From contig NBAY01000102.1 of assembly GCA_002794775.1 (NCBI GenBank), forward strand, positions 35,922 to 99,921: DNA of 64,000 nucleotides. The letters run 5' to 3'. Position numbers and translations under genes: made by a program. Positions within the stretch are counted from its first letter, which is position 1, and each line of letters opens with the position of its first letter. This document shows, piece after piece, positions 1 to 64,000 of this stretch. The DNA comes from Porodaedalea pini (lineage: Eukaryota; Basidiomycota; Agaricomycetes; Hymenochaetales; Hymenochaetaceae). The notes below the pieces were generated by a model. It ran no database searches. It had not been told where the DNA came from and saw nothing but the letters and a program-made list of their open reading frames with translations.

Positions 1-948
1 GCTAGGGTGGCCCAGAAAAAGCCCAAACAAGTTCCCACCAAAGTTACAAAGACCACTGCAGACCACCCTGACGGGGAGGTCATTACTATGCCCATGAACT
101 GTGCTAATGGCTCAGTTAATACGCGCATCTGTAACATCAAACGTGTCTATTTTTCTCTTCCAGATAACCTCACTATTCGCCCCCTTCCCAATTCCATAAA
201 GAACACCATTTGTACTGGCCTTAAAGGCTCTACTGACTTTAAACATCTCGTCATTCTTAATGTTGAGTACACTTCTAACAGCAACCTTTGCATTTCCTTT
301 ACTAACATCTGCCCCAATTTCAACTCTTCTTTCCCTTCTCTTGTGTCACTCCTTAACCACGTCATTAACATCAATGGTGCACAAGTATTTACACCCTCCC
401 CGCAGTTCAAACTTGTCTTACCAGCTGTGCTGGTATTCGATAAGGACACCAACACTCTTTATACCAAACACGACTTAATGGACAAACTGTCATCCCTCCC
501 TCAGTTCGCCAACCAGGAATTCCTCTACCCCCCTTGTTTTATGGCATCAATCAAACGTCTAAACACCTTGGACTATTGCAATGTCTCTATTATTCTAAAA
601 GACACTAACCGCTTAGTATTTGACCACTTTTTCCTCCACAATAACCACAACCTCCCAGTCTTTGGTGTTATCCAACACCTCAAAGAGATGTGGGCCTGAC
701 CAACCATCTCTCAATGTGACAATTGCCACCGCTTGGGACACCCTTCAACTAAATGCTGCTCAGTAGCACATTGCGCTATCTGTTCTGAGCCGCACCGAAC
801 CGCAGTCCATGTAGCTAGGTGTGCTCCTTGCACTGCCGCTAATAACCTTGCATGCCAACATTTTGCGCACTGCATCAACTGCCAAGGCGACCATAATGCC
901 AGGTCCTCCGCCTGCCCAGCACATCAAAATTACCGACCTCCTTTCTAA
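1..948 (+). pseudogene. LINE copy 1, ORF1 (gag-like) C-terminal part
   Basis: This is the 3' part of the nucleic-acid-binding ORF1 of an APE-type non-LTR retrotransposon; its beginning lies outside the window. The frame at 7-699 matches residue by residue the ORF1 of the minus-strand LINE at 17363-19597 (for example the shared run GDL/DNL-R-PxPxS and the ending FGVI..L.EM). A TGA at 697-699 interrupts it, and the same frame then resumes with three Cys/His knuckles (CDNCHRLGHP, CAICSEPHRT, CINCQGDHN) to a TAA at 946-948. ORF2 begins at the very next base, 949. Known role of the family: RNA binding and RNP assembly. The stop makes this copy non-functional. Confidence 0.85.
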
Positions 949-3900
949 ATGATTACATCACTTTCTATTCTTTCTTTGAACATCTGTCATTCCGAACCTA
1001 CTTCTGACCTGCTTTTCAAGTCTCTCTTTCACTGGGGCAGCTTATGTCCTGACATTATTTGTTTGCAGGAGATTCCTACTGTTTTCACCATTATCCTGTC
1101 TAAATCATCCCCATCAGGAGATCTACAATACGTTACTCGTAACTCAGATCCTTTCATTTGCGTACTCCCCCCTTCATCCCTTTCTATCTGACCCAGCTGT
1201 GCAACTTTCATTCACCCACGCATTGCCCATCTTTTTAACTCTCACCCTCATTTATCCCGACCCGTACGCCAAGTCACCATTAGCATCGACCGTGGCTCTT
1301 CCTTACCACCTGTTTATGTTTGGAACATCTACAATTCTCCCTCCACCCATCCTTTCGAAGATCCTTTTCCCAATCCCTCACAGTCTGACACACATATTTT
1401 TGTTGGTGATTTCAACAGACATTCCACCCTTTGGTCTGACATTCATCATTCTCAATATTTCCCCCTTTTTGAACCTTTCTTACATTGGCTCGACCAGTCT
1501 TCCTTAATAGTCGCCAACCCCTCAAACCCACCCACCTTTTTGTATCATCAGGGATCTTTCACCCTGGACCTTGCAATAAGCTCTTCCGACATCTCCCCTT
1601 TTATCAGTCAATCTCTTCTTATCGGCGATCCCTCTTTTAAATTCCATTCTGACCACCTCCCCCTTACTTTCAACATACCCATTTCATTCACTCCTCCACC
1701 AGACACTCACCCACTCCGCTTAGTTCACAAACAAGACCTTCCTTCTCTTATTACCGAATTTCATGAATTGCATCTGTTTTCATTTGACGCTTCTGATATT
1801 TCCCTCCCTTCTCACCTTGACACTAAACTACAATCCTTTTACACCACCTTTTCTTCCTTTACTTCTTGCTTTCTGCAAAAGCACAAACCCCGAACCTATT
1901 TCGGACCCCATTCTTGGTGGACTGAGTAGTGCAATCATGATTACCAAGCACACCACAACAACCCGTTGTCAGACAGCCTTGCCTGGCTTCACAAAACCCT
2001 CGCTGCAGCCAAATCCTCTTTCTTCAGCAACTTACTCCATTGATCTGACCACTCATCGATCTGGAAATGCCAATACCTCAGCTTGGCACATCGCTGCCAT
2101 CCTATCGGTGCCCTCAAACTCCCCTCTGGGGGTTACACCCTCAACGAGAGCGAGAAATCTGACCTCTTCTGCTCAACTTTCTTCCCGGCACTACCACCTG
2201 GTTATCACAATCAGTACTTGCTCCCTCCTTTAGCCGGCATCAAGCCAGTCTCTGTTGATGAAATGCTCCAGGCCTTAAAGGGCACCAATGATTTAACTGC
2301 CCCAGGCAGAAATTCTTTCACTTATTTTCATCTTAAACTTTTCATTGAATTTGAACCTCGCTTCTTTTCTCAAATATTTTCATATTGCCTTTCTTTCAGC
2401 TATTTTCCCCTGACATTCAAACATTCTATTGTTACGTTCATTCCCAAACCAAAGTGTTCTGACTTCTCACTCCCTTGTTCCTTTCACCCCATCACCCTCG
2501 TGGACACTATGTAGAAATTATTCGAGTGAATTCTCTTTAATTGCCTTCAAGTTATTTTCGAACAACGCTCCCTTATTCCCTCTTCACAACATGGCTGTCA
2601 GAAAGCGCTATCCGTGCTAACCACCTGCTATGAACTTTTACATCTAAATAATCACAAACCATTTATTTCTTCCCCTTTCTCTGGCGCTCCTGGCCTTGGC
2701 CCCGAGGAACCCAGACGTTGTCGCTTGTTGACCTCCATGGTCACAATCAACATACAAGGTTTTTTTGACAACATTTCTCACCCATTACTTATTGACCGTT
2801 TAACCCTGTCAAACATCCACCCTAATCTCATTAATTGTGTCTCTCATTGGATGCGCGACCACCCTATTTCTTTACATTTCAACCAATATTTTTCTGACAC
2901 TTTCACCAAACCCAACTGGGGCGTCCCCCCTTTCTCCCCTCATTTCTATCTTCGCAGCCGCCCCGGCTATCGAGGCTTATTACAAATGTTTTCTTTATAA
3001 TCGCCCCCTTCTTGCTTACATGGACGATCACCTCCTTTCTGCACGCTCTCTGAGCATGCGCACCAACCTCATTCATTTATGCAACCAGTTTTGTTTCCTT
3101 TCTATACAATTTTCACAACTGGGCCTTTCTATTGACCCAGATTCCATCGAACTTATCCACTTCACTCCGAGTACCACCCCATATTCTTCTTATACAACAC
3201 AACCAGAACATCAACCATCTCTCATCCTGTCTCCTTCTCAAACTATTCCTCCCCAGTCACACATTACATGGCTGGGTGTTATTTTTCATCATCATTTACG
3301 CCCTCATTTACACCTTCATTCTCAGGCCAATAAAGCCCTATCCACTCTTTCTCAACATTCCTTTTTATTTCAATCTTCACATGGCGCATATCTCGAATAC
3401 GCCCGTCTTCTCTATTTCAATCTTATCTGCTCTGTCGCCATCTATGGCACTCAGCTTTTCCCTGATTCTTCTTCAATCAATCCTATTTTATCACTGGTGC
3501 AACATCGTGCCCTTTCTCTTATGTTATCCCACAACGTCAACAAAGACGCTGCAGGTTCTCTACTTTCAATCCCACCCATTGATCTTTTTGTCCAATACCA
3601 ATCTAAACACTTCATAACTTCTTACATCTCATCATCCTGCCCTTCACTTCCCCCCTCAGTGGATATTTGCAATTTACTTCCAGCTAATACCACCATTCCC
3701 AATTCCAATCTTTACCCTATCATTCCACCTATTCATTCGCATCTTTCTCTTGTACCACTTACTTCCCGTAGACATAGTTCTTTGACCAAACAGTCATTTC
3801 TTCAACTTTTCAACCACCCCCCTCCTTTCCAATATTTTCTATTCACAGATGGCTCTGTCATTGAACAGGACAGCATCCCCACTGGTGGCCACGGGTATTC

Positions 3901-4760
3901 CATCATGCATAACCAACGCAAACTTGTATCCTTCGCCTCAGACGTGCATACTCAGAGTAACGTCCTCTATGAGGAGCAACAAGCCCTCATCACTGGTCTA
4001 GCACATTTCTCATCCTTGCTAGCATATCATGCCCACCCAACCCATCTTTGTGTTATTACCGACTCAGCCAATTGTGCGTGTCTTATCTTCTCAGAGGACC
4101 CCCTTCACGCAGCCTTCATCACGGCCGTTCGCAGACTTTGCAGTATATTCTTATCTACGCATCACGAGGCTTCCACCATCTCAGTACAGTGGGTGCCCTC
4201 CCATATGGGATTGCCTGGCAATTTGCGAGCAGACCAGCTCACAGCCCAAGCCTCACACGCACAGCGCAAAAGCCTTGCACCCAATACTTTGCCTAACTTA
4301 CACACACAATATTCCGCCAACCTTTTGGCCCAATGGTGGAACCGTGTCCTAAACCTCTGACATCATCGCAGCGTTACTACCACGCCTTTTATCTTACATC
4401 CTCGACGTCAATTACGTCCTTTTCTGCAGCTTAACCCTGAGAAGTGTATCCCCTGCAATCTCCAGTCAAAAGCGGTCGGGATCCTCCTCAACACACATGA
4501 CATGCATGACCGAAACCTGCCAAGCCGGTGCCCAGACCCACTCTGTATCAAACATGATGTCCATCATATTCTTAACATATGCCCCTTCTTTTCACAAATT
4601 CATCATCAATTCTTCTACAAGACACCTCTCCCACTTTTGTTTTCAAATTGGTTCGCACCATCTAATTTTATGCTCCTTATCCAATTCGCTTACTTTTCGT
4701 TTCATTGCCCACCTGATGCGATGCCTTATTATTCAGACCTCCCACCAGACCTCATATAAA
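949..4760 (+). pseudogene. LINE copy 1, ORF2 (endonuclease-RT-RNase H), decayed
   Basis: This is a broken polyprotein of the same LINE family as 13430-19640. The ATG at 949 opens an APE-type endonuclease (LNICHSEPTSDLL, then VGDFNRHSTLW-like and SDHLPL segments in other frames). Reverse transcriptase pieces follow: FIPKPKCSD, VTINIQGFFDNISH, and an active-site box reading AYMDDHLL near 3020. A longer frame at 2837-4360 carries the RT thumb and an RNase H domain (FTDGS near 3845, then E, D and D in YEEQQAL, VITDSANC and LRADQL). A CCHC-like tail (CPDPLC..HDVHHI..CP) ends near 4590 and the last stop is near 4759. Several frameshifts and stops separate these parts, including a small deletion in the GVPQGS box. 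Unlike copy 2, it keeps both Asp of the YxDD box. Confidence 0.85.
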
Positions 4761-5098
4761 ACAAAAATCTAACTTCACTTAACAATCACCTTTCACATTT
4801 ACGTAGTCACGCATTTGGACACCACAAAAGTTTCTTTTCTTCCTTTCTCCCCTTTTCCCTTTCTCCCCTTTGTTTTCATTGTAGTGTATGTAGTGCAGAG
4901 CAGTGCAATATTACAAAGTCATACGCACGTGATGCAGTTAGATCACGTGAAAGGAAATTTTCGCACATTCGGAAACGTCGATCAAGGCAGATCATCGACA
5001 ATCATATACGTGATAACGCAGTCACCTGATCTTGACGGATACTTGCCCAGGCAAAAATCCATCAGTCACAGTCACACTACACTGTCACATCTTGTGAC
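4761..5098 (+). other. LINE 3' tail and AT-rich spacer
   Basis: A pyrimidine-rich tract (4830-4880) follows the last LINE stop and probably belongs to its 3' UTR, because similar motifs follow the stop of copy 2. No poly-A tail or target duplication could be fixed. The remainder holds nothing recognisable. Confidence 0.4.
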
Positions 5099-5746
5099 AT
5101 GGCACACAAACGTCAAGAAAGCAAAGGACAACCAATGGAGGTTGATCCCCAATGCACCAAGTGCATGCTACTACAGAACATAGCACAGAAGGTCCCAGAA
5201 CTCCTGAAGACAATAGGATTAATGGACCAGGACATCACATTACGAGCACACAAGTGGGAAGGCCAATCCCCATACTTTGAAACAGGACAGGCAATCTACT
5301 ACTGAGATGCCAAGACATATAAAGTCCACATCAATAAAGAAGAACGTGGCATGGAGAACTATAAATGGGATACAGTCATCCAATACAATAAGGAGCCACA
5401 TGAAGAATGCAGGAACTGCAAGATGATGATACGAATACCTACCCCGAGTCCAGTACAAGAGAATGATGTACCAATACACATAACGACAGCACTCAAGCAC
5501 TGTTGGGCATACCTTAGGGACATAAAGCATCAAGGCACAATTACGCTATACGAATTCGAGCACGTGTCACGAAGACGAACATTCAAGATCACTCTAGCCC
5601 TAGGACCACATGACCCACCATTCACAATGGAGACATGTCTCGGCGGCACAGCCTTAACACCGAACGGACCTGACACTGAATGGCAATCCAAGAATAATGC
5701 ATGGATCCACATGGTTATCCCCAATGGATTTGAATGGGAGGAATGA
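5099..5746 (+). pseudogene. Unknown ORF with one in-frame TGA
   Basis: An ATG at 5099 starts a frame of about 215 codons ending in TGA at 5744-5746, broken only by TGA at 5303-5305. The reading continues in the same frame on both sides (QAIYY, stop, DAKTYKVHINK), so one gene with one nonsense codon, probably from CGA, is the simplest view. Visible features: two Cys-x2-Cys pairs (CTKC near the start, CRNC in the middle), a basic stretch SRRRTFK, and an aromatic C-terminus. It lies about 170 bp before the LTR-like block at 5914, so it may be the last ORF of a degraded LTR retrotransposon. It does not look like reverse transcriptase, integrase or a chromodomain, and I do not recognise the family. 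Confidence 0.5.
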
Positions 5747-5913
5747 ACACCCGAGCGCAGCAATGCAACCCGATAGGCTATGCAGTGCCACAACTGAGGA
5801 AGACGCTTCGAGAAGCAGGGAAGTAAAGCCCCGATATAGAAGCACACGGGAGAAGCAGGAAGTTAATTAAACCAAAGCATGTGGAGAACGTGGGAGCCCG
5901 ACTACTGAAACAG

Positions 5914-6515
5914 TGATGTACTCACCCGAGTGCGCGGGTCATGACATCACGTGACTCACACCCGCAGTCCAAGTTGCAAATGCAAGAAAACCATTGGACG
6001 GAGTACATGTGCACACATCCCCACCACAGCGGCCAAGTGCTGCGGCCACCTGAAACATAGGAAGGAGACGGAAGGGCATCTGGTTGGACAGAACGTAAAG
6101 AAATTGGAAATTCAGTAGGCTATATAAGGCCGAGTAACTAGCACCCCAGATCCCCATTCTCTATCGCTTTAATCTCAAGGTTTTACATTCCTTTCAGAAG
6201 GTTACAGAACACTGCTACTTCTTACCTCTACCTCTACATCTATAACTACCACTGTGTAATATCCTCCTTGGTTGAATAACGAGTCCGCCCCATACTGGGT
6301 TGAGGATTTGTCCCAAGTTGAATAAGGATTGACTTTGATTGAGTAGACCCTTGGCTACGCCACGCTTAGAAGGTTCCTCTCATTGTCCACAGAACCAAGT
6401 CTGGTTGAGTGCATCTCGGCTACGCCAAGCCTTGCAGTTTGCCTCCTAGACAACATCGCAGCATAACCGAACGTCTCTCGACCCTCTAGGGCATTACCTC
6501 CCCTATCTGCTGTAA
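5914..6515 (+). repeat. LTR-like block (probable Ty3/gypsy LTR)
   Basis: The block begins TGATGTACTCACCC after a purine-rich run and shows a promoter-like TATATAAGGC at 6120-6129 and a pyrimidine-rich leader at 6190-6240. It ends near CTGCTGTAAC at 6507-6516. Two degenerate copies of GGCTACGCCA(A/C)GC occur at 6353 and 6419. The layout (TG start, TATA box about 200 bp in, TC-rich leader) is that of a fungal gypsy LTR. No second LTR and no clear target duplication are present, so the borders are tentative. Confidence 0.45.
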
Positions 6516-6829
6516 CTAAGTGCTTTCAATACCAACCTCAGGTTCCACCTGATAAGGGCAGCGAAGGAGAAGCTGGTTACGGGATCGGTCAAAGATAAGT
6601 AAAGTCGTCTCGGTAATACACCACTCAGAGGACCATACAGTCCGGAAGGCAACACCTTCGTGGTTAAAGAATTGGAATATTCGCCCGACCCTAACATCAC
6701 GGGACTCCAGCAATTCATTCTTTTCGTTTTCATACACTGATACAGTACAGGAACGACACACTAGAAAACCAAGGAGCTGATATCTGCATCCGAGTCAGGC
6801 ATCTCATCATCTTGTTGCGATGCTATGTC

Positions 6830-8219
6830 TCATAAAGTCATTAAAATTTGCCCTCCAAGGACGCATGGAATGGCGACGGACATCGTAATCCCTTCGTTGT
6901 TGGGCGTTCCATCGGGTAGCCCCTTCCAGAGCGCAATGTTCACGCATCCAGAAAGCAGAATACTATACGAGGGAGAACAAGATAGACCGAGGATTATCGT
7001 CTGGCTTTTGCGGGGACGAATGTGAATGCGCACCTGATAAAGTATACGACCTGATCGCGTACGAGAATGCGATACAAACTGTATCGCCTGTAAGCGCTGG
7101 GCCCTCTGGCGATGGTGCGATACGACATTGCTTTGTACAGTGTCATACACAGCAGGATGAACTCGAAGATCAGCGTAGGGATCCTGTGAACAGAAGAAGG
7201 GACTTCATATCCAGCTCGATGTAGTGAATCGCATGTACAAACCAGAATGTGCTGTTCCAGCTCGGAGCGATGGTTCCACACGCGCGGAGGGAGTGCCAGG
7301 TGAAATCTACGATCTCAATTGTAAACCGCTTGAATGAGGCGTTGACCGGCATACCTACCATTGAACTTGCGATCGTACCCAATCAACATCCCCATCATCG
7401 CCATACTCTGGGCGAGATATAGCGAACCAAGAAATACCGTTGCGACTCTGGCTAAAATGACACGCACGCATATGAGACCATATCCAAGGGAAAACCGCAA
7501 GAAACTAACTTCGCTCGAAAAGCGCGTGGACGCGGATGGCCATAATGGCTTCATATGAAAGGTGAATGTAACAGAAAAAATCAAAGAAAAGGAGATTTTA
7601 CCGTCAGCGAGCAATATCATTGACCAGCCTGAAGAATAACATGTTCACTTGGAATAAAAGCCTATTATTGGCTCCGACTTACCAGACCAAGCACCAAATT
7701 CGACGACCCGCTTGCCTGAATAGTCCATTCATTGCTTAGAACAGTTCCATAAGATGGGACTTACATCTTATGGAAATGTCAGAGAGCGATAGGATCTCTA
7801 GGACAAACGCGGTACACACAGATCATCGGAAAAGGTTTGGAGCATGTCCCCTATAACGTACACGTCAAGACCTCTGCTTCCTTACGAGGTTTTCGGGACG
7901 CACTCACCACAAAGGTAGATCGCAACTACTAGCAGGCCATAGTATCGATTCTAGCTTGAGGGTTCAATGTCCGATATGAGCCGGAAGAATATGAGGGCAC
8001 GCACTAGGAAGTAAATCAGCTGTACGAGCGTAAATGATCGACCCTACGAGTATAGGCATATATTAGTGGGAAAGAGTGGGCTATGAATATGAAATCTGAC
8101 GCCCATCACGAACGATACGCACCCAGAAATGCTGGATCTGCGAATGCAATGTATAAGTTCGCTGCAGTACAGCGCTGAGAAGACAAAGAACTTGAGAGGG
8201 TCCTTGCCTCCTTGTCCAT
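6830..8219 (-). CDS. DUF6533-like seven-helix membrane protein
   Basis: I recognise the Agaricomycete DUF6533-type family, integral membrane proteins of unknown role. Seven downstream exons can be spliced with matching phases: 7765-7797, 7683-7715, 7602-7628, 7510-7548, 7359-7451, 7243-7306, 7034-7183, then 6830-6962, with introns of 49-71 bp. Joined, they give family landmarks: RCKRVVEFGAWSGW, AIMAIRVHALFER, WIPTLIFEF, LYRILVRDQVVYFI, and a final helix VAIPCVLGGQILMTL. The 5' part is unresolved. An ATG at 8219 is a candidate start, and FTLVQLIYFLVRALIFF near 8000-8030 is a likely first-helix segment. The TGA at 6830-6832 is followed in frame by 23 further codons, so it may be a premature stop (CGA to TGA). 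Confidence 0.65.
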
Positions 8220-8832
8220 TGTAATCACTTCGAGCGGTGATAGTGGCGTAAGCAAAGGGGGAAATGCCCTATGACAAGACCTTGCCTACCGATATCGTAC
8301 ACGACGAGTGTAATCGCGGCGACGCCAGCGTACCGTTGGGCAGATACATCCACAATCGCCGAGAGAGAGACGCTCATCGGACTGGACATTAATAGCGCAC
8401 GCTAAGGGTCCATGAGAGGGAGGAAGTAGCGCAGCAATCCAGGGCTGGCGCCTTTTAACCTGCACTATTGATATCTCCCATCTGTCGGAGACTGAAAAGA
8501 CGTCCCCTGCCAGTGATTGACAAGTCATAGTCGAGCCTTGGTGATCGTATCACACATATATCACTTCTGCACCTTGTCATATCGCTGGATCTCGGGCTTA
8601 GAAGAGAGCGGTTTGGAGCATGCCTTAGGGTGGCCGCAGCCTTGGACACTAGAGAAAAGGATTCAGATCCGTCAGTGATTTTCCCTGCTCGGGTGTATGG
8701 GGAGCCATTGGGGATCGCAGACAGATGGCCAATAAAGGTCACGTGCTTGTCAGTTATTTCTCACGGTCATTGTGGAAACGCGTGCTGGACGTGCTGCCAT
8801 CCTCATCGACGCGCTCTTAGCTGCTGCATCCA
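8220..8832. other. Intergenic spacer, no gene recognised
   Basis: Short open frames occur on both strands but show no known motif, no start context and no splice pattern. It probably holds the divergent promoters of the DUF6533-like gene (-) and the C2H2/RING gene (+). Confidence 0.4.
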
Positions 8833-9984
8833 ATGGCTGGCTGGGAATGCACCGTCTGTGCGCGCGAGTTCGTCTCCCAAGCTGCCCGCTCGGCGCACAT
8901 CAACAACTCCTCACGTCACCCGCGCTGCGTGCCGTGCAATCGTGGCTTCCTCGACGGCGCAAGTAAGCTACAGCACCTTCGCAGCTCGGCCGTCCATAAC
9001 TACTGCGATCCATGCGAGCGGGATTTTAGATCACGCCGTGCGCTGGACCAGCATCGTCAGAGCGCGGCTGTACATCGAGGCGAATATTCCCACACCCACG
9101 ACTATGATTCCGACTCAGACTCGAGTATGGATAGCTATCTAAGACTCCTCCCAGATTACAACTCCAGGCACGAAGTCGCGTCGAGCCACGAAAGTCAAGA
9201 CAGCTCCGACTCCGACTATGACTCTGACCACGATACCAGATCTGTGCCTCTGCCGAACCGCAGTCTGGCCAACGCACTCCGGGAGACGGCTGAGCTCTTC
9301 GTCCACATGAGCTTTGAGGAGCGCTCGAGTCTGCCACCACAGGGCTCTGCGAGCAGGCAGTCGACCTCTTGGTTAGAGAACTCGGACGACGAAAGCTCGA
9401 GTGCAGGCGAGAACGGGAGCTATCTCGACGCTAGCTCCGAGGAGGATAGCGACGAAGAAGTAGACTCTGACTTCCTCGCGCACTCATCCTCCTTGGATTC
9501 AGATGCCGGTGTGTCGGACACACCGTTTTCTCTGAGTTCCGACGTGCTCCGGAGCACCATTACAAGCGGGTCCATGTTCGGCCCGTCTGTCTCGAACCCT
9601 CCTCAAGGTTCATCCGCATCCGCATCCAGAATTTCTTCTTCTACGACAGCCACCGCATCTTCTTCCACGCTTGCTGCCACGCAAACCTCCGGGAGTCCGG
9701 ACGCCGAGAAGTGCATACCTAAGTCCGGAGCGATGGGTAATGGTTATCTATGCCCGCTCTGCCTCGAACAGGACGGTGATCCGGCGCTAGAACTCACTAG
9801 CGTGAAGTGTGGGCATGTTTTTTGTACACCGTTCGTTCTTTTCTCTCTCTTTTTGTGGATTCATCTGACACGTATACTGGAGAGCAGGTGCATCAGTCGT
9901 GCTCTTGAGAAGAAAGGCCGGTGTCCCGTATGTCGCGCGCGCGCAAAGACGAAGGACTTGCGCCGCATTTATCTGAGTATCTAA
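8833..9984 (+). CDS. C2H2 zinc-finger and RING-finger protein
   Basis: The protein begins at the ATG at 8833 with three Cys/His finger-like units in the first 80 residues (CTVCAREF..H, CVPCNRGF..H, CDPCERDF..H..H). A long acidic, Ser-rich linker with DSDSD runs follows, then a C-terminal C3HC4 RING (CPLCLEQ, CGHVFCTPC, CPVCRARAK). A RING of this form normally binds an E2 enzyme, so a ubiquitin-ligase role is likely by family; substrates are unknown. An intron at 9831-9887 (57 bp, GTTCG to GCAG) must be removed to join CTP to CISRALEKKG and restore RING spacing. Because it is a multiple of three, the frame stays open if it is retained. The spliced product is 364 residues. TAA at 9982-9984. Confidence 0.85.
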   Translation: MAGWECTVCAREFVSQAARSAHINNSSRHPRCVPCNRGFLDGASKLQHLRSSAVHNYCDPCERDFRSRRALDQHRQSAAVHRGEYSHTHDYDSDSDSSMDSYLRLLPDYNSRHEVASSHESQDSSDSDYDSDHDTRSVPLPNRSLANALRETAELFVHMSFEERSSLPPQGSASRQSTSWLENSDDESSSAGENGSYLDASSEEDSDEEVDSDFLAHSSSLDSDAGVSDTPFSLSSDVLRSTITSGSMFGPSVSNPPQGSSASASRISSSTTATASSSTLAATQTSGSPDAEKCIPKSGAMGNGYLCPLCLEQDGDPALELTSVKCGHVFCTPFVLFSLFLWIHLTRILESRCISRALEKKGRCPVCRARAKTKDLRRIYLSI

Positions 9985-11388
9985 CTAGAACGGCGGCAAT
10001 TTATCGTAGTACTCCTTTCAGATGTTTTCTCGAACAGCCATCCTCGCTTTCATTCGTATCACACTTTCCCTTCTCATCACCTATACTCATGTCTCTTCAA
10101 CCATCAGTTCACTCAGCTCGCGGCAATATTCGGGTTTCACTCTATCAATTCATTCGCCTCGTATCAATACATTTTTATCTCGTTCTCTACACGCACCCAG
10201 CTTTCCCTTTCTCTAGCTCTGTATCGACCACCCCGTAATCCCTTGTCTTTCCGCTGTCTTCTCGTGATGTCTTATACCGTATATATGTACATCTATTACT
10301 GCAAGGTGTTGGAACTGATTATGTGAAGGGGCGGCTCCTGCGAAGTGCAGCAGCAAACTGATCTGCACGTTCAGAGCGTTCTCCTCTCCAAGCACAAAGT
10401 AATTAGATACGTACTCAGTTCGATGGTAACCAATTAAACGATTCACCTTGCAGACTGTGAAGAGATATGGAAGGTGAATGTATAGTTTGAGCTGATCGCT
10501 AACTAAACACGTAGCAGGTCTGGTAGCGCAGCCGCCATTCGGCTGAGGAATCTGAGCCTCGTCACTTAGCTTAGTCCTATCGATACATAGATGGGACTTT
10601 CGACTCCAGCAGGCTCGTATGGTAAGCTAGATATTCCTTGCCTGTTTAGATTGACTGGACCTCTCGCTGAGAAAACAGAAGCAAACGAGGCAAAACATCG
10701 AGTCGCGTGCTCGCGGCATGTTGCCTGGACACTGCGCAAACTCTGGAAAACGACATATAAGAAAGGTATGACGACTTTCCTATCGCACATGGTGTTGGAA
10801 TGACGAGCTCGATCGCTGCTGTGAGACGGCCGATCAGCTGAGTTTTGATTTGATGGGAGCCAGTTCTTCATTCCACCTTTTTTTCTCATTATTCTTCGCT
10901 CAATTTCTACAGTACAAACACCGCTATCCTGCTGCCTCAGAGCTCAGTGGGTCAAACTTCTGTTGTTCTCATTTATCTCTCTTGAACGGCACGTGCGCAT
11001 CAGTACACAACTGCTGCGAAGTCCAACTACAGCTTCGAACAACACATGGTACTTTGTAGAGTGCTAGAAAACACGCACACTGCGTGCCTACCAGCCTACG
11101 GATGACACTGCGCAATCACCGCGAGCCCGAGTCACTTCTTGACTCGCAGCATTTCGCAGCACCCCGCAGCATCTGACCTTCTCGCAATGATGCGTTTTAT
11201 CGGGTTCAGCTCAGCGGTTGGCGGTCAGTATCATATCGACTGCATTAGAACATTACGTCTTGATACCACTGTAAGTTTTTAGTCTCGCACAATAAAAGGA
11301 GGTTAGTACTGGTCATCTGTTATCACTTCACAGACTCTCGTACCCATTCACTCACTACTAGTACCGACGTGCAACGCTGTCCTTCAAT
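9985..11388. other. Intergenic region
   Basis: 1.4 kb with no gene that I can support. It holds the 3' region of the RING gene and, near 11289-11300, an A/T-rich AATAAAAGG about 90 bp before the FAD-oxidoreductase ATG that could be its TATA element. CTCGCAGCATTTCGCAGCACC-like short repeats occur near 11141-11171. Nothing else stands out. Confidence 0.5.
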
Positions 11389-13094
11389 ATGAGCGCTAAT
11401 GAAGACCTCCCTTATGCACCTGTGCCACGGCCCGTTCCGAACCCCACACGTTCTTTCTGGCTGCACCCTTCAGAGGAGGTCAATCCACTTGCGAAGGAAG
11501 GCAGCGACGGTCCTATCAGATCGGACACAGATATATGCATCATCGGTTCCGGAATCACAGGCGTTTCCGCTGCCTACCATTTGTCGAAGATTTTTCCTGA
11601 GAAGAAAGTGGTCATTCTCGAGGCGCGAGACTTTTGTGAGTCTTGAATTAAAGTTTATAAATCTATTCGTGAGCTCACCATCTATAAGGTTCCGGAGCGA
11701 CGGGAAGGAACGGTGGGCATCTCATCAACGTGCTCTTTCAAGAGCTTGCACGCCGTGCAGCAGTTGTGGGCATCGAGGAGGCAAAAAAGCTTTATGCCCT
11801 TGAGAAGCACACCGTATCATCGCTACTTCAGATCATCATGGACAATGACCTCGGAGATGCTATAGATCTCGTCCAAGGAGGCTTTATGAATCTGCTGACT
11901 AATGAAGAAGGCGTCAAGATGGCACGAGAGGACATTGAACTTGCTAAGAATTCAGGAATGGACGTTAGCGAAATAAATTGGATCACGAAGGACGAGATGC
12001 ATAAAGTAAGTATGGATTTTTTCTCTGCGAGTACAATCCCATTGAACTAGAGTTTTCCTCTATATGAAGAAATTTGGGGTAGCGTTCCCTGCCATCAGCT
12101 TTCCAGGCAACAATCTCTGGCCTCTCAAACTCGTTACGCAACTTTTCTATCTTGCGCAGAAGAAATTCGCAGCCTCTGGTGGCTCTCTCAGCCTCCACAC
12201 TTCCGCACCCGCAACCGCCGTCGTTCCTGCTCCCCAGACTCCAGGTTCTGTGATAAAGAGCCGCTGGATGATTTCAACACCACGTGGTTCTCTGGTATGC
12301 TCCGCTGTTCTCCATGCCACGAATGCATATGCTTCGCACCTCCTTCCATCCTTCGCTGGACCATGTGGAATTATCCCAGTGCGCGGGCAAGTCATTGCAA
12401 CTCGAGCCAACGTGCCAATCTCTGTTGAAGAGCGCGGGTCTTGGGCTTTGGACTGGGGATCAAAGTATTGGTTCCCGCGTCCGCCAAAGGCAGAGGGCGA
12501 CGTCGAACGGCCTGTGGTAATTCTCGGGGGCGCGCGGACTGCGTCTGTGGACGGAGAAGTCAACATTGCAGACGATAGCTCTGTAAATGCACATGTTGGG
12601 AAAGCGTTGCGAGAATCTTTGCCCAGCATCTTCCCTGGAAAGTACGAGGAAGACAGTGAGCCTGACACTGAATGGGTGCGCATTACCTCTATTTCGTCCA
12701 ATATGGACATAGAATTAACCTGCCTACTCCGTTCAGACTGGTATTATGGGATTCACCTCAGCTCGCGCTCCTTTTGTACGATTATACTGCTTTCTTAGGA
12801 CCTTCTTCATATTAATTTGTTGGTACACAGGTTGGACCTGTCCTCTCAACAGAAGGCTCGGAGTTGGCTGGTCAATACATTGCGGCTGGGTACTCAGGTC
12901 ACGGGATGCCTCAGGCTTTTTCCTGGTTTGTCATTCTGTCTTGCAACTTTCCTCAACTCCTTACTGCAGTATTTGCGCGTAGTTCGGAAGCGGTCGCTTC
13001 TCTTCTTTCGCATGATCTCACCGGTCTACCTCGCGATAAATGGTGCTCACCGACATGGCTGCCGAATCTATTCCTGACGTGGAACCGTGTGTAA
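11389..13094 (+). CDS. FAD-dependent oxidoreductase (DAO family)
   Basis: Six exons splice to exactly 1,416 nt (471 residues plus stop): 11389-11635, 11689-12005, 12070-12675, 12737-12775, 12831-12925, 12983-13094. The N-terminal Rossmann fold shows the dinucleotide motif GSGITGVSAAYHL followed by an acidic residue in VVILEARD, then SGATGRNGGH, which is typical of fungal DAO-type amine or amino-acid oxidases. The small exon 4 gives WTGIMGFTSARAPF, and exons 4 and 5 give the C-terminal FAD-contact region ELAGQYIAAGYSGHGMP. No signal peptide is seen, so the protein is probably cytosolic or peroxisomal; the last residues, WNRV, are not a PTS1. The substrate cannot be read from the sequence. A deleted relative lies at 28917-29973 on the other strand. 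Confidence 0.92.
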
Positions 13095-13429
13095 AAGGCT
13101 GAAGATGGATTAGAATGTCTGGGAGCAAGATTTTTCAAAGCATATGCGTGTTCTGTTATTCGGATTGAAATTGCTTGAACTAAGAGAAATAAATTTAAGT
13201 TTTGTTGCTTTCCTGATAGATTGCTGCAATATTCACTACTGTTTTATGCTCATTCTGCTCGCTCACTGGCCGTGTGCAAATGCAGCAACATGTTCTGACG
13301 GTGAGTCAGTTCGTCAACCGGCCCTTTACTTCAAACTCCGCTTAAACGGTGTGTGCTACACGCGTTGCATTCACGTGATGACTACTTTATAATTTCTGCT
13401 ATCTACTCCTAACAGACTACCAACCGCAA
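13095..13429. other. Spacer between FAD gene and LINE
   Basis: 3' flank of the FAD gene running into the uncertain 3' end of the minus-strand LINE. No feature is recognised. Confidence 0.4.
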
Positions 13430-13526
13430 AGGAAACAGAACAAACTCGGGAAACCAGGACGTAGAGCGTAAATGGGGTGTAATCGTAAAAATGGCAAATG
13501 AGCGTAATAAAACTTGGGGTTTGAGA

Positions 13527-16500
13527 CTAATAGTAGTAAGATGGAGGTAAATCGGATAAAAGAGGCATGCTGTCCGGTGGGCGACGGAATGAAAAGTACG
13601 CAAATTTTAACAGAAGAAGAAAGTTATTTGGGCGAAACCATTCAGAGAAAGATAAAGGTAAAGATCGTTGTCGAAAAAGGCCATTGCGGACTAATGCAAA
13701 ATAAGGGCAAGAATTAAGAGAATGATGGACATCATGTTTGGTGCACAACGGGTCCGGGCAACGCGGGGCGAGGTTTCGATCATGCAAATCGAGCGCGTTC
13801 AGCATGAGGCTGGCGGCGCGTGAAAGAACTGAGCGGTGTATCATCTTCCTTGGAGAAAGCTTCAGGAAAGGGTGTAAGGATTGGGTTGGGTGAAGGATAA
13901 ATGAGGACGGCTCGAGGATGGAGCGGTGTCCACGTAGGTTTACGATGTTGGCTTTCCAAACTCGGAGGAGATCGAGTTGTACTTGCGCCTTCAAGTTGGG
14001 AAGCGAGTCCGGAATGGTCTCACGATGAGGGTTAGATGCAGCGTCTTTTGCCAGTTTGTCGGCTTTAGTGTTGCCCAGTACTCCGCGATGGGATGGGAGC
14101 CACTGGATCATGATGTGGGAGGCCTCATGGTGGAGGGCTAAGAAGATCCCGCATAGACGATGGAAAGTAGTGATGAAATCTGCATGGCGAGCGTCATCTG
14201 AAAAGATGAGCTGGACGCAATTAAGCGAATCGGAGACGATGTGAATGTGGACAGGCGTGAAGCATTTTGAAAGGAGGGATGAGATATGATGCATAGCTGC
14301 GATGAGCGCTTCCTGCTCTTCAAACAATATGTTTGATTGAGAGTGCGCTGCTGAAGAAAAGACAGCGAGTTCCTGCTGATTGTGCATGATAACGAATCCA
14401 TGGCCACCATTGTGGTAACCGTCAGCATCAGGGATGATGGAGCCATCTGTAAAGATAAAGTATTGATAAGGAGGAGGATGTAGAAAGAAAGAATTGAAAG
14501 CGCGGATGGCACTAGGGCATTGCGCTAATGAAGGAATGGGCGTCATAATAAGTCGTGAATGGATTGGAGTAAACGTCGGGAAAGAAAGGACTTTGGGGAT
14601 CTGAATATTAGGAAGAAGTGAAGACGTTAAATATTGTTTTGGGGCAGGATCATGTTTAGAATGAGCGAAATATGACAAGAGAAATCATTGAGAAAGTGAA
14701 CGGATAAAAAGGGGGAGAGGTGGGCAGGATAAAAAGGATTCAGCCACAGACGGCTGAATATTTGCATGAAAGATAGAATGAAAAAAGCGATCTTGGGTTT
14801 TTTGGAGAATGGAGGAGATAAATGGAGATTCAGGAAATAGAACGGCGCCATAAATGGCGACAGAACGAATTAAACCAAAATAAAGTAAGCGAGCATATTG
14901 AAAGTACGCGCCATTAGACCGATTATAGAGGAAGTAGCGCTGATGAAGAGTAGAAAGGGCTTTGTTTGCCCGAGATTCGAAATGAAGTTTGGGTGGAAGG
15001 TCGTACGAAAAAATGACCCCCAACCAAGTAAGATGACGTGATGGGTGAATGACACGGTTGTTGGGTAGAGAAAGAGATGCAGTAGACGAAGAAGGAGAGT
15101 TGGTTAAGAAAAACTGGAATGTGAACTCAGCAACAGGGTGGTATGGAATAATATGGAGAAGTTCGATGGCATCGGGGTCAATGGATAAGCCAATAGACTC
15201 GAATTGAAGTGAAAGGAATTGAAATTGGCGACGAAGGCGTACTAAATTGGTGGAAATGCTGAGTGAACGAGCGTAAAGAAGATGGTTGTCCATATAAGCG
15301 AGTAAAGGACAATGAGAACTGAAACGGGCATTGTAGGCAGTGATAATGTCGGCTGCCGCGAAGACAGAAATGAGAGGGGACAGCAGGGATCCTTGGGGAA
15401 CGCCGCGGTTGGGTTTGATAAAGGGGGGAGAAAAGAAATTGTTAAAATGAAACAAAATTGGATGGTGCTGAAGCCATGATGAAAGGACGTGAATGAGATT
15501 AGGGTGAACGTTAGAGTGAACGAGTTTGGAAAGAAGACAATTGTGAGAGATATTGTCAAAAAAACCTTGAATGTCAACGGTAAGGACGGAAGTAATGAGA
15601 TAGCGGTGTCGGCGGTATTTGGATGTCAAGTAATCACTGCCGTTCTGAATGAAAGGTTGGTTAAGAATGGTAGAAAGTAAATTGTAGCAGGCAGTGAGAG
15701 AAGACCGATGTTTTCGACAACCATGTTGAGCGTCAGGAAGGAGGTTATTAAGTTCAAAAAAGGGTTGAAGAAGATTAAAAAGAACGCGTTCGAAAAGTTT
15801 GCCTATGGTGTCCACCAGGGTTATAGGTCTATATGCCCTAGGAACTGTAAAATCAGATCGCTTGGGCTTGGGAATGAACGTGACTAGGGAAGTTTTAAAA
15901 GGAAGTGGGAAATGACCGATCTTTAAGCACAAAGAGAAAAGGTCAACGAAAAATTGCCCTCGATGCTCGACGAGAAGTTCCAAATGCTTGTACGAGATAT
16001 GGCTATTGCCAGGGCTCGTTTCGCGATCAACACCTTGGAGCGCAGCGTGTAAGTCGCTCATTTCGATGGGATGGAAGTCGCGGAGGGCAGGAAGAGGTAT
16101 AGCCTCCGGTGCAGATGTTAATGGGGGGAAGAACGTTTCGTGAAAGAGGGACACTTTATCGGATTCAGTCGTGGTGAATAACCCATTCGGCATTCGAAGT
16201 GCGCCAATGGGGGCGCGGCTGCGAGCCATACCCAAATGCTGATTACGCCACACAGAGTGTGCGTCGGAATGTTGGAGACGGGAGCCAAAGAAAGCGTTCT
16301 TGGCTCGGGTAATTTCGGAGTCGAGGCGTTTCTTTGAGCCAGGGTGGGGGTTACGACAGTGTTCATGGTAAAGTTTGGAACACGCTTCGGACCACCAATT
16401 GTTGGGGCCAAAGTATGAGCGGGCTTTCCGTTTCTGAAGAAAAAATGTAGCAAAGTTCGAAATGGACGAATTGAGCAAAGAAAGAAGGTCGTCCAGCGCC

Positions 16501-17357
16501 TTGGGAGAATCGATCTCTGTTAATGAAAAGGAGAATGAGTTAGAGTTGCAAAATTCCCCTATAAAAGTGGGTAAATCGTGGGAGCAAATGGAATGAAGGG
16601 GATGTTGTGGGGTTGCGGATAATACATTGATGTCGAATGAGAAACGAAGGGGAAGGTGATCTGAAGAAATGTCCAAAGAAGGGTCTGAAATGGAAATGTG
16701 TTCTAAGAGGAAAGGGGCGAAATCGTCAGATGCAATGACGAGATCGATGATGGACTTGGAACCGGAAGAACGATTAAAATAAGTGTGTTGATTGCGAGGG
16801 TTGCAAACGATTAGATCATTCTCGTTGATCCAGTCAACAAGAGCTGACGACTGTGGAAAGGTGTAGGATTGGTCTGGGAGGGACCACAGGTCTGCATGTC
16901 GGTTAAAATCCCCGGTCAAGATGTTAGATGGTATGTCAAGAGAAGGGAAGGGATTCTCAAACTCATGCAAAGAGGGAGAATTGTAGACGTTCCAAAGTAA
17001 TAAAGGGGATAAATCACCCCGAGAAATTGAAATGACCGTAATGTTCGGAGAAGAGGAAGAGGAAGGGATGTAAAGCGAAACGTGGTGGATGATACGGGGG
17101 TGTACAAGAGTGCAACACCTGGGTTTTTCGGCAGAGGAGGGTCAGAACGCAGTATAGGGAGCGAAATTGCGAATGTTAAAGATTCACGAACCAAGCGAAG
17201 AAGATTTAGAAGGAACAATAGAAAGGAGTGTTGGGATCTCCTGAAAACAAATAATGTCAGGAGCGACGTGAGTGGAAGAAAAGGCACGTAAAAGAAAATC
17301 AAATGTAGGTTCTGAATTCCGAATATTAAGGGAAAAAACAGAAATTGTGTCTGTCAT
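13527..17357 (-). pseudogene. LINE ORF2 (endonuclease, RT, RNase H), TGA-broken
   Basis: From the ATG at 17357 one reading frame of about 1,277 codons runs to 13527 without a frameshift. It is broken only by stops near 17184 (GS, stop, IFNIRN), near 17142 (F, stop, PSSAEKP) and at 14685 (SLSQ, stop, FLLSYF), all TGA and all explicable as CGA to TGA. APE endonuclease: LTGDFNRHADLW, SIIDLVIA, SDHLPL. RT: FIPKPKRSD, VDIQGFFDNISH, GVPQGSLLSPL, and an active-site box AYMDNHLL where copy 1 has AYMDDHLL, so a catalytic Asp is lost. RNase H: FTDGS, LFEEQEAL, VSDSLNC, KADKLAKDA. The tail has CPDPLC..HDVHH..C. Confidence 0.9.
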
Positions 17358-17362
17358 AAAGC

Positions 17363-19597
17363 CTAAAACGGAGAACAATAATTCTGGCGAGCTGGACACT
17401 CTGAGGATCTGGTGCTGTGGTTGCCCTGACAGTTGATGCACAGAGCAAAATGTTCACATTGAAGGTTGTTCGATGCGGTGCATGGCGCGCATTTGGCGAC
17501 ATGGGTGGCAGTGCGATGGGGTTTGGAGCAGATTGCGCATCGAGCGACCGATCTGCATTTCACGGCCGGATGACCCAGGCGATGACAATTGTCGCACTGG
17601 TTAATGGTGGGGCAAGCCTTCATCTCCTCAAGTCGGCGGATGACGCCAAAGATGGGAACCGATCTGTTATTATGAAGGAAAAAGTGATCAAAACAGAGGC
17701 GGGAGTCATCTTTGAGGACGACCGAAACATTGCAATAATCGCGTTGGTTGAGGCGTTCAATGGAAGACATGAACCGAGGTGGGAACATGAATTCATGGCC
17801 TTCAAATTGCGGTAACGAGGAAATCTCCTGGATAAGGTCTTTTTCCAAGTAGATGAGGTTGGTATCTTTGTCGTAGACTGGGACACCGGGGATGACCATT
17901 TTTAACTGGGGTGAAGGTGTGAATGCCTTAGCCCCGGAAATGTTGATAATACGGTTGAGCTGGGATACGAGCGAGCTGTGCTGTGCGTCAAAGTCGGAAC
18001 AAATGTTAGTAAAAGCAATCAAAAGATTGCTGTTGGTAGTGTATTCGATGTTCAGGATGACCAGGTGTTTAAAGAGTGGGTTGCCCTTAAGGCCTGCACG
18101 AACAGCATTTTTAACAGATAAAGGGGACGGGCGAACAGCGAGGTCACCCAGGAGCGAAAAGAAAATATGGCGAACGTTGCGGACTCGGGTGTTGACCGAT
18201 CCGTTAGATCGGTTGATTGGAACAGTGGAAACTTCCCCTTGAGGGTTCTGTTCAGTAATGCGTACTACCTTGGTGGGGGTAGTCTTAGGTTTCTTTTGAG
18301 CCGCTTTAGCGTAAGAAACGGTGGTGAAACCTTCCTGATCGGTGCCAACCGATTCAACAGGGGGATAGTAGATTTTGGTTTGCGAACCACGAGGAGCGTT
18401 GTGTTCCGAGTGGGCGTAACCATCAGGTGCGATGATAGTTCCCTCTGTAGTCATGCGGTACCCGGAGCCTGGGATACGGGTTTTAGCGATGGCGGCAGCG
18501 TATTCGGTTTTACCATTTTTTGGGACCGGGATGTGCTGTTTAACGATCGGAGCTGGGGGAGGGAATCTGGGGTCATGAGCGAAGCGAACCCCAATGGGGT
18601 CCGGTAGAATTTTCTTCTGTTTGTTTATGTTAGTGTTAGTTGTCGTGGACGGATGAACAGTGGAAACAGGGGAATCTGCAAGCTGTTTTTCGATTATGTT
18701 AGTTTTTTCAGATATGGAGGATACGACCGCCGAAAGATTCTGAATAGACCTGGACATAGCGTGCATAGTGTCCGTAATTTCTTGGTCTCGAATGGTCTGG
18801 CTGTTAGTATAAATATTCTCAAACACATGTTTAAAAGAGGGAGAATGGATACGGAAAGTAGAATGGAAGGCTTCCAGACTTTCGTTAGCTGAGTTAGAAA
18901 GGGAGGTTTCGTCATCCAAACTGTTTGACTTGTTTATCCAGGATACCAGGTTGGATCCAATATTAGCGAGGATGGACCCAGCGCGAACCGGGTCGTCGAA
19001 CCAGGGCTTGTCCGATGACCACGTCGGTTGGGAAATGAGTGTGTTAATCGTGTTGATAGTTTCTTTGGTAAGATCGGCAAAGGAAAGGTTGACCTTCTCG
19101 GCGATGGCCGGATCAGTCATTTCATCGATATCCTCCATAACGTTGTCGACCTGAGGGGCCTGACTGGTATGCTCGTCCGGGATGTACAAATCATCGTCCA
19201 TAGCATCGTCGTCGATTCGGGCAGGGGGTGGGATAGACCTATGTTCTTCTTCTGAGTTCGAACGTTTAAGACTGTTCTGTGATTCGATATCAGGAGTCGG
19301 GGGGAGGTCCCCTTGTTTACGGAGTTTGGCGGCGTGTTCATCCGCCTCGACATCGGGAGACCAATTGCCGCGGTTCCTTTCTACTGTGGCGCATACATTG
19401 TCATTGTGGTTGTAGGTCTTGTCGCGACCACAAGTGACGCATAGCTTGGCGGTCCCGCTAACACACTGGCGACTGTGATAGGGGAGATCCTGTTTACACT
19501 CCTCACACTTGGTGGGGTCCTTGGGATTGACAAGGGAACGAGAAGACTTTGTCTTGTGAAGAGAGGCTTTGGCTCTGGTCAACATTTTGTTGTCCAT
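17363..19597 (-). CDS. LINE ORF1, gag-like nucleic-acid-binding protein
   Basis: The ATG at 19597 starts an open frame of 744 codons with no internal stop. I prefer it over the upstream in-frame ATG at 19954, which would run through the HIR1 5' exons. Domains in order: an N-terminal Cys cluster (CEECKQDL..CVSG, CVTCGRD) near residues 23-65, a Ser/Pro/Asp-rich low-complexity part, a central alpha-helical part, an RRM-like region near residues 500-660, and three C-terminal knuckles (CDNCHRLGHPAVKC, CAICSKPHR, CINCQGNHS). By family it coats LINE RNA. It is the only intact LINE protein in the window. Confidence 0.85.
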   Translation of the reverse strand: MDNKMLTRAKASLHKTKSSRSLVNPKDPTKCEECKQDLPYHSRQCVSGTAKLCVTCGRDKTYNHNDNVCATVERNRGNWSPDVEADEHAAKLRKQGDLPPTPDIESQNSLKRSNSEEEHRSIPPPARIDDDAMDDDLYIPDEHTSQAPQVDNVMEDIDEMTDPAIAEKVNLSFADLTKETINTINTLISQPTWSSDKPWFDDPVRAGSILANIGSNLVSWINKSNSLDDETSLSNSANESLEAFHSTFRIHSPSFKHVFENIYTNSQTIRDQEITDTMHAMSRSIQNLSAVVSSISEKTNIIEKQLADSPVSTVHPSTTTNTNINKQKKILPDPIGVRFAHDPRFPPPAPIVKQHIPVPKNGKTEYAAAIAKTRIPGSGYRMTTEGTIIAPDGYAHSEHNAPRGSQTKIYYPPVESVGTDQEGFTTVSYAKAAQKKPKTTPTKVVRITEQNPQGEVSTVPINRSNGSVNTRVRNVRHIFFSLLGDLAVRPSPLSVKNAVRAGLKGNPLFKHLVILNIEYTTNSNLLIAFTNICSDFDAQHSSLVSQLNRIINISGAKAFTPSPQLKMVIPGVPVYDKDTNLIYLEKDLIQEISSLPQFEGHEFMFPPRFMSSIERLNQRDYCNVSVVLKDDSRLCFDHFFLHNNRSVPIFGVIRRLEEMKACPTINQCDNCHRLGHPAVKCRSVARCAICSKPHRTATHVAKCAPCTASNNLQCEHFALCINCQGNHSTRSSECPARQNYCSPF

Positions 19598-19745
19598 AGC
19601 AGAGGAGAGATACGAAAAGGCTAGAGCAAAACGATTTTCCCACGATAGATGATGATGGTAGGAAGAAAGGTGATGACTACTCGCAGGTCTTGACCGCGAC
19701 GTCAACGGCTCATCGACTCCGAGCTTGCAAGTCGAGCACGGCAAA

Positions 19746-22700
19746 ATGAGGTTCACAAAACCATCATGGGTTATGCACCAAGGTATGTCTCTCGAATCCG
19801 ACTGTGCATAGCATACCCTAATCGACTCTGCTTGCAGATGGGACGCGTAGTGAGAACGCGAAGCGCTTGTCCATATTCTCCGTCCATGTCCATCCTGACG
19901 GCTCCCGCATTGCGACCGGCGGGCTCGATGCCAAAGTCCGCATCTGGAGCACAAAGCCCATTCTCAGTCAAGCTGCAGATGCTGCGAACAAGCCGCCCAA
20001 GTCGCTCTGTACGCTCACTATGCACACTGGACCTGTTCTAACCGTTCGTTGGGCGCACTCAGGCCGCTGGCTCGCGAGCGGAAGTGACGATGAGATCATC
20101 ATGATCTGGGATCTTGACCCGTACGATCATCAACCTGCCGATATGACTTAGACTTATGGTTTGTTAGGACGGGTTCTGGGAAGGTCTGGGGTTCGGACGA
20201 GGTGAATGTTGAGGGCTGGAAGCCATTGAAACGGCTTCCCGGCCATGAAAGCGGTACGCGAATAAATAGTTTGATCTTGTCACTTCCATTCACGCTCCTT
20301 TAGATGTAACGGACCTTGCGTGGTCTCCTGAAGATCGCTTCCTCGCATCGACTGGCCTGGACTCGAAGGTTATGATTTGGTGCGGCTACACACTAGAACG
20401 CCTTATCAAGCTCGATCTTCACCAGGGATTCGTCAAGGGGGTATGCTGGGATCCTGTCGGAGAGTTTCTTGCGACACAGTCTGATGACCGCACAGTACGA
20501 ATATGGAGGACAACAGATTGGGGCCTTGAAGCAACTGTGACAAGACCGTTCGAGCACTCACCAGGCAGCACTTTCTTTCGGCGACTGAGGTTCGCCGTTC
20601 CTCTCCTGTCTTTTGGTCTTACTGCTAATAGGACTTTCTTAGCTGGTCTCCTGATGGCGCACACATCACCGCATCGAACGCGACGAACAACAACGGATTC
20701 GTATTCACCGCAGCCGTAATATCCCGCAATACTTGGACGTCCGAGATCAGTCTAGTTGGACACGAGAATACTGTCGAGGTTGCGTGTTATAACCCACACA
20801 TCTTTCTCCGCGATCCGCAGATGCCTATTGCGACCTCAAATATATGTAGCGTCGTCGCACTCGGCGCAGACGATCGCTCCATCAGCGTCTGGCAGACGAA
20901 GAGTGCTCGTCCTCTCATCGTTGCGAAGGAAGTCTTCGAGAGACAAATCATGGATCTCAGTTGGGCTGCAGATGGTTTAGCGCTATACGCTGTGTCAAGC
21001 GACGGTACCCTGGCTGCCTTCGCTTTTGATCCAGACGAACTTGAAGGAATTGCCCCGCTAGAAGCCCAGCGTCAGTACCTCAGCAAGTTCGGCTTCTCGC
21101 TCCCAAACGGGTTTGCTCATGTGGAGCACGGCATCAATGGGAATGGGCACGCGAGTGGACGCTCAACGCCTCCTCTGACCCCGCCGTCCGCGCAGCAAAA
21201 TGGTTTCGGGCATGCACCATCTGCAGGCCCTGGAGAGCAGGTCACGACACTTGTCGCACGCCGTGCTCCGAAGGGTCGAGATCGTGCACGGCGGCGTGTG
21301 CAGCCGACGTTCGTGGGATCGCTTGGAAGTGCAGCAAACATGCCTTCAGCGTCAACGTCGACTCCTACACATATTCCTGTGCCATCATCCGCTAATCTTA
21401 GCACGAACGCGCCAACGACGAGCTTTCTCCCTCCTCCACCAACGTCTGCATCCGCATCATCAGCCGGCTTCGGCTTTGGCAGCGGATATGATGGAATGGA
21501 GCTTGATGCTGGTGACGACTTTGGGGTGGACATGGCCGTCCCTATAAGTGCGCTCGATACCCGAGGTGGGCGGCGCAGCAGAGGCGATACGATTACGGTC
21601 ACATTTGGTGACGACGTTGGGAAGCCGCCCAAGGCTCGCACGCTTGGCGGGGACCGCGTGAGGGACGGAAATGAGAGGGAACCCCGCGAGATAAGAAGAG
21701 GTGGTGATGCGCTGGGCTTGCGGAACATTGGCGGGGCGTCATCGAGTGCCCACACGCCCGAAACGAGCATCGGGGGTTTATCTGCGCCCACATTGAAAAC
21801 TTTCCTATCTGAACGCGTGGCTGAGACTGGAGATACTCTCGAAGCTCGGAACTCTGAAGATGGAAGTGGTACGTGTTGTGATGGAGTATGACATAAGAAA
21901 TTGACTGATACGAACTCTACCAGAACCCAGCGAGCTCACATTCTTCACCTCAAAGGAGAAGACTGTGCAATGGCTTGACTATCTGCCTGCACCTGTGCTT
22001 TGTATTTGTGCTTCGAATCGATTATGTGCTGCAGCAATGGAGGACGGAGCGATCACTGTCTATTCACTGACAGGGAGACGGTGAGTGTCTTATATCTTGT
22101 CCATTCTTCTTGCTTTTCTTAAACTGCAACTTTGTGATCAGTATCATGCCTACGTTGACTCTTGGATCTCCTGTCGCATTCTTGGATGCGGCGAAGAACT
22201 ACCTTATGGCTATCACGATCTCCGGCCAGGTCTACGTCTGGTGAGTTTCTCGCTGCAAGGCCACATTTCTCTTGACTGACATGATGTCCATCAGGAACAC
22301 AAAGACATCTTCTGCAGTACACCCCGCGACTTCCCTCCTACCTTTACTTGTGCCGAGCCCTCCATCAACCGATAATCCCAACGGCATTTCTCCTTCCGTC
22401 CTCTCAGCCTCAGTACGACCAAATGGTGCACCACTCGTGCATCTCAGCACGGGAAGCACCCTGAGTTATGACTCCGCGCTTCTGAGCTGGGTGCGCATTG
22501 GCGAAAGCTGGTGGGCAAGTGGGTCATCGGCTTGGAAGGGTCGGCAGCGTACGTCTATATCCACAGCGCCCGGCGGTACTGGTAACGGCATCGTTGCCTC
22601 CATCGAGGCACGTGTGGCCGAGCACGCCTCTGGCGCTGGTTCAGCATCGGACGCGGAAAAGCCGCGACCTACATGGTGGGGTACTGCAATGACGCTTGGT

Positions 22701-23134
22701 CATCTTGAGACTCGCATGCATGCGGCTCGCGTTCTGGGGAGTGCTCCAGAGTACCGACAGGCACTATTGTTGTATGCGAAAACGATTGCGGACGAAGGCT
22801 TCCGCGGGAAAGCAGAAGAAGTGCTCAAAGAATTATACGGGCCGGTTTACTGGTAATTGCTATTATTCGTACACCCTTGACCTTCTTAAAGCTACAAAAT
22901 TTGTTTCAGGCGTCCTGGCAAGTCAGACGAGGGCTGGAGTCCTTTGGTGCTGGGGATCCCAAAGCGTGACCTCGCGAAAGAAGTCCTAACCATCTTCGGT
23001 ATGATCGTGATTATGAGTGATGTCGGCAAGCCTGTACTTTCTAACCGTTTGCATATCTAGCGAGGAGCAAAACCCTGTTCAAGCTTGCGCAGGATTACCA
23101 AGATCTGCTGAAGAAGTCGAGTGCGGACGATTGA
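19746..23134 (+). CDS. HIR1: HIR1/HIRA-type histone chaperone
   Basis: Ten exons give 2,895 nt (964 residues plus stop): 19746-19782, 19838-20120, 20168-20253, 20304-20589, 20643-21868, 21924-22080, 22142-22240, 22295-22852, 22910-22998, 23061-23134. The start MRFTKPSWVMHQDG and the run FSVHVHPDGSRIATGG are hallmarks of Hir1. WD40 repeats fill about residues 1-340 (VRIWST, IIMIWDLDP, VMIWCGY, VRIWRTTDW). PKGRDRARRRVQPTF near residue 440 resembles the B-domain that binds Asf1. The C-terminal Hira domain is seen in LTLGSPVAFLDAAKNYLMAI and SGQVYVWNT. By family it deposits H3-H4 independently of replication and represses histone genes in the nucleus. The frame is intact although a LINE lies just upstream. 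Confidence 0.95.
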
Positions 23135-24441
23135 TGGTTGTATTATACTTGCTTGCTTTATTTCTTGCTATTCCGCTACTTCGAATATTTCTTTCCCGCT
23201 AAATTATTTCTTGTCGTTTGAGTGTTCTGAATGCCAAGTTCCCGACTAACACTGTAACAGTTTGTACTGTAAGCGTGAGAATAATCGTCTGTTTTAGAAT
23301 GTCGCATCCTGTGTGCAAGTCTTTACTCCTTTCCTTAGACGTTCCTCTGCTTCAGGTCATAGTCTTGACAGGTGCCGCACTTTCTCAACTCTCTTTCAAC
23401 CCGTAAACCTGCACTGTCAGTACCCAAGTACCTGAGCTGCTGTGATCGGGAGAAACTGGGTCATAAAATGAGCTCGAGGTCGGACAAATTTTTTTTTTTC
23501 TTTTTTTACACTGTGCGAGTCATAGGCCTCCGGCTGGACTCGTATTCGTTCACGCTGCATGAGACGTTTTCAAGTTGAAACAGACGGTCGTCTCTGCCCG
23601 GGAGAATGCGGAATGTTCTTCAGCTCACGTGTTTGCTCCCCCCAAGGTCTCCGACTCATTTTGTGCTAAAAATGGTCGACACGAGAAACCGTTTAATATT
23701 TTACTTTCACAGTAACAGTCACCCGTGTTTGGGAGCATCTCGGATCAGCTCTTACAACAATCGTAAATCTGGTCGTTCCTCTCTTCCGACGTCTAATCAC
23801 CTAAGCTTCGGGAGCCTTTTGGGATGCAAGTAACGACGAGGTCCGTCTCTTGCCCGGGGCAGTCATCCTCTGCCAATCAGGTGCAACAAAGCAACCCGGG
23901 CCGCATGGATGCTCTGAAGTCTCCCTTCTTTGCCGTACTAAGTTCCGTTCACTATTCGCTGCTGAAGTTCACACAACTGCCTACTTACAAGTGTTTCGTC
24001 CCGTCAGGATTCCGAGTCATGACTTCATCTCTCCGAACGATGACTTGCCCTACATCTGGGAAAAGACGGCGGCTGCGCTGGTCATGACGGGCTCGGGCGC
24101 GTTCGCCTCTATGTCTGCCGCCACGTCGGGCTCAAGCTGTGGCCCCGCCAGAATCGTGCAAGATTCCCTGAAGATCTGCGGCCAATCAAGTCCCTGCCGC
24201 GTATCCTTGTCTTCCCGATGTACTTTGTTCTATGGGTCACCTCCGTCGGGAGTCGGTCGTTAGCCACCTTGGCGTATCTTGTATTGTGTCCTCGACTACC
24301 CTCTGGTCGGTTCTCGAGATAAACCAAATTTACAACTCGACGTTTAAAACAAGACCACATAAAATATGGAAAATCCAGCGCCCTTCTTCACTTTCAAGTC
24401 AGTAGTACATCGAACAAGCACTATCAAACTCCTAGATATTC
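23135..24441. other. Intergenic region
   Basis: 1.3 kb between two + strand genes. A T-rich run (23491-23510) is the only marked feature. Open frames here lack motifs and splice logic. The last few hundred bases presumably hold the promoter of the Zn2Cys6 gene. Confidence 0.5.
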
Positions 24442-26717
24442 ATGGCAGACAAATCCGCGTCGTCGTCTTCCCCTGTGCGAGGAACTGCCCTCCAGCGAGG
24501 AAAGGCCTGTATTCGTTGCAGGTAAGTTCTTGTCGCATCGGAAACTTGCACATAACACGAGAATATTGATTGTTATATCTTGGTGTGCCGCTCTCAGACG
24601 TCGTAAAATGGTATGCATCTGAAGTGGCTTGCTTTCATCACGGCTTATTATCTCTCCCAGAAATGCGACAGTGCACGACCTGTCTGCACGCCATGCATCG
24701 ATGCGAATCGAGTCGATGACTGCGAGTATACAGACAACCAAGGCCGGACTCGCACACAAGTGCTCGAAGAGAACCTTGCACTCCTTGAGTCGCGACTGCA
24801 GGAGCTCGAGGGCACTGCCGGCTCTGGCCAGCCCCTTTTTCTCCATGACCCGTATTCCACGTCTACACCTGCAGTAGCCGGACACGGACAACGTGAGGAA
24901 CCTCTCATAGGTCAGCTGCCACCTACACCTGAAGCTCCATCTGCACCAGATATGTGGTGGGAGTATGTAGAGCTACCCGCACAGATTTCAGAAGCGCTGT
25001 AAGTAATTGCATTCTACATCATAGCCGAGAACTAATGTATTCGTTATTCTTCTGTCATGTGGATGCGCTACTCTTAGAATATCTATATTCCTTCCGCACT
25101 CCCGGGCGTTGGGTTTTGCGCTCGACCCCGTTCGGTTTAGGAACGAACTTGGTCTTCCAACTCTTCATCCTGAACGACCGCATGCAGCGCTTCTTAACGT
25201 GGTGTATTTGTGGGCTCTCCGCATCTCCAACTCGGTAGATTTAAGACAGCACGAAGATGTGTACCTTCAGCGTGTGATACTGGCGCTCCAGAATTCGTCG
25301 GGAGTCCAGTATGAAGTAAGATAGTCTTATCTATTACTTCGGTACGCTCTTGTTGATGTTTTGTTTTCGATCTTCAGGGCCAGAATGCAGCTCAAAGTCG
25401 TGTGCAAGCCGTACAGGCCGAGATCTTGCTTGCACAGTATTTCTTCTGTCTTGGACACGTCCTAGAGGGCCGTTATCACGCCAACGCAGCAGTAGCTCTT
25501 GCAGTTAGCTGTGGGCTCCATCGCATTACATCCTCAGGTGATAATACCAGTGCTGTGATTGGAAGAGGCCCTTCTATTTTCAACGTTTCGCTCGGTCTGA
25601 CTCCGGCTCGCGATGCTGTGGAAACGGCGGAACGCATACGAGTGTTTTGGGCTGTTTTTGACCTTGACTCCTGTTGGAGTGTTGCATTAGAAGCGCCGCG
25701 TTCGCTCTCCGACGACTCCGTGCGAGGCACACAGATAGATACGCCGTGGTCAGGAGAGCCTGGGGTAAGTAGCAAAAATAATACATTTTCTTTAAAAAAA
25801 CTAAATTATTCATTGGCTTTCTGAAGCAACTGACACTCGCACCTTTGCGGCCCAACAACTCTGGCAGGACTGTTCAAATGTTCCTCTCTGGACAGCCTGT
25901 CATAGCAGGCGATGACTCCTACTCAGTACTCCGGGCTAAGGCGTCTGCTCTTTATGAACGGGCTGCGACTCTCACTAGTACGTCTTATCCAGGTTTCAAT
26001 TTATCTACAAAGTAGCTGATTGCTCGTCTTTCAGCTCGAGTTAACTCTGAGGTATCCATCGAAAATGAAGTACAGACACTCGCTCGCATTATTACGCAGT
26101 TCGCACGGGGTTTGCCCCCGCTTGACCAGCTCGACGCTGCTGAAGAGGACGTTCGTCTGATTCTGGCTGTTAGTCATGGTCTCGCACATGCCTCCATGGT
26201 CCATCTTCATCGCGCACTCCCATCCGAAGCAATAGCGAGGGCGACGAATACATTCCTTCCACACGCAGACGAGATACTTGCTATTCTGGAACTCATTTCT
26301 GGTGTTAGCTCGGAAAACGTAGGTGAAGAGAACGTGCGATCTGTCGTTCTGGACCCCATCCTTGCTGTGAGTGGCTACATTTGGCCTTTCTCCGGAGCTA
26401 CTCTCTTAAGGCAGCGAACATAACAGGTTATTGGGTCAGCTGCCGGACGTGTCTTCATCGAGGAGCTTGATCGCACAACGCATGGGCCAAGGACGCATGA
26501 AGCTCGCTCGCACCACCGGATGCTTCGGTCGAGCATTGATCGCTTGACAAGGGTACTGCACCATTGTGCGGGCTTCGCGGATGCGTTTCCTATCTTTTGT
26601 ATGTTTCTATTAAACTGTCTATTTTGAGATAAAACTAACTCGTCATACGGTTTGGTTCGCATTCCATTAGCTCAACATGCAAGCAAGATTGAAGAGCAGC
26701 TGCAAGATGATCTTTGA
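24442..26717 (+). CDS. Zn2Cys6 (fungal-specific) transcription factor
   Basis: Nine exons total exactly 1,758 nt (585 residues plus stop): 24442-24521, 24598-24610, 24661-24998, 25078-25315, 25378-25764, 25827-25977, 26035-26366, 26427-26598, 26671-26717. The binuclear cluster needs the 13-bp second exon to assemble: Cys at about residues 23, 26, 33, 40, 43 and 52 (CIRCRRRKMKC, CTPC, C). Q-V-L-E-E-N-L-A-L-L-E-S-R follows as a short dimerising coiled coil. The middle (LHPERPHAALLNVVYLWAL, then FFCLGHVLEGRYHANAAVAL) matches the fungal-specific transcription-factor domain. By family it is a nuclear DNA-binding regulator; target genes are unknown. It is convergent with the broken gene at 26882-28375. 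Confidence 0.92.
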
Positions 26718-26881
26718 TGGAAATAGACACAGAAGGATATCCAATAGATTGAACAAATCCTTAACTGGAACTCGAAGTAGCCGCCTATAGTCCAGTATAG
26801 TTAACATAACCCCACTCTGCATACACATATACTAGTCGCATACACCCAAAACATTCACAACGACAAATAAGTTATAAGAGT

Positions 26882-28375
26882 TCAACGACTGAAGCCGAAA
26901 GTACCCTCCAAATCACCGCAAGAAGCTTTCTCACTCCAGCTTGTGCTATACACAATCTCCAGCTGCGGCTCTAACTTCATCAGTACAATGAATGAGGCGC
27001 TGGGAAAGAGTGTCTGCACCAATGGCCTGTAAGAGAAGGCAGAACAAGTCTGCATTAGACTTAATATCGAAGAAAAGGACCATAGATGGGCTTACGGTCT
27101 GAAGATCTCGACGGCGTCTCTAATTAGAATATCACGTAGCGCAGCAAATCGCGGTTTCATCTGACTCAGAAGCGGATCCCAGGCGAGAGCACGATAGAGC
27201 ATCTAGAGGACCGTCTCAGAGAACAAATCAATACCTTCCAAATCCTCCTCAGTCGAAGACATATCATCTATCTGCGCGGCACATGTGGAGCCTGTCCCAT
27301 TGAGACAATGCCGCAAACAAGAGCACCGACATGGTCGTGCCATTTCAATAGAAACATGATGCTTCATGCACTCTATCAGATCGCGCCAAAACCCAGTTAT
27401 TGTCGCAATGTTGAGTTTGACATAGAATTCATCCGCCCGAGAACGAAAGGAGTGCCGAAAGATAACGCCCGTAAATCGGAGAGCCGCAAACGACGTATTC
27501 GGGTCCCTGTCACCCATTGATAAGTACTGTCACTAGTTTTATCGGAAAGCTTCTGAGCATACTCGCAGCACTTCCGAATTACTTGTGTGTCTGGGAGAAG
27601 GTAATACCATGGGCCGGAGCTCTGGGCCCTCGTATTCTCTTCGGTGCGTTTCGTTTGCTCGGCAAGGTGGTCAACCAGGCGAGCAACGCTCTTCGAGTTG
27701 TCTACAGGTGCAAGACAAGCGAAAGCCATTCGTGCAAGTGAATCCTCCAATAGGTCATCCTCAGATGCAAGGAATGGTGTCCTAGCGTTCCGCGCGTATT
27801 CCGTCACTTCCGCGGTGTCGAAATAAGAACTGAGGTACGGAAGGCGTATATACAGAGTTATGATCATGTTCAGCGCTAGTATACGAGTACTGAGCAAGTT
27901 CGACCTGAGGATAAAAGCTTAACTGAGAGTATTTCATACTGTTCGGAGAGGCTAACCTTGTGTAATCGAATGACTTCTTACAGTCGGCCCTTAATCGAGG
28001 GACATCCTGAACCAGTCCAAGCTCTAACCTCAGTGTCCTATGTACCGGGATCTCACTTGTCATGAATGATAAGGATGATGGGGAGTCATGCAAAGAAACC
28101 CCGCGTAGGTTTGCGCCTATGCGGAGCGTGGCTGCAACAGGTCCCAGTCCTAAAGAATGCGCGACTCGACCGATTACTCTCTCAAGTGCACGTCCTCCTT
28201 TAGTGAACACGTATTTGTCTAAGATGCGTCCCGGTCCCGGAAGGTCTGAAGCGGTCATAGTCGAGGACGATAAATGCGAGAAAGCAGAGTTCAGTGACTG
28301 CGCTGATGCTGTTCGTCTGAGCGTGTGACTTGAGCATTCGCTGACGGCTTCTGGATTCATCAGATCACAACTCAT
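26882..28375 (-). pseudogene. Unrecognised gene with frameshift and stop
   Basis: A start at 28375 (MSCDLMNPEAV) gives exon 28375-27957, an intron at 27905-27956, and a second exon with a helix-rich segment (STRILALNMIITLYIRLPYL). Near 27500 the reading must slip by one base, because no intron of usual size fits, and it continues as FAALRFTGVIFRHSF and a Cys/His-rich CRCSCLRHC. A TAG at 27203-27205 then interrupts the same frame, which goes on as MLYRALAWDPLL through an intron at 27027-27095 to TGA at 26882. The two lesions make a recently broken gene likely; alternative splicing I could not see is the other option. I do not know the family. Confidence 0.5.
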
Positions 28376-28916
28376 AGGCTGTTGGGAGGAGAAACTGAGC
28401 TGCAAGCAATCAACTAGTGTAAGTATCAGCAGGACTCGCTGGGTTGGCGGACATGGTGGTTGAGGACAAAGATGCCCGTGAGGAGTCACGAGCTCTATCC
28501 GCCCCGTAAGAGATTTTGCGCCGGACTCGGAGAGTGCAGTCCTCCGTTTATAGATAAATTTGCTGGCGAAGTGATCGGCTGTCTATGCACATCAGTGAGG
28601 CAGTGCAACGAAATGCTATGTGAAGATGCAGCCGAAACAAGCAAGAAGTTAGTTTTGCTCCCATGTACACGGGAAATCTCACGTGCGTGCAACGCGTGCC
28701 AATGTGTCCGCGATGTTTGAGCGGAGCTTGAATTGTGTAATTAATTATAATGCACATTCACGCCGTTTATAGCTCTCAAATGAATATTTTTCCAGAAGAC
28801 TATACGTAGGAAAGAAAATAAATATTCAAGTTGGAAAAAATTGTAATTTGATTAACGGAGTTGGACATGTTCGGAATTAGTTCGACGTCGTTGCAAAGAT
28901 TGATCATAATTGATGT
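28376..28916. other. Intergenic region, AT-rich toward its 3' half
   Basis: Contains the presumed 5' flank of the broken gene at 26882-28375 and an AT-rich stretch at 28730-28860. No feature is recognised. Confidence 0.4.
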
Positions 28917-29973
28917 CTACACCCGATTCCATGTAAGATATCGCTTTGGCAGCCACACTGGCGCGCTCCATTTGTCGCGTGTCAGGCCCACGAGATTGTG
29001 CGTGACTAGAGAAATGACAGCCTCTGCACTGTAGGCGAAAGAGCATCCCAATCGCGTTCAATGAAAAAGTTATATGGGACAGGGAGACGTACCAAGCAAA
29101 GGCCCGAGACATTCCACTTCCCGTGTACCAGGCCGCTATATATTGACCGGTCAACTCAGACTACGAATACTTTTTCTGCGATGTAATAAATATGCGCGAC
29201 AAGTTTCACTGGCCAAATATTGCTGCCTGGGGATTTTATTGCCAGGTAGGACATCCCATATTCCTTTGCAATTCAAAGTCGATAATCCATAATCAACACT
29301 TCCGCTAGAAGATACGAGTGCTTACTTCCTACATATTGTCTTTTGAGATCCATTCGACTTCCTTTAGTGGCATGCCTAGTTCTTTCGCAAGGGAAAGACT
29401 TTCGCGTGCGTTCTCTACATCCTTTCCAGTAGTTAATAGTTCGTAATTCCCTTGGGAAACGAGATCCACGGCGTCCTCGAGGCCGCTTTCCTTTATTATC
29501 TGAAGCAAAGACTACATACGCTACATGGTCCCCTAGTGCATAGTTTCTTTCCGCCTCCTCGATACCCATCTCCACTACGAGGCGTGCAAGGTCTTGGATG
29601 AGGCCAGAGACGAGGTCCGCACCATTCCTTCCCGTAGCTCCGGAGCTTTTAAATAGGCAGTCAAATGAATGACAGTAAAGAGCTATTCAAATACTTACAG
29701 AAGTCTCTCACCTCAAGGATGACAACTTTCTTGTCTGGGAAGGTCTCAGGTACGTGGCAGAAACACCTGTGATACCAGAGCCGATGATGCATGTGTTGGC
29801 ATCGGACACGATGGGACCTTCGTTTCCCTCTTTTCCAAGTGGTTTACTTCTTCTGAAGGGTGCAGCCAGAAGGACTGTGTAGGATTCGAGACAGGCAGAG
29901 GTGCACGAGTGTCGGACACATGTTGCGTGCCGCTTGTGTCTGAAAGTAGCCGGGAGTCAAGACGGCAAGACAT
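28917..29973 (-). pseudogene. FAD-dependent oxidoreductase pseudogene with internal deletion
   Basis: Relative of the intact gene at 11389-13094. It keeps exon 1 (NPTQSFWLHPSEEVNHLEK, then a frameshift before CIIGSGITGVSAT), exon 2 (SGATGRNGADL, GMPLKEVEWISKDNM) and the start of exon 3 (PGSNIWPVKLVAHIYYIAEK). The reading then jumps directly to LTGQYIAAWYTGSGMS, the counterpart of exon 5, and ends with the last exon (LTRDKWSAPVWLPK, LTWNRV) at TAG 28917-28919. Most of exon 3 and all of exon 4 are therefore missing, about 200 codons, and at least two frame breaks are present. The remnant cannot form the substrate and FAD-binding fold. Confidence 0.85.
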
Positions 29974-30583
29974 TGGAATAAGGAACTACTGAAAGGCCGA
30001 ATGATCACTGTTTGAGGGCAAAGCAGAAGAGTAACGATTCCTTTTATCGTCTGAGATGAAGAATTTGGCATCGAAATCGTGATCATGCCGAGCTAACATC
30101 GAAAAGCCGCATCAGTCTGCAATGGCTTCTGCCTAAGGGCCGAGATCACAGACTTATCTGATACCTCCTTGTACTTCGTCGCCGCTTCTAGGCTCTGTTC
30201 ATCACTGCGGGCTGCTGCAGGTCGCAGCGAGCGGTGTGCGCTCCGCAGGATTAATCATTGACTGCAGTTGCGTAATCGGCCCCGTAGCCTCTAGATCGGT
30301 CTCTTAGAAAAGCCCCGGCCATATGGAATGAGCGATAGTTAGCGGATTGCTGCGGCACCAAATGCTCAAAGGAACTTGCATAGAGTGAAGCGTCTTTTTT
30401 AAAGGAGTCTGATTTCAAACGATGTATAATGTCCCCACTACGTTTAGAAATGGAAGACAACGTCCTGAGCTTGTCCGTGTGATTTGAGCAGAGGGAGAGT
30501 AGAGACAGCAATAATTAGCTATGCATATTTTTGCATGTAAAGTAGAGTAATTTCGTTCTGTGGCCATGTTGAAAGCTCGAGAC
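29974..30583. other. Intergenic region
   Basis: Spacer between the pseudogene's 5' end and the 3' end of the sedolisin gene. No conserved motif or gene is recognised. Confidence 0.45.
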
Positions 30584-32568
30584 CTACAGACCAACAGCAG
30601 CAAGCATCTTCGCGAAATTCGGAGTGCCCAGTCCCGTGACAGCGTCCCAGCCCACGAGCGCAGGGAACCCTTCCGTCGAGCAACCTTCATTGTTACCTAC
30701 AGATCCTGAGTTAGCAAGCGACTATCAGGATAGCATTAAAAACAGACCTGTAGTAACATCATTCAGCGCGGCTGCTCCTATAGGCGAGTATAGAAACGGA
30801 TTCAGAAATCCAAGCGGTGGTCTTCCCGCAGTGAGGAGACGGTCATTGAGCAAGGCGATGACACTCGCGAAGATTGGACCCGAGCAACTTGTACCCCATA
30901 TCGTCTGGGTTATTCTATCAACAACGATCTCGACGTTGAAGCTTTGAGCGCTGACGTCTGGAAAGGCACGACCAGTTCGGTTGAACTTGCCGTCGTTTGT
31001 CGAGCCAATTGCCTCGAGGTATGAATTGACGGCAGAGGCCTGGTACGACGGCATCGAAAAAAGATTGGAGAAACCACCTGTGGAGAAGTTAGTGGCCGTC
31101 TCGACGATGCCAGTGGTCCCACTGTGAGTTATACTCAGTAAACTGAGGAGCATCGACAAGCACGCACGTGACATACCCGACAGAAGTTATGAATGGGCAA
31201 CCGGCTGGAAAAGATGGTACAAAGTTCGTACAGGTTACGGGCTGTGCACCTGCGACGCCTCCATCACCAGAGCCGAACAGGACAGAAGTTCCGCGTGCGC
31301 CAAGCTGCATAATTGCGTTGCAGAGCTGGCTAAACCAAAAAATGAGCATTCGAAGCATCTCACACAGATATCAGTGCTTACTTTGCAAACGCAGGAGTTA
31401 TCAGGTCCTCATTTTGAGCATATGAGACGGAAAGAACGAGGGGCGGCTTCTCTTCACTGAGCAAAAAGTTAATGAGATCGAGGAAGCCTACGAGCATTTC
31501 TCCTTCAAAGTGATTCCCGACAGAGATGAATGTCGTCGGCACGCCGCTCGCAAGTCCGACGGTGTACTGAACGTCGAGGTTTGCCTCTGTGGCTGCCTCG
31601 CTTGCATTCTGCGAGTTCGTTCCATTGTTCACAGTCTGCACAGCGAAAGTCGCATTTGTAAGGTCCGGACGAAACTCGTGCAAAAAAATCGCCAGATCTT
31701 CGTGATTCGCATAAAAATTGATGAATCCAGGGACGGCAAGGGAGTTATTCGGGTGTGTTGCGGGAGTCGCAGGAATACCGTAAAGTGACTGTAAACAAGC
31801 CGGAGTGATACTTGAGTTGCAGGAGGATGGGACAGTATGGCGCGAAGTGAAGCTGCTAGTGTGCGCAGATTCCCTAGCGTTAAGGGGTGTCAAAATGGCC
31901 GGGCGATGCGCGTAGGGATCTTGAAAACTGGTTACAGGGACCTTGAGAATGGTGCCTATAATATTTCGAGAGAAAATACTAACGTGGTCGTCGGATGAAC
32001 GAAGTCAAGATGGCCTTGGAGTTCCGCAGGGATCGAGTATGCAAGGGTGCGCACAGACAGCTTTTTACTTTCTCCATGCTCGAAAACCGAGAAGTCTGTG
32101 CTGAACATCTCATTTGCCTTGTGAACGGGAACAGACAACGAGAGCCAATCGCCAGCAGGCGACACTGAAGACGCAGCGACTTCATGCGAGGCAAGGAACT
32201 TGTTCACGATTGAGACAGATTCCGATCTTGGCCTGACGTACTCCTCAACCTTTAACCCGCCGAATGAGCAGAACGCACGGTCAAGGAAATGGACAAATTT
32301 TCACCTGCTCCTTAGTCAGATGCTGGCCGTAAAGCGTACTTCCGGGAGTGCTGACTGCGTAGAGTGCGTCCTGAAGCCCAGCGATATCGCTGTTGACAAG
32401 CGCAAGGCGCAGATGGAGTACGTCATCTGCAGGTGCAGCGCCGGTCATTACAAAGCCATTCGGGGCATTGTCTCGTTTTTCGTGCAAGACGAGATTGCGG
32501 GAGACCGAAGTCGCGAAGGCGGCAGTGATGGAAGAGGCAAAGACAAGGTAGCTGGACTTTGTGAGCAT
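30584..32568 (-). CDS. Sedolisin-family serine-carboxyl protease (tripeptidyl-peptidase, S53)
   Basis: Six exons sum to 1,725 nt (574 residues plus stop): 32568-32305, 32249-31984, 31927-31382, 31329-31168, 31121-30748, 30696-30584. An N-terminal signal peptide is visible ([14 protein letters not shown]), then a pro-domain ([25 protein letters not shown]) ending near residue 180. The S53 catalytic set is complete: Glu and Asp in EANLDVQY near residues 291 and 295, the oxyanion Asp in GSGDGGV, and the Ser in GTSCSGP near 491-493. Several N-x-S/T sites fit secretion. By family it removes tripeptides or cuts proteins at acidic pH, outside the cell or in the vacuole. The frame is intact. Confidence 0.95.
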
Positions 32569-32616
32569 GGCGAATAGAATAAGTGAGGGTGGGTGGTGAG
32601 TGGAGCTTTATGTATT

Positions 32617-32781
32617 CTGCATGTAAAGAAGAACACCGGCAGAGTCAAGACCAGACAGACAATTTGTTCGCTCGTGCCGTCAGAGAGCGCTCGTCGGGAC
32701 CTAATGCTCTGCATGTGAAGAAGAGCGTCAAGATCAAACATACGATTTAACCGGTCGTGCCGTTAGGCAGCGCTCGTCGGG
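32617..32781. repeat. Imperfect tandem duplication upstream of sedolisin gene
   Basis: Two units, about 32617-32700 and 32709-32781, share CTGCATGT(A/G)AAGAAGA at their starts and CGTGCCGT..G.CAGCGCTCGTCGGGA at their ends. They begin about 50 bp upstream of the ATG at 32568, where promoter elements would lie, so they may hold repeated regulator sites. Function is inference only. Confidence 0.6.
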
Positions 32782-33144
32782 AAGTATCAGCAATGGCGTA
32801 AGCGTAGCTTTCATGGGATTGACTATAAAATGGAAGCACACATAGCAATATAACTTATATAAGTTCAGGATTGGAGATCGTGGGAGCCGCGGTTGTGCTT
32901 GCGAGGCCTACTTTTTTGAGCCTCCTATGTTGTTGTTTGTTCTTTCCTGAGTTAAATTGCACAGTATCGTACGCAAATTGCAAGTACTTGACCATGGCGC
33001 TCTTCAGTCATTTGAAGTCTCGAACAACCATTACAGTATATATAGAATATATTTACAAGGCTAAGAAAGCTCAATGCTGATCTACATATGTTCGTGCAAT
33101 ACCGGGGCAACGCAGAAGGATCTTACAGAAACAGTAGTTGTATG
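32782..33144. other. Intergenic spacer
   Basis: Spacer between the divergent side of the sedolisin gene and the 3' end of the TVP38-like gene. TATATAAG at 32855-32862 is close to a TATA box but no gene clearly uses it. Confidence 0.4.
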
Positions 33145-34828
33145 TTACACTCGATTGATATTTGAAAGGGGATACTCGTTGTAGTCCTCAACGTCCAGTG
33201 TCGGATGTCCGTGAGTAGTGACGAAGGGCGGCGAGGTGCATGAAGGAGTTGGTATATGCAACTGTGCGCTAACCTGCGGCACGCTCAAGTCAGATGCCGG
33301 CGATGAGTCTATCGAGTTCCTGCGGTCGAGCTTCATTTGTCTGGAGACGTGAGATGATGTTGGAGGTCAAACATGACATGTGATAGATGGACATAAGAAT
33401 GACATACCTAGATTTGCGTCGAGCATATACGACCTCATTCTTGACCCCGTCCATCTTGCGATATATGTATCGCAATGCAGTTATCGTTACAATCGACGTC
33501 ACAGTACCGACAATGGCTGAGACGATACTGTCTGCTGGACTTTCTTGGCCTGTTGATTGCGGATGCCGATTCGGTATTAATCGCAAAATCGAGTTTATAA
33601 CATACCAGTTCCATCCTTCTCCAGAGCAACACCAATGAAAACTAAAGCGGCTTGCTTGGGAAGGGACAGTGTTGCTGAGAGTGCAAATACAAAGATATTC
33701 ATCCCGCAAGTTGAAAATACGGCGGTCAGCACTATCGAAAGACTACTAGTTTAGTTCGTGGGAAGGCGCATGTCTGAAAGCAACGACTGACTGTGACCAG
33801 GAACCGCGCTGTATCTTGCAATAAGTACGACTTTAAAGCTTCCTTGTCTGACAACGCGTGCAAGGCAGCCATAGTGAAGGTTCGTCTTTTCGTATTTGTT
33901 ACCCCGGGCCTGGCAACAATACCGGAATGCACTGTGAAAGAAAAAAAGGCGGAAGAGTTTGATGCTGTAGAAGAATCAAATATTGAACAGACGTACTAGA
34001 AGTTGCCAATCTCCCCTAAGAGAGTCCCGGCAGCAGTTATGCCAAACCCGATCCAAAATCCCCAGATGACGCCGCATAGCATCGTGACTATTTCGTGGCC
34101 GAAGAGCTGAGAATTGCATTGTATATACGGCACGTATCGCAAGATAACGAATATACGCACTGGAGGGAAAGATATAACGAACATGATGGCTATCGGTATC
34201 AGCCATCCAGCAGGCATACTGGCATCATAAGAAAAGAATAAGCGTGTTGTGCCATAAGGGCCAGGATATGGATGATAAAACGCACTCTCGAAGTTGTCGT
34301 CCAACCGGCTCAAGTGCATGTACAATCTTCTTATCGTAGACAGCAATAAGAATGGCGAAAACAACGACAATGCCGAGTATAACATAACGCCCTACGTCGA
34401 GTTCACGAAGCAGCTAAAAATGCGGGAAGACAGACGCTCACAAAGCCACTCTTTTCTGAACCAGTATCTCCAATTCTTCATGCACTGCCAATCAAAGAAG
34501 CCACTCCTGTTGAGAAATGCTGTCTCTGACGGCGATGGCGATGGCGTACGCGTAACGGAGCGCTCTAAGACGACGACATTTTCTATCTCTGCGGTGCTCG
34601 AAGCCTTTGATTTGTACGCAGGAAGAGCAGTTGTCAGTTCATAAGGTGATGGGACATAGTCCTGCTGCTGTGGCTCCGGAGGTGGGGAAGATGGTGGTAG
34701 CAATGCAAGAGATGAATGATGTCCTGCAAGGAGAGTTTAGCGAGGAAGAGGTTGGGAACGAATAATCAAAACGCACTTGCATGAAGCTGCCCTTGCTGCC
34801 TCTCTAGATCTTCGTCTTGACGCGTCAT
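33145..34828 (-). pseudogene. TVP38/TMEM64-family membrane protein, one-base frameshift
   Basis: Nine exons are recognisable: 34828-34777, 34723-34442, 34391-34286, 34218-34161, 34106-33997, 33931-33792, 33732-33606, 33549-33408, 33340-33145. They encode a Pro-rich N-terminus, the family's WFRKEWL segment, a helix RYVILGIVVVFAILIAVY, and the VTT domain (LIPIAIMFVISFPPLFGHEI, TAAGTLLGEIGNFYA, RYSAVPGH). The family acts in Golgi/ER lipid scrambling and vesicle traffic. In exon 7, ACCGCCGGTATTTTC has one G more than the family frame needs (LTAVFSTCGMNIFVFALSA), and no other GT-AG choice repairs it. All sequence after it is open. The exon total, 1,213 nt, is one over a multiple of three. It is either a fresh pseudogene or an assembly error. 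Confidence 0.8.
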
Positions 34829-36178
34829 GCTATGGACTTACTGAGAGTGTGTATACTGCTCATGCTCGACTACTTATAGCCAGAGCGTCCGGCATGCCTT
34901 GACAATCACAAACAGCGTGACCGCAGGAATGTCCGCTTTGCTCTTGGAATTCTGAAATAAATGCAGAAAGAAGAAGCATGATGGGCCGTGCATGCACACA
35001 GCCTTCTATTATTAGGCGAGCACAGTCAACAACGCCTTTTGTGCGATCATCTGCCTCGCCCAATGGACTTTACTCCAATATGCGCACATCACAGCCTCCA
35101 GTTGAGGAGCCATCCACTTGCTGCGGAGCTATGCCTTGTCGTGTAGAAGCTTCCCACGGGATTCCAGTACTAGTGTTGACCAATCTCGATCTACGTTTAT
35201 GTTTGATATCATCATGCTTTGCCTCTCTCAGACCACGCCGAGTTGTGAAACGTTTCTTAATAATGGGGGCGGCGCTATATCCCAGACAACTGAGGAGATA
35301 TCTCAAAGCGTAGAAGAACATCATGAATGAGACTTGGCTCTTGATAAGATAATGTACCATGTACCTTGACCGTCGCTGAGGAAGGGTCGTTCGTGTATTT
35401 TTCGTCTCTTGTATTCCTGCAACGACAGTAAAAGGCGGAATACGAATGTCGACAACATGATCACTCACAACAAGCGAGCAAGTGGTCGGCTGTGATACTG
35501 CAAGGGTTTGGGCGGCACTTTCGGGAGCAACTGCGATGCGAAGTGATGCTGTGCTATGCATCGCAGAAGAGCCCGAACCTCGTTTCTTCCCTAGCACTGT
35601 AGCAGTCCTGCTGCACTGTGATATCGATCAAGCGAAAGACTTGACCACACTCCGATACTTCAAAAGGCGGTTCAACACGCGAGAAACACGCGTCTTCATG
35701 TAGGCAATTCAGAACAAGAGAGGCAAACGAAGGGCCGGGTGAGTCTGTACGTGGCGATGTGTGATTCCATCACGAAAACTATCCGCGGCTGGTAGTGACA
35801 TTTAGTTCTGACACGCATTAGGCAAGGATCAGCACTGCCTATATCATAGTATATGTGATTACAAGCACTGACAAGCAACCACAAGGCTTTCATTTGGATG
35901 TAGCTATCCACAAGTACTGCGACTCAATATAATCATATAACAAGGCTCCTGACTTAATTGTAAGCTTGTACAAGTACTTTATGCACTTTATAATCAATTA
36001 TATGCACAATAAAATTATTTGGATTTGAATACATTTGCACAGAAGGGCATGACAACAATATTTTTATTATGATCGCGCGAGGGCGAGGCTTAGCAGTGAT
36101 GGGCACCTGCTCCTCATAGACCCAAAACACGAAATTATGCTTTACGATCAACAAGGAATGATCAGACATCGAGATACA
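34829..36178. other. Intergenic region with weak ORFs
   Basis: No supported gene. On the minus strand an ATG near 35561 with a GTGAGT..TTGCAG intron-like stretch (about 52 bp, around 35413-35464) could give a peptide of about 70 residues, but nothing in it is recognisable. The part from 35870 to 36060 is AT-rich. Confidence 0.4.
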
Positions 36179-37365
36179 CTACGACGAAAAGCAGAAAAAA
36201 CACACCTGCATCTCGCTGCCAGCAGTTGAGAAACCAGGGACCTGCCCTGGCATACCATAGCTCATGGACTGCAGATGCAAGTTCAGGAACTGGAAACTGT
36301 TCATCCCACCAAATTCCCCTTGTCTTTGCTGGCCGTGGCCATTCATCTGCATCTGCTGCTCGCCTTCGCTGCCCTCATGCGTTGCAGATGAGCCAACTGC
36401 CGAGCTACTGTTCAAATCAGGCGCCGTCTCAAGCAGCCTCGGGATCTTGATTGTAGGAGGCACAGGCAGGTAGAGGTCAGCTGGCATCGTCGGTGGTGTC
36501 GGTGCACCCAGTGCGCTTGTTGAGCGATGGTTCTGTGGGGGGACAAAGCTAAGCGGTCCAGGAACTAGGCTCTGGGCAGTCTGAGTCGGGATTTGCACGG
36601 AAAGCAAGTGTCCGTGTCTGTGCCCATGTCCACCATGGTGCGAGTGTGAGTAGGAAGACGTGCTGAGTGGGCCCGAGTCAAGAGAGGCGTGTCGATCACA
36701 AGGCTCGCTCCTGATCCAGAACCAGATGCACCGGAGAGCAAGGGTATCGAGAGGCTCAGCAGGAGCAAGAGCGTCTGACCTTGACCCTGGCCCTGCGATC
36801 CCTCTGATTTGCTCATGTCAAAGTCTGCGAGATCTGCCATCTTGACTTCACGCACACTGCTGCACCCGCCATTCACATAGCCATATGGACCATAGAGAGA
36901 CCCATCCATGGAGAGCGAGTCGAGCTCACTAAAGTCCTCCGAGTTGGCAGTCGATGCAGATGAGGAGACGCTGGTGGTGCTGGTGGTGCTGGTGGTGGAG
37001 CATGAGGAACTGTTGCAGGCACGTGCGCCGGAACTGTGCACACAGCTGCTCGACTTGGTATGGTCATGACCCTCCTTCTTCCCATCCTTCTCATTCCTCA
37101 CCTTCCCACCCACCGTCGACTCTGCCTTGCCCTTTTTCTCCTTGACAGTGCGTGTGGGCTGATAGACGTACCAAGTATACATCTCTTCATGCTCCCTCTT
37201 GCGCTGCTTCGCAAGGTCATCCCAGTACTTGTGTTCCTCTGCAGAGAGCGAGTGCCACTGCTGGGAGATCGTCTTGGACAGGTCGGCCTGGCGCTGGAGA
37301 AATTTTGTGGCAAAAAGAGTGCACACGATGGTGGTGGAAGCAAGCAAGGTGTAACGATGTGTCAC
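36179..37365 (-). pseudogene. HMG-box protein gene, 5' end missing
   Basis: Exon 37300-about 36770 starts after a CTCCAG acceptor with RQADLSKTISQQWHSLSAEE and KYWDDLAKQRKREHEEMY, the second and third helices of a fungal MATA/Sox-type HMG box, followed by YTWYVYQPTR and a Ser/Thr- and Gly-rich tail. A second reading (from about 36700 to 36179: SYSHSHHGGHGH, then NSFQFLNLHLQSMSYGMP) continues the protein after an intron I could not place. The first HMG helix (usually RPPNAFILF) is absent upstream. Instead, from 37450 the sequence is repeat and transposon DNA. The gene is therefore probably truncated; by family it would be a nuclear DNA-binding regulator. Confidence 0.65.
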
Positions 37366-37448
37366 ATCTTGACGTGTTTTCTAAGTCCAGGTCTGAATGA
37401 GATCTGTATACTTTATTAATACTGGCCTTGCACTAATATTCAAGCATA

Positions 37449-37575
37449 AATAGTTTAGTGGTATATTGAGTTCCTTAAGCAAATTATGAGAGAGAGGTTG
37501 TGAGTTCAAGACCTGCAGCACTAAGAAAAAGAATGAAACCTGAGAAATTAAGAAATCTGAAATTTGAGAAACAGT
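37449..37575 (+). repeat. Possible tRNA-derived SINE or tRNA relic
   Basis: TAGTTTAGTGGTA at 37451 resembles a Pol III A box and GAGTTCAAGACC at 37502-37513 a B box. Their spacing of about 50 bp is as in tRNA genes. No cloverleaf can be folded with confidence, and the A-rich tail runs into the foldback element at 37578. Confidence 0.35.
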
Positions 37576-37577
37576 TA

Positions 37578-38427
37578 CAGCCTTTTTCATAAGTCCTGCG
37601 ACACGTGCATGTCATGTGAAGTGAGCCGCGTCAGAGCCAAAGTGTTGAAAAAATTAGAATGAATGCCTATTTTCTCTGTGAATTCTGCACAGTACCTGCT
37701 CATTAAGTACTCAAAAAAAAGGCATGGTTCTCAGAAGCAGAAATATTTAAAATAGGGAGCAATAAATTGACTGTGTAGGTGGGTGGAGATCAAACAAGTG
37801 CAGCCAGTCTGTTCTCTCACCCATTTCCACTGAGATTCAAAAATTATGGCTCCCCTACATCTACCTATAAAATTCTTTCCTGTGTCTGTAAATTAAGTAT
37901 ATGACTATACCAACATATCCTGCAAGTTTGAAGCCAATCCATTCAGTATTCATGGTGCAGCAGCAAGATTTGTGTTCCACTTCAAGCTCTTTCCACCCTC
38001 CTTTTCTCACAACAGGTCTTGCAGAGTAGAACACAAATCTTGCTGCTGCACCATGAATACTGAATGGATTGGCTTCAAACTTGCAGGATATGTTGGTATA
38101 GTCATATACTTAATTTACAGACACAGGAAAGAATTTTATAGGTAGATGTAGGGGAGCCATAATTTTTGAATCTCAGTGGAAATGGGTGAGAGAACAGACC
38201 AGCTGCACTTGTTTGATCTCCACCCACCTACACAGTCAATTTATTGCTCCCTATTTTAAATATTTCTGCTCCTGAGAACCGTGCCTTTTTTTTGAGTACT
38301 TAATGAGCAGGTACTGTGCAGAATTCACAGAGAAAATAGGCATTCATTCTAATTTTTTGACACTTTGGCTCTGACACGGCTCATTTCACATGACATGCAC
38401 GTGTCGCAGGACTTATGAAAAAGGCTG
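37578..38427. mobile_element. Foldback MITE, Tc1/mariner type, 850 bp
   Basis: Flanked by TA (37576-37577 and 38428-38429). The ends CAGCCTTTTTCATAAGTCC and their inverse extend into arms of about 400 bp (37578-37976 and about 38030-38427) with a loop of about 53 bp. The arms differ only by scattered substitutions and small A-run changes. Both arms are clearly related to the outermost part of the composite element at 38531-48309, and the left side matches that end as far as CAGGTCTTGCAG. No coding capacity. It looks like an internal-deletion derivative of a long-inverted-repeat element. Confidence 0.88.
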
Positions 38428-38530
38428 TAATGTTTTCTTATTTTAGGAATTGGCATTCCGAATCTCTATATTGTTCTCAGGCATGATGTGCTCGAGCGCA
38501 TTTGGAAGAGTAGGTGGTCACTTGGGTTTA

Positions 38531-40531
38531 CAGCCATTTTCATAAGTCCTGCGACACGTGCATTTCACGTGAAATGAGCCGCGTCTGAGCCAAAACATCG
38601 AAAAATAGAATGAATGTTGATTTTCTCTGTAAATTCTGCTCAGTACCTGCTCATTAAGTACTCAAAAAATAGGCATGGTTCTCAGGAGCAGAAATATGTA
38701 AAATAGGGAGCAATACATTGACTGTGTAGGTGGGTGGAGATCAAACAAGTGCAGCCAGTCTGTTCTCTCATACATTTCCACTGAGATTCAAAAATTATGG
38801 CTCCCCTACATCTACCTATAAAATTCTTTCCCATGACTGTAAATTAAGTATATGACTATACCAACAGCTCCTGCAAGTCTGAAGCCAATCCATGCAGTAT
38901 TCATGGTGCAGCAGCAAGGTTTGTGTTCCACTTCGAGCTCTTTCCACCTTCCTCTTCTCACAACAGGTCTTGCAGCACGGGCGAGAAGACCACTAAGATT
39001 ATGATTCTTTTTGTGTAATTATCGGACACATAAAAGCCATCTTCCCTGCAAGTTTCCTGTCCATTCACTTTGTGCTTCGACTGCTACGCTCAAATTTCTG
39101 TGCATACTACCAACACCTGTGAGCACGTGAGCACGTGTTAGCCAAGCCACCGCCATGCAAACACGAAAGCCAACACTCTACTTCCTCCTCCTCTCAGGTC
39201 GTTCCATGATGGTTTCAGGCAAGGCACTCTCAGATGATGCAAGACACATCATATTCAGACTGTATCAGTCACGACTCTTCACCGTGCATGACCTGGCCAG
39301 GGTAATAGATATCCATCGAGCAACAATCCACCGAACTGTTGCTCAACACGAGCGCATGGGGCATTTACGACAGGAGGGCACGAGGACCAGAAGACCAAGG
39401 TTGCTTGATTATGCGGATACACAGGTGAGTGCATTTTTTGAATTGTAATGACTCGCTGCGGCTAACTGAACTATAGTATCTTTTGAGCACGATAGAGCAT
39501 CACAAGGACCAGTACTTAGACAAGGTGAGGGAGGAGCTGGAAAGGGTAACAGGCAAGAAGGTTTCAGACACTACAGTATGGAGGTCTCTGCGCCGGGCTG
39601 GGTTCACTCTGAAGACGGTGCGGTGATGCTTATGGCTTCGCATCAGCAAACTTACTCTGCTCAAGATATCAAAAAGGGCACTTGAACGCAGCGAGTCCGC
39701 TCGGCTCCGGTACACATTGAGAATGGGATCTCAATATGAGGCAGAACAGCTCGTCTTTGTCAACGAGAGTGCATGCGACTGACGTACCTTCTTGAGGAAG
39801 AAAGCATGGGCTTTGCAGGGTTATCAGGCATGTCGGAAAGTGATCTTTACACGGGGAAAAAGGTGCGATGCTTACCTTTATGACTGCAGATCTGACTGCT
39901 TGCCTCTTCTAGGTATTCAATCTTGCCCGCAATCACTTCAACTGGCATGCTTGACTGTACAATACTGGAAGGATCCTTCAATGCCACCTCCTTCTCCGCA
40001 TTTATCAGGGATCTCTTGGACCACATGCAACCTTGGCCAGCCCAAAACTCTGTCGTGGTGATGGACAACTGCACAATCCACAAGTCACTGGAAATCCACG
40101 AACTCATTGAGTCAAGGTCCATCTATTTTGACCTGTCGTGCTGCGACGCAGGGCTCTTACTGATCTGACTCCGCACAGGGGCATGAAGCTGGAATTTCTC
40201 CCCGCGTATTCTCCGGACTTCAACCCGATTGAGCTGGCATTCTCTCTGCTGAAATCTCGACTTCGTCGGGTCAAATTCAGTGATGAGGAAATGGATGCTT
40301 CAGTATTCGTGAAGCTTTATGGTGAAACCATGTCTATCAGTGCTGCGGACTGTCGTGCTTTCTATCATCATTGCGGTTATCTCTGTTAGTGTCGGGTTTC
40401 TTCATCGAGTGGATACAGGCTTCCTTGTCACTGTCTCAACTGGTCCAACAATGTAATATATTCTGTCTATATGATGTACGCATAACTACTGTTCCTTGAT
40501 GTGAGAAACATCCTCCTGCGCATATCGAACA
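38531..40531 (+). repeat. Left 2-kb inverted-repeat arm of composite transposon
   Basis: Contains about 620 bp of terminal non-coding sequence, a five-exon transposase gene, and at its inner end (about 40486-40531, read on -) the last 14 codons of cargo gene B. Identity to the right arm stops at CATATCGAACA (40531). Confidence 0.9.
39155..40389 (+). pseudogene. Tc1/mariner (IS630-type) transposase, left copy, inactivated
   Basis: Five exons sum to 1,023 nt (340 residues): 39155-39424, 39477-39617, 39666-39862, 39913-40116, 40179-40389; introns 48-62 bp. The N-terminus is a helix-turn-helix (DDARHIIFRLYQSRLFTVHD, IHRATIHRTV). DDE region: first position LVFVNESACD, where the family has D-E-S; second Asp in VVVMDNCTIHKS; third acidic residue in YSPDFNPIEL. 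Two lesions: AAC at 39762-39764 replaces the first catalytic Asp, and TGA at 39780-39782 lies where DRRTF would read CGA. Both fit CpG decay. The length equals the family norm, so this copy is otherwise complete. Confidence 0.9.
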
Positions 40532-40640
40532 GTGTGAGTGAGTAATGCAAGACTTGTCTCGACCTCTGCATCCTTCACTCTTGGACCATATGCAGTCTTG
40601 CCGTGCCCAAAGGCTATCGTAGCGATGGACAATGAGTTGA
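40532..40640 (+). pseudogene. Diverged transposase fragment at inner edge of left arm
   Basis: CTCTTGGACCATATGCAGTC and the following CCCAAAGGCTATCG..GATGGACAA align with the transposase segment that encodes LLDHMQPWPAQNSVVVMDN, at roughly 80% by eye. It marks an older, separate transposase copy of the same family, cut off at the arm boundary. Confidence 0.6.
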
Positions 40641-40958
40641 GTGGTGCGGAACATCACGCACTCCATCATCATGGTCACTTTCTAGCAGTAAACTTCAATC
40701 ATTGAATAAATAAAATGTACATTCTACACAACTAATCATACAAAACCCTGGTATTTCTGTATGAAAGAAGACTTAGTAGGAGGAATACAAAAGGAAATAG
40801 TAGACAAAAGGATTTGAGGCTATGCGAGAGCATGTGTCTGATTGTTCAGACCGATTTGATCCACGCTTGAGTCCCTCCTCATTACTGCCACTCCAGTGAC
40901 CACCTTGGACGCCTCAAGGTCATCGTCGTGATGTCAGAGCAACTCTTCCGGAACTCTC
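40641..40958. other. Non-coding spacer inside composite element
   Basis: AT-rich sequence between the transposase relic and the 3' end of cargo gene A. No feature is recognised. Confidence 0.5.
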
Positions 40959-43900
40959 TCAGTGATGTCCACATCTACCCCCTCTTCTGGAGTAGCTGTA
41001 TTCCCGTCTCTGGTAGTCTCTATCCTCTCTTCCGGAGTAGCTGTATTCCTGTCTCTGGTAGTCTCTATCCTCTCTTCCGGAGCGGTAGTCGTGTCTCCGT
41101 TTCTGGTCGCTTCTACCCTCTCTTCCACCCTCTCTTCTGTAGTTCTCGTAAGTCTGATGCCAGTCAGCAGGGGGAGGTGGCCGGGACGAGGACGAAGTGA
41201 GGAGGGACCGGGATGTGTTTCCATGAGCTGTGCCTCCCCTTCCAGCATTAAACGAATTAGAGGGGCCTGGCTGGAGCGAGGATGAAGTGAGGGGGGATGG
41301 CGGGGACGTGTCTCCACGAGCCATGCCTCCTTTCGAATTAGAGGGGCCTTCATCATGCAGGTAATCCGATCGATTCTTTTTTTTCTCTGGCCTCGTCGTA
41401 AGGGCATGATCATCAGCGGGACACTTGCAAAATGATTTCGCAGATGACGATGGATAGGATTGCAATGCACTGGATTCCCGTTCACTGGATCGCACCACAT
41501 TGTCCACATGTGGAAGGGGGAACCCTACGCTTATAGGTCCGTCGGGGATACTGTTATGCATGTTGATTCCCTGCTGGACAGCCAAAATCGCTCTGAAATG
41601 TGGAGCACACTCCTTAAACTGCCCCTGCAAAATGCCACGCTCCTCCAATGCCTTTATTGCAGCTTCGTAAGATTCCACAGGCTCGGACATATCATGGGCA
41701 CCTCCGTGTAACGCAACTATGAGTGAGTCATAGGCATCTTCCCGCAATAGAATGTTGGCAATTCTGTCCTCCAAGAGCTTGAGAGCTGCCGATAGCGCAG
41801 ACAGGTCCTTGATGAAAGGCATATACGCCCTAAGATTCCTGTAATTCCTGCATAGCGAGTGCTTCACACTGCCCGCTGGTGCACTGGCCTCTGCAAGAAG
41901 TACTCGGGCATCCAGTTCTTCGTACGACAAGCTTGCTTCATTACAAGGATCCACAACAAGACCGGCATATTCTCTCATTCGACTATCGGCCGACTTAAAA
42001 TCATATTTTTCCGGTCCCTCCAGTTGCGGTATCGGGGAAGCGCTAAACAAGATATCCACATCCTCTTTTCATTGTCTGAAGGCGAGACGAAGTACGTATG
42101 CGATTTGGTTGACAGAATCGCGCGTAAGTCTCTTTTTCAAATCAAATTGCGTGCTCAATACAGTATCGCAAGGGGTAGAGCCCACGTCGGAGAGTTGGGA
42201 AGAGTGCGTGGAGTAGTGAGCAGAGCCTCTTTTAGGCCAACTCTTTTTAGACTTTTGCTGATACTGATTGAAAATCCACATCGCTTCATGGCCCGCGAAA
42301 CTCTCGATTTTGCTCATAGTCTCAGGTTTCCCCTTTAGCTCCGTGGATATCTCGGATGCCTGTGGAAGTCCGCTCCTAATAACTTCCACCAGAACAAGGG
42401 CGTCCGCATCGTTGTATTGGGCCCGGTCGCAGAAAGGTTTGCAATCTCCATATCCTGCCTGTTCCACCCTCACGACAAAGGAAAGCAAAGCGTTCATCTC
42501 TCAGAAACTCAGCCGTTCATGAGCACGCATAAAAGCAGCTAACAAGTCATGCAAGTTTTGGATTACCTTCTCTCTGTCGTACTTCGGATAGAGTTGCCCG
42601 AGATCAAATGCGTGGTTTTCCGTTATATTGGCGATTGATTTGAATGCCTCGAAGGGCACGCCAGGGCCTGCCTTTGGGGTTTGAGTGCGCTGCACAAGGT
42701 CCCTCAAGACCCGTTCATATGTCCACGGGTCACACACTGTGTTTTCCTGAATACGAGGGTGGTCGATCGGGATGAAATAATGAATCCTTTTAGGCTTGCG
42801 GACATCCTCATTATTTGAAGTGTTTCCCGAGCAGTAGTGAATCTGCAGGACATGCTCCACAACACTGAATCCCGTAAGGAGTATAATCTTTCCTTCCTCG
42901 ATTAATTTTCGAAGGTGCAACTTATCCGCTGCTTCAGGCTCCTAAATCAGAATGTGAGAATCAAGTAGAGTGATACTAGAGAAGGAGCTTTACCCCGAGA
43001 ATAGCATCCATATGAAGACTAAGTACACCACGTATTTCATCTTCTACTCGACGCGCATTGATTTCGCTTTGTTCATTTTTCTCCTCCAATGTATTAACCC
43101 GATCCGTGACAAAAAGAAGGCCGACCTGGGCCTCCGAAGAACGTGCCTTGTCGGCTGCAGCAACATCTTGAACAGTTCGAAGCACGGTGGCCTCGCTTGT
43201 GTGGATTTGTGACTCGAGTTGGGTTATCCTAGCCAAGAGAGAATCATAATTTTTTCTGGCGTGAAGACATTTTTTACGCCGCTTTGACTTTTCCTCAATC
43301 TGACCATGCTTAGCAACAGCTGCCTCCACAATTACCACAACTTCGTCATAGGACTGTGATGCCTTCGCTTGAACGAGCTGCTTCTTTAGCGCTGCACTTT
43401 CGGATGCTGAAAAATAGTGCACAGATGCATCAGGACGATCCCGCAGCAATTGTATAAATAGTACTTATGGCTACTACGACTAGATTCCTCCCCTGAATGC
43501 TCTCAAGCCACTGTTAGAACCTGAACTTTCACCTTTTCATTTATTTTCCCTTTTACCATTTCCTCTATTATATTTGTCCTTTTCATTATATTTACCCATC
43601 TTACACAATCATTCCCACACTGCCTTCATTCGTTCCATTCCCACTCGTTATGTAATGTTAGGTAATATAGTCTCACGGTCGTCGCTATATAAGGTCTCAG
43701 GAATCGCACGAACTCCTTGTTCTGCTTTTCCTCTTACCTCCGCGACGACCTAGGTGAGACTCGTCCCCCTTGTATTAGTTTAGACTTGTATTAATCCTCT
43801 TACCTCCGCGACGACCTAGCCTGAGTACAGCGTGTCCCAAGACTCCACTCGAGTATAGCACGTCCCAGACGACAGTCAGCCGAGGCCTGCCCAGTCCGAG

Positions 43901-44365
43901 TCGTCTCCCGGACTCCCGCCTAACAGCCACTTCCTTTCCCTTTCCTTTTGAATCATTCTCTGCAGGTCCTTCAGAAGAAACTTCATCTGACGTCACGTCA
44001 GAAGGGCCCATGGAACTTACCAGGGAAGACATATGCTTACCAGATAGCACCTCTTGCAACTGCTCAGAGTCTTCCATGGTGTCTTCATGATCATGAACTT
44101 CACTGGGTGCTACACAAAATGCCTGTTTGTAAGCCACCAAAGACTTAGAACATGGCAATCTATTCCGTACCATTAACCATGACTATGTCACTGGAAGGAT
44201 CCATAGGATGCCGTCCAGCTTGTCCTTCCATAGCAATGGGTACTTATAGGGGTGAGCAATGAGGTGGGAGAGCAAGACTGATGGGGATGGGAGGAGAAGG
44301 ACGAGAGATAAAGATGAGACCGGTGCATTTTGATGCCCTGAACCCTCCTTTTGTATTCTTGCCAC
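40959..44365 (-). pseudogene. Cargo gene A: coiled-coil, Arg-rich tail protein, broken
   Basis: One long minus-strand reading with several stops. The N-terminal part, KYPLLWKDKLDGILWILP, is followed by TAG at 44183-44185 and then WLMVRNRLPCSKSLVAYKQ and an acidic Ser/Thr-rich stretch. The solo LTR at 43512-43925 then splits the gene. After a likely acceptor near 43400 comes a coiled coil (YDSLLARITQLESQIH, VNTLEEKNEQSEINAR). An intron at about 42922-42973 leads to DKLHLRKLIEEGKIILLTGF. TGA codons at 42501-42503 and 42069-42071 interrupt the same frame, both consistent with CGA. The C-terminus has two near-perfect repeats rich in Arg, Asp and Tyr (SGREDRDYQRQEYSY) ending in GGRCGHH. I do not recognise the family; RNA binding by the Arg-rich tail is a guess. 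Confidence 0.6.
43512..43925 (+). repeat. Solo LTR (chromovirus family 1) in cargo gene A
   Basis: Begins TGTTAG, ends CTAACA, and is flanked by the direct repeat GCCAC on both sides (43507-43511, 43926-43930). It has TATATAAGG at 43687 and two internal copies of CTTACCTCCGCGACGACCTA. It is the same family as the LTRs at 51820, 58609, 59869 and 62761. Confidence 0.93.
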
Positions 44366-44553
44366 ATTGGGATAGCCAGTTCCCTACCTTCAACCTTGGT
44401 CCACAATGGCTCAGTCGGCATGAAAGCAATAGTCATGAAGGAGGTAGAGGTCGCCGACATCTTTCGGGAGGCTTAGGTACCAAAATATTCGGTAAGCAAA
44501 AATATCCGATGCTCTAAGCGAAATCGAATTGCGTTTCTTTTCCTGACCCTACG

Positions 44554-46354
44554 ATGCCACCTCAACGTGTCAGAAAGAAGTCCAAAAAACTCAAAGATGG
44601 CGAAGAACTAGCACCAGAATTAGCTGTGCAGATGAAGAAACGCCCTGTTGGTCGCCCCAGGAAAAATGAAGTCCCCAATCAGGTCCCCGAAACTCCTGCA
44701 AAAAAGCAGTCGAAATCGAGTGGTAAGAAATATGCTACAACAGCAAAGCCGACCCGCCGAACTGTGAGTTGTGAAATTTGATGCAAATGCTCTCTCTGAC
44801 CGGTTTTCATGCCCATAGCCACGCAAGAAGGGCAATGACAAGGATACAGTTGAACAGGAGCATTCGCCTGAAGATCAGGGGGATATATCCATTGCGGATG
44901 TCGTTCGGGCTTCAGGACTTGGCTTGAACGACACTATGAATGAAATGCAGGGTTTTGACGATGACAGATCAGCCTTCGATGAAATTCCTGACTCCCCTGA
45001 CAAGCCTGATGAGCGTTCTTTCCATCTTGATGATGGTACGAAACCTCCATTCATTGTTGCCTAAGGCTGTGGCTAAGAAAAGTATAGCTGGTGAGTATGT
45101 GGACTGGAATACTCCCTCCCTTGGACATGCAAAAGCTTATGGATGGATCACATCGACACCTGCTGCAGAGAAAAAGCCCGAACTGGAAGTCATGGTAAAA
45201 ATTCATGATGGTACTGGCATGTGAGACATGAAGATCAACTCCAAGATGTCACTGGCTGATTTGATCAATGAAGTGGTTTCAATCACCCGGGGCCGTTCTA
45301 CATTCAACCAACTTGGTTACACAGCTTGCTGGTCTGTGAAGTCTGGGACAAAGCTTGAACCAGAATATTTGGATACACAAGACCAGTTGGACGTGCTGTT
45401 CAAACGAGTTCACAGGCATCAAGCAGCTGAAAAGAAGAAGAAACGAGGTAACAAAAACCCCAGAATTGTCATTCGGAATCTCAGTAATCAGGTTCGTCTA
45501 TAGTATTTGATGTATAAAGTGGTTCCTGACATGCAGTGAAGAATACACGCGGGAACAATGGGAACAGCAATAAACAGCAAAGTGCAACTAGAACAAATGC
45601 GACTCCTTCAGGGGTCACCGGTGCTAAGGAAGCTTACGATGCTGCACTCGAACGGATTATGGCGCAAATCGCAGCAGCGTTCAAATGCGATAAACATGAC
45701 GGCAGGCTCTGTGGTAAAATAAGAGGGTCAAAAGACCATCTTATGTATTCCAACAAACATCTTGTTGAACATGCAAAACTGATTGTGAGTCCATTGACAA
45801 AGCACAATCTCACCGGACTAAAAGCATACTTTGTCCAGTATAAGAATACTCCCGGAGTCAAAGTGGACAAAGTACCGGGGCAACTGAAAGTATTGGACAA
45901 GCAGTGGAAAGCAGCTGACAATGCCAGCGCAGGAACCGGCTCTGACATAGCAACTGGGCCTACAACATCCCTCCCCAACAGTGCTCCTGTGACAGCTGGA
46001 ACAGTGGCAACTGTAGTGCCAATGCAACCTTTCAACCAGCCGGTCATTGCCCAGCACTACGAAATGCATAACCGGGTGATAGCTGAGTGCAGGCCACGCG
46101 ATTACCCTTCTGTTCGGAATTGGATTGAATCATTGCATGATGACATGGAGAGAGGCCGCGATGACTACCAATACAGGTCTCTGCTACCTGTTTTTGAGGC
46201 CAATGATGTTAAACGCTTGGATGACTTGGCTTACTTAGAATTTGGAAGGCTCGAGAAGATGGTTATTGATGCTCAAGTGGAGGCAAGCATTGGGTTACTC
46301 AATTGTATTGTTCGATATGCGCAGGAGGATGTTTCTCACATCAAGGAACAGTAG
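44554..46354 (+). pseudogene. Cargo gene B: AT-hook protein, one in-frame TGA
   Basis: Exon 1, 44554-44763, starts MPPQRVRKKSKKLKDGE and holds an AT-hook (KRPVGRPRKN). Introns are 44764-44818 and 45036-45087. Exon 3 gives AGEYVDWNTPSLGHAKAYGW, then TGA at 45222-45224 (GM, stop, DMKINSKMSLAD; CGA predicted), then ITRGRSTFNQLGYTACW and KRVHRHQAAEKKKKRGNKN. The junction near 45500-45540 needs an intron or frame change I could not settle. The C-terminal part (45538-46354) has a compact helical domain (RPRDYPSVRNWIESLHDDM, VFEANDVKRLDDLAYLEFG) that vaguely recalls a SAM domain. Its last 15 codons lie in the right arm. DNA binding through the AT-hook is likely; its role is unknown. Confidence 0.6.
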
Positions 46355-48309
46355 TTATGCGTACATCATATAGACAGAATATATTACATTGTTGGACCAG
46401 TTGAGACAGTGACAAGGAAGCCTGTATCCACTCGATGAAGAAACCCGACACTAACAGAGATAACCGCAATGATGATAGAAAGCACGACAGTCCGCAGCAC
46501 TGATAGACATGGTTTCACCATAAAGCTTCACGAATACTGAAGCATCCATTTCCTCATCACTGAATTTGACCCGACGAAGTCGAGATTTCAGCAGAGAGAA
46601 TGCCAGCTCAATCGGGTTGAAGTCCGGAGAATACGCGGGGAGAAATTCCAGCTTCATGCCCCTGTGCGGAGTCAGATCAGTAAGAGCCCTGCGTCGCAGC
46701 ACGACAGGTCAAAATAGATGGACCTTGACTCAATGAGTTCGTGGATTTCCAGTGACTTGTGGATTGTGCAGTTGTCCATCACCACGACAGAGTTTTGGGC
46801 TGGCCAAGGTTGCATGTGGTCCAAGAGATCCCTGATAAATGCGGAGAAGGAGGTGGCATTGAAGGATCCTTCCAGTATTGTACAGTCAAGCATGCCAGTT
46901 GAAGTGATTGCGGGCAAGATTGAATACCTAGAAGAGGCAAGCAGTCAGATCTGCAGTCATAAAGGTAAGCATCGCACCTTTTTCCCCGTGTAAAGATCAC
47001 TTTCCGACATGCCTGATAACCCTGCAAAGCCCATGCTTTCTTCCTCAAGAAGGTACGTCAGTCGCATGCACTCTCGTTGACAAAGACGAGCTGTTCTGCC
47101 TCATATTGAGATCCCATTCTCAATGTGTACCGGAGCCGAGCGGACTCGCTGCGTTCAAGTGCCCTTTTTGATATCTTGAGCAGAGTAAGTTTGCTGATGC
47201 GAAGCCATAAGCATCACCGCACCGTCTTCAGAGTGAACCCAGCCCGGCGCAGAGACCTCCATACTGTAGTGTCTGAAACCTTCTTGCCTGTTACCCTTTC
47301 CAGCTCCTCCCTCACCTTGTCTAAGTACTGGTCCTTGTGATGCTCTATCGTGCTCAAAAGATACTATAGTTCAGTTAGCCGCAGCGAGTCATTACAATTC
47401 AAAAAATGCACTCACCTGTGTATCCGCATAATCAAGCAACCTTGGTCTTCTGGTCCTCGTGCCCTCCTGTCGTAAATGCCCCATGCGCTCGTGTTGAGCA
47501 ACAGTTCGGTGGATTGTTGCTCGATGGATATCTATTACCCTGGCCAGGTCATGCACGGTGAAGAGTCGTGACTGATACAGTCTGAATATGATGTGTCTTG
47601 CATCATCTGAGAGTGCCTTGCCTGAAACCATCATGGAACGACCTGAGAGGAGGAGGAAGTAGAGTGTTGGCTTTCGTGTTTGCATGGCGGTGGCTTGGCT
47701 AACACGTGCTCACGTGCTCACAGGTGTTGGTAGTATGCACAGAAATTTGAGCGTAGCAGTCGAAGCACAAAGTGAATGGACAGGAAACTTGCAGGGAAGA
47801 TGGCTTTTATGTGTCCGATAATTACACAAAAAGAATCATAATCTTAGTGGTCTTCTCGCCCGTGCTGCAAGACCTGTTGTGAGAAGAGGAAGGTGGAAAG
47901 AGCTCGAAGTGGAACACAAACCTTGCTGCTGCACCATGAATACTGCATGGATTGGCTTCAGACTTGCAGGAGCTGTTGGTATAGTCATATACTTAATTTA
48001 CAGTCATGGGAAAGAATTTTATAGGTAGATGTAGGGGAGCCATAATTTTTGAATCTCAGTGGAAATGTATGAGAGAACAGACTGGCTGCACTTGTTTGAT
48101 CTCCACCCACCTACACAGTCAATGTATTGCTCCCTATTTTACATATTTCTGCTCCTGAGAACCATGCCTATTTTTTGAGTACTTAATGAGCAGGTACTGA
48201 GCAGAATTTACAGAGAAAATCAACATTCATTCTATTTTTTGATGTTTTGGCTCAGACGCGGCTCATTTCACGTGAAATGCACGTGTCGCAGGACTTATGA
48301 AAATGGCTG
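46309..48309 (-). repeat. Right 2-kb inverted-repeat arm of composite transposon
   Basis: Exact inverse counterpart of 38531-40531 in all stretches compared. Identity begins at TGTTCGATATGCGCAGG inside the 3' end of cargo gene B and runs to the outer CAGCC at 48309. Confidence 0.9.
46451..47685 (-). pseudogene. Tc1/mariner (IS630-type) transposase, right copy, inactivated
   Basis: Same gene as 39155-40389 in the opposite orientation, with exons at 47685-47416, 47363-47223, 47174-46978, 46927-46724, 46661-46451. It carries the same Asp-to-Asn change and the same TGA (47058-47060), so both copies share the lesions. Confidence 0.9.
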
Positions 48310-48660
48310 TAAGAAAGGAAATATTATAAAATAATAAAAGGAGCAAAAGAAAAGCAAAAAGCTACTTTTCCTATTTTCTTCTTGGTGTCCCAAGTAATTA
48401 CATGTGATTGTAGGTCTGGTAATGTCTGACAAGAATTGTAATCCTCCATAAGTCTTGTGAGCTTTGACAAGTCTTGTGGGTCTTGTAAGAAGTGCCAACC
48501 AGTGAAATGGCATGTAATATTACTCACAAGGCTTGCATATAATTTACATATTTCATTTCTTACAATTAAATGTATGCAAATGTAAGATTTGTCTCATTTT
48601 TGTGATGTACTTTTCTGGCCTTACTGAGATCGATGAGGCGAAAGTGCCTATAAGGGCATT
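48310..48660. other. AT-rich spacer
   Basis: Sequence between the composite element and the DUF6698-like gene. Short repeats of CTTGTGAG/GGTCTTGT type occur at 48440-48540. Nothing else is recognised. Confidence 0.45.
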
Positions 48661-49361
48661 ATGGCCCTCTTTTCGAAGTATAAGGAATTCATCAACGATC
48701 TGAGTGATGATGATTCTAAAGAATTCTGGCACCAGGTATGTATTCATTATTCCTCCTTCAAGCAGAATTGATATTCCATCATATATACAGGTCAGTATGG
48801 CAGGTGAACAGGGCTGGAACAATGACACAGTGAGCATCAAAAGCAAAGCACACAAGTATGTGCTTGATGTCAGCGTCCCTATGCCATCTATCAACAATGA
48901 AAGCAGAACCTGAAACAGTGTCAGTCATCTGCAACTCCTGCAGATAATTGTACTGATGTCGATAATCCACAAATATGGCATGGGAGACATGTAGGTTCAT
49001 TATATGCACTTTATTTCATACTTATGTTCCTTTTTATTCTAGTTTTGATGATGATGTCAGAGGATGGAAATACAAGATTGATCATAAAAACTGTCCAGCC
49101 TTTCTTTATGACATTGAGTCCTTCAATCCACAGGAACCAGATGTGGGATTGCTTAGAGGTCATTTCCCTCTACGTGTGAGTCGGTTCTGTTACATTCGGC
49201 TCGCTCAGTTAATGGTTTGCTAACACACCTTTCAAGATTCTACAGCACAGTTATACAGGTCTGTCCTCTGCAAAAGCAGAGCTGGGACAGTGGAACAAGG
49301 CAACTCAAGCATGTAACACAACCATCATTGGGCAGACCCAGGTCACACCAGAGATGATTGC

Positions 49362-50354
49362 TGTAGAGCTGTGCTGATTGTCCCATCACCACTGATCAAT
49401 CCAGAAGCACTCAAGAACAGGTTCTGATGCGTACCAATGCATACTGGACTGAATCTGATCGGTCTGGTTTCAAATCAGAACCTCACAATTGCATCAGCAA
49501 CATATTATGAGACCTCCGAAAGCAGACCAGAACGTACCAGAGATCTTATCTGGATGATCAGGGACACGGTCACATGGAGCATACAGCCAAGACGTGTACT
49601 GGACTGCTGTCTGATGATGGGAGCCACGTACCAATTGGATAATCTGAGTTCTAGTGGAGCACTGGTATGGTTGGACGCCATGCAGACATTTTTCCTCCTT
49701 ATGATTTATGTTTTTCCTATGTTCTTCTGATTTCTATGCTCTCTATGTGCACCTCTACAACCTGTGATTTTTCCTTTTGACTTCTCTATATTTCAACTGA
49801 TATGTACATTATGCCTGTATGGAAATTATTAACTACAGATAGATCTATGGACTTAGTATAAATATGCATCCCATGTTGTAGGTAAAGGACAAGTCAGTTC
49901 TACTGCAGAGTCTCCCTCAGACAGGGTAACTTGAGTGTGATCCATCTTAGTTCTCGTAAACCTTGTAGTTGTTCTGTCTTTACCTTAGCCTCTCATCTCT
50001 TGAAAGCATCTCTCATCTCTTGAAAGCATCTCTCATCTCTTGAAAGTGTCTCTCATCTCTTGAAAGCATCTCTCATCTCTAGTTCTATAACTCAAACTTC
50101 ATCCCCTACAGTAATCATATCGTACTGGTGTTGATTATCCACATGTTCTGTCTCTGTACTGGTGTAGTGCAGACCTGACTGGAGCTACCGACCTTAGTTC
50201 TCGATATTGACATGTACCAATGCGTACTAAAGTGTACCGATGCATACCAGTACGTGGACTGATCTTATCGCAGTCAACCCTTAACCTCCCAGAGCACGTG
50301 ATCACGTCCCCAAAAGGACTGCTGATCCCAGACACCCCTAAGTCAGGATCAACA
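49362..50354 (-). repeat. Solo LTR, family 2, in DUF6698-like gene
   Basis: 993 bp; read on the minus strand it starts TGTTGATCCTGACTTAGG and ends CAGCTCTACA. The 4-bp TTGC repeats directly on both sides. Homologous to the LTRs at 53501-54410 and 63673-64000. Confidence 0.85.
49990..50080 (+). repeat. 20-bp minisatellite within family-2 LTR
   Basis: Four full copies and a partial copy of CTCTCATCTCTTGAAAGCAT; the third copy ends GTGT instead of GCAT. The other copies of this LTR in the window do not have it, so it expanded in this copy. Confidence 0.9.
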
Positions 50355-50712
50355 TTGCATATGCCTGTGTTCATGTAAGCACTCTAGTCATCAATTCTCT
50401 TATACTGTGCTGATATTATTCAGTCTCAGTTTTATATCTCAAAACTCAAAGTGTTCAGCAAAATTGACAAACACTTCAATATGAAGTCCTTCTACTATGA
50501 CATCATCAAATTGCTCAGCAATAATGAGTCATGATGGGTAAAGGAAACCTTGGCCTGGTGGAATGAGTATGTATTTTGTCTTTCTCTTCTTTTGTTCATT
50601 TTACTCTTATTATTCTATTAGTCAAGTCTTTGGTCCTGTGAAAGATGAAGAGGAGGACAAAGGTGATGAAGATGATGATGGTGAAACATCATTTGCCAAC
50701 ATCCTGGCCTAA

Positions 50713-51159
50713 TGAGCAGCTCATGAAGCTGACAAAGTGATTTGCACAGGCTCTCAAACTCAACTTGACTCTCAGTATGAGGAGAATGCATTTCCTGACC
50801 TTCCATGATTGCATATAAGTCTTGCATTTATTCACATGAAGATATCTGATACATATGTCTTTGACACAGGTTTTCAATATTCCAATGATACTGCACACAA
50901 TGCTGAACTTGAAGCCTGTCTCTGTACCAACATATGCTCCTGGTATACACTTTTGACTCATTGCTAGGGTTCTGTGTGTATGTGTATACACATACGTGCA
51001 TATAAGAGAGGTCATTTATAGATACACATGTATATATATGCACAGATATTTAGTCTTTACAGCTCTCATACACATATGACAACCCTGTATATGGCATATA
51101 CAGCTTATATGGGCATGCTCAGATGTAATGTACATGTAGTAACAAAAAAAAAGTAAGAA
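50713..51159. other. AT-rich spacer with dinucleotide-like runs
   Basis: Contains TATATATATGCACAG-like and CATATA-rich runs (50980-51110). One short open stretch (FDTGFQYSNDTAHNAELEAC) could be a further exon of the DUF6698-like gene but is not supported. Confidence 0.4.
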
Positions 51160-51819
51160 CTACTTTCTATCTGACATCTTCAATGTGTGCTTGACCAGCA
51201 TAAGATCCCCTATGGTCCCTGGCTTAAGCCTTGTGTGGTGAAGTGCAATTGTATCTTGTCCACCAGAGAAGAATCATTCAACTGCTATAGCTGAGCCTAT
51301 AGAGTATTGTGTTAATTATATAAATAAACAGATCAACAAAACATACCAGGTATACAATGAATATCTCAAGCAAGCTTGGACAGAGTTGGAAATTGTGTAC
51401 AGCATGCTGCCCACCATTTTACAGGCTCACAATCAACCCATGACCTCTCTTGTTTCATAGAGAAGTATTCATCTAGCTTGTCACTTTTGGTAGATGGGGC
51501 ATTGCTCAAGAAAAGCCTCACAAAATCATGTGTATTACTGTCTGTGGTGTTGTTGTTTGAATTATCAGCAGACAGCTCATCATCTTGAATAGTTGCATAT
51601 GATGCATCAAAGAAATCTTGCAGGGCCACTTTTGAATTGTTGATGAGCTGCAAAAGCTGCATATCACCTTCTGCATTCCTTCTCATATTCATATATGATA
51701 TGCAAGGATCAAGTACTCAAATAATAATAAGAGTATAGGTACCAATGTGCAACAAGCAGAGAGTCACTTGCATGAAGCCCATAGATAGTAAGGAGATGCA
51801 TTAAAGTGAAAGAGATACT

Positions 51820-52241
51820 GTTAGGCGGGAGTCTGGGAGACGACTCGGACTGGGCAGGCCTCGGCTGACTGTCATCTGGGATGTGCTATACTCGAGCTGG
51901 GACTCGGGACACACTATACTCAGGCTAGGTTGTCGCAAAGGTAAGAGGATCAATACAAGTCTAAACTAATACAAGGAGGACAAGTCTCACCTAGGTCGTC
52001 GCGAAGGTAAGAGGAAAAGCAGAATAAGGAGTTCATGCAATTCCTGAGACCTTATATAGCGATGACCATGAGACTATATTACCTAATGTTACATAAACAA
52101 ACAGAATGGAACAAATGAAGGTCATGTGAAAGGAGTGTAGGAAAAGATTGAAAAGATGATTAATTATAATGAAAAGGATCGAATAAAAGAAAAGAAATGA
52201 TAAAAGGAAAATAAAAGAAAGGAAAAGTTTGAGTCCTGACA
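51820..52241 (-). repeat. 3' LTR of chromovirus
   Basis: On the minus strand it starts TGTCAGGACTC and ends CTAACA; TATATAAGG-like box at about 52050; two copies of the CTTACCT..CGCGACGACCTA motif. Confidence 0.93.
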
Positions 52242-52367
52242 TTACCCCCCCCTCAAGGTTGGGCATCCCGACCAACCAAGATCATGGTCATCTGGCTTGG
52301 TGTCGATGAAGAGTGGGTGAAGTCGTTGGCGTGGAATGTCAAGTTTTCGAGGAGCACCAGGATGTTT

Positions 52368-55300
52368 TCAATAGAAATCAGCAATCACCTCCTTTGCATT
52401 CTTGCCAAAGTCTGTTTCAGGCTGCCAAGTCAGTTCGTTGTATCCGACCCACTTGACAAGGTATTGTAGTTTCCCTTGGTGCAGACACGAGTCAATGATC
52501 TCCTGAACCTCGTATTCTTCCTCGTTGTCAACGATGTCGGGTGGCGGTGGTGGAGGTTGTTTTTGGCTTTCGAAAGATGGTTTGATGGCAGGTTTCAAAA
52601 GGGCTTCGTTGAAGACGGGGTGGACTTTCTTCCATCGCTTGGGGAGTTTGAGCTTGTATGTGCTCGCGCCCACCTTGTCGATGATTTCGAAGGGTCCATA
52701 CCACTTGTCTGCTAGCTTCTTTGTTGGCGTGTCTGTGCTGATGTTCCAACCATCCAGGAAGACCTTGTTGCCAGTCTGGTAGTCCCCTGATACTCCCGCT
52801 GTCCGGTCATGGTAGCACTTCATGTCCTCCGCTGCGTTGACCAGATTGTCCTTTGCGACGCGATGGGTCTCCTTGATGTGTTTCGCGAATTCTTCTGCTG
52901 ACATGTTGGCAGAGGAAGTTCATACCATGTCAAAGCTCATAGGGTGACATCCGGTGTTTGCATAGAAGGGACACATCTTTGTCGCTGAGTGTTCATGGTT
53001 GTTGTATGCAAACTCTGCGAGAGGGAGCCAGTCTTTCCAGTCTGATTGTCGATGGTCAACGAAGAGTCGAAGGTACTGTTCGAGTTCTTGGTTGATGCGT
53101 TCCATTTGACCATCCGTTTGTGGGTGGTACGCCGTTGACGGGTTTCCTTTGATGTGTAAGAGCTTGTACAACTCCTTCATCATCTACGCATCGAACTGCA
53201 TGCCATGGTCATGGATGATCTTCTTCGGCAAGCCGTGGAGACAGAAAATGTGGTCGTGGTACAGTTGGGCCATGCCTTCTGCTGACAACTTCGTCATTGT
53301 TGGGATCACATGCATCTGCTTCAAGAACCTATCCATGAAGACACAGATTGTGTTATGTCCCTTTGAGTCCGGGAGCTCTCCAATGAGGTCGGCCGTGACG
53401 ATTTCCCAAGGGGCTTTGGGGACCGTGTTCAGATGGAGTGGTCTCAACCTCAACGCTCTCAGAGCCTTTGTTCGCTGACAGTGATCACATCCTCGGACAT
53501 TGTAGATCCTGACTTAGGGGTGTCTGGGATCAGCGGTCCTTTTGGGGATGTGATTGTGTGTTCTGGGAGGTTAGGGGTTGACTGCGGTATGATCAATCAA
53601 TGTACCAGTACGCGTCAGTACGTGTCAATATCGAAACTTAGGTCAGAAACTCTGGTCAAGTATACGCTGGACCGGTACGGAGGCAGAACATGCAGATATC
53701 CGACACTGGTATGATGTGAATACTGTGATGTCAAGGTTCAAAGTAAAGAGCAAGAGACGAGAGACAGTTTCGAGACACAAGAGATGAAGACTAAGACGGG
53801 ACGACTACGAAGTTTACGAGAACTAAGGCGAATTGCACTCAAGTACCCTGTCTGAGGGACACTCTGTGGTAGAACTGACTTGCCTCCTACCTACAACATG
53901 GGATGCCTATTTGTACTAAGTCCAAAGATCTATTTACAGTTAATAATTTCCATACGGGCATAATGTGCATATCAGTTGAAACATAGAGGAGTTGAAAGGA
54001 ACAGTCATAGGTCATAGAGGCGCGCTTAGAAAACATAGAAATCAGAAGAACATAGGGAAAACATAAATCATAAGGAGGAAAAACATCCACATCGCGTCCG
54101 ACCATACTGGAGCTCCACCAGAACTCAGATCGTCCAATTGGTACATGGCTCCCATCATCGGACAGCAGTCTGGTACGTGTCTTGGCTGTATGCTCCATGT
54201 GACCGCATCCCTGATCATCCAGTTAAGATATCTGGTATGTTCCAGTCTGCTTTCAGAGATCTCATAACGTGTTGCTGATGTGATTGCAAGGTTCTGATTC
54301 GAAACCAGACTGATCGGGTTCCATCCAGTACTGATCAGTACATGTCAGAATTGGTTCTCGAATGCTTCTGAATCAATCAGCAGTGATGGGATGATCATCA
54401 CGGCTCTACAACATACACTCGAACATCAGAGAACATTGATGTCCACCAGAAGTCTCGACACACAAGCTCCACCATTTTCAACACTCCTGGATGCCCTGCC
54501 AAGACTGAGTCATGGTACTCTCACAGCACCAATTCCTTCATTGTTGATGGGACATATATCTTCCCCTTCATTCACCATAGCCCATTGACCTCCGTCAGTC
54601 CCATTGGCCTTTCCGACTTGTCCTGCACCCTTTGCACTTCACCCATTCTGTCCAACACCTCATCACACGATGTTCTCACCATTCCACAGTTCAGCCACTT
54701 CTCCTTGATGAACACAACACCATCGTTGTCATCCTTGCCTTCGTCGTAGCCTGCCTTGCGCGATAGCAGGTCCACCTTGCCCATCGTCTTCCCCGACTTG
54801 TGTTCGAGGTGGAAGTCAAATTCCTTGAGCTCTGTCTGCCAGTGAGCTTGTCAATAGCTCAGCTTCTGTGCTGACCTGAAGTAAGTGAGGTTGGCATGAT
54901 CAGACCAGATCTCGATAGGGTGACAGGCACCGAGAAGGTACTGCCTCCACTCCTTGAGTGCTGAAACGATTGCGAGCATCTCCTTGTCATAGATCTCGTA
55001 GTTTCATTCCACCGGCAGGAGCACCTCTGACCTGTAGGCAACCACCCTCCATTTGCCTTCCTGCTTCTGCAACAACATGCCACCAAGCGCAAAGTTTGAC
55101 GAGTCCACTTTGACGCAGAAAGGGCCCTCGTCGTTTGTGATGGCCAAGACCGGAGGTGAGCAGAGACGTCGTCTCAGCTCCTCAAACGCTTCTTGATGTT
55201 CGGTCTCCCATACCCAGTCCTTGTTGCCTGTTAGTGATGTCAACGGATGGACTACCTTGCTGTAGTCCTTGATGAAGCATCGCAGCCAGTTGCCCATGCC

Positions 55301-56716
55301 GAGGAATTGTTGCAGTTGCTTGACATTTCAGGGAATGGGCCAGTCTGCAATTGCTTTTGTCTTCGCTGGGTCAGCCTTGATCTTGCCATTGCCAACGATG
55401 TGACCAAGGTACTTCACAACCTTGGCGTCGAACTCACACTTCTCAGGTTTCAGGTATAGACCGTTTTCTCACAGGATCTGAAGGACACACCTCGATGTCT
55501 TGATATGTTCCTCGAGAGTTTGTGAGAGAATCAGTATGTTGTCGAGGTAGACAATGATCAAGTTATCATAGATCAGTCCCTTGAAGATGTGGTTGACAAA
55601 AGCCTGGAACATCACCTGTGTGTTGCAAAGACCAAAGAACATGACTGTCAGTTCGAAGAGACCCATGTTCATGCAAAATGCTGCCTTCCATTCATCGCCT
55701 TCGCGGATCTGGACGTTGTAGTATCCCCAGCGAAGATCAAGTTTGGTGATGAACTTTGCCTTCTTGACCTTGTCAACCAGTTCGTCAATGAGGGGGAGAG
55801 GATACTTATTCTTGATTGTACCGTAGTTGAGCTTATGGTAGTCCTGGATCAGGCATAGCGATTTGTCAGCCTTCTTAATGAAGAAGAAGGGCGATGCCAT
55901 GGGTGATATCGAACGTCGAATGCGACCAGATTTCAGGTTCTCATCGAGGAAGTCCTTGAGCGACTGCTGCTCTGTTGGCGTGAGTGGGTAGATCTTGCAG
56001 TTGCTAGGTTTGAAATCGGGTTTCAGGTCAATTACGTGATCCCAGGGTCTATGTTCTGGTAGTTTCTCAAAGCCTTTTTCGCTGAAGACGTCAGCAAAGT
56101 TGTTAAGGTATGTGGGCCAGGACGCCTTGTCCATTTGCACCTCTCTCACCCTCCTCATCTCTTCCACGACCTCCTTCTCGATCGTGCATTCCTCCGGACA
56201 GCGGGTGAATTCAATCGAACCCGTCTTCCAGTTGACCTCTGGGTTGTGGCGTCAAAGCCAGTCGTAGCCAAGGAAGATGTTTGATGACGCTAGGGATGTC
56301 ACTGCAAGGACAATCCTTTCCTTGTGATGTCCAATCATTAGCTCGACATCGACGTATCTCTCGATCAGACCAGCCTCATTGTGTGTGCCGTCCGCATTGA
56401 GCACCGCAAGGGGTCTGATATAGCGCTTGGTCTCCAACCCATATCGTTCAATGAACCTCACATTGACACAGGATCCTGTACATCCTGAATCCACAAGGGC
56501 ATGTGTGTCCACCTCTCTCACCTCACCCTCCATGCTATGTCCAATGTTCAACAGGAGGTCCAGCTGGCGTCCACTAGTTCCCCTTATGAACAGCTGCTCG
56601 TATCCACTATCCTCATTCACACCAGTGGGGACTTCGTAATTGGGAAAACCATCGACATCATTTGCATCTACATGTTGTACAGACGGTTGGTTATATTTTA
56701 TCAATTCCAGATACAA
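52368..56716 (-). pseudogene. Chromovirus pol: protease, RT, RNase H, integrase, chromodomain
   Basis: Protease: HALVDSGCTGS and NIFLGYDWL. RT: IRRSISPMASPFFFIKK, ITKLDLRWGYYNVQIR, and active-site box IVYLDNILI (normally YLDDIL). RNase [45 protein letters not shown]. Integrase: zinc-finger remainder YVRGCDHCQRTK, core TADLIGELP, HDHGMQFDA, E in QMERINQELEQY; chromodomain YEVQEIIDSCLHQGKLQYLV to TAA at 52368. Frame-breaking TGA codons sit at DWL-RHNPEV, CVLQIL-ENGLY, IP-NVKQLQQ, LLPVE-NYEIY, SY-QAHWQ and DMV-TSS, each where CGA is expected, plus one TAG at FDA-MM. The solo LTR 53501-54410 lies in the integrase finger. Integrase-chromodomain fusion marks a chromovirus, which by family targets marked chromatin. 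Confidence 0.9.
53501..54410 (+). repeat. Solo LTR, family 2, inside chromovirus integrase
   Basis: 910 bp, TGTAGATCCTGACTTAGG to CGGCTCTACA, flanked by ACAT on both sides (4-bp duplication). Skipping it restores the integrase Cys-x2-Cys motif RGCDHCQRTK. Confidence 0.9.
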
Positions 56717-56751
56717 AGTTCCTTGTTCTTCTCGGTCAGTCGCCCCAATGG

Positions 56752-57951
56752 CTACGCCTGACCACTCGCAAAACCCTGCAAGTCGACAACCTCTTTGTCA
56801 TCTCCTTCCTCCTCCACATAGTCCTCCACCGTCATCCTCTGAGTGTCTATAACTTCCTCAAAGGCCGACTCCTTCATTTCACCCAGCTTGTCAGCAAGGA
56901 GACGATGTTCACCTGGCGCCATCATCTGCAGCATACGCTGCACGATCCCCTGTCCTTGCGGGCACTTGTCCTTGAAGTGACCCAGCTGACCACAGATCCA
57001 GCATGCCCTTTGTTGTTGCGCCTCATTCATCAAGACGTCCATCGGTTGTCCAGCGCCTCCAAAAGTGACACCCATCACATCACGCTTGTCGACATGTGGG
57101 ACCACAACTGGACGGTGAGTTGGAGGCACCTGCTGTTGCTGCGGGCGTGGTGGAGTCAGGAACACGTGACCTCGTTGGATGGCCCAGATCTGTTGTTCGC
57201 CTCGGTCGATCTCAATGGCCTTCTTTTTCCAGGCATCGTACATTGTTGGGACCAGCATCGACCTTAGTACTCCATGGACCACCTCGATGTTCATTGCATG
57301 CTTCAGATGGTCACAGATGATGCTGTCATCTGTCAGCCCCGCTCTTGTGATGACGACATCGAGGTCCTGGAAGAACTCATCAGCGGTGAGGTCCTTCTGA
57401 ACTTTCATTCGGAACTTTGCTAGCACCTTTTCCTTCTGGTTCAGGTCATCGAACGAGGCGTCCAGGCATTCCTGGAATCTCATCCAACTATCAGTGAAGG
57501 TCACGATGCCTACTGTCGTTGACTCCTCCACGTAGTTCTGCGCCCATGTCGCTGCATTGCCACCCTTTAGGTAGGAGAGGGCAACATAGATCTTGCTTTC
57601 CGATGTGGGATACCTGTTTGGGTTTGCAGAGACGAAAAGAAGGACCTCACATCTGAAGTCCAAGTAATCATCGCCGCCAGTGAATTCACATGGCCGGGCG
57701 ACGTCGATGTTGGGGGTCGGGGAATTGGCAGTGGCGACCGGTGCTGGAGCGTTGTTTGCCTGCTGCATGAATGCTCCCGCCACAATCACTGCAATTTGTT
57801 CCAGCTGTTGCTGGCTGAAGCCTGTCGACATTGTTCCAGGCATCGGCGTTGAAGGTTCAGGTGGAGTTGGTGGTGAAGGGTCCCTACAGGTTTCACGATA
57901 TGGACCTGGGGACAATGGTAACGTCACTGTTGACGTTGATGGTGTGGGCAA
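56752..57951 (-). CDS. Chromovirus Gag
   Basis: Open frame of 399 residues, start chosen at the ATG at 57951. A Pro/Thr-rich leader is followed by the retrotransposon gag domain (FTGGDDYLDFRCEVLLFV, YVALSYLKGGNAATWAQN, QKDLTADEFFQDLDVVITR) and one CCHC knuckle (CWICGQLGHFKDKC) near residue 315. The C-terminus is acidic. By family it forms the virus-like particle and packages the RNA. It is intact, in contrast to pol. Confidence 0.92.
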   Translation of the reverse strand: MPTPSTSTVTLPLSPGPYRETCRDPSPPTPPEPSTPMPGTMSTGFSQQQLEQIAVIVAGAFMQQANNAPAPVATANSPTPNIDVARPCEFTGGDDYLDFRCEVLLFVSANPNRYPTSESKIYVALSYLKGGNAATWAQNYVEESTTVGIVTFTDSWMRFQECLDASFDDLNQKEKVLAKFRMKVQKDLTADEFFQDLDVVITRAGLTDDSIICDHLKHAMNIEVVHGVLRSMLVPTMYDAWKKKAIEIDRGEQQIWAIQRGHVFLTPPRPQQQQVPPTHRPVVVPHVDKRDVMGVTFGGAGQPMDVLMNEAQQQRACWICGQLGHFKDKCPQGQGIVQRMLQMMAPGEHRLLADKLGEMKESAFEEVIDTQRMTVEDYVEEEGDDKEVVDLQGFASGQA

Positions 57952-58608
57952 CAGAGGGATGGCTGGGGACCACCTAGTTCTTTTCCCTTCTGCTGTTGTT
58001 GAATACCAACGCTTGTTGATATCACTGTACCAGATCTCATGTACGACACCGCTGTTGTCAGTTGCGACGTAACCTGGTCGATCTGGGTCCCACCGTGCTG
58101 ATGAAGGGAGGGCTTGACGCTGTTCCTCGGTGATATCTATCTTGTCTAAGACAGTGGGGGAACGGGGATCGGTTGTTCGTTCGATCTAGGGTTACACCCA
58201 CGTTGAATGGGTTCATTGGTGAGGTTGATGACAAGACGGAAAGACGCGGCAGAGATAACAATCAACAATGATGTCGACGACTGTACGTGCAGTGTCACCC
58301 ACGTCCAAGTTAGATGTGATCTCCACCAAAGACTGATGCGGAGAGCCAGGGTGGGAGAGAGTTTCCCAATTAGGACATCAACTTGCCCAAGGTCGAGTTG
58401 GTGTCCAAATGCAGTAAGGGCCAGGAAAAATCGGATGGGGGTTTATGTAATATACAAATGTCTGAAAACGTCTGGGCAGGGTTGAGGGTTATCATTTAGA
58501 GGTTTACACGTCAAGTCTGTTGAGGGGAGCGCTCCTCTGGGCCGAGTGAAGGCAAGTCAACAGCGACGACGTATGCTGGAGATGAGCCTGGGTGGGGTTC
58601 TGCTTTTA
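57952..58608 (-). other. Chromovirus 5' leader
   Basis: Non-coding leader between the 5' LTR and gag. The first bases after the LTR on the minus strand read TAAAAGCAGAACCCCACCC, which matches no initiator tRNA end that I recognise, so the primer site is unclear. The same leader reappears at 63183-63672. Confidence 0.7.
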
Positions 58609-59769
58609 TGTTAGGTGGGAGTCCGGGAGACGACTCAGACTGGGCAGGCCTTGGCTGACTGTCGTCTGAGATGTGCTATACTCGAGCTGGGACTTGGGAC
58701 ACACTATACTCAGGCTAGGTCATTGTGAAGGTAAGAGGATCAATACAAGTCTAAACTAATACAAGGAGGACAAGTCTCACCTAGGTCGTCGCGAAGGTAA
58801 GAGGAAAAGCAGAACAAGGAGTTCATGCGATTCCTGAGACCTTATATAGTGATGACCATGAGACTATATTACCTAATGTTACATAAATGAACAGAATGGA
58901 ACAAATGAAGATCATGTGAAAGGAGTGTAGGAAAAGATTGAAAAGATGATTAATTATAATGAAAAGGATCGAATACAGTTGAACCTGTGATTAAGCATAC
59001 CGGTGATTAAGCATAACCTGTACTTAAGCATGGGAAATTTGTTCCACTGACTTGGTAGGTGGGAAATTCAGGGTCCATTAAGCATATTTCCTATTAAGCA
59101 TTAAGCATGAAGATTTTGACTGAAATTTAAGCCAAAAATGCTTAATGAGGGGTAATCATGTGACCTCACATTCCCTGTAAGGATAAGTTTGTGACAGTTG
59201 GTGGCTTGGCAAACCCAGTATCAGAAATTTTTATAGCTTAAGGACAACTGCTAAGTGAGGAAAAATCATCTGATAACTGCATTCCTGCTTGCTTCCAACC
59301 TCCCATGTCTTGGGAGCTGGGCTATGCTCAAAATCCAGGTGGTACTTTGAATTATCTCCCTTCCAGAAGCTTGTTGGGCACTTTCACAGCTGGTCCAGTG
59401 ATGAATTCACTCAAGCCTGCACACTTTTTCCAAAGCTCAGACATGCAGTACAGACAGAAATCAATGGAGGCCTAGCACAAGCTGATATTCTTAATTACTT
59501 CTGTAAATAGATGAATGTGGTAACAATGCTCATTGTTGATGTCAAAAATTGTCTTTTGCTAGCCTGTCAGAACTTGACATGCATGAGTCATTGTCCTAAA
59601 ATAGTAAGAATTTTATTTGTATATTACATAACAACATGCTCAAGCATAACCTGTGGTTAAGCATGGGCCGCCGTGTCCACAGAGGGTCATGCTTAATCAC
59701 AGGTTCGACTGTAAAAGAAAAGAAATGATAAAAGGAAAATAAAAGAAAGGAAAAGTTTGAGTCCTGACA
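58609..59769 (-). repeat. 5' LTR of chromovirus, split by a MITE
   Basis: Same LTR as 51820-52241; without the MITE and one TA it measures 423 bp, matching the 422 bp of the partner. Confidence 0.93.
58976..59711. mobile_element. Pogo/Tigger-like MITE in the 5' LTR
   Basis: 736 bp flanked by TA. Ends CAGT(T/C)GAACCTGTGATTAAGCAT inverted, with one mismatch in about 24 bp. The CAGT(T/C)GAACC start is the usual tip of pogo/Tigger elements. TAAGCAT-type motifs recur near both ends and may be transposase sites. A 73-codon open frame (59289-59510) has no recognised domain, so the element is non-autonomous. Confidence 0.88.
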
Positions 59770-59868
59770 GATACTCTGCTAGTTTTTGATGTGCAGAGAT
59801 AAGGCCATTCTTGAGCTGTGGTGATGTATTAGCAGGTAAATCTTTGATCGACTTTTGCAACTTGTCCT

Positions 59869-60244
59869 TGTCAGGACTCGAACTATTTCTTTACCTTTAT
59901 CTTCCCTTTTTATCATTTCTCTTCTTTTAAAATCGCTCCCTTTCATTATATTTAACTATCTTTCCAATCATTTCCCACACTCCCTTGCACATGACCTTCA
60001 TTCATTCCATTCCACTCTCTTTATGTAATCATAGACAATTGGGCAACCGGTTCTCATGAGGTGATCACTGTATATAAGGAAGAGGAATCACATCTGAACA
60101 CCTGTTCTGCTTTTCCTCTTACCTCTGTGACGACCTAGCCTGAGTACAGCATGTCCTGAGTCCCTGCTCGAGTATAGCATGTCCCAGACAACAGCCAGCT
60201 GAGGCCTGCCCAGTCCGAGTTGTCTCCCAGACTCCCACCTAACA
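59869..60244 (+). repeat. Solo LTR (family 1) in hAT gene
   Basis: 376 bp, TGTCAGGACTCGAAC to CACCTAACA, with target duplication GTCCT at 59864-59868 and 60245-60249. Slightly shorter than other family members. Confidence 0.93.
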
Positions 60245-62760
60245 GTCCTGCAGCACAAGAAAGTACCCATATGTTGATGGTAATACAGGTATCTTAGTTG
60301 CTGACATAGTGGTTGTAGCTTGGTGGAAAAGTAAGAGCCATTTTGCAATAAGATCAATAGCTGACCAATCTTTTGCATCAAGCTCATATGCATGAAACTC
60401 ATGTCTCACACAAAAGCTATCAATGGCATGCTGAAACCACAAAGCTCGACCTAGAAATGATGTCACAAATTTGTATTGACTGATAATAAATAACTTACAG
60501 AGCATTTGGTGAGTAGATGACCAGCAAGTCAGAACATCAAGTATGAGCATTAGCGAAACATCTTCTTTGTGACTTTTGCTCTCCTTTAGTGTGGTGGAAA
60601 CCTGGGCCATCCATTCCTGTTGATACTGTGGGCTTGACCTAATCATCTGAACAAGTTTCCAAAGCTAGAAGGAAATATTAATATTTTTATAACATTATAT
60701 AACCATATTTCTTACCTTTGCAACAGATGTCAGCACATCAAAAAGATCATCTGTTTTGTCAGGTATATCATCATAAGTGGCCTCTTCATCCTTGTCTGGT
60801 GGATTGATATCACTCTGATAACCTCCAGTCTGCTTGTTGACACCTTTTGTCACTCTTATTGATTCAAGAAGCTATAAAGAAGTTTGTAAAGTTACTGTCT
60901 GTTAAAAAAAGTGAATTTGAAAGTAATTAATTACCTTCATAGCAGTGAGATGAACTATATATGGCATGCATTGCATGTGAGACTTTTCTGACATGAAATC
61001 TATTCTATCAGCATGCATACAAACTTCTAAATATCTCAGTGTTATCACAATTGACAGCTATCAACTATAATTAAGCTATTAACAATTGCTTGTTGGCTGC
61101 AAGCAGGATTAGAGGATAGTAACTCTGATAACTCACCTTCTCTTTCATGTTGTACTGCTTAAGGATTTGCCACACAATTTCACCCATGTTATCACCACTA
61201 TGACAGCTAGTAATCTCCTCAAATGCAACAAGTCTCTCTTCTATAACTCATAATCATTAATCATTGAAGTACTGCTAGTAATTGAGCTTACCTATTGTTC
61301 AGTCGTTTGTTATAAAGTGTGCAACAACAGCAGGAATGCATAGCCATTACTTGAAGTCTATGCATCCAGAGACAGAGCGATCTTTGAATTAAGATTCTGA
61401 AAGATTATGCAATGATGTTGTATTTAAGCTGTGCAGAAATAGGTACTCTTACCTTAATTGTATCTCTTATCTCCTGACATTCATCTATTCTGACCTCCCT
61501 TACATGCCACTTGACCAAATCTGCAGATGGGATAACAAGAGCTGGATGTTCAGATGTATATTGTAATAATTATCAAAAACATAGTTCCTCTATGACAATG
61601 AAGGGCTGATCATTTGCAATAATCCAGTCAACTAGTAGCTGCTGGAATTTAGCTTGATCCCAGGGCTCCTATGTGTAAGTTAGTTTATATAAATAGTAAT
61701 TATCATTGTATTACTTACTGTTTTTCCCTGTTCTTGCTGACAAAACATAGCTGGGATATTACTAACAGGAGGTACTTCTGATATGATTGCTCTCAACCAC
61801 TCATGCATTAGTATCACTATATGTCATGTGAGTCTAAAGCAAGACTTTAAGATATTTAATAATTTACAATTACCATTTGCAATAGCTACTTTCTCAGCAG
61901 TCGGTACTTGAATCTTGGTGATCCTTTCAAGATGCTTGTATAATGTGTGCATATTGGAGTGCTTTTCTATATGCTGATGAAGACCTTAAGAGATTTGAGC
62001 CAGAAGAAGAGATTAGTAAATGCAAATACTTTGTATGATAGCTCTTTATATTACATACCTGTTTTGGTACCTTTCATCATCTTCTTGGTTGTGTAGATTG
62101 GCGCATCTCCCTTATGTGGTTGTAAGCATTGATAATAAGTTATGCCTTCTTCTGCTTGAGCATTCCTTGGACCTGAGACCTTTTGAAAAAAAGAATTGCA
62201 GGATTGTCGCCAACCTAGAACAAATTAGAAATAAAATGAATAAAAGAATATCTGTGTCACATACCTTGAATTCCCTCTTCTTCACATTTGCTCCTGGTGG
62301 CTCAATGATTACAATATCAACATCATCAACATCATTGGTCTTGTCAGGTGTGGACTTCATTGATTTAGTGTGCTGAGACACTATCTGCTCATTACTTGCT
62401 ACAAGTTTCACTTTGATGTTTGAGGCCTTATAAAATGATAAGTGTAGTGACAGAGAAGAGAACAGTTGACATACACTTTTTGCCAACTTTGAGGGCCTCT
62501 GTATACATAGTAGTGAAGGTTCAGCTTCCTGTAATGATGCATAAAATATGTAAGTACTTATTTATATTTGTTTAAAGAGAATGTGTACCTTGCCCTCTTT
62601 CTCACTTTCCTCTGAGGCTGAGCTACCAATAGAACTGTCTTCGTCAACTGAGATTGGTGCAGAGGGAGTTGAAGCATTGCTACGCTGTACTAGGTTTGCA
62701 TTTGCATCTGTATTTGTGTTCATATCTATATTTGCACTCATATTCATGCAAACTCATTTG

Positions 62761-63182
62761 TGTTAGGACTCGAACTTTTCCTTTCTTTTATTTTCCTTTT
62801 ATCATTTCCTTTCTTTTAATCGATCCTTCTCATTATATTTAATCGTCTTTTCAATCATTTCTCACACTCCCTCCACATGACCTTCATTCATTCCATTCCG
62901 CCCGTTTATGTAACTTTAGATAATATAGTCCCACGGTCGCCGCTATAAGAGGTCTCAGGAATCACATGAACTCCTTGTTCTGCTTTTCCTCTTACCTCCG
63001 CGACGACCTAGGTGAGACTCACTCCCCTTGTATTAGTTTAGACTGGTATTAATCCTCTTACCTCCGCGACGACCTAGCCTGAGTAAGCATGTCCCGAGTC
63101 TACGCTCAAGTATAGCACGTCCCAGACGATAGTCAGCCGAGGCCTGCCCAGTCCGAGTCGTCCCCCGGGCTCCTGCCTAACA
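62761..63182 (+). repeat. 5' LTR of a second chromovirus copy
   Basis: 422 bp, TGTTAGGACTCGAAC to CTGCCTAACA; it has the TATA-like CTATAAGAGG at 62943 and the duplicated CTTACCTCCGCGACGACCTA motif. It is followed by the internal leader of the same family, so this is a 5' LTR, not a solo one. It borders the 5' end of the hAT gene. Confidence 0.9.
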
Positions 63183-63672
63183 TAAAAGCAGAACCTCACC
63201 CAGGCTCATCCCCAGCGTACGTCGTCGCTGTCGACTCACCTTCACTCGGTCTAGAGGAGCGCTCCCCTCGACGGACTTGACGTGTAAACCCCCTAAACGA
63301 CAACCCTCAACCCTGCCCGGACGTTTTCGGATGTTCGTGTATTATGTAAACATTTCAACCGACATTTCCCGACCCTGGCTCTACGAATTAGCCTCTGGTG
63401 GAGCATGCACCTGACATGGACTTGGGTAACCAGACGAGTACAAACTTCAACGACAATCTCATTTGTGATCTTGCTTGGATCCTACCGCCTCGTCATCAAT
63501 TTCGCCGATGAACCCGTTCAACATTGGCATAACCCTGGATCAAATGCACAACCGATCCCTGTCCCTCCGCCAATGTCAAGATAGATCTTACCGATGAACA
63601 GCGACGGGCCCTTCCTGCATCAGCCCGTTGGGATCCAGATCGACCAAGTTATGTCACGACCAACAATAGCGG
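63183..63672 (+). mobile_element. Chromovirus (family 1) leader, second copy
   Basis: TAAAAGCAGAACCTCACCC and what follows matches the leader at 57952-58608 in inverse orientation. It reaches about as far as the pre-gag region (CGACCAAGTTATGTCACGACC) before the family-2 LTR cuts in. Gag lies beyond the window. Confidence 0.85.
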
Positions 63673-64000
63673 TGTAGATCCTGACTTAGGGGTGTCTGGG
63701 ATCAGCGGTCCTTTTGGGGACGTGATCGCGTTGCTCTGGGAGGTTAGGGGTTGACTGCGGTGAGATCACTCGACGTACCGGTACGCATCGGTACGCTTCG
63801 GTACGCGCCAGTACGCGTCGATATCGAGAACTAAGGTCAGGAACTCCTGTCGGGTCTGTACTTGACCGGTACGGAGTCGGTACGCACGGGCAATCAACAC
63901 CGGTTACGATTACTGAGTTTACGAAGTATCGTCTTTTGTTGTGGGCAAAGTTAGGGAGCCTGATTTGGGTTTTTGTCAGCTTTTATAAGCTGATGGCATC
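63673..64000 (+). repeat. Family-2 LTR, cut by window end
   Basis: Begins TGTAGATCCTGACTTAGG and follows the LTRs at 53501 and 49362. It contains a run of GGTACGC-type repeats (63775-63830) less decayed than in the other copies. Confidence 0.88.

Follow-up and report, generated by a model that had tools for sequence, protein, structure and literature searches.

A Tc1/mariner-type transposon of Porodaedalea pini with a transposase gene in each long inverted arm and putative gene conversion between the arms

In this study, a 64,000-nucleotide stretch of the Porodaedalea pini assembly GCA_002794775.1 (contig NBAY01000102.1, positions 35,922 to 99,921), hereafter the window, was found to carry what is very probably a degenerate copy of a Tc1/mariner-type DNA transposon of about 9.3 kb, and this judgement extends to the explanation as a whole. 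The terminal inverted repeats of the element would have grown to 2 kb, each now enclosing a whole transposase gene, with two family-specific genes sitting between the arms. The transposase would work on the outer tips and carry the entire unit into T-TA-A targets, the arms, lacking an inner tip, would be unable to move alone, and the two arms of an inserted unit would be held nearly identical by gene conversion from arm to arm. The long arms most likely go back to an ordinary element with one transposase, one end of which was copied onto the other.

Results

Structure of the unit in the window

The layout is given in Table 1. The preliminary description had the arms mirror each other exactly over 2,001 bp; the mirror proved near-perfect, with one mismatch in 2,001 positions (at position 70), and comparison with sister units sets the true arm length at 2,000 bp. 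Each inner side begins at position 2001, with A on one side and G on the other in most units; the A found on both sides in the window is one extra chance match. The outer flanks read TTTA/CAGCC...GGCTG/TAAG, in agreement with the CAGCC tips and bordering TA reported before. No terminal repeat was found at the inner ends, as had been stated: the best match of the 25-mer tip in the cargo or the inner arm has 9 mismatches, no better than in shuffled cargos (n=50; best at least 8, median 10). At its inner end the right arm contains the last 14 codons and the stop of gene 1, which thus extends 45 bp into the arm, and the left arm carries an orphan 45-bp copy of the same 3' end.

Table 1. Features of the unit and its surroundings (window positions)
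Feature	Position	Strand	Details
Foldback MITE, same family, 850 bp	37578..38427		outer ~400-445 bp of arm twice, inverted; TTA...TAA flanks
TA target-site copy, left	38529..38530		context T-TA; from flank read
Left arm (terminal inverted repeat), 2000 bp	38531..40530	+	outer tip CAGCC..., transposase gene inside
Transposase gene, left arm	39155..40389	+	exons 39155-39424, 39477-39617, 39666-39862, 39913-40116, 40179-40389
Gene 2 (orphan protein)	40959..44173	-	provisional exon structure in N-terminal part
Dispersed repeat, 412 bp	43513..43924		inserted in window copy's gene 2
Gene 1	44554..46354	+	4 exons: 44554-44763, 44819-45035, 45088-45483, 45537-46354; exon limits modelled
Right arm (terminal inverted repeat), 2000 bp	46310..48309	-	mirrors left arm
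Transposase gene, right arm	46451..47685	-	same exons, same two lesions; arms identical over gene
TA target-site copy, right	48310..48311		context TA-A; from flank read

An 850-bp foldback MITE adjoins the unit. This neighbour, the upkeep of the mirror after insertion and a second family of apparently the same plan are all additions to the preliminary description. No empty allele for the window locus was found among the best 40 of 51 candidates. The 412-bp dispersed repeat is absent from that place in the other listed units, and its family is also present in both arms of the sister units C110 and C35.

Transposase gene

The same transposase frame lies in both arms, which bears out the earlier view of a single Tc1/mariner-like transposon whose 2-kb inverted arms each contain a transposase. 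Using a five-exon model taken from a sister copy, the modelled protein matched DDE_3 of Pfam (E=1e-30, 107 bits against a cut-off of 28.6) and presents the DD34E spacing, that is D, D, 34 residues and E; its N-terminus gave weak HTH_32, HTH_33 and HTH_Tnp_Tc3_2 matches (E 2e-6 to 8e-5), all under the curated cut-offs. The predicted transposase is thus of the Tc1 type (DD34E) of the Tc1/mariner superfamily; a sequence search for relatives with a solved structure returned none at E<=0.01. The nearest transposases from named species come from Sanghuangporus vaninii (53%) and Tricholomella constricta (47%). In the window, both arms show an in-frame stop at codon 176 and replacement of the first catalytic Asp (VFVNES), and this copy is dead. 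Among the 22 pairs read on both sides, 16 bear stops in at least one arm, 14 of these 16 with identical premature stops in both, and in the remaining six, reading on reference columns revealed no internal stop in either of the two arms.

Interior genes

Both cargo genes noted earlier are present and recur in other units; what did not stand is their status as cargo, the interior being constant rather than captured DNA. Its conservation across units was seen in the best 31 of 1,848 candidates scored, with gene 2 at 39 loci and gene 1 located at 33 of these 39, and random cargo capture was rejected on account of this constancy. Gene 1 (546 codons) encodes an AT-hook-like KKRPVGRPRK near the N-terminus and has no relatives at E<=1e-3 among 7,996 scored candidates; its window copy contains one in-frame stop. 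Gene 2, the product of which looks coiled-coil-like by eye in its N-terminal part and is Arg/Ser/Glu-rich with 45-bp repeats at its C-terminus, has one relative (91%) at E<=1e-3 among 7,998 scored candidates, and its window copy is split by the 412-bp repeat and carries stops. An AlphaFold prediction for gene 2 made without alignment (P0001) had a mean pLDDT of 38 and was not used.

Recurrence in the genome and insertion sites

Our clustering of gene-2 matches (all 67 candidates scored) gave 39 loci in the 53.3-Mb genome, none of them lacking an arm altogether; a complete pair was located at 30, of which 27 were read, and at the other nine the second arm was not located. The second arms of C19:311 kb, C23 and C40 were not found in the stretches of 3.5-5 kb read, and at C19 and C23 gene-1 matches lying tens of kb farther along suggest large nested insertions. 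The arm as query identified at least 40 full-length arms (best 40 of 545 candidates scored), 26 of which form 13 inward-facing inverted pairs, nine of them 9.3-9.8 kb long. The standard unit measures 2000 + ~5,360 + 2000 bp with fixed inner junctions, the inner junction being identical in every pair read. TA was found at all 45 arm ends read and the TTA context at 42. One clean empty site (n=1) was identified, where a unit lies inside a MITE of its own family and TTAA became TTA-unit-TAA, an exact TA duplication. The expected recurrence of the arm-interior-arm unit at other loci with TA flanks was thereby borne out, and copy number, tips and the empty site point to activity of the family. Misassembly is very unlikely since the unit recurs at many loci with different flanks.

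No solo arm was recognised among the matches listed, three further arm loci among which (C65:184.9 kb, C71 and C24:37.8 kb) carry gene-1 sequence. The locus C24:37850, considered as a simple relative without gene 2, was rejected as a truncated unit consisting of arm positions 883-2000 and interior positions 2-300.

A second family

Family B, assessed from coordinates and one arm read, appears to be built on the same plan as the family of the window unit (family A); by their coordinates, units of it lie for example at C100 (~22.1-30.8 kb) and C72 (~73.7-82.5 kb). Over the part that could be matched, its transposase is 66% identical to that of family A; the introns sit at the same positions, and the single copy read has one in-frame stop. 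The B arm ends 1 nt past the transposase stop, the A arm 141 nt past it. C106 had been a candidate for a single-copy simple relative and was rejected when a DNA search showed it to be family B; its sisters were not among the matches listed in the transposase protein search (best 119 of 432 candidates scored).

Identity of partner arms

Divergence between partner arms is 0-0.85% in 24 of the 27 pairs, the closest arm from another unit differs by 0.8-5.4%, and in all 27 pairs the nearest arm is the unit's own partner; six pairs have 0-1 differing positions over at least 1,876 compared. Of 204 differences between left and right arms, 31% lie no more than 60 bp from an arm edge, where 7% would be expected, a crowding that would be expected if conversion is limited by the ends of homology. 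Decayed CpGs are common to both arms, with 128 discordant of 2,484 against 1,047 expected; in 13 units CpG decay runs at 12-53% in the arms and 13-60% in the interior, thus conversion shielding the arms from such decay was not seen. Changes private to a unit are common to both arms in 81 cases and confined to one arm in 40, and some of the 81 could in part predate insertion. Three units (C35, C4 and C110) carry one nested insertion at the matching place in both arms, and in two of these, C35 and C110, the sequence beyond that insertion is not the same in the two arms. The comparisons, best read together, indicate that the arms are kept identical after insertion by arm-to-arm gene conversion. 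A nested insertion or break is confined to one arm in five of the 27 pairs (C38, C24a, C5c, C3 and C97), hence conversion has not reached every lesion; little homogenised are also C10b, a 43.5-kb unit with arms 2.4% apart (48 differences), and the torn C105 (21 differences). C10b (48 differences in all), C39 (21) and C28b (13) differ through the middle of the arm as well.

Discussion

Origin of the long arms and mobility of the unit

The absence of inner tips, the termination of gene 1 within the arm and the halt of the family B arm at the transposase stop are consistent with an origin by end-copying, which would have happened independently in the two families, A and B, or else been followed by a displacement of the arm boundary. 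Alternatively, gene 1 could end in the arm through loss of its own stop and read-through. The preliminary description had likened the architecture to bacterial composite transposons. That the unit is a true composite, made of two independent elements with cargo between them, is quite improbable in our estimate. Such a composite would consist of two complete Tc1 elements inverted around cargo, with their inner ends lost later; a transposase in both arms and the inverted arrangement are what bacterial composites display, and gene 1 could have entered an arm secondarily, but no inner-tip remnant was found in arms or interior, the junction is shared by all pairs read, no solo arm was recognised among the matches listed, and the B arm, stopping at the stop codon, leaves no room for a 3' end. 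We consider it highly unlikely that a transposase encoded elsewhere moves the unit with the arm transposases as passengers. The double loss in the window, the stops in 16 of 22 pairs and MITEs showing that the outer ~400 bp suffice in cis would fit such a relationship; however, the gene is free of internal stops in both arms of the other six pairs, retains the DDE triad in the modelled copy, has persisted in family B bar the one in-frame stop in the copy read, and belongs to a TA-duplicating superfamily, fitting the sites.

How the arms became alike admits two further readings. That each unit is a recent insertion whose arms were copied afresh, their identity owed to reset during transposition rather than to conversion in place, is an unlikely account, which draws on the six pairs with hardly any difference, on the private shared changes that reset would equally produce and on the five pairs with a lesion in one arm only. 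Against it, arm CpG decay parallels that of the interior and yet the decayed sites are common to both arms, and the crowding of differences at the edges is not expected of independent mutation after reset. Reads could also be misplaced between near-identical arms, and differences at the edges, anchored in flanks, would be easiest to keep; an assembly or polishing artefact is nonetheless extremely improbable as the source of arm identity, given the mid-arm differences in C10b, C39 and C28b and nested insertions, 412 to more than 850 bp in size, that occupy matching sites in the two arms of single units, an outcome that polishing would hardly generate. Conversion between the arms of an inserted unit is accordingly the reading that we retain.

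Taken further, the transposase of a eukaryotic Tc1/mariner lineage might have been placed in both repeats on two or more occasions, each time with an arm boundary that coincides with the end of the gene or lies just past it, because a gene within a palindrome maintained by conversion could be repaired from its twin. Such a self-repairing transposon, likened to plastid inverted repeats or Y-chromosome palindromes, is a tentative idea that we place on the doubtful side. Should conversion indeed preserve transposases, DNA transposons would have a new means of survival. The family illustrates how a simple element with one gene could develop into a large transposon with several, composite-looking without two source elements, and provides a natural system in which conversion between inverted repeats 5-23 kb apart can be measured on about 30 replicate pairs within a single genome; terminal-repeat divergence cannot date such insertions.

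Comparison with known systems

In the open-access PMC literature we found no transposon of a eukaryote whose inverted arms each contain a transposase. Bacterial Tn5 and Tn10 have inverted arms, each with a transposase gene, and interior genes between them; there, each arm constitutes a full IS that has both an inner and an outer end and can move alone, and the cargo is variable. Here, in contrast, inner ends were not found and the interior is constant.

The unit resembles Tc1/mariner (IS630-Tc1-mariner) elements in its DDE_3 domain with DD34E, TA duplication and inverted terminal repeats, the role of the latter as transposase recognition sites being putative, and perhaps in an HTH N-terminus, for which the matches are weak; the usual plan, small and with one transposase between the repeats, is typical rather than defining and is not the plan here. 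Tc1 elements are described as ~1300 bp long, with one ORF and TIRs of ~30 bp; in some members, Minos for example, the TIRs reach several hundred bp (PMC7325037). The present unit differs from all of these, Minos included, in its 9.3 kb, 2-kb arms, transposase in both, two more genes and putative conversion. Ciliate TBE and Tec are likewise multi-gene Tc1/mariner relatives, and Tec is described with ~700-bp TIRs and three ORFs, the third encoding a DD34E transposase (PMC7325037); by that description they differ in the single transposase ORF, not placed in the TIRs, in their ciliate hosts and probably in their accessory genes.

The animal KolobokP has long terminal repeats and is a eukaryotic DNA transposon that has been likened to bacterial composites (PMC9587614). 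Its account lists direct repeats of ~450 or 660 bp with their own short TIRs, solo copies, an interior transposase and membership of the Kolobok superfamily; the repeats here are inverted, and Pfam puts the protein in DDE_3, not Kolobok DDD/E. Tm1 (Foldback/Mutator-like) shares long inverted ends and MITE-like derivatives (PMC3169594), but makes 9-bp duplications, and its transposase is not described in that source as lying within the repeats. Conversion between the two TIRs of one element has been reported from an IS inversion in Wolbachia (PMC3004938), a bacterial case in which the TIRs are described without a transposase gene, whereas the arms reported here are 2 kb long, bear genes and are alike across an interior of 5-23 kb.

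Structure and coding capacity of the window copy

The preliminary description had proposed mirror-image arms, a TA on both outer sides and a transposase gene in each arm, and all of this is borne out in the window copy of the family A unit: the arms are inverted copies with a single mismatch, the ends read TTTA/CAGCC and GGCTG/TAAG, and a five-exon, Tc1-type gene is present in both arms. Comparison of sister copies gives a true arm length of 2,000 bp. In our model the gene has introns of 48-62 nt and encodes a Tc1-type transposase of 340 residues; the modelled copy matches DDE_3 (E=1e-30), with HTH matches under their cut-offs, and carries the motifs VFVDES, VMDN and NPIE, the last two acidic residues lying 34 residues apart. 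Because both arms of the window copy have an in-frame stop at codon 176 and Asn for the first catalytic Asp, this copy is taken to be dead.

Two genes occupy the interior. Gene 1, modelled by us as 546 codons in four exons, converges on the transposase of the adjoining arm, and its final 14 codons and stop lie inside that arm. Its frame is free of internal stops in three of 13 copies and holds one or two in the rest; it has an AT-hook-like motif under the Pfam threshold, and no relatives at E<=1e-3 were found among 7,996 scored candidates. The large exon of gene 2 comprises 587 residues in one copy and 640 in its relative, with a coiled-coil-like part upstream, as judged by eye. A Pfam search of this exon gave no family, and one relative of gene 2 (91%) was found, on a 4.5-kb contig from a different source (7,998 candidates scored). 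The 45-bp tandem repeat in its Arg/Glu-rich C-terminus differs in number between units and is expanded in the unit on contig C12 (L017:2922-3344). Given the position and conservation of the two genes, our guess is that their products may partner the transposase in DNA binding or assembly. Among the matches listed, the 412-bp repeat occupies its interior position in the window copy only; its repeat family is also found within arms of C110 and C35.

Features of the family A unit and its surroundings (window positions)
Feature	Position	Remarks
Foldback MITE of family A	37578-38427	850 bp, about 100 bp outside the unit; own arms 99% alike over 334 nt
Left arm	38531-40530 (mirrored stretch to 40531)	
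Right arm	46310-48309 (mirrored stretch from 46309)	
Tandem repeat, 45 bp	40974-41108	gene 2 C-terminus
Dispersed repeat, 412 bp	43513-43924	internal 25-bp duplication; LTR-like going by context in sister units
Stretches related to the 412-bp repeat	near 51818, 58609, 60114; 62761-63183	
Right-flank dispersed repeat	48310-48460	

Recurrence in the genome

The preliminary description had looked to recurrence of the whole unit for support, and this was found in the 53,267,584 bases (201 contigs) searched. The short introns, together with the closest named relatives, point to an Agaricomycete-type basidiomycete. With the arm as query, the best 40 of 545 candidates gave at least 40 full-length arms, 26 of which form 13 inward-facing inverted pairs, spanning 9.3-9.8 kb in nine. 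The interior query (1-2981 and 3394-5777) was likewise matched elsewhere, its long stretches at 91-98% identity (best 31 of 1,848 candidates). All 67 candidates for gene 2 were scored and cluster into 39 loci, every one adjoined by at least one arm. At 30 of them the two arms could both be placed (27 pairs read fully or partly, the torn C105, and C1 and C82, where the second arm is partial); the other nine are two on C28, two on C19, and C93, C23, C30, C40 and C139, the C30 locus lying at a contig end and several of the nine containing insertions. Gene 1 is present at at least 33 of the 39 loci (best 79 of 216 candidates), and gene-1 sequence without nearby gene 2 occurs at three more arm loci (C65:184.9 kb, C71 and C24:37.8 kb).

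The standard unit measures 2,000 + 5,360 + 2,000 bp (C148, C26); many units are about 45 bp shorter, the difference lying within a tandem repeat, and longer units contain nested insertions. Two outward-facing half-units in the same genome, C28:88445-93783 and C28:~104551-109889, have a common break at interior query 3803, and could be either an inverted duplication or the product of a common nested insertion.

Insertion sites and MITEs

A TA stands next to CAGCC in all 45 arm ends read (28 + 17), the context in arm orientation being TTA in 42 and CTA in three. An empty site was recovered for unit C12, which is inserted in a MITE from its own family. Where the window MITE reads CTGCTCATTAAGTACTC, C12 reads CTGCTCATTA, the unit (16.6 kb with nested DNA) and TAAGTACTC; the window MITE shows the unoccupied site, and TA is duplicated around the unit. 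Units C12, C19:122407-122534 and C15 lie at the same TTAA, about position 126 of the family's own MITE or arm end, as seen from both sides for C12 (L017-L018) and judged from the left flank for C19 and C15 (L041). The C38 left arm and the C97 right arm are interrupted about position 126 of the arm end. A flank search for an empty allele of the window's own locus found none among the best 40 of 51 candidates. The left flank matched only itself among the matches listed; the right flank is a dispersed repeat with at least 38 other places, whose matches start at the insertion site; this junction may coincide with another element's end or reflect flank exchange between units.

With up to two mismatches allowed, the family A tip has 439 + 437 occurrences across the genome (control 0). 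Among the 100 places listed, many come in pairs whose starts lie some 820-830 bp from each other; these pairs are the foldback MITE. MITE copies are 96-100% identical (best 40 of 529 candidates) and contain only the outer 400-445 bp or so of the arm; the remainder of the arm would thus not be required in cis for mobility.

Similarity of the arms within units

In all 27 pairs the partner was the closest of the arms compared; comparisons required 1,500 or more shared positions, a limit lowered to 500 for pairs that fall short of it themselves. Partners diverge by 0-0.85% in 24 pairs, the others being C39 (1.05%), C3 (1.74%, 575 bp compared) and C10b (2.4%, in a unit spanning 43.5 kb), and the nearest arm from another unit differs by 0.81-5.4%. 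CpG transitions on both strands dominate arm decay: over the first 28 arms of sister units, 193 of 201 variable columns are simple transitions, 164 at CpG, and small indels are rare (two gap columns), a methylation-like signature. The level of decay varies by unit, with arms and interior at comparable levels (arms 12-53%, interior 13-60%, 13 units), yet the decayed sites are common to both arms. Across 101 CpG sites in the 27 pairs, the partners disagree at 128 of 2,484 site pairs, whereas independent arm decay would give 1,047; per-site discordance is 43% between units versus 5.2% within. The 204 left/right differences cluster near the ends of the arms: 31% lie within 60 bp of an edge (7% expected), and their mean distance from it is 343 bp against 516 bp expected, a value that no draw out of 20,000 reached.

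Some units share larger lesions as well. In C35, C4 and C110 both arms are interrupted at one and the same arm position by a nested insertion whose sequence they also share, the arms being colinear at 99.9% over 1,650, 2,029 and 1,717 bp, respectively; beyond the insertion, in C35 and C110, one arm resumes as arm and the other is different sequence. Only one arm is interrupted in five pairs (C38, C24a, C5c, C3, C97). Transposase stops, in 22 pairs read on both sides, are the same in both arms in 14, absent in six and differing in two (C28b, C10b). Taken together, the shared decay, edge-crowded differences, common insertions and common stops are best read as arm-to-arm copying that would keep the arms alike in place. 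Changes private to a unit number 81 in both arms and 40 in one; the shared ones could partly predate insertion, which counts against conversion exclusively in place. Little homogenisation is seen in C10b and in the torn C105, whose arms lie about 70 kb from each other and show 21 differences. This fits copying that depends on proximity, though from two cases only; in family B, ends separated by 35-37 kb (C12, C14) still have similar scores.

A second family with apparently the same plan

The transposase of family B, from C106, is 66% identical to that of family A over the matched part, with introns at matching positions. Among the best 40 of 92 candidates, at least 14 DNA matches end exactly at query position 1590, at least 21 extend beyond it into the interior and at least five end sooner; at least nine inward-facing pairs (C100, C72, C28, C42, C38, C4, C1, C97, C3) combine one match ending at 1590 with one extending beyond. 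On at least 13 contigs, the outer ends of family B occur as opposing pairs no more than 37 kb apart, with equal scores in at least eight of the 13 (best 40 of 97 candidates). The family B tip TACTGCCCTTTTCAGAAGT occurs at 162+155 places with up to two mismatches (control 0), and the family (L065, L066; G000 C106:25600-28900) seemingly has its own foldback MITE of about 1.08 kb, as well as long transposase-bearing arms.

The arm boundary at 1590 is set by BLAST and accurate to within a few bases. It falls one nt past the transposase stop codon, and the converging neighbour gene stops 157 nt beyond it; the family A boundary lies 141 nt past the stop, within gene 1. No gene-1 matches fell inside family B units among the matches listed (best 79 of 216 candidates). 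Both families thus appear, for family B from match coordinates and one arm read, to carry a complete transposase in either arm, with boundaries that do not correspond, reflecting either two origins or a boundary shift. Since the two appear to share this plan despite unlike boundaries, it is suggested, though not proven, that carrying a complete transposase gene in both arms is favoured.

Proposed mechanism and comparison with known systems

The structure of the unit, its TA sites, an empty site for one unit, and the lesions and insertions shared by the arms are observed. Beyond this, we propose that transposase from either arm would bind both outer tips, excise the unit and insert it at T-TA-A, that the arms would convert each other and so remain alike, and that they probably arose by copying of one end of an element with a single transposase onto its opposite end. 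The alternative that the preliminary description had allowed for, a composite of two elements with inner ends, fared less well: an inner tip or remnant was looked for and not found, and origin from two complete elements is therefore disfavoured.

By its transposase and TA duplication, the unit is best placed in Tc1/mariner. A matching architecture was not found in the open-access literature (PMC). In the excerpts of PMC7325037, Tc1 is about 1300 bp with TIRs of about 30 bp and one ORF, Minos has TIRs of several hundred bp, and Tec has TIRs of about 700 bp and three ORFs; the architecture of family A is unlike these members as described there. In KolobokP, according to the excerpts of PMC9587614, the repeats are direct and the transposase lies in the interior, whereas the arms of family A are inverted and themselves bear the transposase.
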